A stretch of 64,000 nucleotides of DNA from positions 231,001-295,000 of the forward strand of contig CAMXCT020001413.1 of assembly GCA_947184155.2 (NCBI GenBank), read 5' to 3'. The translations under genes were made by a program, and so were the position numbers. Below, piece by piece: positions 1 to 64,000 of the stretch (its first letter is position 1; each line of letters begins with the position of its first letter). This DNA comes from Cladocopium goreaui. Its lineage: Eukaryota; Sar; Dinophyceae; Suessiales; Symbiodiniaceae. The notes under the pieces were generated by a model that worked only from the letters and a program-made list of their open reading frames with translations, did not search any database and was not told the origin of the DNA.

Positions 1-791
1 AGCCACTTGAGTCCCAGTTGGATGGTCTTGGAGCCACTCTTCACCCCACGGTGAACCTGCGAAGTTAGTGCAGGAACTGGAATTTTGAATGTTGTACTGT
101 ACTGTGGTGCTCATGAAGCCCAATAGAAAACCATACCAACTTTATTTTACCATATTTTACAATTTACCATGTGTCCTTTAGTAACTGCTCAATCACCTGC
201 AAGCCCCCTATAATTATCAGAGCACCTGCTTCCACCATCCCACGTGGTCCACGACAAAGTATATCACGAGGGCAGCCTGAAGGCTTGAAAGCTGAATGGA
301 TGCGGCTGAAATGGATTGAACTGATGGGGAAAATCACCAGAACCAGCAGAGTCCTAGATGTTTTGCACCTTTTTCCTTTAGTCAAGCCAGTACATGACGG
401 GACAACCAACGATTTTCTAAACTGGGTGCCTCCCAAAATCAGGATGCCCCGAGGCCAAAGTGTTTTCTGCTTCAGCCGAACCTGCCAACAGTACAGTGTA
501 TTTCATACTCTTTCAGATCCCCGTCTGAATAATTGTTGTATTGGTGATGATTTCCTTTTCCATGTCCATCACTGCTATCCCACCATTTTTGGAGATACCC
601 ATTGGGGAAACATTTGGAGACCGCGCCCACAGGGCAAAAGGCTGGAAAAACGTCATAAACGACCAATCAAAGTTGTAAACCAACCTGGAAACATCTGGAA
701 ACCCAAACATTAAGTGAACCAAACTGAAAACCACATGAAAAATGGAGGATAGCAGTTGACAGGAAGCCATGATGATGTTTGATCCACTCAC
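1..791. other. PEX11 downstream region, no secure exon
   Basis: This stretch lies downstream of the last PEX11 exon I can place (minus strand). A good minus-strand donor (GGTAAATT) follows position 167, and a possible exon runs from about 275 to 167, but its protein matches nothing I recognise. The long plus-strand frame at 171-713 has no codon pattern of a real gene. The remaining PEX11 exons may lie here or beyond the window edge. Confidence 0.3.
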
Positions 792-874
792 CGCTGCCTT
801 TTGTGTGAGCTCCAACACTTTGTCCCACAGGGATGTTTGGTCAGCGGTCATGGAGAGAATCACTGGAAGCTCTC
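792..874 (-). CDS. PEX11: PEX11-like protein, third recognised exon
   Basis: This 83-nt minus-strand exon encodes 27 residues containing ELPVILS and LWDKVLELTQKAA. In PEX11 proteins the sequence RTFRLG is followed by a hydrophobic stretch and then a helix of this type, so it continues the exon at 6716-6815. The acceptor is TGAG before 874. The donor is GTGAGT directly after GCAGCG, and reading phase (1 in, 0 out) fits the upstream exon. The intron separating it from 6716 is 5.84 kb and is filled by a retrotransposon. PEX11 proteins sit on the peroxisome membrane and drive elongation and division. The next exon, expected to carry a membrane segment, was not found. Confidence 0.6.
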
Positions 875-1035
875 CTCAGTTGACACAATGGAGTCACTGG
901 AAGTAGGGACTCCACCAGTGTTGGCTGTTTCTCCTCATTGGAAAGTGGGGGAGTTCAGACAATGCGGTCAAACAATGGGCAAAAACGCAAAAGCTTGGGT
1001 TTCATTTTGGATGGTCAAAACTCGGAACGTTTCAC

Positions 1036-1045
1036 TTTTTTTTTT
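1036..1045 (-). other. Poly(A) tail of retrotransposon
   Basis: Ten consecutive T on the plus strand are an A run at the 3' end of the minus-strand element. They mark the junction between GC-rich element DNA and the AT-richer intron of PEX11. Confidence 0.7.
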
Positions 1046-1124
1046 CCCCTGCTGCATGACCCACTCTGCGTCTCACGCGCCAATGGACTTTGCCATTGGG
1101 GGAGGCTATGTACAGCCACAGCGG

Positions 1125-4100
1125 TCACCGCGGGAGGCGACTATCCGGTGGGCGTTCATGCCACCGGACGTCAGCCAGGGTCGCGGCGAACGGCGGGGGC
1201 TCCCCATCGACGCCGGGTGCGGCCGCGGCCGGGAGTTCGAGGAGAGTCTCGGCCAGGGCGCGCTGCGCCGCGACGGATAGGAGGCCGGCCCAACGGTGCA
1301 CGTAGGCCTGAACTGCCGCCGAGCGGAGGAGTGCTGGCGCAGTGCGGGCGCGGGCGTGCGCCAAGGCTCGGAGGAAGTCGGCGGCTTCCTCGCCCCAACG
1401 ACCTCCTACTTCGAGACCTAAGATGAGTAGGTGGCAGCGGCGCGAGCCGGAAAACTCGGGGTAGGTGTGTTCCCGCTTGCGCTGGGAGGCTGCCAGGATC
1501 GCCGCGCCCGGGTTCGCGTCGGAACCGTGGCGCACCTGTCCGGTGCGGCCAAGGGGGCTGACGAGGGTCACGTCGACTGCCAGCTGAGCCCCGTGCCAGA
1601 GCGGCAAGTCGTTTGCGAGGACTTCGATCTGGCGTGCGTCGGTGACCGGGACCGCGAGGTTCATGCGCGAGAGCGGCACGTTGACCGCGACGCGGGCACC
1701 GGCCTCGCGGCAGATGCGGGCGACCGCGCGTTCGATGGGCGCAGCTCGTGCCCGGAGGACGCCAGTGGTGGCGCATGCGGCACGGTGGTCGCCGTAAGGG
1801 TCGAGTGCCAAGCCACACCGACACCGGGAAGGGCCGCAGCTCAAGGGGGCTCGGAGCCGCCGTTGCAGCAAGGTGCGGAAAAGCGGGTTGCCGAGCTGGA
1901 ATTCCGGGCTGGTAGGAAGGGTTGTGACTGCGCGGCCGCTGTGTGGGCCAGCCTGGGATAGGAGAAGCGCGCGCTCCGGAGGGGAAAGGTCAGATAGGAG
2001 CGCTGCGAGCTCGTCCAAGTCTTGGGCTGCACTGATGTCGCGCTGCCACCCCCGCAGGAAATCGCCCGGGGTCCGGTCTTCGTGCGAGAAGGTATGGCGG
2101 CCGCCGATGATAGATTCCCAGGGTGGGACAGTCGCCCCGCTGTTCCGGAGGAGATGGGCTGCCTGGGAGGCGGCGAGGATGCTGGGTGGTTGTGGGCGGG
2201 CCTCGCCGCTGAGGAGCTGGAGAAGGCGGTCCGCCACAAGAGGAAGGCGCGCGTGGAGGATGGGCAAGGTGTCGGCCCATGAGGCCCAATACGCGGCGAG
2301 GCGCGAACGGTGGGCCGAGCGCAGGCCGCACCCCCCCAAGCGCAATGGGAGTTGGGCCCGGCGTAGCTGCAGGTCCGAAAGGGCCGCGCCTGCCGCCACC
2401 AGGGTGCTGACGCAATGTGCCACCGCGGCGTCGTGGGCGGCTGCAAAGTCTGAGGTGTCCGCCGGTGGGAGGACGCGGAGGAAATAGTTGCTCCGGGGGG
2501 CTGCGCAGAAAAGGAGCAACAGCCAGGCGGCCTGCAGGTTCTCTACCCATGGGATGCGGTGGAGAAGGAGGTCTTGTTTGGTGCGGACCTCGGTAAGAGC
2601 ATGTTGCACGTATTGCGCGCTCCCAATGGGGGTGCCCAGGACCTGGAGGCCTTGCGCCGAAGGGGGCAGAGTCCAGTCGCCGACCCAAACCCGGTCGTTG
2701 CTGTCAGCTGGCTGCAGCTCTGGGAGGTGGCACGGCTCTTCCCCAGCCGCATTCCAGATTCGGGTCTTACCTTGGTTGAGTTCGATGCACGCGTGGCCTC
2801 GGAGGGAAACGCGCAAGGTGGAATAGAGCGCGTGGGTGCGGTCAGGCGACGAAATGACATAGATGTCATCGAGGAAAGCAAAGAGCGCTTCCCCGGACCG
2901 CATCGTGGCCGCGGTCTCTTGCAGCGCAGGGTGCTGGGCAAGCGCAAACAGGGCAGGCATGAGCGGGTCGCCTTGCTTCCCCCCTTCAGCTTGCTGAACG
3001 GAGTGGCAGGCGCCACTAGAGTCCCACCAGAGGTAGGTGCTGTCTTGGCCGTAGAAGAGGCGGGCGTAGGGGAGGAGGGGTCGAAGCGCAGGGGAGCGGA
3101 GAAGGCTGCCGAGCATCGACTGGCGTCCGACATGATCGAAAGCGCCGACGCCGTCGACCGACAGCACGGTAGCGCGGGGGTCGAGCTCGGTCGCGACCCG
3201 GACGGCGCGTGCGAGGTCTTCTGCTCCGGCTTTGGTGCTGAGGGCGTACTGAAAGGGGTGGCACGCCTCTTGGAACTGGGCTGAGAATTGCTGCGCCAAG
3301 GTCCGGCCGACCAGCCGGCGGAACACGTCGCTCATCACGAGGCCGCGCACACGCCCGTTGCCTTTCTGGAGGGCAACAAGGCGGCCGACTCGGAGGCCGT
3401 CCATAATGAGGGGAGGCACCCGCGCCGAGGCCAGGAGCGAGGCCGCGTCGCACAGGAGGCGGGAGTCGGATTCAGACTCGAGCAAGACCCGCAGGTGCTC
3501 ATTGGTGCAGCCAGACGGACCAGCGGCCGCCCCGCGGCGGGCCCGGCGGAGGTTTTGCAGGAATCTGGTGGCATCGACGTGGAGCAGCTCATCGGGCTGG
3601 AAAGAGGCAACGTCGTCCGAGAGGGGTCGATGCCGGACTTGCGGGCGCCGGGACGGGTTGCGCAGCTCGGCCAGCGTGGCGGACGAGAGCGGCGCGAGGG
3701 GCTCGGCCACTAGCGACCGGGCAGCCGCGGAAAGTTCCCCTTGATGTGCCAGGCTGGCTGCACGGGAAGCACGCGCGTCAGCAGAGGGGACGCTCGAGGA
3801 CGGCGCTGTGGGGTGGAAGCTGCTGGCAGCTTCGCCGAGCAGCTGGTGCCACTGGCCGTTCCGGAACATAGTGGCTCGGCGGTCGAGGTCGCTGGGTTCG
3901 GCGCGCTCCCCGGGACGGGACCGGTAGCAGAGCATCCGCGGGGCCAGGAGGAAGAGCTTCCAGCCACGTGCTTGGGCAGGGTCCGTGTCGGCGGGGTGGT
4001 CGCAGATTTCGGTGAGGCCCAGGCGGAGCGCAAAGGCAAGGACCCCCTGCAAGCGCCGGGGCGCACCTTGGAACGTCGAGACCCGCACCCGCAAGGTGTG

Positions 4101-5351
4101 GGCGAGGTCGAGGTCGTCAAGGCTGCGGAGCGCTTGTTGGAGCCGAGCTGCGGGGTTTGGAGAGGGCGAAGGCGGGGGAGGCGGAGGGTCTGGGACCTCG
4201 GCAGGTTCTGCGGGAGCAGGGTCCGCCGCGGCTGCGTGTCGTCCACGCCCGCGGCCGCGACCGCCGCGGCGCGGCGGGGGGCGGTGGGCACGGGCCACCT
4301 GTTGGGCCAGAGCCCGGACAGTGGCCAGCTCTCTGGGCGCCGAAGTCTCGACCGCGGGATGCACGGGGCCGGGATCGGCAGGGAACTGGATGGGCGCCGG
4401 AGGGTCCGGGCGCGCTCGGAAGGTGTCCGAGTGCCGGTCGAGGTCGGCAGCAAGGTGAAGGCCACCATAGAGTTGGAGAAGCACTTCTTGGCCAGCGGCG
4501 GGGACGTACGCGTCGGGGTCGCAGAGGTGGCGAACTGCCCAGCCCAGATGCGCTTGGGCACCTGGCGGGAGCGCGGCCGCCTGTCGGGAAAGGCGCTGGT
4601 GCGAGGGAAGCGCGCCAGCAGCTGGGCAAGCGTGGAGGGCTTCCAGGAGGGTGGTGAGGGGGACGGGGGGCGCGGCAGTCAGCGCTTGCCGGGCGCGCTC
4701 CCACCACCGTGTGGTGGCGGTGGCTTGTTGCCAGGCCAAGGCGGCATCCTCGTGGAGCTCGCCTGTCGCGGCGAGGAGCAGGGGCACATACAGCCAGGAG
4801 TTGGCATCCGTCCGGACAATGCCACTTGGGGGGCCGCGCTGGCGCCAGGCGGCCACGCCCCTGGGGCGGGGAGAAGGGGGCGGCGTGGCGCGCTCGGGCT
4901 CGGATTCTTGGAAGGGGTTGAAGTGGAGCCCGTGGCAAGTGCTGCTCAAGCTGGCATCGAGCGCTGGGTCCCAGGCATGACGGCACAGAGGACATCGTGG
5001 AGGGTGCACTTGCGCGCGGGATCTGGCGAGGCAGGCGAAATGGTAGGCATGCCGGCAGCCGGGCCAATGCACGACCGCCCGGCGCCCCACCCCGGAAGGG
5101 AGTAGGGGCTCGAGGCAGGTGCAACATGTGGGCGCGGCATGGGCGCCATCGGTAGGAGCGGTGGGGGGAGGTGCGTCCTCGCCGTCACTGAGGACGACGG
5201 GGGCGGGTGAGACATCCGGGAGGGTGGACCCAGCTGCCGTGGTGGCGCTAGGGTGAAACGCTTGAACCAAAACGACTTCGTCACCGTCACCATTGTGTGT
5301 ATTTTCGGCCCGTGCCTCCTCCCGATCACAGTGCGGCCAAGGCGCCGCCAT
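1125..5351 (-). CDS. Retrotransposon protein: RING-H2, reverse transcriptase, REL-like nuclease
   Basis: This uninterrupted ORF of 1,408 codons starts at the first ATG (5351); a stop lies 12 codons upstream. Residues 76-123 form a complete RING-H2 finger: C-x2-C, then CRHAYHFAC (C-x-H-x2-H-x2-C), then CPLC. Residues 160-400 are Ala/Pro-rich with a GRGRGRGRH stretch. The reverse transcriptase spans about 600-880: GPSGCTNEHL, motif A VLSVDGVGAFD, motif B KQGDPLMPALFALA, and motif C FLDDIYV (catalytic DD). Near residue 1172 is a Cys/His knuckle ending CRCGLALDPYGDHRAAC. It is followed by QLAVDVTLVSP and KREHTYPEF, which resemble the PD-(D/E)XK nuclease of R2-like elements. Known in the family: RT copies the transcript onto a nicked target. 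Inference: the RING finger may recruit host ubiquitin machinery or act as a nucleic-acid-binding knuckle. Most other long frames at 1.1-5.4 kb are shadows of this ORF. Confidence 0.9.
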   Translation of the reverse strand: MAAPWPHCDREEARAENTHNGDGDEVVLVQAFHPSATTAAGSTLPDVSPAPVVLSDGEDAPPPTAPTDGAHAAPTCCTCLEPLLPSGVGRRAVVHWPGCRHAYHFACLARSRAQVHPPRCPLCRHAWDPALDASLSSTCHGLHFNPFQESEPERATPPPSPRPRGVAAWRQRGPPSGIVRTDANSWLYVPLLLAATGELHEDAALAWQQATATTRWWERARQALTAAPPVPLTTLLEALHACPAAGALPSHQRLSRQAAALPPGAQAHLGWAVRHLCDPDAYVPAAGQEVLLQLYGGLHLAADLDRHSDTFRARPDPPAPIQFPADPGPVHPAVETSAPRELATVRALAQQVARAHRPPPRRGGRGRGRGRHAAAADPAPAEPAEVPDPPPPPPSPSPNPAARLQQALRSLDDLDLAHTLRVRVSTFQGAPRRLQGVLAFALRLGLTEICDHPADTDPAQARGWKLFLLAPRMLCYRSRPGERAEPSDLDRRATMFRNGQWHQLLGEAASSFHPTAPSSSVPSADARASRAASLAHQGELSAAARSLVAEPLAPLSSATLAELRNPSRRPQVRHRPLSDDVASFQPDELLHVDATRFLQNLRRARRGAAAGPSGCTNEHLRVLLESESDSRLLCDAASLLASARVPPLIMDGLRVGRLVALQKGNGRVRGLVMSDVFRRLVGRTLAQQFSAQFQEACHPFQYALSTKAGAEDLARAVRVATELDPRATVLSVDGVGAFDHVGRQSMLGSLLRSPALRPLLPYARLFYGQDSTYLWWDSSGACHSVQQAEGGKQGDPLMPALFALAQHPALQETAATMRSGEALFAFLDDIYVISSPDRTHALYSTLRVSLRGHACIELNQGKTRIWNAAGEEPCHLPELQPADSNDRVWVGDWTLPPSAQGLQVLGTPIGSAQYVQHALTEVRTKQDLLLHRIPWVENLQAAWLLLLFCAAPRSNYFLRVLPPADTSDFAAAHDAAVAHCVSTLVAAGAALSDLQLRRAQLPLRLGGCGLRSAHRSRLAAYWASWADTLPILHARLPLVADRLLQLLSGEARPQPPSILAASQAAHLLRNSGATVPPWESIIGGRHTFSHEDRTPGDFLRGWQRDISAAQDLDELAALLSDLSPPERALLLSQAGPHSGRAVTTLPTSPEFQLGNPLFRTLLQRRLRAPLSCGPSRCRCGLALDPYGDHRAACATTGVLRARAAPIERAVARICREAGARVAVNVPLSRMNLAVPVTDARQIEVLANDLPLWHGAQLAVDVTLVSPLGRTGQVRHGSDANPGAAILAASQRKREHTYPEFSGSRRCHLLILGLEVGGRWGEEAADFLRALAHARARTAPALLRSAAVQAYVHRWAGLLSVAAQRALAETLLELPAAAAPGVDGEPPPFAATLADVRWHERPPDSRLPR

Positions 5352-6340
5352 GAGCAGCGGCCAAGCGGTCTCTCGCAAGCAGCTATGGCGTCAGGCTCGC
5401 CCGGTCTGCTGTCTGCTGTATGTTAGTTTTTTTTTTTTGTTTTTGGGTCTGTGGCGAAACCTCGGTTTTCCTTTGTTGTTGTGATTTTTTCCTTTTTTTT
5501 TTTTCTCCTTTTCCCAGGGGTACCGGTGGTGAGAGATGTGGGTGGAGTGAAAGGTGCGTCCGGCTGCTCAAAGGGCCTGGGAGTTGCCGCGCTGCCTTGA
5601 AAGGATGGCGCGCAGCAGAGGTGGGGGCGGGGAAGGAGGTGGCGGGGGGTGGCGGAGTGCCGGCCGCCGGGGGGTGGCGTGGGGTGCCTGCTGCCTTGAA
5701 AAGCGGAGGGCGCAGGCGGAGCCGACCGGGTCAGCGGAACGGGGAAGGCCCCGTCCGGGCAAAAGGGTTGGCGGAGATTGGGATGGGCCCGGGTGCCGTG
5801 AAGGCAGTGACCGGTGGGCTGGAAGTCCTGCGAGGAGGAAGGCCCTGGCTTGCGCGGACGGCGCGCCCGGCACGGTGGCTACGGCGCGTGGGCCGACGGC
5901 CGGGTGCTTGGGGAAGGCGAGGCGCGGGTGGGGGGCCACGCGCCGCAGGGCGCGCCGGCGGGCGGTGCGCCGGTGGAGGAAGAGGAGGCTCGGGCTCCAC
6001 CGGGATCTCCTCGAACTCCGCCGCAGCCGAGGGCGAAGAGGGCGAAGGAGAGCTCTCGGGAGGGGGCGCCCGGCGCGGGCAGAGGCGAGCACGGGGGGGC
6101 GACCCCTGGGAGGAAGAGCCACTCCCCCGAGAGCGGGAGCGGGAGGGGGAAGGGGGGCGACGGGCAGGGGGTGGAGGCGCCGCCGGGGCGGCTGCCGGGG
6201 CCCCGGGGGGGGCAGGTGCCGCCAAAGCGACCTGCCCTCCCAGCCGGAGCCAGGTGCCACGGACGGGCGACCTCGACCCCCTGGAGGGTGAGGATCGCCG
6301 GTTCCATGAAGGGGCCGGGGGCGCGCCGGCGCGTTCGAGC
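5352..6340 (-). other. GC-rich leader of retrotransposon with Pro/Arg/Ser-rich open frame
   Basis: On the minus strand one frame is open from the SL-like site (about 6345) to 5731 with no ATG. It encodes Pro/Ala/Arg/Ser-rich sequence including PSPSRSRSRGSGSSSQGS and EFEEIPVEPEPPLPPP. A different frame has an ATG at 6307. This could be a 5' ORF (ORF1) that lost its start, a structured untranslated leader, or a frame kept open only by high GC. A T-rich tract (5425-5510 on plus) separates it from the main ORF. Confidence 0.4.
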
Positions 6341-6350
6341 CTTGAGCCAA
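6341..6350 (-). other. Relict of spliced-leader 3' end
   Basis: The minus strand reads TTGGCTCAAG, identical to the last ten bases of the dinoflagellate spliced leader. It falls exactly where GC-rich element sequence begins. Upstream is AAAAAA rather than the rest of the leader. Dinoflagellate genomes are known to hold SL relicts left when trans-spliced mRNAs are reverse-transcribed. Confidence 0.5.
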
Positions 6351-6715
6351 TTTTTTTTGGTTCAGGGCAACCAACTTGGCTAAAATGAGTTGGTTTGCAG
6401 CTGGTAGGGTCAGCAAGTCTTTCACCCTAGATTGAGCAGAGCGACCAGCTTACATGAGACTAGTGACTAGTTGAGAACTTCAAGAAGAAAACATGTAGTG
6501 AAAACTCAAAAATGATCGTGAACTGGCTCGCATTATACAGCTAACAACTAGAAATGTGGCAAACCCAATTCTAAACCCCAATTTGAATCATAATTTGACC
6601 ATAAATAAATATCCAGCAAAATGGTGTTCTATATTTTCACCATCCCCCAAAAAATGGTAGTTCTTTCTCACCATAAAGGGTGAATCTCACCATTTTTTTC
6701 GCTGCCAGTGGCTGC

Positions 6716-7275
6716 CCAAACGAAAGGTTCTTCGTGCTGCAGTCATGGCGGCCAAGAGCTTCCGCGTTTCCTCGCGGAAGCGGAGCACCGCATCTCCCCG
6801 TGCCTTGGTTTTGTGCTCAGCCACGGGAGGAAAACATGGGGAAAGCATGGGGAAACCATGGGAAAACATGGGAAGAATATGTGAATATATGTGACATATG
6901 GAGCAAATCAAACTAACTTCAATGCTTGAAATTTGTTTCAGAGAAAACGTGGGAAACCAAGAGCCAGCAGTGGATGCAAATGGTTTATTGTTGTTTATAG
7001 ACGTGTGTAGAGGGAATTGATGCTTCTTTGTGCAATCCACCAGTTCATGGTCTAGTTTTCTAGAGAATCTAGAGTATGGTTGGACAACTCTCGCGACAAT
7101 TCTTGGAAATTCTTGGCATTTGAAAGGAAAGTGCTGCGCACATCACTTGCAGACAGCAGACACGAGCCAGTAGTCCCACAATGAAGCGCGCGGCAAACTG
7201 AATGAACCGTGCGGTTTTGTCACGCCCCTCGTACCTGGGCATGCCGCATTGCACAGACAGTCTGTCTTGGGCCAC
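6716..7275 (-). CDS. PEX11: PEX11-like peroxisomal membrane protein, first two recognised exons
   Basis: Minus-strand exon A (about 7162-7275) encodes RYEGRDKTARFIQFAARF, the conserved N-terminal PEX11 block (GRDK...R.IQY..RF). The first ATG is at 7242, but the frame is open further upstream, so an earlier exon is possible. Its donor is CGT before GTCTGC, or one a few codons later. Exon B (6716-6815) encodes KARGDAVLRF and AARRTFRLG, matching the family's RxxFRLGK helix. It ends at a GC donor (TTTGG before GCAGCC) whose phase fits the exon at 792-874. Family role: membrane elongation and fission of peroxisomes. The conserved amphipathic helix here is intact. The gene is split by a 5.3-kb retrotransposon in its next intron. 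Confidence 0.7.
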
Positions 7276-8599
7276 TCAAAAGATTGCGAAATCGAAATGA
7301 CTACCCGGCTACCCTTAGCCATTTAAGTTGGATAATTGCTCCACTATGCTCCACTTACATATGTTGCATCTCATCCTGATAAGTTGCAAAGATTTGCAAC
7401 GCATGGGATCCTGGCATTTGACACTGAGCTAGCAGACGTCTGGAGTACTGTGCTGATGTTGGCTAGTGACAACCTCGGCAAGGTGCGGGTGCAACCGCAT
7501 GACTGGATCACTGCATGACTGAGATTTGGGAGGCAGGACGGTCCCCAGGGTTGTGGCATGAAATTCTTGCAGAGGGAGGGAGGGAGGGAGGGAGAGAGGA
7601 AAAAACAAACAAACAAATAGCATGCCCCAACTTGGCGCGCTCCCAAAATCCGCTAGTTTATCCCATTTTTATGGAACTGCAGGTGCTCATAATTCTACTT
7701 GCTGTGCTACTATAAGATTGAAAATTTACCTTCACCGGGAAATCTAAAACCTCAAAATGCCAGCCAGGAGTCAGCAAGTTCCCATCCCAGCCAACCCTAT
7801 GTTTTGGACATGTTTGGTGAGGCTCCACCCTTCAGCCGGGCAGCTGTGCAGGTGGCATGGTCCCCTTTTTTGCGCGTGTCAGCTGGGATCAGCGGGGAAC
7901 AACCATACCACTGGGCCCAAACGCAACGGCAGCATGCACCAAGAAAATGCTGCAGCAGTCTGGATTTACATACCTGTAATTTACCTCCATTCCAGGGGCA
8001 ATGTCCAGGATAAAATGAGATGAAATAGGATGATTTAAAAATAGTGCATGACATTGCATGACATCTCCGGGCTAAATAAACCAGAGCTTAAGACGGGCAT
8101 CAGCCCCAAACACTCAACAACTGTGAGCACACTACAGGCTCTCCAGAGCCTCCAGAGAAGCCAAAGGATGAGTTCCCAGCCTCCATCACGGGGATATGAA
8201 GGCTATCCGCCAGTCCCGGCGGTAGTGGCCCGATGTGTCCATCCGCATCCACAAAGACTCCACCACATCCTGGGATGACAGTCTCATGGCAGGGCTCTGA
8301 ATGTGGTGGTAACCAACGCTTTGTAAACCCTTGGCGAGCCTGAAATCCGTGCGTTCCTCCAGAAGCCATGGTATTCACTCTTGTCGGGCCTGGCTGCCAC
8401 ACTGGCCAACACTGATGCATCAGAAACATCCTGCATGGTTCATAGCATGTTACATGTTTCTCCAATTTGTCACTCATGGGATATGCATCTAGATATATCA
8501 TGATATATCTGGATTAAAATTTGGAGCCCGAAAATCGGCTGGCCGCACAAGCTGCATCTGCCCGCAGCAAATATTCCGTGGAATTCGACAGTCTTTTAA
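7276..8599. other. Intergenic or intronic, no secure gene
   Basis: No recognisable family is seen. A GGGA tetranucleotide run (about 7572-7593, G-quadruplex-capable) is present. Plus-strand 7336-7518 and minus-strand 8100-8300 have open frames without family motifs. Promoter elements cannot be named: dinoflagellate promoters are poorly defined. Confidence 0.3.
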
Positions 8600-9207
8600 G
8601 CCACAAAACCTTGGGGTCCCTGCCAGCTAAAGGTTCCGAAGCCAGAGGCTACGTCAAGCTGGTAATGCCCTCGGTGTTCGCCTTGGAAGAAGAAGCTGCT
8701 GCCATCCACTGATGGATAAAAATTTCATGCAACCATCCTAGACAGTCGCAATCCTGAAATAACCAGCAAGATGCCTTGAATGCCAAAGTCTACGCTCTGC
8801 AAATCTAACCTGGCAATCTTTTTTATACAGAACCCTACCCAACCTACCAAACCCAACCAACCCAAACCTCCCCCCCCAAAAAAAAAACATCAAAATGTTC
8901 CCCCCATCCAAACCTTGGTCTTCTCATGTCTTCTCCCTCAGGTCGGCACTGCCATCTGGCCATGTGAAAATTCCTCTGCCGTGCTTCTTGGCGTGCAGAA
9001 ACTGCCCGCGGAAGCTGCGCTTTCCGCCCTGGGAGGTCAGGACACCATAGCCCGAGGAGATGCCCGCGCGCCACCTGGGAAAACTCCATGGGCGGATGGC
9101 ATAGGGAAAACCTATGGGCCCGTTGGACCAATTTTGAGGCAAAGCTGGGCATCGCACTGGCCCACATAGCGACTGCCTTCATCCCATTCTCCAATGCCCA
9201 AACCCTC
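8600..9207 (-). CDS. MORN-repeat protein (three exons)
   Basis: Three minus-strand exons join in frame. Exon 9158-9207 encodes GLGIGEWDEGSRYVGQ; 8950-9074 encodes GYGVLTSQGGKRSFRGQF, then KKHGRGIFTWPDG; about 8600-8708 encodes FFFQGEHRGHYQLDVASGFGTFSW. These are MORN units (YxGxW...GxGxxxxxDG). Phases 2 and 1 match at both junctions, with GTGCGA and GTGCCG donors and CCCAG and TCAG acceptors. MORN arrays bind membrane lipids or act as scaffolds, often in cilia, cytokinesis or cell-pole structures. More exons must exist on both sides. Alternative: a MORN domain in a larger kinase such as a PIP5K, which the visible part does not show. Confidence 0.65.
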
Positions 9208-10470
9208 CTGGGATGGGATCAGAATCTGTCCAAGCATTAAGATGAATATAGATGAATTCACGTTTGCCCTGTCCCGCCTTCTGCCCTCGGCAGAATTCGC
9301 CCCAGTAGGTGGACCCCTGTGGACACAGGCATGCCATATCTTGCAGTCTTGCATCATCTGGTCATACCAAACCTGTAACACTGTAAGTTGCTTCAAGGCT
9401 TTGTTGTATAATTACCCCCATTTATGGCAGTTTTCAATAGGACAAGGATGATTATTGATGATTCATCCGTGGAATTTGCGGCTTCCCACCAAACTCTGAG
9501 CTTCGGGCTGGGCCATAGTCATTTGTTGAACCTTGGAGAATGTGGAGACTCCTCCAGTAATCAAACATGTCTACCCGGGAAATCCCTTATAAATGGGAAA
9601 TTCATTGGGAAAACATGCGAAAATCATCGCACTATGTTTGGTCACCGGAGGGTGTGACCAGTCATTGCAACAAAGTTGGGTGTCCAAAAATTCACCTGTT
9701 TCATCTTGGGAGACTCGCATTGCATAGGAGTGCCCCTTAAAGCTGTCCCAACTGCAAGCACCACATTTCACTGCGTTGGAACGTGAGATTCCATGACAGA
9801 ATCCTACCCCTGCATCGTGTGTGCGCATCACATTGAAGCGTGTCCACAACAGCAGACTATCCTGCCGCACAGAAGGGCAAATAATTAAAGATTGATGCGA
9901 ATTTGCCGAGCAGTTCCACTGCATCGGACCTATTTAGATACCCGAAGCGACTGGTGTCACAACTGGTCTGTGCCAAACTCCTTCAGCAGTGGTTCACTGG
10001 CAGTGAGACTGGAAGATGGAGTGGTCCAACTGACAGAGCCACTGCTTCCTTGGAATGTCTAGGCAGTCTTTTTGCCGGCGCCGGCCTGCAGAACTGCAGC
10101 GACAAAACTTGAAGCTCTTTGAAAAAAAGAAGCTAGCAGGGTCTTTTATATAATTGATATATACATTAGGTGCATAGAGAGAGAGAGAGAGTAGATATAA
10201 TATGTATATATATATATACACATATGTGTGTGTGATTATATATGTATAGACAACTGCATTATACCCACTTATATAATTACAGGACAACTGGCAACGCCAA
10301 AGGATGATTCCAGGAGTCAGTGTGTATTCAGATTATTCAGGATGTGGATGGGATTGAAATGGATTGAATGCATCCAACTGCTTGTGTTTTATGATGTTGT
10401 CATATGTTGTCTCCTGATTGAGACGTATCATGTGGATTCATGTGGTGTGTATACCCCAGCTACTACCTTG
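9208..10470. other. Non-coding or unassigned stretch
   Basis: A long minus-strand frame (9571-9924) has no recognised motif and no good splice context. A minus-strand segment near 10,030-10,110 could be an exon of the ankyrin gene but is ambiguous between frames. A (GA)n run followed by (TA)n occurs at 10,176-10,220. Confidence 0.3.
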
Positions 10471-10479
10471 ACAACCACC

Positions 10480-13114
10480 CATCTCTCTCAGTCGGTTTTT
10501 CATCCACAAACGCCTCGGTCAGAAAGTCCCGAACCGTTTGCCGCTTCAGCACTGTGGCAAGGCCCAATGCAGTCCTGGGCGCGGCTTGCGGCTAACACTG
10601 GCATGAGTGATCAGAATGTGTCGATCAACCAGCCATGTGCGTACGGGTTAAAATGGTGCATCTTTGTAATTCTTTGTATCTTCAATATTAATGTGCCCCT
10701 TGAATGGTACTGCACCCTGATTTTGGAGGTTGGTTGCGTCTCTGGATGATACCGGCTCAGCAACCACAGCACCAGACTTAGACCCCTGCCAATCTATTCG
10801 CAAAATTTCGCAAATGGGTGACTACTCAACCAGGCGCGAAAAGTTAGATCTGTACAGTGATATTGCCGAGTGGCATTCCATCCTCATCTTTCGCTTGAAT
10901 GTTGGCCCCATTGACCACAAGAAAGCGGACCACATCTGGCGAGAAAATCATGACATGGACTGCCAATGGATCCCTCTTGGCGTATGGGAAGGTTCCCCTT
11001 TTTGCGGTAGATTTGTGGGCATGTGTAGGCAGAGAGAGAGAGAGGGAGGGAGCGAGAGAGAGAGAGACAGAGAGACAGAAAGGAAGAAACAGAGAAACAA
11101 AGAAACAAAGCAAGCAAGCAAGCAAGCAAGAAAGAAAGAAAGAAAGGACAACAAAGGATAATCGGCATCACCGCATCGTAAATGTAAACATATGTAGACA
11201 TACCATACCTGCATGATTCTGTTAACACATTTGCAGCGTGCCCCATGGATTTCTTGTCGGCCAGGTCCTCAACAAACTATCTGCCGCCATTGCTTCAACA
11301 AACGTACCAATGGCTTGAGCGGCAAAGCATGGAACCGGCTACTCCCACAAGGCTCGAGTTACTACGAGGGATTGAGATCGCAGCCTTGTTCTGACATCCA
11401 CCAGTTCAATACATTTGGATACATTTGGTGCATTTACACATCAATGACATGATACCCTCCCAACTAAGTCACACATCATATGAATTCATATGGGTATGGA
11501 TCAATACCTATTAATACCATTTTTAGTGGGATGAACATCCATTTAGCAGCTATTTTGATGTTCACCAGGGGTACCAGGGTTTTGACCCATAGCCATATGA
11601 CGGTATGTGGTGTTCCCAACCCACTCATGGCACCTTCATTCCCATTGACGGCTGCCCAAAGCAACGGTGTCAGCTTTCCATTGTCTTGTGCTTCCAAGTT
11701 GGCACCAAACTCCACGTAAACCCGAAGCACATCTTTGGGAGGCTGCCATGGGTCAAGTACGGATGGCAGGTAGCTGGGATGCAATGTAGGGGTTACCAAT
11801 GGGTCATGGCAATGGAACAGGCTCTGGCTCGAAATGTTGAACGTTGTTGTATGTTTTTGTTTGTTTCTTTGGGGTGGAAAGCTTTCATGCGTGGAAACGA
11901 CACATCATTCCCATATTGGTGTGTCTCAAAATGGGGGATGCCCGGTGGCAATTTTCAAATGGCCATGAAGATGATGATTCAATTACACCATGGCATTCTG
12001 GAGTTCCGTATTTTGAGAATCTGCCAATGATTTCTGCTGCCATCAACATACCCCAAATGCTCCATGTATCTCAATGTCAGGTACGGCTGGCAATTCTCTG
12101 GGGGATTCGAAGGATATTCTTATGGGAACAATGGGAGGGCCGGTTGGTACATCACATCTGCTACCATCCACCTATTGGATACTATGGGTTGGCAAAAAAC
12201 AAAAGGCTACCCCTCTATAACCCGCCATCAATCCCAAAAATTGGAAAATAATTCATCCCACCACAGAAAAAACATGAAGAATCATGAATCATGAGACATC
12301 AATTAAAAAACGCATACAAATCATCTCATGAACCAGAGCTTCCAGATTGCCATAAGCCGCAGCCAGGGCCAAGGGCGTCCTGCCAGTGTCATCAATGGCC
12401 TCCAACTGAGCGCCGGCCTCCAGTAGAAGTTGAGCACTGTCAGCATCGTTCACCACCTTCGGCTGCAGAATCCCAGGAAGGAAACGGACCAATCTCTTGA
12501 AACTGTAAACCATGCGATGTCATGCAATCGATCGAATACAGGTAGAAATTAATGTAAATATACATGTAGATGCACATGTATGTGTATATGTATACTTGTA
12601 CATACGTAATATATTTATATATATATATTATATATATATATTATATATATATATCATGCGATCTACGTGATGCGATGGAACACAAAAGCGCAAAAGCGCA
12701 AAGCGTAAAGCATCGCAGAGAGTACCATGTTCGGACGAGTGAAGCCGGCCCGTGGTGTGATCTTTTGATGTCGCCAACCCATGGGCATCCAAATGCATCC
12801 AGGCACACTGTCCCCTCAACGGCACTGAAAAAGTGTTGACTCGTGACTATGGGCAATGGATTATAATTCATGTTGAACAAAATTGAACAATCAATCACCC
12901 AAGAAAGTTGATCGGTGAGGTAAAGCCAAAATAAAAACCAATATAAACCATCCCAATTTGACTCTCGACCCCCTGGAGCTGGCTTCTCTGCTGGTTGAAA
13001 CAACCGGGTTACATGTCCCCAAGAATGGGCTGCAACGGTGCAAATCCAAGGAAACGGCGACAAGCAACACAATATACGAACATTAAAACACCAATAAACA
13101 CACACACACATATT

Positions 13115-13163
<49 letters not shown>

Positions 13164-15171
13164 GTATATATGTGTATACATATACATATTTAAGATACAG
13201 TAATTTTAATAATATAATCATGGTGAAAATTGCTGAAAATTGGTATGTTCTTTTGAACTCGGCTGTCCCAACCGACCGAGGAGCAGCCGCGCAGGCCAGG
13301 GCCGTCCTGCCCTTGCTGGCGATGGCTTCCAAGGGCGCGCCTTCCATGTGAACTGGGCTTGGATCTGGAACCAACGGGCGATTTTCTGTGGAAAAAATAT
13401 TGGTACCCTCTGGTAATGGCTAACATAGCTATTGAAAATGGCCATAGAAATAGTGGATTTTCCCATTAAAAATTGTGATTTTCAATAGCTATGTTAAATT
13501 GCCAGAGGGTAAATATCATGGATAATATATGTATCTAATGATCATTGATGCCAATAATCTATTTATTTATAATGATCATGGATTAAATATTGGCATATCA
13601 TGAAATCAATAAGTAATAAATCATGAGATGCATCACTATAAATGATGTTAAACCCATGATAAGTCATGCCAGACCAATTATGATATCTGCAAAACCCATC
13701 CACTTATATGAAGCATTATGACTAATATCAAATCCCATTATATATCAAGGTTATTATCACTATTATGATAGATCCGTTGAAGCAAAACCCATCCACTCCG
13801 GGATGTTCTGATAGGTGCAGCCACGAACTTCGGCCCAAGCCTGAGTCCAGCAGCATCGGCACGGCATCTTTCCTTGGGAACCCCATAAAGTTCCTGTTGG
13901 AAAAAATATGCTAATGTAGGTTAAAATGATGATATATGATATATATATATATATATTTATTATATATATATTATATATATATTATATATATTATATATAT
14001 ATATCTATATTATATATTATGGTAATATCAATCTCGTAATATCAATCTAACATCATGTCATGTCAGCCCTACTCCGAGTCGGTATCAGACGTCATCTCCC
14101 AAGTTATCCCAGTTGACCTTTGAACCCGAGGCTACCCTGATTTTCGCCTGAGATCCTCCCCTGGACCACAGCAGCTGCCAACAGCGCATCCTGCGAAATC
14201 TCCACATATTTCGGCAGAGGAGCCTTGGCAAAATGCCCAGCGGGCTTATGGGTCAAGTCCTTAAGGTACCAATGGACTCAATGGACAAGTGCCTGGTATT
14301 GGCTGGACATGTTTAGACATAAAATGGCTGGTGATGTTGATCTGATAATACTAAATCATGTCAATACTAAATCTGTTAATGGATGATAATGGATGTTAAT
14401 GGTAATTTACTATCTGTTGGTACTAAATCACATTGAATCATCCGTCTTTGGGGGGCTGACCAACTGTTCATCGCAGCGTTGATGCCGCTGGGGCCAAGGT
14501 CATCCCGCAAGGGATCTCTCCCCGTAGTGCATATACATTTACAATGATTTAAACACCTCATTAGCCATTGGCTAATCATGCATGATCATGCAAATTCATT
14601 TAAACTGGTGTGTATATATATATACACATACACACACATGCACATGTATCTGTCTGCATGTGTGATTATAGTCGACATTTTTTTCCCATCTCTGTGGCAT
14701 CTGCAGCATTCTGCAGCCCTATGGTAGCCCAAATGGCCGCGCCAAGAAACCCCTCCCTCTGTCTCTGCGCGACTGCGCGGTCTTTGGCGTTGAGCTGGCG
14801 ACTTCCAGGCGGGTCCTGCAGCTGGGTGTCCAAGAATTTTCCGGTGGATCCATCCTAATATGAGTGTTGACCAAAATGGGAATATGATTCAGATCATGCC
14901 AAGAGTCGCGAGATCGAGGTGAACGACTCCTGGACCACTTGAGTCGATCCAAATTGACAGTTGTTTCGGAAACTGCACCCCAAACGTCCAAAAACACAAT
15001 AGATCTTGCATGGTTTTGCACATCATGAGATAATCATGAGTCAATGGCAGGCCATGGCAGTGCCCAATGACTGGCTGACAAAATGACCCCAGGTGATATC
15101 AGCTTAGCCACAAGCACTGGAGCTACAACTTGGACCAGGATCAGGATGCACAGAAGGGTCGCAGGTCGCAT
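10480..15171 (-). CDS. Secreted or membrane ankyrin-repeat protein (about ten exons)
   Basis: Exon 1 (15088-15171) starts MRPATLLCILILVQVVAPVL, a clear signal peptide or signal anchor, and ends at a GT donor in phase 0. Exon 2 starts at 14854 in phase 0 (DGSTGKFLDTQLQ...EGFLGAAIWATIGLQNAA). Further exon candidates are at 14450-14530, 14150-14250 (VEISQDALLAAAVVQG) and 13800-13880 (DAVPMLLDSGL). Ankyrin units are seen at 13260-13360 (GAPLEAIASKGRTALACAAA), 12334-12462 (SAQLLLEAGAQLEA, GRTPLALAAAYGNLEAL; exact CAG and GTTCAT borders), 11640-11750 (VYVEFGANLEAQDN), 10860-10960 (VVRFLVVNGANIQAKDEDG) and 10490-10590 (TALGLATVLKRQTVRDFL). Roughly one repeat lies on each exon. Ankyrin arrays bind proteins; the partner is unknown. 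Grouping them into one gene is inference from order, strand and spacing. Confidence 0.6.
13403..13512. repeat. Fold-back (inverted-repeat) element, copy 1
   Basis: Arms of about 35 bp (13403-13440 and 13477-13511) are inverted copies: ACCCTCTGG...ATAGCTATTGAAAAT against ATTTTCAATAGCTAT...CCAGAGGGT. The loop is about 36 bp. A relative lies at 49702-49819. It sits between ankyrin exons, so it is intronic. Confidence 0.7.
13930..14015. repeat. AT-rich dinucleotide tract
   Basis: Alternating TA repeats broken by TTA steps. Similar (TA)n or (CA)n tracts occur near 12,610-12,655, 13,110-13,165, 40,145-40,165, 42,475-42,600 and 48,180-48,225, all between or beside exons on the minus strand. Confidence 0.8.
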
Positions 15172-16083
15172 GGCGGCACGAAAAACGGGAACTCGCTGCT
15201 GGGGGAAGTCTCTCAAAAGGAAAGGGAGCATCATGATTCAACATGATTCAACGGTGTTTTGCATTGATCTATCTCATATAAATAAGTGATTAAGTGATAT
15301 GTTATGTATATATGTATAATTATATATATGCATGTGCGTGTGTTTGGATGATCTTTGGTTGATCTTGTATGTGCTTTTGTGTGCATATAAAATCAATGCA
15401 TCTCTCTCTCTCTCTCTCGCTGTCATCAGCAGGACTTGCCTCTCAAATGCCATTTGCTGCTCCATTTGGCAAAGGCTGCAAGATGGAAGAGGTAATGGTG
15501 ATCTCATGCTATGATAATTCGGTCCAACGATACATGTGGTTTTCACCAACAATAACGATCAAGAATGGAGGGCATAAGACAAACCATACACTCTATATAA
15601 TGTGAATATTGAATGGGGGCATAATGGAAATCTACTGTACTAGTAGGTTGTGGTAAAGCCCAAAACCATCAACCACCCTCCATGACTCAACTGTAATATA
15701 CTGTAATACACTGTACTGTAATGACTTTCATCAACTGTATAACCCCTCCCCAATGGGAGGGAGATCGGCTTACCACATTGCTCATCCTGCCTGCCCGAGA
15801 TTTAACATGATTTACGGTAACATTGAACTTGAACCAAAAATTTGTTCATATCCGGTGCCATATTTTTCAGCCTTCATCTCTCTGTAAGCTCTGCAGGGAA
15901 ATTCTTTGATCTCCCAGGCAAATCTCCATCTACTGGCCCTTCCGATGGTGCCCAAGGTCACGGCATCCATGGACCTTGTCAAGCTGAAGTTTCTTCTGGC
16001 TCTGGGGTTCAGCAGCCAAGCAACTTTGTTTTGAAACATCTCGATCATCTCGAAACATCTTGGAAGCGCCGGGCTCACTATGC
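15172..16083. other. Intergenic region with one exon-like segment
   Basis: A minus-strand segment at 15,420-15,475 (LCQMEQQMAFERQVLLM) follows a CAG acceptor and may be an upstream exon of the ankyrin gene or a 5' leader. The rest, including 15,600-15,840, holds nothing I recognise. Confidence 0.3.
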
Positions 16084-17295
16084 TCACTTTGGCAGCACCA
16101 CACCAAAGGTCTGGCTCCCAAAAAAGGTCAAATACGGCTGCTGCCGGTCTTTGGGGCAGAAGATCTTCCCATCCCAGTGGCTGCAGCGGACGTATGCCGC
16201 CAAGGTCTTGCAGACCAAGACATGATGGGCGTCCTGCCCCGATGCTGCCGTCACGTCCGCCTCGAGCTGGAGCACCAAGTGGGCGATGCAACCAGCGACG
16301 GCGAAGATTGGAAGATCCTCCGGTTCGTTCGGCCATCCGATGCCAAGATTTCCAAGATTGGTGGATTTGTATGGCTAGTTATCGGGAGTTATCGGGATTA
16401 TCATTGGTCCTTGTAAAATGGAAAGCACACTGGGACCATCTGGGACCAGAGGGCAGTCCTCCGGCTGTTCAGGGGGCCAAGTCAAAGACTTCCAGCCTGG
16501 CCGGCAATATCCACCCAAAGGGGCCGAAAATCGCTTCACTTTATCCACCGATTCACCACTGCAGGCTCCGATGGCTAGAAGCGTTTCTGCCAGGTTCGCA
16601 GGGGGGACGTTGAGCACGAAGGTTTTGTGATGAAGAACCCCTGCAGCAGAGTGCCGACGTTTGTTGATGGAACACATCAAGCGGCCTTGATTATCCAGAG
16701 GTGTTAGCCAGCTAATGGTCATTAGATTCCGCTGCAACCGTTCGTTGCAGGAGCTCAGAATACACACAGGGTTGGTGTAGAGTAATCGACTGAACTGTGC
16801 AGCTTTCACCTCACAAATGCCCTCAGTGCCCTCAGGGTCACTGCAGTTGGGACGTGTCTGGCGTGTCCGGTCGCCGTGAGGGACTTCGCTCTGCGGCTTG
16901 CCTTTCCACAACTTGACTGCCAGCTGGGTGACCAAACCTGGTTTACCATCTGAGCCCAGGATGAAAATTGAAAATAATTGATAAACATGCTTGAACATAT
17001 ATGTAATGTATATACATAATATAATATATATAATATATAATCAAGTATAATTATAATCAATTAAAGATCAATTGTAATACAATATAATCAATTACAACGA
17101 TGTGTGTGTGTGTGCGTGTGTCTGCATGTATCATCATGCACATACAATATTTGAAAGCAGCACGACACCTCGGAGTTGCTTCACCGGATCACTCCGGAAG
17201 AGCTTCTCATCATTCAGCAGATCTGTCAGAAGCTGTTCGCACGCCGCCAGGTTGCACAATAGATCTGAAGCATCAGCACTAGGCTCCAATGCCAT
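16084..17295 (-). CDS. Flavin-reductase-like FMN-binding protein (three exons)
   Basis: Exons 17169-17295, 16447-16949 and 16084-16374 give a complete 306-residue protein starting MALEPSADASD and ending VVLPK-stop. Phases fit: 127 nt, 503 nt and 291 nt with donors GAG|GTGTCG and CTG|GTCCCA and acceptors CTCAG and CTAG. Residues from about 90 onward carry LLYTNPVCILSS, NLMTISWLTPLDNQG, CSINKRRHSA and KTFVLNVPPA. The last exon has QPYLTFFGSQTFG. These are the hallmarks of the flavin-reductase-like split-barrel family, which binds FMN and usually passes electrons from NAD(P)H or acts as a flavoredoxin. No targeting peptide is evident. The second junction is less certain than the first. The specific electron acceptor cannot be told. 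Confidence 0.75.
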
Positions 17296-17975
17296 GATGA
17301 AAACGCAGCGGGCTGAGATAGAGATATGAGCACGAAAACAATCAGTCGACCACTCAAACTCAATTCTTACAGTGTTGCATCAAATCCCTGAACCTGGATA
17401 GACAAGGGAAACGCCTTCTTTTCAGGGGGGGCGCGGACCCAATCGGAACAATTGTTCATTCAAGACACCAAAAATAGCCCTACCCCATCTCATTGTACCA
17501 GTTGGTTGATAGGTTTCCCTAATCTAATATGGGTTATCATCCCGCATAGCCATTAGCCAGGTAGAATAATTCCCTCTAATAACCCATCTAACAATGGTAT
17601 TTTTTCCATGGCTCATTTATTGTTTGGGGATAGGGCGGATAGGGGCTATGGCCGCCCAAAAGTGCAGCCAAGGTGCAGGTTTCTACGCCAACACCATCTC
17701 GATGACCGTGAACCTCCCGTCAAGAATCCAGCTACGAAAGGGGGAGCCCACGACCCATCAGGAACCAAAATGGGGAAACCCATTGACCCAGGAATTTGGT
17801 AGCCCATTCAGATGAAATTCAAGCATCCAAAGTGGGCTGCAAATGAAGTTATATTCAGACATATCATTGACATATCAGTCAACACAAGAGGAACCAACCC
17901 TCTTAAACATCCAAATAGGGGCTGAACGGCTGAAGCCTCAGTTCCACTAAGTCTAAGTATGTCTAAGTCGCACAC
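17296..17975. other. Intergenic stretch with possible MORN remnant
   Basis: Between the flavin-reductase start and the next MORN exon. The minus strand around 17,640-17,780 has a weak GxGxE segment that might be one further MORN exon, but frames are broken and I do not call it. Confidence 0.25.
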
Positions 17976-20061
17976 CCACTCCCCATGGTAGGATGATCCA
18001 TCCGCCAAATAGTGAGCTCCATAGCCTTGGCCGAGCATCACCTGCTGGTGAGTTGTGGCTGCTGTTGGGCTGTTGGCTGTGCCTGAAAAAACCCTGTGAC
18101 ACCTCCCTTGCACCCAAAACGCTATGCACACCACTTGACATTCTGTGAGAATCCCATCTGGATCAACCACTTTCCTGCATGTCCGTGCCGTGCTGGATAC
18201 TGAGGAATCAAACCATGAAAGCGGTTTCCACGCCATTGGCCCAAGTAGACCTTGGAACTCCCACGGGTTTCCTCCTTGATGTCACCCAGTCACCTCAGGG
18301 CCTTGCAGATCCATCAGGGAACTTGAATCGACCATACCTCAGGTGCTGCCATTGCGCGGCCGGCGATGCAGCACGGCCAATCGACAAGAAATAGGAGATC
18401 TGAGATGGAGACCCAGAAGCTGAGCTATTGGACCTTCCCAATTTTCCAGTGGCCGGTAGCAAAATCATAGTTAACAGCATCAAGAATGAGCTGCCCTCCA
18501 AAATTCAATGGTTCATCATCACTTTGCCTATCAAATTTGCTACCAATTGGAATGCTATATATATATACATATAACAACACACATATATGATACAATTGCA
18601 CATAAAACTACAAACAACGTAATAGGAATATATACATGTATACATTTATCATTTATGTACATATGTGCATGTATACATACAGTATGTATATATATATACA
18701 TACACATGTTCAATGTGTGTATATCTTATCTTAGGCAAAGCCCACCAGACACCAAGGAGGTGTGAGCTTCCAACCAGCAACCCTCATACTGGGCTCCATC
18801 TGGCCTAAGGAGGGCATCACAGGCTGTCATTCAAAATCAATAGTTGGGAAGGGTATAGCTAATCTATGTACCATCTAGATGCAGTCCATTTGTCTTGGGC
18901 AAATCATCTTGTATCTTAAATATCTATAAATATTTGTAGTATACATGTATATATATATATGTGTGTGTGTGTAACATCTGGATAGATGTAAAACTTCCTT
19001 CTTCTTTTTTCTTCCCTCTTCTCCCTTTTTAAATAATGCAGGGGGACACAGCATTTCACTGGGACTGTGTCCGACGAAGCTACCAGTGAAATGGGATATC
19101 CAGCTTGGCCAGCTGGACGTACCTGCATTTTTCGTTGCAATTTTGACTGACATGGCACGCGGCCAAGCCTAGAACCGCACAGCTGTATTTTCACTTCACG
19201 GTTGTCGCAATCTGGTACTTAATTTCTGTTATCAACATGGCGATCCTTATTTTTTGGATCTGCACGTTACAGGATGCAGTTCCTGCCGGATCATATAATG
19301 ATCCATTCTTATCTAGTGTGATTCCTATGGTGACTCCGACATGGTGCCATAGGGCCAATTGAGGCAACCCTGTTTGGGGTGAGTGTCGACTGACTTGAAT
19401 TCCGGATTTACACATTTTAATCTGGTAATTCGCCTAAGTAAAGTGCAACAGTTGGCCTTACCGTTGTGCACCTTTTCACAAAGTCTCGCCGATCCGGCTG
19501 TCCCAGGGTTCCTCGCCAACGCAGCTCTTCAACTTTGCAGCCGTGCCGAACATCCAGAAACCTCCTTTTTTCGCAGCAGCTTTTACAGTCACATTACAAG
19601 AGACAGAACGCAGGCAGGTACACGATCTTTAGGTGTGGTCTTCTTTCTTTTGATGGTTCTCTGGTGAGGTGAAACATATTGTGCACCTAATTCGCTGGAA
19701 CTTGAAAGCCGTTTATGCCAATTGGGGCAAGACTTGACCACGGTCCCGGCAAGGGAATAACGCACGACATCTAGGTAGTTAGGAACTGAATCCTGTCTTT
19801 AATTAATTGTTTTGGTTTTCTTGTCTGTCATCAACTAGTCCCCCATTTGGTCCCTAATTTTCCCCGCGTGCCTCTCCGTAATGTGTCGTGGGGTTTAAGT
19901 GTGTGCGCTGTTTTGGTCAGGTCCGTTTCGCCGTGTAGGTTGGTTCCGGAGGGTCCGTCGTTCTGTGTCCCCTCCCCCCTCTGTGTGTTTTTGGCCGTTT
20001 GCTCGTCGTGTGTCCGCTTTTTTCTTCCTCTTGCCTTTCAGGGTTTTCCCGGCTCTGCCGG

Positions 20062-20092
<31 letters not shown>

Positions 20093-21573
20093 TGGGTGTG
20101 TGGTGTGGGTGGGTGTGGTGTGGTGGGTGGTGGTGTGTTTGTGTGGTGGTGGTGTGTGCGTGTGGTTGGTGTGTGGTTGGTGGGGTGGTGTGTGGTGTGG
20201 TGGTTGGTGTGTGGTGGTGTGTGGTTGGTGTGTGGTTGGTGTGTGGTTTCCTGGTGTGGTGGTGTGTGGTTGGTGTGTGGTTGGTGTGTGGTTGGTGTGT
20301 GGTTGGTGTGTGGTTGGTGTGTGGTTGGTGTGTGGTTGTGTGTGTGGTTGGTGTGTGGTTGGTGTGTGGTTGGTGTGTGGTTGGTGTGTGGTTGGTGTGT
20401 GGTTGGTGTGTGGTTGGTGTGTGGTTGTGTGTGGTTGGTGTGTGGTTGGTGTGTGTGTGTGGTTGGTGTGTGGTTGGTGTGTGTGTGTGGTTGGTGTGTG
20501 GTTGGTGTGTGGTTGGTGTGTGGTTGGTGTGTGGTTGGTGTGTGGTTGGTGTGTGGTTGGTGTGTGGTTGGTGTGTGGTTGGTGTGTGTGTGTAACATCT
20601 GGATAGATGTAAAACTTCCTTCTTCTTTTTTCTTCCCTCTTCTCCCTTTTTAAATAATGCAGGGGGACACAGCATTTCACTGGGACTGTGTCCAACGAAG
20701 CTACCAGCGAAATGGGATATCCAGCTTGGCCAGCTGGACGTACCTGCATTTTTCGTTGCAATTTTGACTGACATGGCACGCGGCCAAGCCTAGAACCGCA
20801 CAGCTGCATTTTCACTTCACGGTTGTCGCAATCTGGTACTTAATTTCTGTTATCAACATGGCGATCCTTATTTTTTGGATCTGCACGTTACAGGATTCAG
20901 TTCCTGCCGGATCATATAATGATCCATTCTTATCTAGTGTGTGTACCTCTTCTTATATTATTTATTTGTCTTGTCTGTCTGTCTATCTCTACCTAACAAA
21001 CCACCCGTCCCTAACTCTCTCTACCAAATTCTTTCTATCTCGTTCTTTCTCTTTCTTTCTCTACCTATCTCTATATCTACGTATATAATATATATATATA
21101 CCTATCCATATCTACATCTATCTCGATATCTATCTCTATATCTATCTTTGTATCTACCTCTCTATCTATCTGCATATCTATCTCCATATCAATATCTGCT
21201 TCAATTTCTATATCTCTCTATCATTCTCTATGTCTATATCTATCTCTATATCTCTCTCGATCTCTACCTATCGATAGATCCTATCGATAGATCTATCGCT
21301 TTATCGATCTATCGATCTATATACCTGTCTGTCTATTCCTTTACTTATCTGTTCATTCACTTACATCCATATCTACATTTAAATCTAGATCATGTCTGTG
21401 TCTCGACATATCCTCAACTTCGTGAAGCTGGGCACCTCAGCTTCAGACCAGGTCTGGCGTCCAAATCCGTGGCGCTGATTGCCACACCATTGGCCAACAT
21501 AAATGGCCCCCGAATGGAAGCGATGCGGCGGTCGGGGCCCCAGGCCTGCCCAGCCCGGGATTTCACCAGTCAA
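17976..21573 (-). CDS. MORN-repeat protein, dispersed exons
   Basis: Three minus-strand exons carry MORN units. At 21,400-21,573: FHSGAIYVGQWCGNQRHGFG. At about 18,305-18,345: YGRFKFPDGSA. At 17976-18041 (exact, 22 codons): GQGYGAHYLADGSSYHGEW, with a CAG acceptor and GTGTGC donor. Spacing of MORN elements implies missing exons between them. The gene starts just downstream of the DUF1764 gene (stop at 21750). A 1.6-kb repeat block (18,973-20,941) expands the intron. MORN proteins are membrane-associated scaffolds; the rest of this one, and hence its specific role, is not visible. Confidence 0.55.
18973..19320. repeat. 348-bp direct repeat, copy 1
   Basis: From AACATCTGGATAG to ATCTAGTGTG, this segment recurs at 20594-20941 with four mismatches by eye. 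Both copies directly follow a (GT)n run. The copies do not start TG and end CA, so they are not ordinary LTRs. Confidence 0.9.
20064..20593. repeat. GT-rich minisatellite (unit about TGTGTGGTTGG)
   Basis: About 530 bp of tandem 11-bp units with variants, all G and T on the plus strand. The long frames of THTNHTP or VVGVWLVC repeats here are translation of this satellite, not genes. Strand asymmetry is extreme: no A or C for long stretches. Confidence 0.95.
20594..20941. repeat. 348-bp direct repeat, copy 2
   Basis: Near-identical to 18973-19320. It directly follows the GT minisatellite. The two copies bracket 1.27 kb that has no ORF of note. Confidence 0.9.
20942..21384. repeat. Degenerate (TCTA)n microsatellite
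   Basis: About 440 bp of TCTA/TCTC/TCTG tetranucleotides with a perfect short palindrome cluster (CTATCGATAGATCCTATCGATAG, 21,267-21,290). It encodes no gene. Confidence 0.85.
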
Positions 21574-21749
21574 TGGCTGTAGCCATGGCTCTTAAAAACC
21601 ATGCTCCCAATATAGAGAAACTCCGTGACTCAGTGAGATGTTTAGGTTTCAAAAACAAGATTGGGCATGATTTCTAGATAGGTTTTGCCGTTGCCCATAG
21701 ATTGTCGCTCAGCTCCATATCCTTTTCCGCCGAAAGGGTCTCACTGGGA

Positions 21750-23360
21750 CTAGAAGCAGCAGCTGCAGTCCTTAGCAAATTACCAAGTCACTGTTGAGTC
21801 TGTGCTAACACACACTATACCTCAACAAAAAGCTTTCCCCTGCCATCCCCTGCCAAAATTGAGCATCAACAAACAAATAGGTTTTGAGCGATTTGGGGGT
21901 CTGCAATCTTTGGCAACATGATCCCGGACTTTCAGAACTGAAAGAACGAAGCCGCCAAGCTTCGAAAGGACACAGAGGGGTTCCTCCACCCTGTCCGACC
22001 TGTATCAAATGCGCCTTGAAAATGCGCAGTTGGTCGGACTCAGTGCGTCTTCCTGTCCAGCCCTCCTTGTTGTAGATTCCTCCAAGGCCATCGTCCGTCC
22101 AGACACCGGACCTGAGCAAAATGTCAAGTTCCCAGGCGCTTTGAACCAAAAGCAAGGGAGAGTCAACCACCAAAATTGCCATATGAGCGACAAAATCAAC
22201 GACTCAACTGACTCATCCCGATATAATCTATATTTTATTTATATAATGTCTATCTTATTGGATTTAGAAAATCACCTGAAGTGCTCAAATCGGTTTTGGA
22301 AGCAAGACATCCTTCTTTTTCTTTTGGGTCATCCCCTTTCTCCGCGCCTGCCCAGCGGATCGTCAGCTGATCCTTTCGGTCGTTTCCGCAGTTTTCGCTT
22401 TGGTTTTTGGGCACTCTCTGCCTCTTTCTCTCCTGCAGCAGCTGGACATCCCTGATGCTTCCATACTGCCATGGGTAGATTAAAAGCAAACGCTGCGTGT
22501 AGTTGGGATCCATGGTTAATAATGAAATCAATGATTGATATCGACATAAATCCCATACCAATAAACGTAATAAATCGATGCCATCAAGAATCGCATTGCT
22601 CATCATTTGATATCCCGTTTGACATCGCCTACTAGGATCAAAATGGATCTCCTATGGTCTCCTATGGTCTCCTGTGGATCTCCCCAAGTCCTTGCCTGAC
22701 TCTTGCGGCTTTCTTTTGGCGAAGATCTCATCAATGGATTCCGTGGGCACGGTAGGAGCTGCTGATGCCAGCGCTTTCTCCTCCAGGCTGTTGGCACCCT
22801 TCAGTGAGTTTTTGTTGGGGGTTGGGGGCATACACACATGTCTTGCACATAGTATAACAATGTATAACAAATATTGAGCTCCTCAAAAATTGAAAAAGGA
22901 CCCTGAAACTGGACCCACTCAATTTGATTGTTGTTACTTTTGGGAGAGCCACTTGTGGGGCAATGATTTCAATGATGCTGAGCCATTTCGGAGGCCTTGG
23001 CAGCTGCTTTCTTAGCTGCTGCCTTCTTCCTCTTGAGACTTCGCTTGCTCGGCCTGGAATGCTCCGAAGCAAATCCATTGGACAATACATCGGGTAGTTT
23101 AATTACACAAAAATCGGATGCCTCATGATGCCTCATGATACCTCAAATCAATTGGCTTATCATCACTTATGCCGCACAATAAAATTGATAGATGGGCTTA
23201 TCATTGGAGCATAGATACTGACCCTCCATTTGAGAACCCGCATGGGCATGGAAGAATCACAATAATTGACCGCTGGCGCTGAGTGACGCAGCGGTCTCCG
23301 CTTCAGGTGCTGCTGCAGGTTCCACTGCTGCTAGTTCTGCCGCACCGTTCCTGAAAGAAC
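21750..23360 (-). CDS. DUF1764-family protein
   Basis: Minus-strand exons: about 23,270-23,350 (AAVEPAAAPEAETAASL), about 22984-23055 (SKRSLKRKKAAAKKAAAKAS), 22696 to about 22,810 (PTESIDEIFAKRKPQES), 22348 to about 22,440 (lysine-rich, ending SADDPLG), 21964 to about 22,107 (SGVWTDDGLGGIYNKEGW, LRIFKAHL, GGGTPLCPF) and a 21-nt last exon 21750-21770 (DCSCCF-stop). The IDEIFA motif near the N-terminus, the T(D/E)DG segment and the terminal CPFDCxCCF signature are those of DUF1764, a small eukaryotic family without known function. Joins use GC (AG|GCGCGG) and GA (TTC|GAAGCT) donors. The start exon was not found. The basic middle part suggests nucleic-acid or nucleolar association (inference). 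Confidence 0.75.
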
Positions 23361-25400
23361 CAGGGGGTAGAGAGTGGTAAGCACCAGAAATATAACACGA
23401 GTGGTAAGCACCAGAAATATAACACCCTTTGCCACCCAGATTTAAGGTCGGGGACTTTCAGGTTCAGGATGTCAGGGCATTTTGATTCATTTTCTAATTT
23501 AGTATATCAACAGAATCTATTGTAGTAATTCTGCGAGTACTGAGCATCTGCAGTCCCTAGCTTTTGAATGGCTCCCGCAATATCAATAGCTGCATATCCT
23601 GGATGAGCGAAAATGTGGCAAGTGGAATCGTCATCCCTCCCTCGAAGAGGGATCCGTGACCCTTGGGAATCAACACTCTGGTCCTGCTCACGTCTCCTTT
23701 CCGGACTGTACAAAGCAATCCCTTGACAAAAACATGTGCACCTAGGTGCACACAAACAGTACCAAGGACACCATGGCCAGACTGCCTTGCCACCTTGCTT
23801 GCTATGTGTCACTGATGGTTGACAATCATACTTGGCAAGAAATTCACCTACATGCAGCACCCTGAAATTTGAATGAACCACTAGGCGCTGCTGGAGGGGA
23901 AAAAAAAAGAAACCCCGTGATTCCATGATTAATCTCATGTTCGTGGAGGCAAAATCCTTAGACCCTTCGGAAATCTAAACTTGCAATGTAAATCCCCCGT
24001 TTACAAATGTGTGTCCTATTCGAGAGGCGAATTTCCCAGCCAGCCAAGTTGGCGTTGATGTGAGCGACTTCCAATAATCCAAGCGTCAAGGCGTCTTTTT
24101 CCTTTTTGAGCTGCTCTCGCTTCTTTTTGCGCATAGTGCATGCAGCTGGCCACGGGTCTTAGCAACAGGTCTTCATTCCGCAATCCTTGTTGTTCATACT
24201 TTTGCTTGCCGCCTTTACAAAGCACATGTCTCAACAAGAAACTAAATAATCAAACACGCTCTGCACACATATGGCCACAGTAGGTCGCTCGAAGGACTGC
24301 CGTGACTTTGTTTAAAGTGGTACATTGACATCACGGCGAGGTATCTTTGAGCCAAGCTGCAGGCAAGGCTTCAGCCCTTTGGTATGTGAGCAGCATCTCC
24401 ATGGATGTATGTATTGTTTTTCCTTGATCTATATACTTATATATGTGTTTATTTATTGAGTTATGTAATGTATCTACTTATGTATTTACAATAATTCATA
24501 TACTGATTTAATCTGGTTTATATGCGTATTACTTATTTACATTTTTTTATTATCTAATTTAAAAGCAACGAAAAGTATTGGCTAGGCTAGATAGATAGAC
24601 AGACGGGCAAATTCGATGGATTGATTGACTGAAAGATTGAGAGATGGATCGGTTGATAGATTGATAGTTTGAATCATCGATTCATTGATCCTCTGATTGA
24701 TTTGATTTGATTTTAATGATTAAATATTCATGAATAGATTGGATAGAAACAATAGATTCGACAAATTTATATAGGTTCAATGGAGATAGATCGGTAGAGA
24801 TAGGTCTAAAGATTCGATAAATTCGATAGATGGATAGATGAACAAACTGACAGACAGGCAGGCAGGCAAATAATATAGACAGGCCAACAGATGGATAGAC
24901 AGACAATTACATGGTTCAAGACTTAAGACAAGTCCAGACACGTGGGATCAAACATCAACAGTATGATGATATTTGATGATATATAGTTATATATATATAT
25001 ATGCCACTTTCAAAACACCCACTTTCAAAACATGGTACATGCCCGCCTCGCAACTCGAAACCTAAAACGCCCAGAATTCTCAGTTCATCCAACCTTGGAG
25101 ATGGATCATGGCGGAATTCAACGGATTGATTCAAAAGTAAAATTACGGGAGACTGTGGTTTCTACCTCGGCAAGAATCCGTTACCTACGGTACTTCTATG
25201 TATTTCTTGAAATAGGTAAAGATGATGATAGATGGGTATGGGCCATGGGTCAAGAGTCAAACCAGTGGGGGGTCTCCTCAATTCGAGTGGTGAACGCACA
25301 AAAAATGACTTGCGAAATGGTGTTTTTTCGTCTTATTGCAATGTTCTTTTTCCAAAAATACTCCAAGAATTATTATGATATGTTATGATTATATTCCAAA
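23361..25400. other. Mostly non-coding; one exon-like segment
   Basis: A minus-strand segment at 24,020-24,150 reads KKKREQLKKEKDALTLGLLE..., a charged helix; a competing frame is also open. The 143-codon minus frame at 23,507-23,938 has no known motif. From 24,580 to 24,905 the sequence is a degenerate GATA/GATT microsatellite. Confidence 0.3.
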
Positions 25401-25402
25401 AA

Positions 25403-25506
25403 TGGTTACGGTAACAACATTTAAATATACGAACTGGTATTTCATACTACCTCCGGGGCCTTGTGGTCTGGCCCGCCTTCCACATATTTAAATGTCGTTA
25501 CCATAT
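25403..25506. repeat. Fold-back element
   Basis: Inverted arms GGTAACAACATTTAAATAT (25,411-25,429) and ATATTTAAATGTCGTTACC differ at one base, with a GC-rich loop of about 54 bp. This is a different family from 13,403 and 49,702. Confidence 0.65.
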
Positions 25507-25559
25507 GTTTTAACATGATTTAAAAATATTTAACACATCATTTTGACCAATGGCATCCC

Positions 25560-25975
25560 ATGGCCCATATTCTGCATGACAGGGATCCAGGAATTTCGGG
25601 CACCGAGGGCCCAGCTCCTTCTCGAAGTGTTCTGGCCAGCCCACAGCCCTGCAACACGAACGTGTTGACGATGCGGGCTCAAAATTGAGAGCCAGCATTC
25701 CATCATTCCATATCATTCCACGTATTCCACTATTCCATGATGAACTCCATGTATGTGTCAGGGATGAGAAAACATCCCATGTTCATCCATTTTCCCCATG
25801 AACATTGCCATGATTTTTCCCAAGCCCCATTTTGGGCCCGCCTGTGGTATGAGGCTTGGAGCATCTGGGTGCTCCAGGCTTGCTCCTCGTGGGTGGACTT
25901 GGCCGCGGCATCCCAGACTTCGGGGACCTCGAATCACGACAGAAGTTGAAGTCCAGTCAACAAGTCCATGGTCTC
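25560..25975 (-). CDS. Unrecognised gene, two exons
   Basis: Minus-strand exon-like segments encode EVPEVWDAAAKSTHEEQAW... (about 25,810-25,945) and AVGWPEHFEKELGPRCPKFL (25,580-25,650, after a GTTGCAG acceptor). Both have good codon sense and acidic/aromatic composition typical of real protein. No family is recognised and no junction is proven. They could belong to one gene whose other exons lie at 24 or 27.5 kb. Confidence 0.35.
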
Positions 25976-26159
25976 ACGCCGTTCAAAGTTGCAGTGTAGT
26001 GGAGCGGAGTGGAGTGTAGTGTAGTGGTGGTTGTAGTTGAAAATGCCACAAAACCCTCACATTTTGCTCACTTTTGGCAAGGTGCACAATCCCTTGCGCC
26101 TGCCATGCGACATGATATCTGAAGGTCCAAAAGTGGCCCGAGACCATCAATTTTGAACA

Positions 26160-26500
26160 CTTTTGACTTCGAAATGTGCTTTGCACGACAACAGCATGCA
26201 CTTTTTCAACGTCTCAACTTTCAAAAGCGTTCCGAGTCTGATGTGTTTTGTACATGTTGACTTCGAAATGTGCTTCGCACCACAACGGCGTGCACTTTTT
26301 GAACATCGCAACTTCCAAAAGTGCTCCGAACATGGTGTGCTTGTACATTTTGAGTTCCAAACGTGCTTCGCGCCGCAATGGCGTGCACTTTTTCGACATC
26401 TCAATTCCTAAAAGTGCTCCGAAGCTGACGTGCTTTGTACATTTTGACTTCGACGTGTGCTTCGCGCCACAACGGCGTGCAATTTTTCATCCCTCATCTG
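26160..26500. repeat. Degenerate tandem repeat of about 95 bp, four units
   Basis: Units begin GACTTCGAAATGTGCTT (26,166), the same (26,261), GAGTTCCAAACGTGCTT (about 26,350) and GACTTCGACGTGTGCTT (about 26,446). Each contains CGGCGTGCACTTTTT. Divergence between units is about 15-20%. Short frames across it are repeat translations. Confidence 0.8.
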
Positions 26501-27981
26501 GCCAGATGGCTCCGCACCCGCCGCTTTAGCGAGCCTACTTTTCGACCCTCCGAAGCCACAAATCATCGGAAAAGCACAGTGATTCGCCACTTTTCTACTT
26601 TTTTGCGCACCTGCATCTTCTTTCTTCTGACTCTTTCTCTTCTCTGATCTTCTTTCTTCTTCTCTTCTCTTCTCTGACTCTTCCCACCTCCGCTTTTCAT
26701 CTGTCCATATTGTCGCAAGTTTGACTTCTAACTTCCTTCGACTATACAAGTTACAATTGACATCAATTGACATCAATTGACACTTTCGAATACAAAAATA
26801 GAAGTTCAACATCCACCCACGAGTGACCACTTTTTCTTGAAAATAGGTACCTCGACCCTGGAACCACCGCGACCTTCCGGGACCCCGAACATCTTCGCTG
26901 GCAGCCTCGCAACAGAGCTGCCGGCAAAGTCCTGGCGCCACCTGGGAAATGAACTGATGAACCCCCCAAAAATGTCGCGTTTCTAGTGGCAAAATGTGGC
27001 AAAAGCTGTTCGAAAATACGGAAAATCTGCGAAAATCTGGAAAGGTGAGCTGGAAATGTTGTGGAAACCTGAGATGGAAACGAACCTGTGGGATTCTAGT
27101 CTATGGTGTTTAGCTGACAAATCTGGCAATTCACATGGGATTCTAAAGCAGGAAAAAGATGGATAAAATATCGGATTGACACCTGATATAGCCTGGAACT
27201 CTGAGATGGATTCCCAAGATAACTTATCCGATCAAGCGAAGCCCATTGTTGATGTTCTATCTGGTATTTCAGGGGGGCTCGCTGTTCTCAGGATAATCTC
27301 AGGATCACATTTGGCTGAATCATGTCATGGAATCATTCTTGATCTCATTGAAGTATACTATTAAGTTTCTCTGAAATTTGAGAATCCACAGGTAAATCCG
27401 CTATGTTTTCTTTATTCAAACATCATTTATTTTCCAACCTTTTCATGGTGGTGAACCCTCCATTTCTCCCATCAGCCAATGATCAACAGGTGAACCATGG
27501 CATGGCCATCAATTTGGCGCCTGAAAGATGAGCCAATCACTGACCGCTGGCTTCTCTCGTGCCACTTGGGCCTTGGAGCAGGCGGCCTGCAGGTTGATGT
27601 ATAACTATCTATAAATGATATATCATAAGTCATGTGGGATATGCATATAGAGAGAGAGAGAGAGGAAAAAAAAAGAGCGATACATATATATATATATAGA
27701 TATACAGATATAGAGCTATAACTAGATATATAGATATGTGATGATATGTGTGCGTGTACATATCTGTGTCTGTTGGTATCAGTCTGGCGGGATGTCGGTC
27801 TTTCTGTGCAGCAGGATGCAGTGATGGATGTACTATGCCCTCTGAGTCCGGCACCCCCATAGGAAGGGAAGTTCTCACGATCGCGCACTGTAACTGTAAC
27901 TTGTGGCTGCTTGTAACTCTTGCTTTCGGCGAAATGTAGAGAAATGTAGAGAACAAGTGAGAACAATGACAGGAAACAATT
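26501..27981. other. No secure gene
   Basis: Includes a CTT/TTC-rich run (26,620-26,680), a three-fold CATCAATTGA repeat (26,757-26,783) and one exon-like minus segment at 27,510-27,600 (INLQAACSKAQVAREKPAVS). (GA)n and (TA)n tracts lie at 27,650-27,740. Confidence 0.3.
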
Positions 27982-28111
27982 AACATTTCAGCCTCTCACT
28001 CTCATTCCGTCCACACTGATCGTCTGCGCTAGGCCTTCCTTTTGGATGATTCGCTGCCTGTCGGTCGCACCCAGAACAGCCTGTTGATGCTGTTTTGGTC
28101 AAATCCAACCC
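27982..28111. repeat. 130-bp direct repeat, copy 1
   Basis: AACATTTCAGCCTCTCACTC to TCAAATCCAACCC is repeated without visible change at 28244-28373. Copies are 262 bp apart. On the minus strand the segment could be coding (SINRLFWVRPTGSESSKRK), so an exon duplication is possible. Confidence 0.9.
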
Positions 28112-28162
28112 GCACCGGCAGGCCGCTCTGTGCAACTGGCAGCTGGGGTGGGTGGCTGTGGG

Positions 28163-28247
28163 TTTGAAATTTCTCGAGCCTCACACCTTCGGCATTCGGC
28201 ATCGAGTCTTCTCATGTTCCTACGCACAATACTTGTGCTACAAAACA
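28163..28247. repeat. 85-bp direct repeat, left copy
   Basis: TTTGAAATTTCTCGAGCCTC to GTGCTACAAAACA is identical to 35208-35292. The pair brackets the 7-kb mobile-element region. Confidence 0.9.
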
Positions 28248-28373
28248 TTTCAGCCTCTCACTCTCATTCCGTCCACACTGATCGTCTGCGCTAGGCCTTC
28301 CTTTTGGATGATTCGCTGCCTGTCGGTCGCACCCAGAACAGCCTGTTGATGCTGTTTTGGTCAAATCCAACCC
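28244..28373. repeat. 130-bp direct repeat, copy 2
   Basis: Identical by eye to 27982-28111, overlapping the end of the 85-bp repeat by a few bases. Confidence 0.9.
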
Positions 28374-29359
28374 AAGGTAGTGCGACTCGTGGTGGCCATA
28401 TTTTCGCACTGTGCAGCAAAGAAATACTCGTCACATCCAAAAGGCAATGAGTGCAGGGGGGTCTGTGTGGGAGGATGGTCAGCATCAGCTTTCCCACCTT
28501 GGAGTCGCTGTGCCGGCGGATTCAATGTGAGGCGCTAGAGGACTGTTGGGACTGTGGCAGATCTTGTGTGGTCTTCCAGAAATTCGCGTTGGGTTCTGCT
28601 ACTCCAGCGACGTTATGTCGATGCGGCTCCCCGCTCACAAACTAGAGCAGGTGGTGTGGACCCCAGGATTCCCACTATCAGGTAGCCACAGGGATGATGC
28701 GGCTGTGGCTGCAATGCCCATATTCAGTCGGCTAGACCCATGTTTTGGCCACTCTGGTGCAGCCCACTCCTCGTGATGTGACGTTGCGTGGCCAATGAGC
28801 GCCACCATGTTCAGTCGCTCAGCCCTTCCGGATGTGCCTGGGTTGAGCAGCCGCAGTGACTTGAATGGGTTGTCAGGGACCACAGATGGGTCAATGCAAC
28901 CCAACATATTCGACTTGGCACAGTTGGGAACAAGTGTTGATAAATTGATTGGCATTTCTTTCCAAAGAAGCAAAAGTGGCAGTTGTGGCCCGACTGCTTG
29001 ATGGATCACAAACCAACCGTAAACCAAGGGGGGAAACCAACGCATGCCATCTGACATATGACACGTACCGGTGGGCTAATACAAGGCCTGTAACACTTCG
29101 AAGCCTCTGTGAACCTCACCGTGGCGTCGATCAATTTCTCTGCGCACAGCGAAGGGTCTTAGGTGCCCCACCTGGCCCATCTGGGGAAGATTCCTGCGAG
29201 TTGAAACGTTTGACACTCTGTAGTCAAGGGCACTAGTGTTGGTTTGGCTGCGACATGAAGGGCATGTAGACGGTTACGACGTGTAGTCGGTGTTGACCAC
29301 TGTCTAATGTGAAACTACGTGGGAGGACCAGTGTTTGGCACTATGAATGGCCTTGGGTT

Positions 29360-30105
29360 CCCACCTGGCTCGGCTGGGAAACCATATCCTGTGGCGTGAG
29401 TGTCACTTCAACTCGATGTCTGCTGGTTTCATATGACACTGAATACGCAGAAATCAGGTCCCTCGCCTGATGCACCAGTCATTTGTGACAGGATGGTGAG
29501 GGCCTACTCACTTCATCAACGGTGCCATGGCCATTATTAGTGAGATGCCCTGGGTTCCCCACCTGGCTCGGCTGGGAAACATGTCCTGAGGGAGGGGAAA
29601 CAGAGAAACGTAAAGGAAAATCCGAGCCCAGACCGAAGGCCCGCGTCAGCAGAGGTCACTCGGTGAGCAGTGATCTAGCAACTACTTTAGTGAAGACATG
29701 AAATGCACAGGGTTCCCCACCTGGCTCGGCTGGGAAACCTTCCTGGTGCGAGCGAGACTCAGAAACCTATGAAACCAATATTATGCACTAGTCAGTTGTG
29801 ACTGGATGGTTGCACACAGGTCAGGCAGTGTGCAGGGGTGTCCCTGCTATTCGAGTGAGGCTCTAGAGTCCCCACCTGGCTCGGCTGGGAAACGGTGCCT
29901 GTCAGGTAGATCACGTGGCTGTGTGTCTGAGTAAGACGCTTATTCATCAGACCCCTGTGTGAGATCCCCAATAAGACACAATGTTGGAGGTCAGTGATGT
30001 GTTCTGTGGTGTCTCCCCAAGGATGGGCCCTCACTGCCGGCATCTGGCAATTTCCACAGGATGACAAACAAGAAAACCCTGTGTCCCCACCTGGCTCGGC
30101 TGGGT
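29360..30105. repeat. Array of 22-bp motif CCCACCTGGCTCGGCTGGGAA
   Basis: Near-exact copies begin at about 29360, 29558, 29715, 29871 and 30085, spaced 198, 157, 156 and 214 bp. Further variants are at 29166, 31760 (CCCCCACCTAGCTCGGCTGG) and 32180. Spacers are partly related (a TTGTGACTGGATGG block near 29,490 and 29,797). The core TGGCTCGGCTGG matches the tRNA A-box consensus TRGCNNAGYNGG at 11 of 12 positions. The 31760 copy can pair CCCCCA with TGGGGG. Confidence 0.85.
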
Positions 30106-30596
30106 GACGTCACTATCCCGGACGGGCATGGCTAGGAAATGCAGTTGCTTGGGAAACCGACTTAAACGTCCGATCCGTTTCTTATGGGTCGCTCATCAAT
30201 GGCAACATTCTGATGGAAACCTGATGTGTCAATAGTGCACAAACTAGACCTGTCCAAACCATCTTCAAAATCCATAAGCGAACGCTGGTCAAACCAAAAG
30301 GCCAACGGACGCCGAATGCTTGTGATGTCCTCCAGCAAGTGCGTCGTGTGAGCAGCATGAAAGCAAAGAAGTGTTGATGAAGTTGTGAACACACTCTGAC
30401 TGAGATACCATGCATTGATCTCTGGGTGGAAGTCTCCAGGCCGCAACCGCTTTGGTTCGTCCGGCGGGCGGTTCCGTCGGTTCCTGTGCTGTTGAAATGA
30501 TGCAGGCACTTTGTGTGCCTTCTGTAGGCTGACTCGTCAGACCTCGCGAATGCTGGGCCGATTCATGTCAGCACGCCTGGAGCTAGGTTTCTGGGC

Positions 30597-31633
30597 CTAC
30601 TTCTTCTGGGGATAGTGCCAGCTGTGATCTTGTGATCGCCAGCGCTTCTGTCCCTGTGTGTTGTGGCCCGTCTCTTGTGTATTCCCCGGTGAGTGGGTAT
30701 ACTGCCCGGCTCTTGGCGCTGACGGCTGTGCTGGACGGGCTTTTGGCATGATGGAAGGGTCTTTCTGCAGCGCTGTCTGGAGCCCGTGTTGGTCCAGCAT
30801 CAGTTCCTGGGTGATCTCGCGGAAGTTGCGGCCTTGGCGAGGCTCGAGGGCGAGTTTCCATCCGCAGTCCACCCAGTAACTTTTGATCTGTTCCAGCTTG
30901 GCGGACTTGCCGCGTACCAATTGGCGCCACCACTGGATGTATTCCAGAATGTGTGGCTCTTTCCCGATGCGGATCAGGAGCCAGCACCACATGACTGCAT
31001 CCAAGGCATCGAGGAGGCTGAGGACGCCCTTGGGCGACCATTTCTGCTGATCTTCTGTCGAGGAGATTGCGAGCGAATTGGTGCCGCCTGATGCGTCGAA
31101 ATGACGCAGGACTAGGATTTCTGGGAGCAGCAAGGGGGTCTGTGAGGCTGTGCGATTCTCGTGCCATGCCCTGGCGATCACTTTTTCTGCGCCGAGCAGC
31201 ATCTTGATGGGGAAGTATAGCGCTTCTCTCCGTCAATCATCTGGTTCTCATAATGCTGAACGAGTTCTTGAAGTTCTTCAGCTGGGATTTCCATGGGCGC
31301 TGTGGCAGCCGATGGGGCTTGGCCCACTATGATGGGCGTGGTCTTGACAAGTTGGACGGTGTTGAGCTGCGTCCAGCGCTTCTTCCATAGATACCTGATT
31401 GATGCGGTCACCACGGGTTCTGTGTCAGGTGCAGCCTGGTGTGTCACACCGGCTATCTCGTGGCCGGCGATGAACGGCTTGACCACTGCTGCATCAATCT
31501 CATCGAAGGATTTGGCCAGGGCCCCCAGGATCCCCATTGACAAGATGCCTCGCGCCTGCAAGTACTGCACCACGGAGTGATCCACACCAGCCTCAGCAGC
31601 CAGCTTCTGGAGTTCAGGGCTGACGGGTGGCAT
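30597..31633 (-). pseudogene. Second ORF of the recombinase element, frameshifted
   Basis: The frame starts at ATG 31633 (MPPVSPELQKLAAEAGVDHS) and runs to about 31,210. There a two-base surplus (TATA for TA) shifts it; the continuation MLLGAEKVIARAW... runs to a stop at 30597. The N-terminal part looks like a helical domain with a SAM-like or gag-like feel (VVQYLQARGILSMGILGAL). The middle is Trp-rich (WWRQLVRGKSAKLEQIKSYW) and the tail Pro/Gln/Arg-rich. I recall such proteins with recombinase elements in dinoflagellates, but the function is unknown. A programmed frameshift instead of a mutation cannot be excluded. Confidence 0.55.
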
Positions 31634-32266
31634 GGCTCACCACAGTGTCCGGCAGGGACAACTTAGTGTTTCTGAGCCAGACGCTGGGCGTGCGTCGCTG
31701 GACATTGAGTGACAGACACGGTCACTTGCCGTCAGGGAAAATTGACTAGCACGGCGTCCCCCACCTAGCTCGGCTGGGGGAGCCGGTTATGTTTAAAACA
31801 CACAACAAACCTGGCCTCTGTGATGCAAAAAGAATTTTGCCCTGTCGCGTGAGGGCGGCACCCTAACCAAAAGAAACAGTGACAGGGTGTCTCAGGTGTG
31901 CACAAACATAACTAAAGTGTGTAGCAGAACATGTGATGCAGCAGCAGATTCGGTCGGAATCCAACTGGCAACCTGCAGCAGAAAGGAAACAAAACCAAAC
32001 TGATGGCTGATCAGCTTCGGACTCACATCGAACATGCAGTGAGGGTCTGGCCAAATGATGCATGATCTGCATGCTGAGTAGCCCAGCTCTAACCACCCGG
32101 GCTCTTGCACTCAAGAGCAACCGTGTGAGTTCTAAAAGATCTGGGCGTTAGTGCAGAAACAAATAAAATTCCTATAGGTGTCACCGACTTGGCGCGGTTC
32201 CCCTTTTTTTGACTTGTCGCGGTCTCGCGCTCTGTGTGGATCTGACTTTCCAGGTGCTCAAGGTCG

Positions 32267-33341
32267 CTACGGCTTCTCTTCTGCGGTTGCCAACCAGGCC
32301 TGGTTGAGGGCTGTGGTCTCTCGGATCATTTGATGGCAATGGTGTGCCAGTGACAAGATATCAGCCTGGATGCCGGCTTTCAAGGCCTCTATCTCTGCAT
32401 CGCTGTCACCCGGAGAGTCGCCAGTCCTCTGCTGGATGACATCGGTGCTAAGCTGGCTGCAATCTAAGGCGCCCAAGATCGTGTCACTGTCCCAACGAGC
32501 AAGTTGTGTGATGAGTGTTGGGCTGAGACCTAGTCGTCTCAAGAAACGTGCGCCTGCGGCGCGGAGACAACCTGAAGGTGGCGCCGTCTGGACTGGCTGC
32601 TCTGAGGTCCTGGAACTCTCCAGCATGTGGGCGATGTTCTTGAGGAGGTCGGCGGGGTCATGTGGACGAATGGCCGATCTGTCTCTCCTTTCGAATCTGT
32701 GAGGTTCAGCAGCTCCACCATGTTGTGGTAAGGGCACAGCCGCTGTCCCATGATTGGGCATCTGCACCACAAGGACACGTCAACGGTGGTTGCCTGTGTC
32801 TCCGGCGGTCCAGTGGGGAGTGTCCAGGTCACTACGTTCCGAGAGCCATTGAGCTGTATGTGTGACCGAGAAGTGGCGCACAGTTCATCGGTGGTCGTGA
32901 GAAACTGGCTGCCCACTACAATCATGTAGTATGTGGCGCGGCGATCACGCGTCCATGACTGGATGTTGGTCGTGTCCACAGCGGAGATGTCGCAAGTGTC
33001 CACTTGGCTGGCCACTCTCCCCTTCTGTGGTCCGTGAATGGCTGTCAGAAACGCAACCAGGTCTCGAGGTGGTGCAATGGGTGCGGCTCCTCTGTGTGAG
33101 ACAGCCCCGCTGTCCCTAGCTGTGATGGCGTTTTGTGGCGTTGCGCCATCCTGCTGTTGGAGACTGTCCTGGAAGACGCGCCAGACCTCGGGCGGCATGC
33201 CAGTCTCCAAACCACTGAGGGATGTTGAAGGAGTGTGGGTGGGTCTGTCAGGTCTTTCTCCACCACAAGTGGCAGCCACTCTGCCGCTCCAGATGCCTTG
33301 GCCGCCTCGACGACATGTTTGAATTGAGCCATCTCCCCCAC
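32267..33341 (-). pseudogene. Tyrosine-recombinase-like protein, two frameshifts
   Basis: The minus-strand frame begins at ATG 33341 (MGEMAQFKHVVEAAKASGA), shifts near 33,200-33,235, continues to about 32,655, shifts again and ends at 32267. The middle (SQFLTTTDELC, then VVTWTLPTGPP, then LCPYHNMVELL) and the C-terminal GCLRAAGARFLRRLGLSPTL and QLARWDSDTILGA match the order and spacing of the eukaryotic mobile-element recombinase fold (R...HxLR...RW.SD..L.Y). Where active enzymes have the first Arg, the His of HxLR and the nucleophilic Tyr, this copy seems to have Thr, Gly and Ala. It is therefore dead as an enzyme, unless the shifts mislead the alignment. Confidence 0.55.
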
Positions 33342-33489
33342 TTGGTTCAGCGACCGCTAGCGTGCTGCGGCCGCCTCTGCTGGTGGCGCAGTGCGTTGAG
33401 CCGATGTGAGCACAGATGTGTGCAATATTGGCATGCCTGAAACAGTGAATGGCTGATATGTGTGACATGGTGAGGTCAAACAGCAATGG

Positions 33490-34740
33490 TGGAAACGGTC
33501 CTAGGTAATATATCCCCTATCACAGAGATCTATCTGTCAGAAAAGGAAACTTGAGTCTTACGGACCGTCACATTCGTCACAACGGTTGACGCTGTGAAGG
33601 TGGTTAATGCGCCGCATTTGTTCGCTCACAACATGTGCGTGGACGTCCTGTTTGGATCGGGATCAATCGCTACACGCGTGCCCCTGTCCACCTGGACCGT
33701 CCAAATGACAGAGACTCCCCTAACTACCACATGAGAATGCTACGAAGGCACGGGTCGAAGCACTGATCGTGCCTCTCTGCCTGCTCTGCGCGAGCTGGCT
33801 GTGCAGAAAGGGCGACGTGCACCGCGCACATTCACATGTCTGCCCACATCGAGGGCTGATTGGCCCGGCTGCTGCTCGCAGCTTGAACAAAACAAAGTGT
33901 TTCCTGACCAGGGCAGTGAATGCTCGAGTCGGCTTTCTGCTCAATGGTGTCGGTGCGTGTCGATCTGGTTGGTTGATGTCTAAGGCTACGACTGGAGCTC
34001 AGCCTAGGCAGGCCGGCTGTCTCGTCGGATACGGTAAGACGGGTAGAATAAATGAAACAAAATGAGAGGACGGGGAGCCCCCCCCGCCGACATGTGACCC
34101 AAAGAAAGAATGAAGGAAACGAAACACCGCATGTGCAAACGCACCCGCAGTCAAAATTAGACAGTGATGACAAACCCTCTCTGGAAACATCGACCCTGGG
34201 TTCTGGATAAACTGTGATCCGAATCACCGTCTGGCGAAGCCTTAGTGTCGGGTCGGATGTTGCAACTGAGGTTCACACGACAGTTACGAAGGGCCTGGGT
34301 GCCTAGCGTCAGGATTCCTGTTTGGATAGGTGTGTGCCGATGATACTGGTGTGGGCATAGCGGATTCAAATGTATCAGTATGGAAATGTGTCCAGAAGGT
34401 TTCCTTCAGTGCTTGTGCCCTGATGCCAGTCAACGGACGATCCCCAAAATGAAACCTCAGTGAAACGAAGACATGTTGGACGTAAGCTCCCAGCTTCCGC
34501 GGTCCAGAGGCGGTGAGAAACCTTCAGAAGATTCTTAGTCGTGCATAGAATCCGTTGGGGGCGTGAGCTCCTAACTCGGCAGCTCGCGCCCAGGCATGTG
34601 GGATTTCAGCGGGCTATCCTGTCACAGCTGTGCAACTAGCTCCCGAAGGGAATGAGGGCACGAAGTGTCCTCGGTACATGTATGTATATATATATATATG
34701 TGTGTGTGTGTGCTGGGCACTCTGAAAAAACGCCCTGCGT
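33490..34740. other. Element interior or leader, no secure gene
   Basis: Minus-strand frames here are short and without motifs. This is upstream of the recombinase-like gene and could hold its promoter. A (TA)n(TG)n tract lies at 34,680-34,712. Confidence 0.3.
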
Positions 34741-34745
34741 GATCT

Positions 34746-35207
34746 GGACCCCCAATCTATCAGATTCCTTAGGTTCTCTGATCCGGATGGGAGCTCCGCG
34801 TCTGGCGCCTCTGGTCGTCTGAGCTAGCGACTAGGGACTATGGGGTCCTCCACCCCCTCGAGTGGGATCGTGTTGACGTTGATGATGGAAGGCGCTCTGC
34901 GTGCTCTCCCTCGTAGGCCGAGATCTGGTTCGGCTTGGAGCCGGGCGTGGGCACACCACCATGGCAGGACCCCAAATCTATCAGATTCCTTGTGTTTTCT
35001 GGATGGGAGCTACATGCGGGCACCTCAGGTAGGCTGAGCTAGCGACAATCAGGACCACAGGGTCCTCCAAGTCCTCAACTAGGATCGTGTTGGAGTGGTT
35101 TAAGATGGATGACGCCCTGCATGATCTCCCTCGCAATCCGAGCTGGTTCATCTGGGTACCGGGTGCGGTCACACCACCACGGCGGGACCCCCAATCTATC
35201 AGATTCC
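34746..35207. repeat. Tandem repeat of about 220 bp, two units
   Basis: The marker CCAATCTATCAGATTCC recurs at about 34,752, 34,974 and 35,191 (intervals near 220 bp). Between them GGATGGGAGCTNC, GAGCTAGCGAC, GGGTCCTCCA and CACACCACCA recur in order. Units are roughly 75-80% alike. The array abuts the right 85-bp repeat exactly, so it is the terminal structure of the element. Confidence 0.8.
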
Positions 35208-35292
35208 TTTGAAATTTCTCGAGCCTCACACCTTCGGCATTCGGCATCGAGTCTTCTCATGTTCCTACGCACAATACTTGTGCTACAAAACA
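35208..35292. repeat. 85-bp direct repeat, right copy
   Basis: Identical by eye to 28163-28247; marks the right limit of the 7-kb insertion or duplication. Confidence 0.9.
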
Positions 35293-37585
35293 ATTCTTTA
35301 ACAGTTGTTTCAGTTGTTTCACATCCCAGTCACTCCCAGTCACTCGTCCCACTCCGATTCCAAAAACCCGGAGAGCCTGAAGTATCCCAGACTGCCAAGC
35401 TTTCAATGAGTCACTTTGACTGCAAGATGTCGGTTACAAATGCTTCCACTTCACGTCTTGTCTTGGTTCTGTTAAGCCTACATGACTGCGACAAGCCTCC
35501 CATAAACCAGGCATAAACCAGGCATAAACGATGCTTCGTTCAGCTGTACACTGGTCACGGAAATGGTTCAAAAGCCAAACAGCACCATCCCCCCCCAGCA
35601 AGAATTTTGTGCCTTACGCTGCATAGCAGGACTGCACTGGCACCGACACCATATTCAGGCGCGCAATCTATGAGACAGAATCAACTACAAATCAACAACT
35701 AGGAAGAAAACGATCACAACATATCACAACATCCTATCGCCCATATGTACACTGGAGTTCTTGAAGTCACATCGCCCTCCAAGTCACTGTATTTCGTCGG
35801 TCCTGTGTCACCATATGTAGAGATGTTTGGGAGTGACAGAGTGTGATTCAAACATATTCCAACCACTTGCAACAAATGGCTGGGGTCAAAATGGTGGACT
35901 CTTCGATCCACTTGATTTTTGCGATCCATTCCTTGGGGATGCCCGATGTTAGCGCCGTCCTCTGCTGTAAGGTCCAAGGTGATTTGGAAAGTCCTGTGAT
36001 CCAGGATCTCGCACGTGCCGGGGTTGATTCAAAAGAATATTTCTACAGGAAAGCATTGATTTTGGTAAACCTAACATCAACGTTTCCACGCGTTTCCTGT
36101 ATACAATTGTTCACCTAAGAAATGCATCAAAAATCCAGAGCGAGGCAGGCCTCTCCGGTGAAGGGCTGTAGATGGAGAAGGGCACATCGGAACCTGGTCC
36201 CACCCAGAGACACTGTTGGTGATGCCCAGTAACTTAGCAACTTAGCGAAGTGTGTAACTTCTTGTAACTACTGGTAGGTTTTTTCTGTGGTTTATGGATG
36301 TTTATGGTAAATAGATGTAGATTTACAATGATTTACAGTGGTTCATGGCTGACATCGGGCATCACCTTGGTTCCATCAACCCCCAGCATTGGTTTCCTCG
36401 TGGCCGAGTTGCCGTTGCCATGAAGCGGCGGTCGGTTCACAATGACCTGCGCAGGGCGCCCTCACCGCGGGTCCGTTACTCTCCATGTTTTGTGGCCTTC
36501 TGTGCGGCCGGTTGATGACCCTAGTAAATATTATAATTTATCTAATATGTGCATAAATATATTTCAAAATAAATGAATGGATAAATAAATACATGAATAA
36601 ATATATATACATTGAGTATATATATATTATATACACATGCATGTATGTATATCTGATGTATATCTGCATGCGCAAATAGGATGGTACCTGAGTGTGAATG
36701 GGGCTAGCTCGCAGCTGATGGGGGCTCCATGGTTTATCTATTAGTCGGTTGATCTATTGATCTATCAATCCATCCACCAACTATAGACTATACCAACTAT
36801 AGACTATACAGACTATAGATATAGACTATGAAAAAGGCTATAGATACAGGCTATAGATGCTATAGAAATAGGCCGGCTGTAGATGGCTGTAGATATAGAC
36901 TTTAGATCTACGCCATAGACATAGATATATTTATAGATATACAGAGGTCACTATCGATAGATCGATCCATTGATCAATAGATAGACAAATAGACATCAAA
37001 ACAGATTCACATATATATATATATACCCGTTTGCAAGCTCGCCCCATGTCCTAAACTAATAGCTGATTGGCACATATCCTAAGTGGCCAAAGGATCCGAA
37101 TTCACCCGTGGCCCGTTTGCATTAATATGCCATGTATGATCACTGACACGTAGACATATACTTCAACTCGCTGATGGATTCAAAGTGTGCCAAGGCCTCG
37201 CCAGATAGCCCTCCAGCTTGCATGGGGTAGAAAACCTGTGCCATAGCTGCGGTGCTCCAATATGGCTATGGATCAACATTTGGCTACTCAAAAGAGAGAG
37301 AGAGAGATATATATATATATGATTATATATGTATAAGATATCAGGTACTGGTAGTTGTTACCATCAAAGCGAAATAACAAATGTGTACAAATGTCGTGGT
37401 GGGCCTGATTTTCGGCATCTCTACCAACATGTTCAAACTACCAAAAGCAGCGCAGTGTCATTGTGAAGATTGGCCCGTCTGCTTTGCTTCACTGGCATGA
37501 AAATGCCCTCACCTATGAAAATAGAAGTGGGTGATTTTCCATTGAAATATGTGAAATTACATGAAATTACCAACTGACAATGGCT
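35293..37585. other. Mostly non-coding, one good exon candidate
   Basis: A minus-strand segment at 36,345-36,447, after a TGCGCAG acceptor, encodes VIVNRPPLHGNGNSATRKP and GVDGTKVMPD; the family is not recognised. At 35,840-36,000 both strands have open frames and no choice is possible. From 36,740 to 37,000 there is a degenerate CTATAGA microsatellite. Confidence 0.35.
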
Positions 37586-37589
37586 CATT

Positions 37590-37960
37590 TCTTTCCGATA
37601 GATGATTCACCCATCAAACATCTCACCATCGCAGCGTCTGAGCTATGGGCCCATCGACTGTCACCATCAATGGCCACCTCAGCGCAGCATGCCGTCGGCA
37701 TGCCGACTATCTCTAGACCTTTGGGGAGGTTAATCCAACTTCTTGACATAACCTGGCGGCTGCAAATGGGGTTACAAGCCCTATTACACGTGCAAGGATG
37801 CATCACATAAAATGTCAGTCAACCTTTCCCACCTGGAAGTTGAGGAAGTAGGCACCAGCTTGCTTGTCGAAATCCTGCTTCCCAGTTTGCGCCCAAAAGT
37901 GGTTCAACGATTTGGGTGTGTCTGGAAATGGAGGATTAATCTGCAAATAATCGTGTCCAT
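37590..37960 (-). CDS. Unrecognised gene, two exons
   Basis: The minus strand at 37,845-37,925 reads KSLNHFWAQTGKQDFDKQAG then AYFLNFQ, ending at a GTGGGA donor. At 37,625-37,740, after a GCAG acceptor, it reads GLEIVGMPTACCAEVAIDGD and ends ATG before GTGAGATG. Both have the composition of real exons, the first with conserved-looking Trp/Phe spacing. I cannot name the family. They are about 100 bp apart and may be neighbours in one gene. Confidence 0.4.
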
Positions 37961-38699
37961 ACGGAAAATTGTGATCTACGTTGGTTTAATATAGGGTATC
38001 CCATTTTCAGATACACCCATTTCGCACCTGCACTTTGTGCACTTGTTGCAAGATGTTGCAAGCTACCCTGAAACCGTCCCAGCCTTGCCCACCACGACAG
38101 TGCAAGTGAAAACACCCGGACGGCGCAAATTCATCCTGTAGCTCCAGCCCCAGCAGAAATGATGAAAAGATATGAGAAGTTGCTCATTCAAGAGAGACAA
38201 ATGTTGCTACAAGAGGGCCAATGACTTGCTTCATGCAAGATTGTGCAGATCTTACATCACTATACATAACTTCTAACTCATTACAAAACATCCTAAAGCT
38301 GCAAGCTTAGTTGGAGAGTTCATAGGACGGCCTATAACTTGTAGCAAGCCTCCTCGCCTTCTGCTGTCTGAAATATGATGTTCGACACTTGTTTCTGAGT
38401 ACGCGACGTCATCGGAAGTGTTTGTCCTACGCCAACATGTCAACATATGTCAACACTGCCACCCCGCATACTCCGCAAAAGAATGAAGTTCGATCAGTTC
38501 GATCGTTCAAATGGCAGGGTGGAGACACACCAATGTGTAACGTCCTCCTTCATCCTGTATGACTGCATAGGTATGTCGTGCCTAAGACTTGGAGCCACAG
38601 ATAGCCACAGTGATCCGCTTGGCAAGATCCAAACAGCAACAAGCATTAATCCTCCCATTTTAGTCATCCAGGTCACAGTAAGGTTTGGAGAAAAAAACA

Positions 38700-39285
38700 A
38701 GATATATCATCCTATCCATGCATCTATGTATGTATCTGTATGTATCTGTCTGTGTGTCTGTATGCATCTATGTACCTATGTATCTATGTATCTATGTATC
38801 TATGTACCTATGATTATCTATGATTATCTATGATTATCTATGTATCTATGAATGCATGCATGCATGCATGCATGAATGTATATATGAATGTATCTGTCTG
38901 TCTGTCTATCTATCTATCTGTCTATCTATTTATCTATCTATCTATCGATCAATCTATCTATCTATCCGTCCGTCTGTCTATCTGTCTATCGGTCTATCCG
39001 TCTATATGTCTGTCTTTCTGTCTATCTGTCTGTCTATCTGTCTATCTGTCTGTCTATCTGTCTATCTGTCTATCTGTCCATCTGTCCATCTGTCTATCTG
39101 TATATCTGTCTCTCTGTCTGTCTGTGTACCAGTATCTGTCTATCTTATTTCTTGCTATCTATCTATCTATCTATCGATCCATCCATCCACCTACATGCAT
39201 GTGCTGCATATGCATATGCATATATATATGTGTGTGTATGTATGTATATATATATATATATGTGTGTGTTCATATATGCGTTTTC
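38700..39285. repeat. Long (TATC/TGTC)n microsatellite
   Basis: About 590 bp of TCTATC/TCTGTC units with a (CATG)n patch at 38,855-38,872 and a (TA)n(TG)n end. The frames of YLSVCLSV repeats are translation of this tract. Confidence 0.95.
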
Positions 39286-41298
39286 GACCGAACAAATTTT
39301 CGACATTCGGCATGCTGTAGAACTTCCGCCACATCTCATGTTTCAGTTCTCAGGGCCCAACCCATCCTCGATTGCTGTCCCACTGCCTGGGACATGGCCA
39401 AATCATCCTTCTTGGTGGTTTCAACACCCATGGTGGTTTCAACACCCATGACAAACATGAGGGCCACAGTTGTTTTAAAGTTTTAATCATGCCAGCCAAC
39501 GGAATCAGAAAATGAAGCCAACCAATCCCAGCCTGGACCGCCTTGAGGTCGCCATATAGGCCCGCACCGTTACCTCTCTACGAGTCTCTACGGCCACAGG
39601 CAACGGTGGGGATGTAGGCTTTTTCATGACACCATATGACACTCAATGGGAAAGTCAGGCATACTCATAGTCAGGCATACTCATATTGTTTTTATGTATT
39701 GATAAACATGTTGCAAATATACAGTTGTGGATACGTGGGTTTGATTAATTAATTAGATTTTATGAGGTTTGATTAGATTCTATTAGATTTGATCAGTGAT
39801 TAAATTAGATTGGAATCGGATAGATAAATTAGATGGCTACTGTGGAGTTGCCCAAGCAGGACTGGGAACAACAGGTGCGAGCAAGAGGGAAAGAAAGCAT
39901 CGGGCCTGACTATGTTTCACTTGAATGGCTATGTAAAAGTATCTAGCGCTACACTAGCGCAAATCTGGCGCTAAGCTGCAGGAAAGCGATTTCACTGCGT
40001 ATACACAGGACGCCGCCTTCTAACAAAATCCAAAATAGATGCCTGCCCAAGTATTTATGGCCTTCGCATTTCAAAGTTCCTTAAAAGATCTTTTTTTAGC
40101 ATTTAGAGCTTATATCTCTCATATGCAGATTTAGTGTATACCAGTATATATATATATATATATTAATATATATGTATGTGTGTGTGCATGTGTGTACGCA
40201 CTGTGTGCCCGAAAAAAGTCCGCGGTTGCCATCCTCCAAAGGATGTACCAAGGGATGACCAAGTCGCGGCCTTGCCATCCTCCACGAACAAAGTAAGCTC
40301 CACCTGCCGGATCAGCGGATGGCATCCTCATCCATCCCAGGTAGTAAGGAAGGTGCCATGTTTGATAACTCAATAATCTATATAGATTGAATAGATTGAT
40401 TTGATATGTTTTAATATGTGTTTGTTTATATATTAAGGTATCTTAATAAAATGTAGAATGGATGATGTATAATATATATATATATATAATTTTGCACTTC
40501 AGACTTGTCAATGTCCATCATACTACATTATCAGTCATCAGTCATTCTATGTCATTCTCATACTATCTATATCTATCATTATCTATCTATTCTCTCTAAG
40601 CTTTCATACTGCATTGGCATTGGATTTTATCTAAGACGAACATCAACCCCTCCACCTGACCTCCTCACCAGGCGTCCCTTTGACTTGGAAATTCCGGCCG
40701 CTGCCGTACTCATCGGGACCGCATGCCTGCGTACTCAATGGGCACTGGATGGCTGGGTTAAAAAAATGATAAAAGATGCTGAAGGTTTGTCCAGAAATGG
40801 CATGTAAACCATTGTAAGTCTGGACATTTCATGACGTTCCCAGGTCATGTGCAAACCCAGGACCCAGGTGGGTGATTTTCTATTGCCCACATGCTCCTCG
40901 GCTTTGTCCCCCTTGATCCCCACCTCTTCACCCGCGCCCATGGCATGGGGAAAGGTCGGATAGATGGCCTGCCATAGTCACAGGGAGCTACTCTGGTCTG
41001 GCTGATCTTAAATCAGGAAATACCAAACAGAACAAGAATGGTACAGTTGATTACAGTTGACAAAAAAATGATTACACTTACGGTTGAACTGAGTTCTACT
41101 TCCCAAGACAAACATGGCCTAACCCATCATCACTGCTGGCATCTGGAGTATTCTGGAGTGCATCGCATGGGAGTCTGCCTGGAGCCTGTCTCCATCCTTC
41201 AAGATCTGGAATTCTTCCCTACCTCTTTGGCCGATCCTGACAGCTGGAGATGGGCTCAAGAATTTTGGGACTTTCACAGGAGGCACCCCGATGTTCTG
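39286..41298. other. Unassigned, several weak exon candidates
   Basis: Minus-strand candidates: 40,870-40,960 (AIYPTFPHAMGAGEEVGIKG), 40,660-40,720 (HAVPMSTAAAGISKSKGRL) and 40,220-40,330 (ambiguous frame). They could be downstream TPR-gene exons or a separate gene. At 41,100-41,300 both strands have open frames. Confidence 0.3.
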
Positions 41299-41375
41299 TC
41301 TTTAGGTGTCTTTAGGTGTCTTTAGGTGTCTTTAGGTGTCTTTAGGTGTCTTTAGGTGTCTTTAGGTGTCTTTAG
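41299..41375. repeat. 10-bp minisatellite TTTAGGTGTC, seven units
   Basis: Seven perfect units from 41301 plus partial ends. The unit begins TTTAGG, like the plant-type telomere repeat TTTAGGG used by dinoflagellates, but has period 10. Confidence 0.95.
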
Positions 41376-41854
41376 ATATTTTGAGATGCCTAAATATCTC
41401 AAAAAATCCTGAAGTTGTGTGGGGAAATTTCTCCCCACAAGTATGTGTCATTTCGATTTCATTATCCCTGAAGGCAGCAAGCACACTGCGAAAAATGAGG
41501 TTGTTTGCAGAATGTAGAATGCCTCTGTTCATGGCACGCCACCAACCAAGTTCTATATATATTCATACTTTCGGCATTGAACCTGCACCCAGCAGACCTT
41601 TTTCACCCACAGCTGGCTGGCACTGGTCCACCCTCCAGGCCCATTCCCGGATCGCAGACGAGCTTGTGGCAACAAGAGTCATCCAGGCAGTAGCCAAGCA
41701 GCATCTTGTTGATCCTTCCACTGCCAAGATGTTCACCAGGAAGCAGCCCCATCCAGATCGATCCAAATCATCCTCTCAAATCCAAAGGCAACGGCCAAGA
41801 TCATCGAAAGGAAAACTCCCAGCTGCAATCTTGTGGCGGGTCCTGTGCACTGTG

Positions 41855-44465
41855 CGGGTCTAGGGCCACTAGACGTTGGTACGCCGAAGCTGCTGCCTCA
41901 TCTTGATTGGCAAAGCGCAGCAGAGCCACTAAATTCCGCCAGTAGAGGATGCTGTCACCGCTCAAAGAAACTGCCTGTTGTAGCTGCTGAATCCCAGGCA
42001 CAATCATCTGCTGAGGTAACTTTCCCAGGACAGCACCCAGACCTAAAGCACAGCCCAGGTTGTTCAGACCCTTCGTGAAGGTCCCATTGATGGCCAGACT
42101 CTTTTCAAAGTTGGTAATGGCATCCATTGGTTTCTCGGCAAACCAAAGTGCTAAGCCGTAGTCGTGAAAGACCTCCTCCTCGTTCACCAGAAGTGGGCTG
42201 AAGTGTCCCTCTACTGCTTTCGCCAGAAGTTCTTCGGCGGCCGTCTTGTTTCCTCGGTAGATCTGGATTTGTCCTGCATGATACAGCGGCATGCAGTCCC
42301 TGCCAGTAGGATCCAGGGCCATCACAGTTTCAAAGGTGGATAGAGCTTCGTCATAGCCTGGCTAGCGAATACGACCTTCACAAGATATTATATAGTCATC
42401 CAAACCGCTGTCATCATCAACATTCATCAACCATCCCATGTTTGGAGGAACACACACACACACACATATTAGTTATATATATATGTGTATTATATATATA
42501 TATATGTATTATATATATATGTATTATATATATATGTATGTATTATATATATGTATTATATATATATGTATTATATATATATATGTGCGTGTGTGTGTGT
42601 GCGTGTGCGTGTTCAAAGAAAAACCAAAACATATTAATTGAAAAAAAACTGAAAGCACCATCTAAATCTAAATCCAACCAGCAGGCGCTTGTTGGACATG
42701 TGGTGTGTAGCCAAGTTATACTGAACTCGCGTGGAACGTTTCTGCTTCATGGCATCCGCCACCGTAATCGTCTCAGGACTGGACCAGTCGGGCACGCGCT
42801 GAGCGGTGAGAGCCGCGAACATGAGGCCTACAGCCAGGAGGAATGCCAGCGAACCTGGGTGACTGGCTGTTGAACCATCTGAAAAATATTGAGTTTGAAA
42901 TTATAGAAATATATGAGCTTCCGTCAAGATCCTTTACATCTCAGTACAAGTAGTTGCTATTATTGGTTATCGCTTTTTGGGGGGGCATATCACTTTACAG
43001 TGTTTCGTGCACATCTCTGGCAAAAACTCCTGCAATACTAAAGTGGTCTTCAACCATTTTGATCTTGACCCATATACAGTATATTGTTGGAAATGATTGG
43101 AAATGTGAAAGTCATGGGAGATCGACATCCCATTTTCATGGAGGAAATACTCGGAAAACTAAACAAAACTGACAACTACATAGGCCAGGAACTGGCTCGT
43201 GGTGGAGCAAGACCAAGGACGGTGATCAACAAGCCGGCAGAAGGGATGTACAGCAAGCGTTCTCCAATCATGGTCCCCACGGGGAAGAGGATATTGGACA
43301 TGGGCAAAAAGCTCAGGATCAAGATGGCCATACCAACAATTGGCAGTTCCCTGCGTCTCTGAGCCAGGCCCGATGACAATGTTATCAGAGCAAAGAAGCC
43401 CAGGTAGCAGCCAATAGGCAATAGCAGCCGGCAATCGGAGAGGCTCCGCACCAAGGGCACTGCGTCAAAGGAATAGTCATAGCACAGAAAGTTTGGCCAA
43501 ACCAAAAGTTTGCCATAGATGCCATGCACCAAAGCATAGGAAAGAATCCTCACGAGCTGGTCCTTCTCAGCTGCCACCGGATTACTGAAAGGATCCATCC
43601 TTTCGATGGTGGTCCCAGTGTACCAGAACCGGAGGCCGCAGCACAGCGTGCCGAGAAGCAGCAGAAGCAGCATCCTCATCCACAGACGCATGTTGGAAGG
43701 CTGCCAGGTGAGCCATAAGATATCCCAACCCACCAGCAGACCAAAGAAACAGAAGCCGGTCTCCTTGCACAGCCCAGCTGCAATCAAAAGGACGCAGGAA
43801 ACCACGGCAGCCAGGAAGGCCCCGAAATTTCTAGGAGGCGAGGCCCTCAAATGAACCAAACAACTCAGCAGGATAAAGCTCAAAGAAATCAGATCCGCCC
43901 GGCCCACGATGTACAACACGCTCTCTGTATGCACTGGATGGGCCAGGAAGAGTCCACCCAACCATGCAGACCACCAGCCCGAGAAACCGCAGTGAGCAGC
44001 AAAGACAGCAAGCAGAATGGAGCAAATGCCGTGAAGGATCAGGTTCGCAATGTGAAAGCCAGATGACTCAAAGCCATGCAACAAGAAGTTCCAGCGAAAG
44101 GTCAAAACCGTGAAAGGCCGAAAGGATTTGTGCGTCCAAGTGCCTGCAAACATGTCCAAGCCCCAATAATCTGATCGAAGCAGCTGGGACCAGCTGAAAT
44201 CTCCCACCACATTGGGATTTCGGGCAATCATGGCATCATCCATGAAGAAACCATTGTTGAAGATCTTATACTGCCAAGCCGGAAGCCAGGCACAAACCGC
44301 CAACACAATCAGGGCAGAAGCTCCCAGGCGCAATAAGGCACCTGATTTTGGCTCAGGAGCTCGAAGGTGGAAGTGGTCCTGTGGTAGATTCTTGGGACCC
44401 CAAAGGTGTGGAGCTGATGTGTGATCTCCGAAACCCTTGAGTAAACAGGGACATACAGGGACCAT
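41855..44465 (-). CDS. TMTC-type transmembrane and TPR protein (O-mannosyltransferase family)
   Basis: Exon 1 (43214-44465) starts MVPVCPCLLKGF and encodes 417 residues. It has about eight hydrophobic segments and the family motifs GFFMDDAMIARNPNV, HKSFRPFTVLTFRWN, FHIANLILHG and LAHPVHTESVLYIVGRADL. Exon 2 (42675-42854) has a last membrane helix and the first TPR helix (STRVQYNLATHHM). Exon 3 (42357 down to about 41,855) has TPR units, for example YDEALSTFETVMALDP, VFHDYGLALWF, KGLNNLGCALG and YQRLVALDP. Joins CTTG|GTCTTG and GTTG|GATTTA (a GA donor) keep frame. TMTC proteins in the ER membrane transfer mannose from dolichol-phosphate-mannose to Ser/Thr of client proteins; the paired acidic DD in the first lumenal loop is the catalytic feature of this GT-C fold. 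The 3' end was not found; more TPR exons probably follow below 41.8 kb. Confidence 0.85.
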
Positions 44466-44604
44466 TTTCCACCTTGCAGTTTAATCATACCACCCCCAAG
44501 GGTACGTGCGTCGCAAGCAAAAATGAAAAAATGAAGAGAAAATTGGTTATCCCCAAGTCCAATCGTGTATCAGTTTCCTATTGAAGGCCTATTTTGTCAG
44601 CATA

Positions 44605-45149
44605 TCAGCATACCCCATTTTCAGACATATGCAAATATCTTTCATCCTTCGAAGCAGCTGGGTCAGCAATCACTGGCAAGCCCAGAGTAACAGCGGCTGC
44701 TCGCAACTCTGCACTGCTCGGTTGACCGTTCCGAGAGTGGATGGATTGGACGGCGACACCAAAACTCTTCGCCAACAGGGTCTGAAATGCAGCCACCGAC
44801 ACCTAGCAAGGTGATCTCATAGATAAAAAAACAGTGGCACTAAGCCACTTAGCTCCTGCTTGTGGCAGCCTGACATCACTATGACTCATGACCCTAAAGT
44901 GTCCTTGAAATCATGTCATGTTAATTTTTATATCATTTTATGATATGGTCCAAATCTCTTTGGAGTCTACAAATCTTCGCCCCCGGCCTGCAGCTCAATC
45001 TCCTCCTGTGCCTTCAAAGCACCCCCAAGGGCCGGAGAAAATGCCGCCAGCACCAGCCGCGACATCGGCAGCCGCCCATCACGACAGACCACCGTGACGT
45101 CACAGAACTGGCCAAACAGTAGCAGCTCCACCAAGCGTTCCGTGGCCAT
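44605..45149 (-). CDS. Small BTB/POZ-domain protein (two exons)
   Basis: Exon 1 (44979-45149) starts MATERLVELLLFGQFCDVTV and continues with SRLVLAAFSPALGGAL, the classic BTB opening (DVT...H/SRxxLAAxSP). Exon 2 (44605-44802) has VSVAAFQTLLAKSF and SAELRAAAVTLGLPV, the closing BTB helices. The join is phase 0 with a GA donor (GGC|GAAGAT) and CTAG acceptor. The protein is about 122 residues, essentially one BTB domain. BTB domains dimerise and often bind cullin-3. It ends 140 bp before the TMTC start codon on the same strand. A GTATGC donor near the end leaves room for more exons. Confidence 0.75.
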
Positions 45150-47080
45150 CTTCAGGATATGCCACCTATAAAACAGAAGCCCTTGACAATCAACCTAAGA
45201 ATAGATATATAACATGTTATCAACATACAAATTTACACACAATGATTGATTTATGTACATTCTATGATATTGTATATGTGTGTTTGCCTGTCTCTGTGTG
45301 TGTGTGCTTTATAAATTACATATGTATGCATGTGTATCTGTGCGAATGTGCATATAAAATCATGTTTGTTTAAACGGTTGGGTCGTTCATAGAATTGTAT
45401 TGCAAGAACTGGAGTTACCCCACAGAAATGGGAGTTGCCTAACAATATTTACAGTAGGGGTTAGCCCACAAAAATTAGACTCTGGAAAATTGGCCATTGG
45501 ACATGGCCCCACTTGTGGTTGACCACCACTTCCTGAGGATTCTTCGTGAGCTATGAACTGGACTCAATTGGTTGCGCATGGGTCAGAACAGCTTGAGCCA
45601 TGGTAAGCGGCACATTGCAGGCTACCTTTGATGGAAAAAAGACTCGGACCAGGGCAAGGTCAGACATGGTCAAACATGGACAACCCAAGCCAAAAGGGGG
45701 ATGTGTAGCACAACCATCACCATCCTTGATCGATCGAGGACTTGAAAACTAAGAATATATTGTATCTGGGTTGGGGTGACTTACTGCAAGTGCAAGCATG
45801 GGCAGGACTGTATGTGGTCATTAGGCGCTCTGCTTGCCACATGCACATTAGGATATTAGGCCCAACATAATTCACCAGCATTGCTTATCAGGCAAGGGAA
45901 GGACAGTATAATATGATATGATATGTGGTTTCTCTTTTTCAATATCAACATACTCAGTGGCATATGGCTTTGTCGTCGCAAAAACGAGTGACAAAAAGGA
46001 AGCACCATCGTACGAGTACCATGCCTATGGTGGTGGGTTGGAACCTCGGCAGCTGAACGTCCCCAAAAAGACCAACTTAGTGAATCTTTTCCGGGGATGT
46101 TTGGCCCTGACCCATAGCCCTCCCATAATGCCTGAAGCTGGCGGACCACTCCATGAAGTTGCTTTCATCCAAGCACTTCATGGCCTTGGGACCATCCAAG
46201 GATGGCTCAGGGGAACCGGGGAACAGGGGAACATAGCATCACTCCACCAGTCTCAGAGCACAGCTGTGTTTCGCCATTTTGTGAACGTTCCAGCCACCTC
46301 AGACGGTTGACGTACCGGTCTTGAGGTGCTTGAACCATGTGTTGGATCGTCAAAAATTCATCGTGGGAACTCACCAATGATAACGATCAACTTCCCAACG
46401 CAGGCCATGCTTCCCAACCTGTCACCATGGAGAGTGACGACTCCAGGGCGTGTCAGCTATGGTCAAAACATCAACTGTCAACGGCAAGTGCATCCCAGGA
46501 ACATGGTAGCTGGTGCGGCGAGGCTGGGCCAGGACCCGCCGCCTCAGTGGGTTTCTCTTCTGAATCAGCCGCATGTCTTGTGAATGATTGGGGTGTCGCA
46601 GCTAACAATACCTGAAACCCCATTGCCAGCGGGTGCCGTGATACAAAGCAGTGCGCTGCTTTTCATGACTCATCCCCGCTGTCGGAGCCTCTACCGGACC
46701 GCTATGCCCGGCATCATATCTCTGTGGTGAAACCAATGTGGGTTGGGCCACGCAAGATCATGCAGCAGGGCAGCAGAAAGTGCCAACCTTGGGAACTTGA
46801 ACCACGGGCAAAGCGCGAGTCTTGAGAGCTAGGTCTTCCCTGCACCAAGATTTCTACATGACCGCCAAAAAGGATGATTTCCACATGGGTTTTGAGATCT
46901 GCAACCAGCTGCCTCTGCTACCGACGTCAAACTCAAAACAGTTTGAGATCAAGTTTGAGAAATACCTTGATGATCCTTGATTCGATGAAGATTGTATCTG
47001 TGTCTATGTGCTTCCAGTCTCTGCGCTTGTGTCTCACGGAGTCTATGCAGCCGAAGTGCGGCACCAAGCTGCCACTGCTA
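45150..47080. other. No secure gene
   Basis: Several open frames on both strands (45,918-46,310 plus; 46,420-46,600 either strand) lack family motifs or clean splice sites. A (TG)n/(CA)n tract lies at 45,268-45,330. Confidence 0.3.
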
Positions 47081-47081
47081 C

Positions 47082-47708
47082 CTGGGACCGGGGCCCAAGT
47101 GCAGGAATTTGCAATCGGCCCTGAAGCACTTGCCACCGGTGTAGTTGAAGCAAACCTGAAGCAAGGGTCAAGATGGGTCAAGATGGGTCAAGATGGGTCA
47201 AGATGGGTCAAGATGGGTCAAGATGGGTCAAGATGGGTCAAGATGGGTCAAGATGGGCCAAGCAGTGCAGCAGTGAAGTTCTTCTAACTCTGTGCCAAGT
47301 TTGGCCAGATTGGATGATTGCGCTTGCTTGGTGAGCCAACAATAAGCCGATGAGCTCAACAGTCTACTGGTTGGTGTTTGAAAGACGCCCCGGGTGGGAC
47401 CAAGCATGATCCCAGATGGGATGCAACATGAGCAATGTTTGAAACTGCCAACCAGTTGTATATTCTGATATTCCCATAAAATCCCATATCCCTAGGATGA
47501 AAAAAGAAACCAGTTCTAAACCCCACTCCCCATGACTTTATTGAAGTGGCATTCACCATTTCTTGGGTGATAAATCACAGCAAAAAAATATCCATAGCCA
47601 TCACTTTCCCAGCTCCGCCTGCTGTTTGCCCTGCTGCTGTGCCAGCGCTTGACCCGTCAGGGGCCCTCTTCCGAAGCCACCGAAGCCACTGCTGGGGACC
47701 AGGCTCAT
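47082..47708 (-). CDS. CCCH zinc-finger protein, first exons
   Basis: Exon 1 (47605-47708) starts MSLVPSSGFGGFGRGPLTG and is Gly/Gln-rich (ALAQQQGKQQAELG), ending at GTGATG. A later exon (about 47082-47155, after CTTCAG) encodes CFNYTGGKCFRADCKFLH, a CCCH finger with spacing C-x7-C-x4-C-x3-H. Reading phases of the two do not join directly, so at least one exon between them is missing. CCCH fingers bind single-stranded RNA. The 10-bp minisatellite at 47,161-47,260 lies in the intron directly before the finger exon. Confidence 0.6.
47161..47260. repeat. 10-bp minisatellite AGATGGGTCA, ten units
   Basis: Ten tandem units, nearly perfect, ending six bases upstream (minus strand sense) of the CCCH exon acceptor. 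Read on the minus strand it is TGACCCATCT, so it supplies the pyrimidine-rich stretch before CTTCAG. Confidence 0.95.
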
Positions 47709-48657
47709 ACCGGGCCTTGGGAAGATACCCCTGTTTTGTGCAGATTATTACTGCGTGGCGAAATACATGAGTCATTCATTACTGCGGATTATTACTTCGG
47801 GAGAGAGAGACAGAGAGAGAAGAGAGAGAGAGAGAGGGAGGGAGGGAGGGATATATGTATCTGTATATATGTATCTGTATATATATATATTATATTATAT
47901 ATATATATATACAATATGATACAATATGTATGTATTCAGCCATGCCAAGCCGCAGCATTACCGCAACTGCGTGCTTCGAAGAACAAAATATGTGCCTACT
48001 AAGGGTTGTCCAGGGGTACAGTGTACCCCTATGGCGATGTCAAAACGGGACATGTCTCCCGGAGTCTCCCAGCCTCGGCTTGTCAGCAAAGCCCGACCTG
48101 AGGTCGAAGCCACTGCTGGAATCAAACTCCTGGATCTATGCAAGTCCTGGAGATGTGCATATTTTTCTGTATACCATATATGATATATATATATATTATG
48201 TATATATATATATAATGTATATTTATATGTACATATATACACAGAAACATCCTTTTGTCTATCCTGCCCATCAATAGTCAATACTTCAATACCAATCCCT
48301 CCAACGAAAACTATCACTGACGAAGATAGATAGACATGCAAATAGACAAAAAAAACAATAGACTAGATGAATGAAGCCGACGACATATTTCTTTCAAGCA
48401 CTTTGGGTTTTGTATGGTTTTACATAATACCCCATGAGTGCCCTGGTACCCTGTGGCAAGCGAGAATGGCAATGGAAAATCACCCACAAATCGGAAAAAC
48501 ATGTCCATTGCCTGGTTGGTTGCTACATATGCGTGCATGTGTGTGAGTGTGTGTATGTGTTTGTGTGTGTGTGAGTGTGTGAGTGTGTGAGTGTGTGTGT
48601 GTGTGTGCATATGCTTATATAAAAAAATGAATAGTTAACAAAGATGCCAAAATAACG

Positions 48658-49080
48658 TCAAATCTCCTGCCGCGTGCATTCAAGCGACGTGAATCCTGCC
48701 GCTGGCACTGCTGGCACTGGCACGGCCTGCACAGTGACCGGCGCCGGTGTTGGCAGCTGGAGTTCGGGAGGAGGATCGATGGTGACATCGATGAGCTCCA
48801 ACCTGCAGAGTGGGCAAAGATACGCTGCTGGAAGGAAGCAGCCACACCCAATAAGTAAGAAAGCTGACATGAAAGACCATGGAACCCAATAAGATAGCCA
48901 TTTGGATACGAAAGAATCTTCCAAAGATTCTAGCTTTGCTTTCGGGATCAAGTCATCCCACACCGAGCTGAGCTTTGAACAAGGGAGGCAGCAGCTGAAA
49001 ACTGCTGGTCCCAAGGCCGACTGCTATAGGCCACACGCGTCGGCCCATATCTTCACTGGAGCCTGGGTGGATCTGGGTGG
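48658..49080 (-). CDS. Unrecognised C-terminal exons
   Basis: The minus strand from a CTGCAG acceptor (48,810) reads LELIDVTIDPPPELQLPTPA, then a Pro/Val/Ala-rich tail ending TRQEI-stop at 48658. An upstream candidate (49,020-49,105, after TTTCAG) reads MTAALPPPRSTQAPVKIW. These may be the end of the RS/KEKE gene upstream. Family unknown. Confidence 0.4.
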
Positions 49081-49539
49081 CGGAAGCGCAGCAGTCATCG
49101 CCCTGAAATCAATGGAACTGTCAAATAAAAAATGGTTATTAATGGTGGTTAATGGTGGTTAATGATGGTTAATGATGGTTAACCAAAATCTCCAAAAAGG
49201 ACCATTTCGAACAGAACCCATGTTGAAGTTGTTTCCCATCCTGGAGCGGATCCGATGCAAAAAATTGGATCACCCCTTCCTCCAAAAAAACATCTGAATC
49301 TTAAAGTTCATGGAACAACCACCCCCCAGGTGACCCCAAAGATGGAAAAAAAAAAACATGACGTTTCACCAGATTTTTTGGAAGGGGTTACAGATGTCAC
49401 ATGTTACGGTAGTGGATAAAAGAGGGGGATGATATTTGATAGCCATCGTCCCTTTTATAGTTTGATATGCCCCTTTGATACTGGTTAGACTCCCCCTTCC
49501 TGATGATTAAAGATCTGATAAACCATATATAAATACCAT

Positions 49540-50885
49540 GTCAATCCCCCATGGTTGGATTGTTGTCGCCCACGTCTCTTCTCGACCAAGCCACTTGATT
49601 CCGAAGAACTACTCCGGCGTCGGTCGCGCGACCGCGAGCGGTCCTCGGGAACAAGTTGGAAGACGACGACTTCACCGGCCAAAATCAAGACATGAAATAA
49701 GGTACCCTCTGGTTATTTCACATAGCCATGGTATAGATGGCCCATAGACATAGATGGTTTACCGGTTTACCTGTTAAAAATGGTCATTTTCCATGGCTAT
49801 GTTAAATCACCAAATGGTAAAATAATAAGATGGATCACATGTTGTCATTTAAAGAAGCACTGGGATTTCACTCGCGGAAGACTGGAATTCCGCACCGGCA
49901 TGTGCCGGGCACTATCTGGTATGAGTATATATAGATAGTATGAGGTGGACCCTGTCGATCGTAACAGCTGTTCCATTTTTTTGTGTTCAAACTGCTTGAA
50001 AGAACTCTTGACCAAGGTGCTCGGTCTCGCTCTTTCTCTTTTTCCTTCGCATGTCTGTCTCGGTCCTTCTCTTTTGCATGGGCTTTTTCTTTTTCTTTGT
50101 CCCGATCTTTCTCCTTGTCTCTTCTGTCCTTGTCTTTCGTCTTACTCCTGTCCTTATCCTTTTCCTTCTCCTTCTCCTTCTCTTTTTCCCTCTCCTTCTC
50201 TCTCTCCTTCTCCTTTTCCTTCTCCTTTTCCTTCTCCTTTTCCTTCTCCTTTTCCTTTGCTTTTTCTTTGTCTTTTCCCTTCTTCTTGTCCTCCTCTTTT
50301 TCGGAGTCCTTGTCCTTCCCTCGGTCTTTATTCTTTTTCTCCTTCTCTTTGTCCTTTTCCTTCTCCTTCTCCTGAACATCGAGTCAAGAAGGAACTTTTA
50401 AAAAGTGCTTCACTAAGGGGCAGAATGAAGTTGAGCAAATCTGCAACGACACCGAGCTGGAGCTGTGGACGATTGCCTTCTTTTTGCTTTTGCCCTTGTC
50501 TTTCTTCTCCTTTCCTTTCTCCTGAGGCAGGACTTAAAGGGTTGCACCTGCCTCGGTCCCGTGCAGAGTGCACATCAGAATGCACATGACTCCACCATTC
50601 CCATCAATGATGAAAAACATAGTGGGTGGCACCGAGGAAAATGTAGAAAGACCCACCCCCCGCGACCTTGACATGTTTTTTCCCTTAAAAAAATACCCGT
50701 GAACCCAATGGTTTATCATTAATTTTCCCTATATACTGAAAATATCGTGTTTGGATATTTTGGGGGTATCCGGTATCCCATTGTCAGACACACCCAGACA
50801 TTGAAGTTCGCTCCTTGTCTCGGCTACGGCTGCGTTTCTTCCCTCTAGAGCTACTGCTCGATCTGCTCTTTCCTTTGGAGGGGGG
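49540..50885 (-). CDS. RS- and KEKE-rich protein, splicing-factor-like
   Basis: Minus-strand exons: about 50,800-50,885 (KGKSRSSSSSRGKKRSRSRD), about 50,440-50,521 (EKGKEKKDKGKSKKK, after CAG), 50013-50371 (over 100 residues of Lys/Glu/Asp such as EKEKEKDKEKEKKNKDRGKD, with CAG acceptor and GTCAAG donor), and about 49,560-49,680 (VPEDRSRSRDRRRSSSSESS). RS dipeptides and KEKE tracts are typical of nuclear splicing co-factors. No RRM or other fold is visible, so identity stops there. The competing all-Arg/Lys frame at 49,987-50,379 is a shadow of the KEKE frame. Confidence 0.6.
49702..49819. repeat. Fold-back element, copy 2
   Basis: Arms TACCCTCTGGTTATTTCACA...CATAGCCATGG and CCATGGCTATGTTAAATCACC...ATGGTA are inverted copies. 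They share the ACCCTCTGG and ACATAGC blocks with 13403-13512, in the same orientation, and lie in an intron of the RS gene or beside it. Confidence 0.7.
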
Positions 50886-52020
50886 GGGAACAGCAATATC
50901 CCCAAGTGGGGCTTATTGGGACCCCGATGCGGGATGATGAAACGGTTGTAACACGACCCCGCTTGACAATCCGGGGAGGATTTTTATTGAACTCCAATAG
51001 AAAAGCCATTTTTATGTACCTTTCCCAAGGTGTTGCTTCGCATATCTTCCCATCAATCAATGGTCAACCGATAGTTTAGGGGCTTCGATATTCCTAGCGT
51101 TTAGGTTGCAGGAAACCAGCGACAAAAGGTCGAACGGTGGCACCACTTAACATTGGAACAATGAACTGCGCTTCCGCAGGTCCCAACCGCCGTGACAAGT
51201 GCGACAAGGTAAATATAAAAGCGCAATGAAAAAAAGCTGATTCAATCTAGGCACTCCCCATGGCAGCAGCAAAACTGAATGGCAGCTCCTAACTTGACTT
51301 CAATGTTTGACTATGTTTGACTGATATGTGTGGCCGGCATGGAAGTGCTTTTGCTCCGGGACAAAGCTGGAGCTTCAGTCACTCAAATCATCTCAAATCT
51401 ACTTAAGCTACTTTCAACATCCTGCAGTTTTGGAAGCAGGTTCCATGAAGGACTCCTCTACTAGCTTCTCTGCATTTAAGCGGAGCTGCACTGCTGGGTA
51501 TCGTGCTGTGGCTTTTCATAGGGCTCAGATGAGTTCAGTTTGTTGAAACTTTGGCACGGAACAAGTTTTCAATAAGTTTCATGAGTCCAACTACAACAGC
51601 CCCGAGCCAAATGACTGCAAGGACGGCACGTTGGGCGGGCTAGTGATCTCTCCTGTCATCGACAATGCACTGGAAATGTGATCCAGCTCAATGGTCATCA
51701 TTCACTGATTCACTCAAAAAGTGGGTTTCTTCCAAATCAATTGCAGCCGGATCATCTCGAAGGGGGACACCAAGCAGCTTCAGGCGCAAAAAGCGCCCGG
51801 CTTGTCACTGACTTCTCTCCAGGTGACTTTTGATCGGTCCAGACCTAGGACGATTCGGAATCCACTTGGGCCTATCTCAAAATGGGAGCTGCCCCATTTG
51901 ATGGCAAATTAAATTTGTTTGCATATAGAAATATATTTAAATGGGATACAACTTCAGACGTGGCCAATTTTAAACACACCCACTTGGAAAATGGATGCCA
52001 TTGTTCAAGTCGTTGGGGCC
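50886..52020. other. Intergenic, no secure gene
   Basis: Lies between the PKS stop (52022) and the RS gene. Plus-strand frames at 51,328-51,546 and 51,721-51,912 have no motifs. Confidence 0.35.
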
Positions 52021-52021
52021 C

Positions 52022-55000
52022 CTAGGAGTCCGATACTAAGCTGATCATAACCACATGCTCGGTCAGGCCCAAGCCGAACTTGAACGTGATTTCAATGACC
52101 TGAGGCAGATCAGAGCGAGAGGACACATGTTCGTTGAAACTGCAGGACCCAAAGTGGCATGCTTTGCTGAAATATGCTTACAATATCTTAATCTGTGGTT
52201 CCCTGAGTTCCCTGAGCATTGGATTTGGACCCATACCCATCACTGCATGGATCTGATTTTGTGTGCGTACAACACCCTACAGTGTTGGCATGCAATACCT
52301 CAAAGAACCCCCAGCAATTTTCGCACCAAAGCTGAAAGAAAATGCAGGTGCGGACCACTGGTGTGTCATCCAAGATATTGGCGCGCGCATTCTTCCGTAC
52401 AAACAGCCTGTTGAATCAGCACCCTTCAGTGACAAATGAGTATTTCTGGAAATTGGGGTCACATAACAGTGGTTGACCAACTTGGGGTCCCCCACAACTG
52501 TAAGAAAGTGCCACCACTGAACCCCACCGTCCGCCGCTTTCAGCTGAGAAACAGTTCCAGCAGCCATGGACGGCGCCTCCCGCCCGTCGATGATCCACTT
52601 CCGTCGCTCTTTGTTTTCCTAGCTCGGGAATAATTCCTCACTTGGGGTAGAAAGTTGCTTATTTCAAGTGCATGCCATTGCCATAAGATCCATTAAAGGG
52701 CATTGGTCAAAAACCCTTTTGTCGTGTGGCACCCTGGTGATCCCTGGTGGACACAAGAATTGCCTGCAAATGGATGTTCCCACATATAAATGGTTTCCAA
52801 GGTCTTGAGCCATCAAAAATACCCCGTTACCCACCTCATGAAACACTTACTAGTAGTTGGTTGATAGGCTTCCCATGCTTCGTTCATTTCATCCGCACAG
52901 TCTGCTGGGGTCTCCGACAGAAGGGCCCTCCACAGCAATGAGCTGCCCAGCACGGTCGGTGGCAGGGAAGAAGCAGTACCTGGGGCAATGGAAATCCGGA
53001 TGAAACCAACAAAAACCGATATTTATTTATGTACATATTATATATATACATTATTCATAGCCGAATCTAATGACTAAAACTCATGGATTGGTTCGAGGGA
53101 AAGCTGCGGCAAACCATGGTTTTTACCTTTTCCCATCATCCATTGTGGGAATAAACATATCGATTCAAACCATAAAGTTTCCAGATGGATCCAATTGCGG
53201 TCTGATGCAGTATTTGGGGTATGAATTTGAGGCTTAAAACCCTCGATCCATAGGGTTTGGAATTCAGCTCATCAAAATCGGGATTGAACGAACCATGTTA
53301 TGCGAATATCATGGGGCTATTGGGGGATACTTGACCAACAAATACAGGTATCTCTCTCCATCGCCTTCTCAAAGAGTTCAACAACATGAGTGTCGGTCAA
53401 GTCATGCTGGGCACCTATGGGCCCACAAATGGCTCGTCATTTTTTGGCATCCGGGGGTCCAATCTGCGGACTTCAGCATGTTCAGATATGCCCACTCAGA
53501 AATGGGCCATAGTCGCAATCAATTCCCAGCCACAAATCTCCCAAAATGGTTGAATATGTTAAGACTTGGAATTCGACATCAGATATCTGACAATCAAATC
53601 TTGGGGTACAAATCTATCCAGGCCAATCCCTTTTGCCCCAGCTGTTTGAAGGCTTTTGAGCTTCGAACTCGTCCTTCTGATCAATGCAGATGTCAAAGAG
53701 TTCGTACCTGAGAGCAGCCAAATCTCTGGCTCTCATCCAAGGGTCTGGAGCTCCTTCCTTAGAAGAAACAGCCCCCAAACCGATCATTTAGTGCTGCATG
53801 TTTTAGGGTATGTGTGTGTGTGTGATTAGTACTGTATGTGTGTGAAGTCCCACTGTGAGGTCACATGTGCGCCACATGATTCCGAAACACCTCTTTCCCC
53901 CCGCCTTTCTTGGCTCAAGGTGATGATGCAAGAGAACCTTGGCCGTGCCACGAAGAGCAGAAAAAGAGCAACAGCATGGGACAGCGAACTGCCACTGAGG
54001 TGCAAGTTGTCACCATCACGATCCATCTCCTTGCAGCTTCTTTGGATACGGTGTTGTTCATTGTTCTGGATCCAAAGTCTGGCAACCACTGGTTTTTTTT
54101 GCCAGAAAATTTTGGCTTGCGAACGGAATTACAAGGAAATCTCACCAGCTTTGTACCTGTTCTAAGGACTTTATCTGAAAATAAGGCGCCCAAAATTTGA
54201 GTAGTCCAGTGGGGAATCGTTTGTTTCCATTCACATTGCCATCCATGATACCCCATTTCAGACGAACCCTGGCCAAATTCAAGTCATCGCAATGTCATAT
54301 CATTACCAGTTGTCTCTGCTCTGGGATGATTTTCCCCAAAAAAAAATCACAGAGATCCATAGAAATCCATAGAAATCCATAGAAATCCATAGTCCTCCAG
54401 TGCAAAGCCATTCCAGGAGCCAGAGATGTAGATGTTGCTGTCCGACCTTACCATCCCACAGCGGCAACGGCAGCTGGGTGCCAGCTGAGTCCAGTCCAAG
54501 GTACGGCAGTTCCTCATCGGCCACGTCCGAGCTCGGGCGATATCTGAAGCCGCCGTCGTAGGCGTCCCTGGTCGGGGGGGGAAATTGGATGGCTAATTTA
54601 TGGATCAAGATGGATCAAGAAATGTCAACAATTTGATTAATAATTTGATTCTAGTCTATATGATACTATATGATACTATATGTATCTATATGTCACATTG
54701 AAAGGGATCTTTTTTGGACTCAGTGGGCCGGGCCTTGACACATCATATCGCGCCAGTTCATCGCGAAGAACGTCTGCTTTCCTCTTCCCCCTGTACAGGT
54801 CAGATATGGTCCTATGCTAGGAGGACACACATTCAACGCCTTCAAGCCAAAGCTCGGCCTGTGCAAAGCAGCTAGCCGCCGCGACAAGGGTTCGCCAGTC
54901 AAATAATCGATCTTACCCAATGTGATTGGACCTCAATCCGGAACTCTGGATCAGGGCGGCTCACAAGGTTCAAGAACATCGCTTTATGGTGTACTTCCCT

Positions 55001-57293
55001 ACACATCTATCATCAGAAATCTGCGATTGTTCTCGGCCAAAATGCCATAAATTGCCCCAAGGCTCCGGGCATAAAGTATAAATCTGGTCCACTTCCGCCT
55101 CAAGAACTTTGCCGCACTTATTGGGGCCAAACCTGGCTGCAGAGCTTGCCTCAAGAATGGGACTTGGCCCATGCTGGTTCACCTACTAAATCACAACACG
55201 AAGCGTATACTGTATACGTTATACGTATACGTTATTATTGTATATCATTGTTGCAATTGTGATCTATCAATATCATTGTTATGCCTATTATCACTATTAT
55301 GATTAATCATACTGGCAGAGGGTTTAAGTCACATCAGTCGGGCAGAAGTCGCATCAACCCACAGCGAGTTGGAAGCAAGTCACATCAACCCACCCACCTG
55401 GCAGCACCCCAGATGTCGCAGCGGCCGTTGGTTCCACCAAAGCCAAAGGACGAGACGCCTTCAGGTGCGATCATCACATGGGTTGAATGGCTCAGGTAGT
55501 CCAAAAATAGGGGGAATTCAATGAATTCACCACGTTCTGGTGGATTAAGCAGATTAGGCATAAAGCATCATAAAGCCTTTGCATGTGTCCATTCAATTTT
55601 TTTGGGAGTTTAGCAGAAGAATTGGTGATTGAAGCAGAAAAAATGCCATAGATTGCAATGTTTATGGGCACAGCGGCACAATTGTTTGTTCTAAGTCATT
55701 GGATGGAATGACTTAGACCCCAATGTACCCCACTTTTGGACAAACCTTTGTGTCTTCCATTTCTGCCCCATGGTGTCTGGGCGTCCAACCGGTTAAAGCG
55801 CTGTTGAGACCACTGTCGACAGCCTGCACAACGCGAGGGATCGTCAGCTGCTCAGTAGGTGCAACATGGCATAACCTCCCTGTGGGTGTCAGAATTCAAT
55901 CAAAGGTTTGGTTTGCGGATATAGTACATTTCATATGCATACAGACATGGTGATAGGGACAGACATTGGATGCCGGATATTTTGATGGATCTTGGATGTT
56001 AGATATTAGACAAAGGCTTGGAGAGTGGGAGCCAAAGAGAGAGAGAGAGAGAGATGGCATGTTGGCCTTCCAGCGCTGCAGTGTTTTCCAGCAAATCCAC
56101 AAGTTTGAAGTTACCAGACATGCAATCGTCAGGCGCCGACCATCAGCAGCTACGGGGGGGCATATTTCAATTCGCGTACCCCTGTTGCGATTCCATGCAA
56201 ACCTTTCCTGACATGGCCTAAGTGTTTCCACACAATATCATCACCACAATGTCACATGGTCGACATACTATCGAACGCGATAGTCCGAGAACCAGGGAAG
56301 CTCCTCAGGAGTTCCCCCCAAAAAAACTCCATAGGCCCTTCTTCTGTCACAGCCATGTCCCAGTTTGATCCGGAGACTTGACCATAAAGAACACGATGGA
56401 GTGAACGATGGGCCGGAAAGCTGACCGCGATGACGAAGAACTAGGTAACACTAGGTGAACTCGGTGAACTATAGGAGTCTAGAGGGTGGTTCATGAGCAT
56501 TCACCCTGATCAAGTCATTCAGGCAACATCCGCCAAACCGTAGCAAATCCGTGAGGATCTCAAGATAGGTCACCTTGCGTTCCGAGAAATCCCCATCGTT
56601 GGACACGGACTCGGATTGCCAGCTCTTTGGGCTGAACATGACGACTGAGTTTGGCCCAGGTTCGTTGGATAGGAATCCTATGATTGTGAAAGGTTTATTT
56701 CGACCCAGGGATATCCCGGGCATTTCATTTTGATCCGCAATGATATCGCAACAAGCGGTAAAGACAGCACGAACAAAGAAAACACAGCCGTTTCATGATC
56801 GCCAACGCCTGGCCCAACCGATCTGTGAGAACATCTTGTCGTTCCACCGCAAGTATTTTTTATTTTACGCCCTTCAAATGGGCCGCGTGCAGCGCCCTGG
56901 GTTGCACCCTGTGGCAGCATCCCCTCAGAAGACGATGGCTCCAACTGCCAAGCCCGTCACTGCGCGGCTGATCTTGCGTTTTGGCCGCTTATTGGTTTTC
57001 TCCCACCAACATGCGCCTCGGCGAATCACTTGGCGAATTTGATGGTCCCCATGGTCCCCATGGTCCCCATGGTCCCCATCATCGCCTCTAAAAAAACAGC
57101 ATACCTTCATATTTCATGGTTCAACTCGGTTAAACCATGTGAAACACCCATAGTGCTTCGATCATGACCTGATCATCACGCTGCCAAGCCACAAACTTCC
57201 TCCGAGCTGCAACTGTTGACTTCGATCTGGCAGAAGCTGGCAACGTCAAGTCAAATCTATGGGTACTGTCTCATATCGACCATCACCACCACC

Positions 57294-57327
<34 letters not shown>

Positions 57328-59243
57328 TCACTGTTCCTATGATATCGTACCATTGTGCTGCCATATGATTTGTTTAAAAATAAAAGAAACAACTGGAAGT
57401 AAAACGACAACGACGAGGACGACGACCACGACCACGACCACAACAACAATAACAACAACAACAAAAAAAAACATGAACCCCCCCCAAAAAATATTCATCA
57501 TCGCTCTCCATCGCCATCCTGAAGGTTCAGCTAAGGCTGATCCTAAAAAAATGGGATGTGATGATGTGGGTTTATACCACCCATTTCTGTCATTTCTGGC
57601 AAGTCCTTGGGGATGCTTTATCATGAGATTTACCACATTCATCATTCCTGTATGATCATCCCATTGTGATTGTAGGTGTGTATATATATATATATATGAA
57701 TATGCGTGTGTGTGTGTGTGTGGTTTGATTTGCGAATGGTTGCTCACTGGGATGCTTTATGGTTTTCAATCCACATTCACCGACATCGATGCCTCAGTAT
57801 GGTGCGTAGCACGCGCAACTGGCCCCGACTCCTCGGGCAGTTCCAACTGTTGAAGCTCCGTGCCTTGAGCGACGCGACCGTGGGGACTATGTAGAAGGAG
57901 TTCTTCCGGGAAAGGCCGCTGGAAAACCATGATTTCTTTGGCAAATTCCGTAGTGGAATTAATGACACCATGAATTCCGTATTTGAGAGGGGAAACACCA
58001 TCGATTTCAATAATGTTCGAGGGAAAAGAATGATTTTCATCAATGATAATATATGATAATTCCGAGGGGAAACTATAACTATGACATACTATGATGTTTT
58101 AATATGTTTTACGATCTTGACCGTATTATCCAGAATATGTTTGGCAGGGAGACCAACATATGTGCTTTGCTGTTTTAGCATGTTTTAGTCGGAAAAGCTT
58201 GAGAAAAAATACTGTAAAACTGGGCTGATGTAAGGCTTTCAGGGAAACTTCATGAACTCGGAAAACCATGAAGAACTTGTTGAGGTGGATAGCATCCTGG
58301 TCCCATATATTTGCATTGACATCTGAACATGGGGGTTTCCAAAAATGGAGGTACCCCAATAGCTGGATGGTTTATAATGGATAAATCCTATTAACATGGG
58401 TGATTTAGGGGTACCCTATTATAGAAACCCCCGCATGAATACTCCTAAGATTGTATAACTGCTCAACCAAGAGACTGTCCTCCAGGCCGCCTTCGCCGCC
58501 TTCTTTGGATGTATCCAATGTATCCGTCGTAGCAGTTGCACTGCGAAGCGTCACGTTGCGGGGATCCATGTAGGGGGGATTCCATGAAAAGGCAGTCTCG
58601 GCGAGGCTCTCTGCATGTTTCCGCCTCAGAGAAAGTTTCTTGGGCCTTCCATGTGTTGCCAGGCCCTATCAGCCTCAACCCTGTCAAAACAAATGTGCAC
58701 ACATACAAAACAGAGAGGAACAAGGGTGCACACATGTATGTATATTTTATAATATTATATATATATATTGTATTTATATTATTAAAGTCGCGACCAGATG
58801 CGACCAGCATACATGCACAAAAGCAGACATAAAGGCTGCCTTTTAAAGCGTGGCATTGGACGATGGCAGAAAAAACCATGTTGGTGGTAGGCTTTGCAAC
58901 CAAAGGCAGGTTGCTTGACCTAGAGCACTAACGCTTTTGCAGGGCGTCAATCGCACGCGCCAGTTTCAGGATATGGCACTGGCATAAATCATGGTTCACC
59001 ATGAGAAAAGTCTCTTTTGATCTATACATATACATATGGATATACACATATTTACATGTTTATAGTTATATATATTCATATTGATATTAATATTCATATC
59101 TATAGTTGTATCTATTGATATGTGTGAATTTATATTTGTTTATATATGTTTATAATTGTTTATGATTAATTGTGTATTTATATGTATTAATATCTATGTA
59201 TTTCTATTTGTATTTATCTATAGTTATATTACTATATGTATAT

Positions 59244-59274
<31 letters not shown>

Positions 59275-62030
59275 TTTGTATTGCATATACAGTGTGTGCG
59301 TGCGCATGGGTGTAACATCTTCGTCTATGTATTGCGTTGATTTACTGACAGATTGTACATTGCCTATGGTCAAATCTATATACATACATACACATATTAC
59401 GCATATACAAGTTTGTCGGTTCATCAACTACGAGTACCTAGATGTCAAGGGAGCTTGTTTTTGTTGGCCTCCAGCCCAAAGCTGCTTTGCTTCACAACGC
59501 GGTTTTGTCTGAAACTCCAGTAGCCCATGCAACATGGTTTAAAGTTTAGAAAATAGTTTCCCTCTTTATTCCTTGAATAGCCATGAAATTCCAAGTAAAT
59601 CCCATCCAAAATGGTTAACAGCTTGGAAAACCATTTTTTTAACCCGATTTCCGTTAATCCTGGGCGCTGAATTCACCAAGAAACTCCAAGTAAGCTTGAA
59701 GATCTTCCCCGGCCTTGGCCACGTCAGCCTTCTCAGTTTTGGAAGACATGGTGGAGAGCGCTGAGCCGCTGAGCGGTGAGCCAAGGTGCTGCCAGCTGTC
59801 AGCGGCAAGCTGTGATTCTTGCAGCGAAAATTGTTTGATAAGCTGTGACATGTGATAAGATGTGATAAGGATTTTTTAAGGTTTTTCAAAAGGTGTGACC
59901 ACCTGACCGGTGGTCTTCCTGGGAAGTTTCTCTCTTCGGAAACCCCGATCAACCCAGGATCATTCGGAAACATGAACAGCAAATCATCAAAGATCATCAA
60001 AGATCACGAAAAATTCGGCCTCCGTATCAAAGAAACATGGGAAGCCGCCAACCTGCAGGTGAGGATTTAACCTCGGCCGAGATGCTCAATTTGAGATACA
60101 TGACCATAATAATCCATGATAATCCATGGTTTGTCAACATAATCTCTATTAAGCCTCAGCCGTTCGAAGAATCCACACTTTTAGGCGTCCGGGCTGATAG
60201 CAATGAGCATTCGGCGGGCATGTTCCTGCCATCAGCATCGACACCTAGCAGAAAAAATACACGAAACACAACAGCACTGCACTTTGAAGCTGACGCAGAT
60301 GCTGAACCCATGGCCTATCAGCAACAGACCATTTCCTATCAGCAACAGAACTCTTCACTGAGCTTTCCACACATTTCAAGAAACCGGCGATCCCAGCCTG
60401 ACTAAAACATATCGTTGGATCCACAAGTCTCAATTCAGCGAATCTCAGACACACTGGGGACCCCACACTGCCCTCTAAATGCCCAATGTTTGACTTTGAG
60501 CTTGTGAGGGCCAAGGTGGTGTCTCGAGGGTCCATGACCTTGGCAAATAAACACCACCATCAACACCTACATATCCCCTGGGGCTCCAAAAGGCATGGAG
60601 CCCCAGCGACGGCAACTTCAGCGGATGGAGACAAGAGGTCGATCACACTGACTCGTTGGGACGAGGCTATCTGCGCTAAGCGCTAACCCATTCTATGCGT
60701 GACTGATCCTTGGATCTGGAAAGCACATCATTCTGTCAGTAGATTTGATGGTTTGATGATGTAGTTCGATGATTCACCTGTTTTAAGCAACTCCAACCCT
60801 TGACCAATCTGACATGTTTTCATGAATATAATCCTTTGAGGGTTGTTTGGCAAGCGTCTTTGGTGAATCCCAACGGCTGTTCATATGGGGTACGTCTGCA
60901 AATGGATGATTTACCCCCGCCAACCACAAGTTTATTGGGGAAAATGATGATAAACCATGGTTTTTTTGGGCTACGGTGTCCAGGGGGGTTGCCCGAAATG
61001 AAACAACGTGTTAGACCATCAAATCTGGCAGGGTTCCCCGAAAAAAATCAGACACAGCCATATTTCCAACCCACCATCATCACACCAAGGCCCAAGCATT
61101 CTTCAGAGCTCCCACCTCAATGGGGTCGCCCAAGGCTGTGCCTGATCCAGTTGACAGGGCTTTCCATTGCCAAGTTTCTCACAATTGGAAGGCGTTGGTA
61201 AAACTGGTGTTCTTTCTTTTTGGCCCTGAAACATGTTTAAAAATCGATGCGTTTACCGAACATGGATGAACATGGTCCATTTCCAATTTGTGCAATGCCC
61301 CTTGACCCCATCTCACCCATGCCTGTGCCATGGCATTCTGCCAGATTGATATCTCGAGCCTTATTTCCTGCCTGGAACGCAGCAAATCTCAGTTCTCAAA
61401 CGGCTGCAGTGGCATTTCTGTGTATCTATCTCCGTCTGCCTGGTTGCCTTCTGATCATATGTGATGTGATCCAGTCTAATCCATCTACTAAAAATATCTC
61501 TAAACCAAATCTCTATGTGTCCATCGACCGATCGATCCACAGAAGAACCTGACCTGATCAGACCCAAACCAATCAAATCCAATCCAGCATCAGCTGATCC
61601 TTCTCTTCTTCTCCATCGCCTTCTCGAAGAGTTCAGCTAAGCTAAGGGTGAGTGATCCAAGTTAATCTTATTTATATAACCTAAGTTGATGTAAATTAAT
61701 CCACACTGATCTCATCTATCTGTCGTATCTGTCTACCGTATCTATCTACAGTATCTATCTGTCTGTCTGTCTGTCTGTCTATCTGTCTATCCGTCTACCT
61801 TCCTACCTACCTACCTATGCATCTATTTAGCTAGATACCTACCTGTTTCCCTGGCTATATATCTATCTGTCTATTTGTCTTAAATATATATATATATATA
61901 CATCATTATATATATATCATTATATATATATATCATTATATATATATCATTATATATATATATATCATTATGTATGTATATATATATACATATATATATA
62001 TCATTATATATATATATATTTATATTTATA

Positions 62031-62062
<32 letters not shown>

Positions 62063-62077
62063 CTCTCTCTCGCTCTC

Positions 62078-62111
<34 letters not shown>

Positions 62112-62461
62112 CCTCCTCTGTCTGTCCCAATCGCCATCCATCAGGTCTCCCTATGGCCCTACATACTGTGACTAGCGGCAATGGCAAGAGCACTCAAGAA
62201 CCGGAATCGGCCTCTCGCATGGATTGCAGGATGCAAGCTTGCTGCGATGGGCCATTGGGAGCCGTCATGCTGGCACTTCTTCCATCCTGCAGCCGCAGTC
62301 CCAAATCCGAAAAAATTCAGCGGTGCCCAACCATTGCTTGTGACAAGTGGTGACAGGGTGCCCCTGGGAGAAATCGCCCCAACCATGGCTGGCACCTGGT
62401 TGATGCAACAGCCCAAGACGCAGGACAGCTGATCGTACATGTCCACTTCCGATGCACTGGC
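52022..62461 (-). CDS. Polyketide-synthase ketosynthase protein, dinoflagellate type
   Basis: At least 17 small minus-strand exons. Exact ones: 62396-62461 (CVLGCCINQ), 62212-62286 ([17 protein letters not shown]), 61323-61371 ([10 protein letters not shown]), 61098-61141 ([13 protein letters not shown]), 60467-60538 ([14 protein letters not shown]), 60371-60397 (AGIAGFLKC), 60195-60244 ([12 protein letters not shown]), 60017-60071 ([18 protein letters not shown]), 55790-55850 (SGLNSALT), 55398-55458 ([18 protein letters not shown]), 55066-55132 ([18 protein letters not shown]). Then come a C-terminal extension near 54,911 (IDYLTGEPL), 54,790, 54452-54567 ([10 protein letters not shown]), 53,757 ([11 protein letters not shown]), 52899-52979, 52528-52618 (RRKWIIDG) and 52022-52139 with a stop. 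The HGTGTALGDP and K-NIGH catalytic blocks of ketosynthase are intact; the exon with the active-site Cys (DTACS) was not found. KS condenses malonyl extender units onto a growing acyl chain. No AT, KR or ACP domain was seen, so this looks like a stand-alone KS. Confidence 0.85.
53903..54200 (+). other. SL-like relict followed by plus-strand open frame
   Basis: GCCTTTCTTGGCTCAAG at 53903-53919 resembles the SL 3' end (GCCATTTTGGCTCAAG). It is followed by an open frame to 54200 with its first ATG near 53,976 ([20 protein letters not shown]...[15 protein letters not shown]). It lies antisense within a PKS intron. No poly(A) tail is obvious. It may be a retroposed cDNA fragment; the minus strand also has an open frame, so coding is unproven. 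Confidence 0.3.
57286..57475. repeat. Triplet repeats (ACC/ATC)n and (GAC/AAC)n
   Basis: ACC then ATC triplets at 57,286-57,330 and imperfect ACG/ACC/ACA triplets at 57,395-57,465. They lie inside the 4.2-kb PKS intron (55,851-60,016). A CATGGTCCC 9-bp repeat lies nearby at 57,042-57,078. Confidence 0.85.
58441..58690 (-). other. Open frame inside the large PKS intron
   Basis: One minus frame stays open for about 80 codons: [20 protein letters not shown], then [20 protein letters not shown], then [20 protein letters not shown]. It starts after a CTGATAG acceptor-like site. Composition is protein-like, but it cannot be part of the KS because the flanking exons join without it. It could be a nested gene, an alternative exon, or chance. 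Confidence 0.35.
59234..59279. repeat. (TATT)n microsatellite
   Basis: About ten TTTA/TATT units within the 4.2-kb PKS intron, inside a 250-bp AT-rich stretch of degenerate TATATT repeats. Confidence 0.9.
59654..59750 (-). other. Exon-like segment [20 protein letters not shown]
   Basis: An ATG at 59750 opens a 31-codon frame with a donor-like GTGAATTC after LEFL. It lies within the large PKS intron and does not fit the KS reading frame. It might be the first exon of a nested or displaced gene. Confidence 0.3.
61740..62125. repeat. (TCTG)n, (TA)n and (TC)n microsatellites
   Basis: TCTG/TCTA units (61,740-61,810), interrupted (TA)n (61,885-62,025) and (CT)n (62,030-62,115). They fill the PKS intron between 61,371 and 62,212. 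Confidence 0.9.
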
Positions 62462-63800
62462 CTCGGGCACGATTTGGCAAGCATCATATAGATATTGGCC
62501 AGTCACCTCAAAATATCTAGATGGATGGATGGAAGGATGGATAGGTGGATAAGTCGATAGGTCGATACATAGACAGGCAGATAGGTAGATAGATAGATTT
62601 ATAGATTTATAATTTATAAATTGTAAGTTATAATTTATAATTTATATACACATAGATTTATACAATGGTGTCCCACCATGGCCTTAGAAATGCCATTTCT
62701 GTAAAAAGTCGCTCTGAAAACTGACAGGCTGACATTCCATGGGAGTCCAAAAAAGGAGAAAACAAAGAAACCAAAGAACCCAAATGCGCGGCGACCACGG
62801 CGGGTGTGCTGCCAGATTTTTGAAGCACCACGAGCCGCTCCTTTCGCAGCCGAAACTATGTACATGCCAGGTGCCTCGACAGCTCCACATTTCAGGTAGC
62901 TGTCTCTGGTCACACTCCTGCAACAAAACAAGGTGGTGGATATTCGAGTGCACGAACACTTTTCGGACATCACGGTTTCTTCACATGTAGGGAATCCCTC
63001 CCGCATAGAGCTTTCCTTTGGCCACACAGGTTGCTTTCACGGCCTCCATCTTTGGAGCCTTTGAAAGGGATGTGGACCCCTTCGCAGGGGTTTCAACGTC
63101 GAACTTGACAGACTTTGAATCCACAAGACTGGGAAGAGTCATCAAGGAAACCAGGCTTTGGCTCCCAACCTGCAAGGGTTCAATGGCTGGAGGTTTTTTT
63201 TGGCCATGTGTGCTTCACGGATTCAATCCTATTGGGTTTGGGTCAACGTTTGAAAGTCTGATGCCCTGGCAGCCAAAGATTAGGTATTAAACCTTCCATT
63301 TGAGGCTGCCTCGTTTTTGATCCGTACCCATCGTACCCATGTAAAATTGAGTGCATGAGAGCGGGGGACCCCATTTTATCCATATACTCCTCCCACCGAA
63401 ATTACTCTGACCGGGGTAATTTCGAATAATTTCGAAACATTTCGAATCCTTTTGACCCACATCCAATCACTCTCCAATTCTCCCCATTGCCCCATGGCGT
63501 GCCATGTGCCTCTGATTCTCGGTTTAGGCCCAAATTATGCAACAACTCCACTCTGGACTCGGGTGTGGCCAGTAGCAGCGAAGGATCATCTGACCCCTGC
63601 GGCTGCGAGATGATGGAATGCCTTCGAAGATCCGTGCACACCGTGGAAGCACGACGAGTCGGATCCAGCTCAACCTGTCCCACGGGTCCCACGGTGCCAT
63701 GGGGGAGGATGCAGTCCTCCTTCAACTCAAGAGTGTCCAAAATGTTGTGGGAAGAACATGGCACAAACCCAATTCAATTGACAAGAATGGTTGCTTGATG
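62462..63800 (-). CDS. Probable 5' exons of the PKS gene
   Basis: Minus-strand exon candidates upstream of the KS exons: about 62,840-62,930 (VTRDSYLKCGAVEAPGMYIV, after TTGCAG), about 63,010-63,130 (SKSVKFDVETPAKGSTSLSK) and about 63,490-63,760 (DTLELKEDCILPHGTVGPVG ... SIISQPQGSDDPSLLLATPE). They are consistent with coding sequence but show no named motif. About 70-200 KS residues, including the active-site Cys, must lie in this region or past the window. Joins are unproven. Confidence 0.4.
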
Positions 63801-63899
63801 TTGCTTGATAAATTTGATGATGAAGATTCAGATAGCCTGGAATCACTTTTGTGCTGTCTGCGAGTATGCATGCGCGCGCATACAGAATACGTGAACGAA

Positions 63900-64000
63900 T
63901 GATAATGTATATAGAAAGATAGGTAGGTAGATGCATAGATAGATAGATAGATAGATAGATAGGTAGGTAGGTAGATAGATAGCAAACTAGATAGATAGAT
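63900..64000. repeat. (GATA)n microsatellite
   Basis: GATA/GGTA tetranucleotides run to the window edge. Confidence 0.9.

Follow-up and report, generated by a model that had tools for sequence, protein, structure and literature searches.

R2-type non-LTR retrotransposons have a single open reading frame (ORF) in which an N-terminal zinc module, made up of zinc fingers, is followed by a reverse transcriptase (RT) and then, towards the C-terminus, by a zinc motif and an endonuclease region. The CRE, SLACS and CZAR elements of trypanosomes insert into spliced-leader genes. In Symbiodiniaceae, LINEs have been reported as remnants of an ancient expansion (PMC8045281), and SymbioLINE-Dnmt elements of Symbiodinium carry a DNA methyltransferase in ORF1, this domain being under purifying selection (PMC5890265). 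Retrogenes, copies of host genes made from RNA, have been described with relict and tandem sequences of the spliced leader (SL) DinoSL at their 5′ ends (PMC6050394, PMC12014239); a 2018 review considered the type of retroelement behind dinoflagellate retrogenes unknown and favoured LTR Ty1/copia (PMC6050394). In trypanosomatid LINEs, transcription is activated by the Pr77 5′ sequence, and the resulting RNAs are unspliced and can be translated (PMC8190864).

The locus described here lies in a window of 64,000 nucleotides (the whole stretch of DNA that was analysed) and joins a RING-H2 finger to an R2-like RT. The explanation that we prefer, with a probability of roughly 0.6, is an R2-like LINE that moves as an SL trans-spliced mRNA and uses its RING as an E2-recruiting E3; the same figure jointly covers the reading of the window copy as a young copy of an autonomous dinoflagellate LINE.

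Layout and limits of the element

The coordinates of the features are given in Table 1. An earlier note on this DNA had placed the element at 1125–5351 and described an intact ORF of 1,408 codons. The ORF was confirmed on the minus strand, from 5351 to 1125 including the stop codon and with no internal stop; the span is correct for the ORF but not for the mobile unit, which runs from 6350 to 1036. In the copy comparison, alignments start at window positions 6339–6351 in the 13 loci with upstream DNA and stop at 1035–1048 in the ten loci that reach the 3′ end. The alignment of L002 also starts in the 5′ range, but at the end of its contig, and those of L006 and L008 start further inside, at 5225 and 5469. 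Flanks outside these limits differ between copies, except for two shared 5′ flanks. An A-run of 7 to 11 was found at all 11 of the 3′ junctions examined, and the 3′ ends looked at in diverged families (three of three) close with A12, A10 and A9. The 3′ end, taken as the 93 nt that begin at the stop codon and close shortly after the A-run, folded with a minimum free energy of −34.4 kcal/mol, a value without a shuffled control.

Table 1. Features of the retrotransposon copy, in window coordinates.
Feature	Position	Strand	Evidence
Complete retrotransposon copy from SL relict through A-tail, ~5.3 kb	1036..6350	−	Shared alignment limits of copies
DinoSL relict TTGGCTCAAG (final 10 leader nucleotides)	6341..6350	−	Exact SL suffix at 5′ flanks
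5′ untranslated region, G+C-rich	5352..6340	−	Interval from SL relict to ATG
ORF P0001, single, 1,408 codons plus stop	1125..5351	−	No internal stop
RING-H2 finger, residues 76–123	4983..5126	−	Ligand pattern, Pfam, family alignment, PDB profile
R124 (linchpin position) and W127, directly after the RING-H2	4971–4982	−	Translation, cluster comparison
Conserved region SWLYVPLL ... QExLLQ, residues 185–301	4449..4799	−	Kept in four families
Reverse transcriptase, residues 594–870, QGDPL and LDD	2742..3572	−	RVT_1; R2 retrotransposon chains
C-terminal zinc motif C-x-C-x9-H-x3-C, residues 1177–1193	1773..1823	−	Invariant ligands, four families
Putative restriction-like endonuclease region, residues 1202–1330	1362..1748	−	Invariant acidic residues, motif level only
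3′ untranslated region, hairpin CCAATGG-N6-CCATTGG at 1080–1099	1046..1124	−	Sequence and folding
A10 tail	1036..1045	−	A-runs at 3′ junctions of copies

Long terminal repeats were not found, no match between the two element ends being present among the copy-comparison rows over 60 nt. No common insertion site was seen by eye in 11 3′ flanks, which look unrelated to each other, and site specificity like that of R2, which inserts into rDNA, was not observed there. R2-type elements often lack target-site duplications. Seven copies were tested for such duplications (L007 was not comparable, its flank being too short); only C3190, with 15 nt of A+T-rich sequence, lay above the cross-control maximum of 10, and no consistent duplication was found among the copies tested.

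The full RT with QGDPL and LDD that had been noted behind the RING was borne out by a Pfam match to RVT_1 (residues 663–870, E = 1.8e-9). In PDB, R2 retrotransposon chains were the best matches both with the single sequence (4.2e-6) and with a profile (2.5e-14), the profile also returning a retron-type RT at 0.00093 and LINE-1 ORF2 at 0.0023. Judged by these matches, the RT is closest to R2 among solved structures. Because it has an RVT_1-type RT, dispersed copies without long terminal repeats and a common A-run 3′ end, the element is a non-LTR retrotransposon (LINE). Invariant in four families are C1177, C1179, H1189 and C1193 of the C-terminal zinc motif, together with E1207, D1238, D1260 and E1314, the Lys of the PD-(D/E)XK triad not occupying one fixed column. 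The C-terminus is putatively of the restriction-like-endonuclease type, an assignment made by comparison with the motif of R2-type elements; residues 1202–1330 had no match in Pfam or PDB. Residues 185–301 had no Pfam match in the window protein or in the relatives scanned.

The same genome holds intact copies at 98–100% identity as well as diverged relatives. A host RING gene beside or fused with a dead RT fragment, whether a chance fusion or a domesticated gene, would fit the single intact intronless ORF if the window copy were considered alone, whereas the domain order of the window element is repeated in the separate families C1017, C5950 and C2409. A domesticated gene was rejected on the dispersed copies, mostly 95–100% identical, with common ends, and we give a fusion of either kind almost no weight.

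The RING-H2 finger

All eight metal ligands that had been claimed for residues 76–123 are present, as seen from the pattern C-x2-C-x19-C-x-H-x2-H-x2-C-x12-C-x2-C and from the family alignment. Against RING-family profiles the finger of the window copy scored weakly: it matched zf-RING_Vps41 (6e-5), zf-RING_2 (0.0015) and zf-rbx1 (0.0049) in Pfam, with all of these scores below the curated cut-offs (19.2 bits against 27.3 for zf-RING_2). Among six relatives, L072 (27.3 bits) and L067 (29.4 bits) reach or pass the zf-RING_2 cut-off and four, at 18.2 to 26.8 bits, lie below it. A PDB profile search matched the RING E3s EL5, Arkadia and HRD1 and the MEKK1 RING (E = 4e-4 to 9e-3).

The RING is not a chance pattern, because its eight ligands are invariant across four diverged families, the other three being 39–44% identical to the window protein. 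Loss of ligands in relatives, named beforehand as the finding that would speak against the RING, is mainly absent: of 20 further places, picked from 117 matches by requiring that the match cover the RING, 18 keep every ligand, and in the other two, L054 and L065, a single His is replaced by Gln. These two losses and the decayed L087 would suit a RING carried as a decaying passenger without present function. Against this reading, which we consider improbable, such losses are in the minority, no ligand varies among four families of ~40% overall identity, and the ORFs of full-length copies are intact, with a whole-ORF pN/pS of 0.22–0.32 in five pairs with L005, the more diverged copy (0.26–1.04 in the ten pairs without L005, in which changes are few).

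Thirty-two related RT loci extend to the N-terminal side (rows with a query start of at most 64), and in 27 of them a RING or its remains was found; eight of the 27 belong to the window's own family, and all eight ligands are present in 24 of the 26 RINGs read. In this count C1888 was scored by alignment only, C1182:128206 is decayed and C459 stood outside the reading. The stretch fetched for C458, C981, C1982 and C14 (four of the 32) contains no RING, through either 5′ truncation or real absence. In some copies (e.g. C3921, C5860 and C679) the RING frame differs from the RT frame. The RT survey scored 150 of 4498 candidates and gives no genome total. Relatives outside the genome were found neither among viral contigs (queries P0001 and A1) nor among other genome contigs (query A1).

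In many RING E3s the residue before Cys2 is Ile, Leu or Val. We take this residue and the linchpin Arg, both placed relative to the ligands, to be the E2-contact positions of RING E3s. RING clusters were drawn from 70 partly overlapping loci using a pattern anchored on WP-x-C, which RINGs without WP-x-C escape; for the residue counts, a single member stands for each cluster. Arg directly follows Cys8, at the linchpin position, in all 18 clusters, and Trp stands at Cys8+4 in 17; L085 (C1108), which was read later, has Cys in place of the Arg. The residue before Cys2 is Ile or Val in 13 clusters and Thr in five, as it is in the window copy. In RING E3s the cationic linchpin Arg contacts E2–ubiquitin (PMC12326332).

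The earlier note had proposed that the RING recruits host ubiquitin machinery or serves as a nucleic-acid clamp. On the residues compared, the linchpin Arg in 18 of 18 clusters, together with Ile/Val in 13 of 18, favours the first role, that of a functional E3 ligase; a passive zinc clamp stays as the less favoured rival. A structural, dimerization or nucleic-acid-binding zinc module that has replaced the R2-type N-terminal fingers and has no ubiquitin role would account for the position of the RING, for Pfam scores near or under the RING cut-offs, for the basic residues after Cys6 (CLARxRA) and for the second Cys/His-rich segment behind the RING in C5950 and C2409. A pure clamp would need neither the Arg after Cys8 nor the Ile/Val before Cys2, and we regard such a module as a serious but less likely alternative to an E3.

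Spliced-leader sequence at the 5′ ends

The 5′ ends, which the earlier note did not mention, are the strongest mechanistic evidence. Eight of 12 distinct 5′ flanks carry an exact DinoSL suffix of 9–17 nt whose end lies 4 or 6 nt short of the anchor; the null probability per flank for a suffix of at least 9 nt is 5.5e-4, the null being sampled from the window with the element left in. The count leaves out L002, whose contig begins inside the element, and L006 and L008, whose alignments begin further inside, and the flanks shared by L003/L004 and by L011/L016 were counted once each. Over these 12 flanks of the window's own family the SL fragment is 1 to 17 nt long, and at most 5 nt in four of them. 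Where a fragment is present, its last bases are CAAG, which close the leader, and they fall at one fixed place of the element.

Diverged families carry tandem SL relicts on the 5′ side, which restart at the leader's internal AG. Exact tandem-relict sites number 27 genome-wide, six of which, from three families, precede RING-RT N-terminal matches by 0.6–1.3 kb in the same orientation. The exact 21-nt DinoSL has 172 matches in the genome and its reversed control none, which marks the host as a dinoflagellate; among the 100 listed of the 172, the full DinoSL places on C338 and C1180 precede such matches by 1.1 and 1.3 kb, again in the same orientation. No clean SL was found on the 5′ side of L040, L041, L042, L046 and L072, L040 alone having one match with three mismatches. 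This 5′ structure is also seen in an APE-type LINE.

Targeted insertion into spliced-leader genes, in the manner of CRE, SLACS and CZAR, would likewise place the CAAG end at one element position. It was rejected on the flank evidence and is highly improbable: there are 12 distinct 5′ flanks with an SL fragment that varies from 1 to 17 nt, the 3′ flanks look unrelated to each other by eye, the tandem relicts restart at the internal AG as expected of repeated splicing, and the APE-type LINE shares the structure. The SL pieces at the starts of copies and the tandem SL in relatives thus suggest trans-splicing, and the RING-RT elements appear to move as trans-spliced mRNAs.

Proposed mechanism and known systems

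In the mechanism that we propose, the element would be transcribed, often by read-through from outside, and the host would trans-splice DinoSL onto its RNA at an AG. The acceptor could be either the AG at the end of an earlier relict or one internal to the leader (CCGTAG/CC), and this choice would yield single or tandem relicts with a 15-nt pitch. The capped, polyadenylated mRNA would be translated and then bound by its own protein, and target-primed reverse transcription would copy it at a nick in the target, often stopping within the leader. The RING would recruit a host E2–ubiquitin conjugate and ubiquitylate a protein met by the RNP; its substrate may be a chromatin or restriction factor of the host or the protein that the element itself encodes. 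A wider and more speculative proposal, which we put forward tentatively and hold to be less probable than not, is that a LINE lineage uses its own E3 ligase on host proteins during retrotransposition and that SL-tagged LINEs, both RING-RT and APE-type, are the engine of thousands of DinoSL retrogenes, with the number of tandem leaders keeping a record of the copying rounds.

If true, a retrotransposon whose protein includes a domain of ubiquitin-ligase type, kept by selection, would offer a direct handle on the dealings between element and host. The SL-derived 5′ ends suggest how a LINE that lacks a fixed promoter could have its 5′ end renewed by the RNA processing of its host, and they would give a count of copying rounds. 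With young LINEs that start with SL and end in A-runs, a LINE origin of dinoflagellate retrogenes becomes testable. The near-identical intact copies contrast with the reported view of Symbiodiniaceae LINEs as ancient remnants (PMC8045281). Neither a RING–RT fusion nor an SL-tagged LINE was met in the literature surveyed, among the matches listed and in the parts of the sources available, repeat databases (e.g. Repbase) being outside this scope; the main text of PMC5890265 contains no occurrence of ‘ring’, ‘spliced leader’ or ‘splice leader’ at a word start.

The element resembles R2-type non-LTR elements in its single ORF, which runs from a zinc module through the RT to a second zinc motif and a putative region of endonuclease type at the C-terminus, but differs from them in having a RING-H2 in place of the usual zinc fingers, and in its A-tail, its SL-derived 5′ end and the absence of a common insertion site among the 11 3′ flanks viewed by eye. 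Like SymbioLINE-Dnmt, it is a dinoflagellate LINE that acquired a regulatory domain, which it probably retains under purifying selection; here the domain is a RING and there is one ORF, whereas SymbioLINE-Dnmt has two. Like the Pr77 LINEs of trypanosomatids, it inhabits a host with trans-spliced mRNAs, but in the window element the leader itself forms the 5′ end. Finally, the DinoSL-tagged retrogenes described in PMC6050394 and PMC12014239 are host genes, whereas the tagged unit here is a LINE that encodes an RT.

The RING-RT polyprotein and its relatives

The claim of the earlier note, an intact 1,408-codon ORF with an eight-ligand RING-H2 ahead of a reverse transcriptase (RT), was borne out on the minus strand (see table). 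The best solved relatives of the RT were R2 retrotransposon chains, at 4.2e-6 with the single sequence and 2.5e-14 with a four-family profile. The C-terminal end is a putative restriction-like endonuclease, judged by motif and order rather than by fold. By itself, the RING of the window copy scores under the Pfam curated cut-offs; among six relatives scanned with zf-RING_2, L067 lies over the cut-off, L072 at it and four under it (L numbers are loci in the genome holding the window; C numbers are its contigs and also name families). The four-family profile matched solved RINGs from E3 ligases (EL5, Arkadia and HRD1 among them) and from MEKK1, with E from 4e-4 to 9e-3.

Coordinates and contents of the features, in the window unless a contig is named
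Feature	Position	Strand	Contents
LINE copy	6350-1036	minus	
5' UTR of element			~1 kb, G+C-rich
ORF	5351-1125	minus	1,408 codons + stop, no interruption
RING-H2	residues 76-123	minus	eight ligands all present
RVT_1 (Pfam)	residues 663-870	minus	1.8e-9
3' UTR of element			79 nt; perfect 7-bp hairpin, then A-run
TMTC_DUF1736 ORF	43176-44480	minus	protein O-mannosyl-transferase TMTC, E 1.3e-15
T/G-rich repetitive stretch	19790-20839	both	long ORFs encoding Cys-Gly-Trp-Val and Thr-His-Gln-Pro runs; looks like a simple repeat rather than genes
L074, APE-type LINE	G000:C3514:17500-21060	minus	332-codon ORF, then ORF with Exo_endo_phos + RVT_1
Double relicts upstream of RING-RT	C498, C1017, C2011, C2083, C4867, C4889		

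When the window family was aligned with three others (39-44% identical to the window protein), the invariant columns included the eight ligands, W96, P97, R124 and W127. These three families, C1017, C5950 and C2409, have separate single ORFs with the same domain order; at C3921, a fourth diverged locus, the RING is in a different frame. Relatives without the Cys/His ligands, which the earlier note had named as counter-evidence, were in the main not encountered: all ligands were present at 18 of 20 further places, picked from 117 N-terminal-query matches for covering the RING, with one His replaced by Gln in each of L054 and L065. Searching with an RT sequence of family C2409 gave 32 loci extending to the N-terminal side of that query. 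The RING was read at 26 of these and had all ligands at 24; that of C1180 has one Gln at a ligand and that at C1182:128206 is decayed. With C1888, indicated by alignment alone, 27 of the 32 loci have a RING or its remains (eight from the window's own family), C459 being unread. No RING was found in the fetched stretch of four RT loci (C458, C981, C1982 and C14).

Between the RING and the SWLYVPLL region, families C5950 and C2409 have an additional segment rich in Cys and His (CHRCNT ... CPHHG type), which is missing from the window family. In the C1017 family (L048 and L070), GEAAHPGPP lies 20-25 residues before the RING and looks 2A-like, but reads HPGP; the 2A-like peptide motif has NPGP.

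RINGs were grouped into 18 clusters at 80% identity, with one representative per cluster. Arg directly follows the last RING Cys (Cys8) in all 18, at what we take to be the linchpin position; Trp stands at Cys8+4 in 17, and the residue before Cys2 is Ile or Val in 13 and Thr in five. L085 (C1108), outside this count, has Cys in place of the linchpin Arg. In RING E3s an Arg at the linchpin position stabilises the closed E2-ubiquitin conjugate, according to PMC12326332. The conserved residues moderately favour an E3 ligase role for the RING; any substrate of this putative E3 would be a guess.

Ends and copies of the element

In the genome (G000; 1.17 Gb, 6202 contigs) the element is present many times over: six ORFs, the window's being one of them, are nearly full and 98-100% identical, and there are also broken copies at 89-99% and diverged relatives at 51-56%. 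Aligned copies share their ends, which makes the element ~5.3 kb long: 13 loci that have upstream DNA start at window 6339-6351, and the 10 loci reaching the 3' end stop at 1035-1048. The alignments of L006 and L008 start further inside the element than those of other copies. All 11 of the 3' junctions listed have an A-run (7 to 11 A), and three diverged families close with runs of 12, 10 and 9 at their 3' ends. The flanks beyond the A-tail look mutually unrelated by eye, so no specific target was seen; target-site duplications were looked for at the copies and none was established. pN/pS was 0.22-0.32 in the five pairs containing the more diverged copy L005 and 0.26 to 1.04 in the ten pairs without it, which hold few changes.

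L071 (C5950) and L072 (C2409), from families about half identical, have a common stretch, TGCGGT(C)AAAAAGGxGCG, right before the A-tail, which the RT may recognise. L003 and L004 have identical 5' flanks, different 3' flanks and almost no leader; this could reflect a duplicated region with a breakpoint, transduction of 5' sequence or an error of assembly.

Spliced-leader relicts at 5' ends

The dinoflagellate spliced leader (DinoSL) is given as DCCGUAGCCAUUUUGGCUCAAG in PMC8045281. Its 3' part opens most copies in sense orientation: the window copy begins TTGGCTCAAG and L007 GCCATTTTGGCTCAAG, and L005 has the leader in tandem, twice. Eight of 12 distinct 5' flanks close with 9 to 17 nt that match the 3' end of the leader exactly, the chance of reaching 9 nt at random window positions being 5.5e-4; the other four (L003/L004, L009, L012, L014) have 1 to 5 nt.

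Such relicts were also present at six of the ten diverged loci for which there is upstream DNA (L040-L049). The six belong to two families, and L044 and L045 have as many as three exact 15-nt units together with mutated ones; the other four loci have no clean leader, L040 having one match with three mismatches. C5950 has a single relict 505 nt ahead of its ATG; none was found upstream in C2409. An exact 30-nt double relict occurs at 29 places (27 sites) in the genome, with 0 in the control, and six of the 27, in three families, precede a same-strand RING-RT N-terminal match by 0.6-1.3 kb. The full 21-nt leader occurs at 172 places (control 0), presumably including SL genes; among the matches listed (100 of 172), two precede a RING-RT N-terminal match on the same strand, by 1.1 kb in C338 and by 1.3 kb in C1180.

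Nine of the 21 other tandem sites were read. One of them, L074, is a tandem relict at the start of an APE-type LINE, so elements other than the RING ones also have SL-derived 5' ends. L076, L079, L080 and L081 belong to a single different SL-tagged family, with a common hydrophobic ORF just past the tandem leader; the other four sites read, L075, L077, L078 and L082, were left unassigned.

In copies that have a leader, it stops at CAAG and varies in length, the element body after it is the same and the DNA before it differs; the simplest reading is therefore that the copied RNA is trans-spliced. Reverse transcription would start at the A-tail and often end within the leader. Use of the relict's own AG as the next acceptor would restore the start unchanged, and use of the leader's internal AG would add one 15-nt unit. 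We regard the trans-splicing and leader part of this mechanism as strong (probability about 0.95).

Relation to known elements

Neither a RING-RT fusion nor a LINE with DinoSL as its own 5' ends was met among the matches listed in the literature surveyed, a set with few subscription papers. A 2018 review (PMC6050394) gives the retroelement type behind retrogenes as unknown and favours LTR elements, and viral inserts, some with relict dinoSL, are inferred to stem from LINEs (PMC10235124). The nearest known systems are R2-type LINEs, the DNMT-bearing LINEs of Symbiodinium (PMC5890265) and the DinoSL retrogenes of dinoflagellates (PMC6050394 and PMC12014239).
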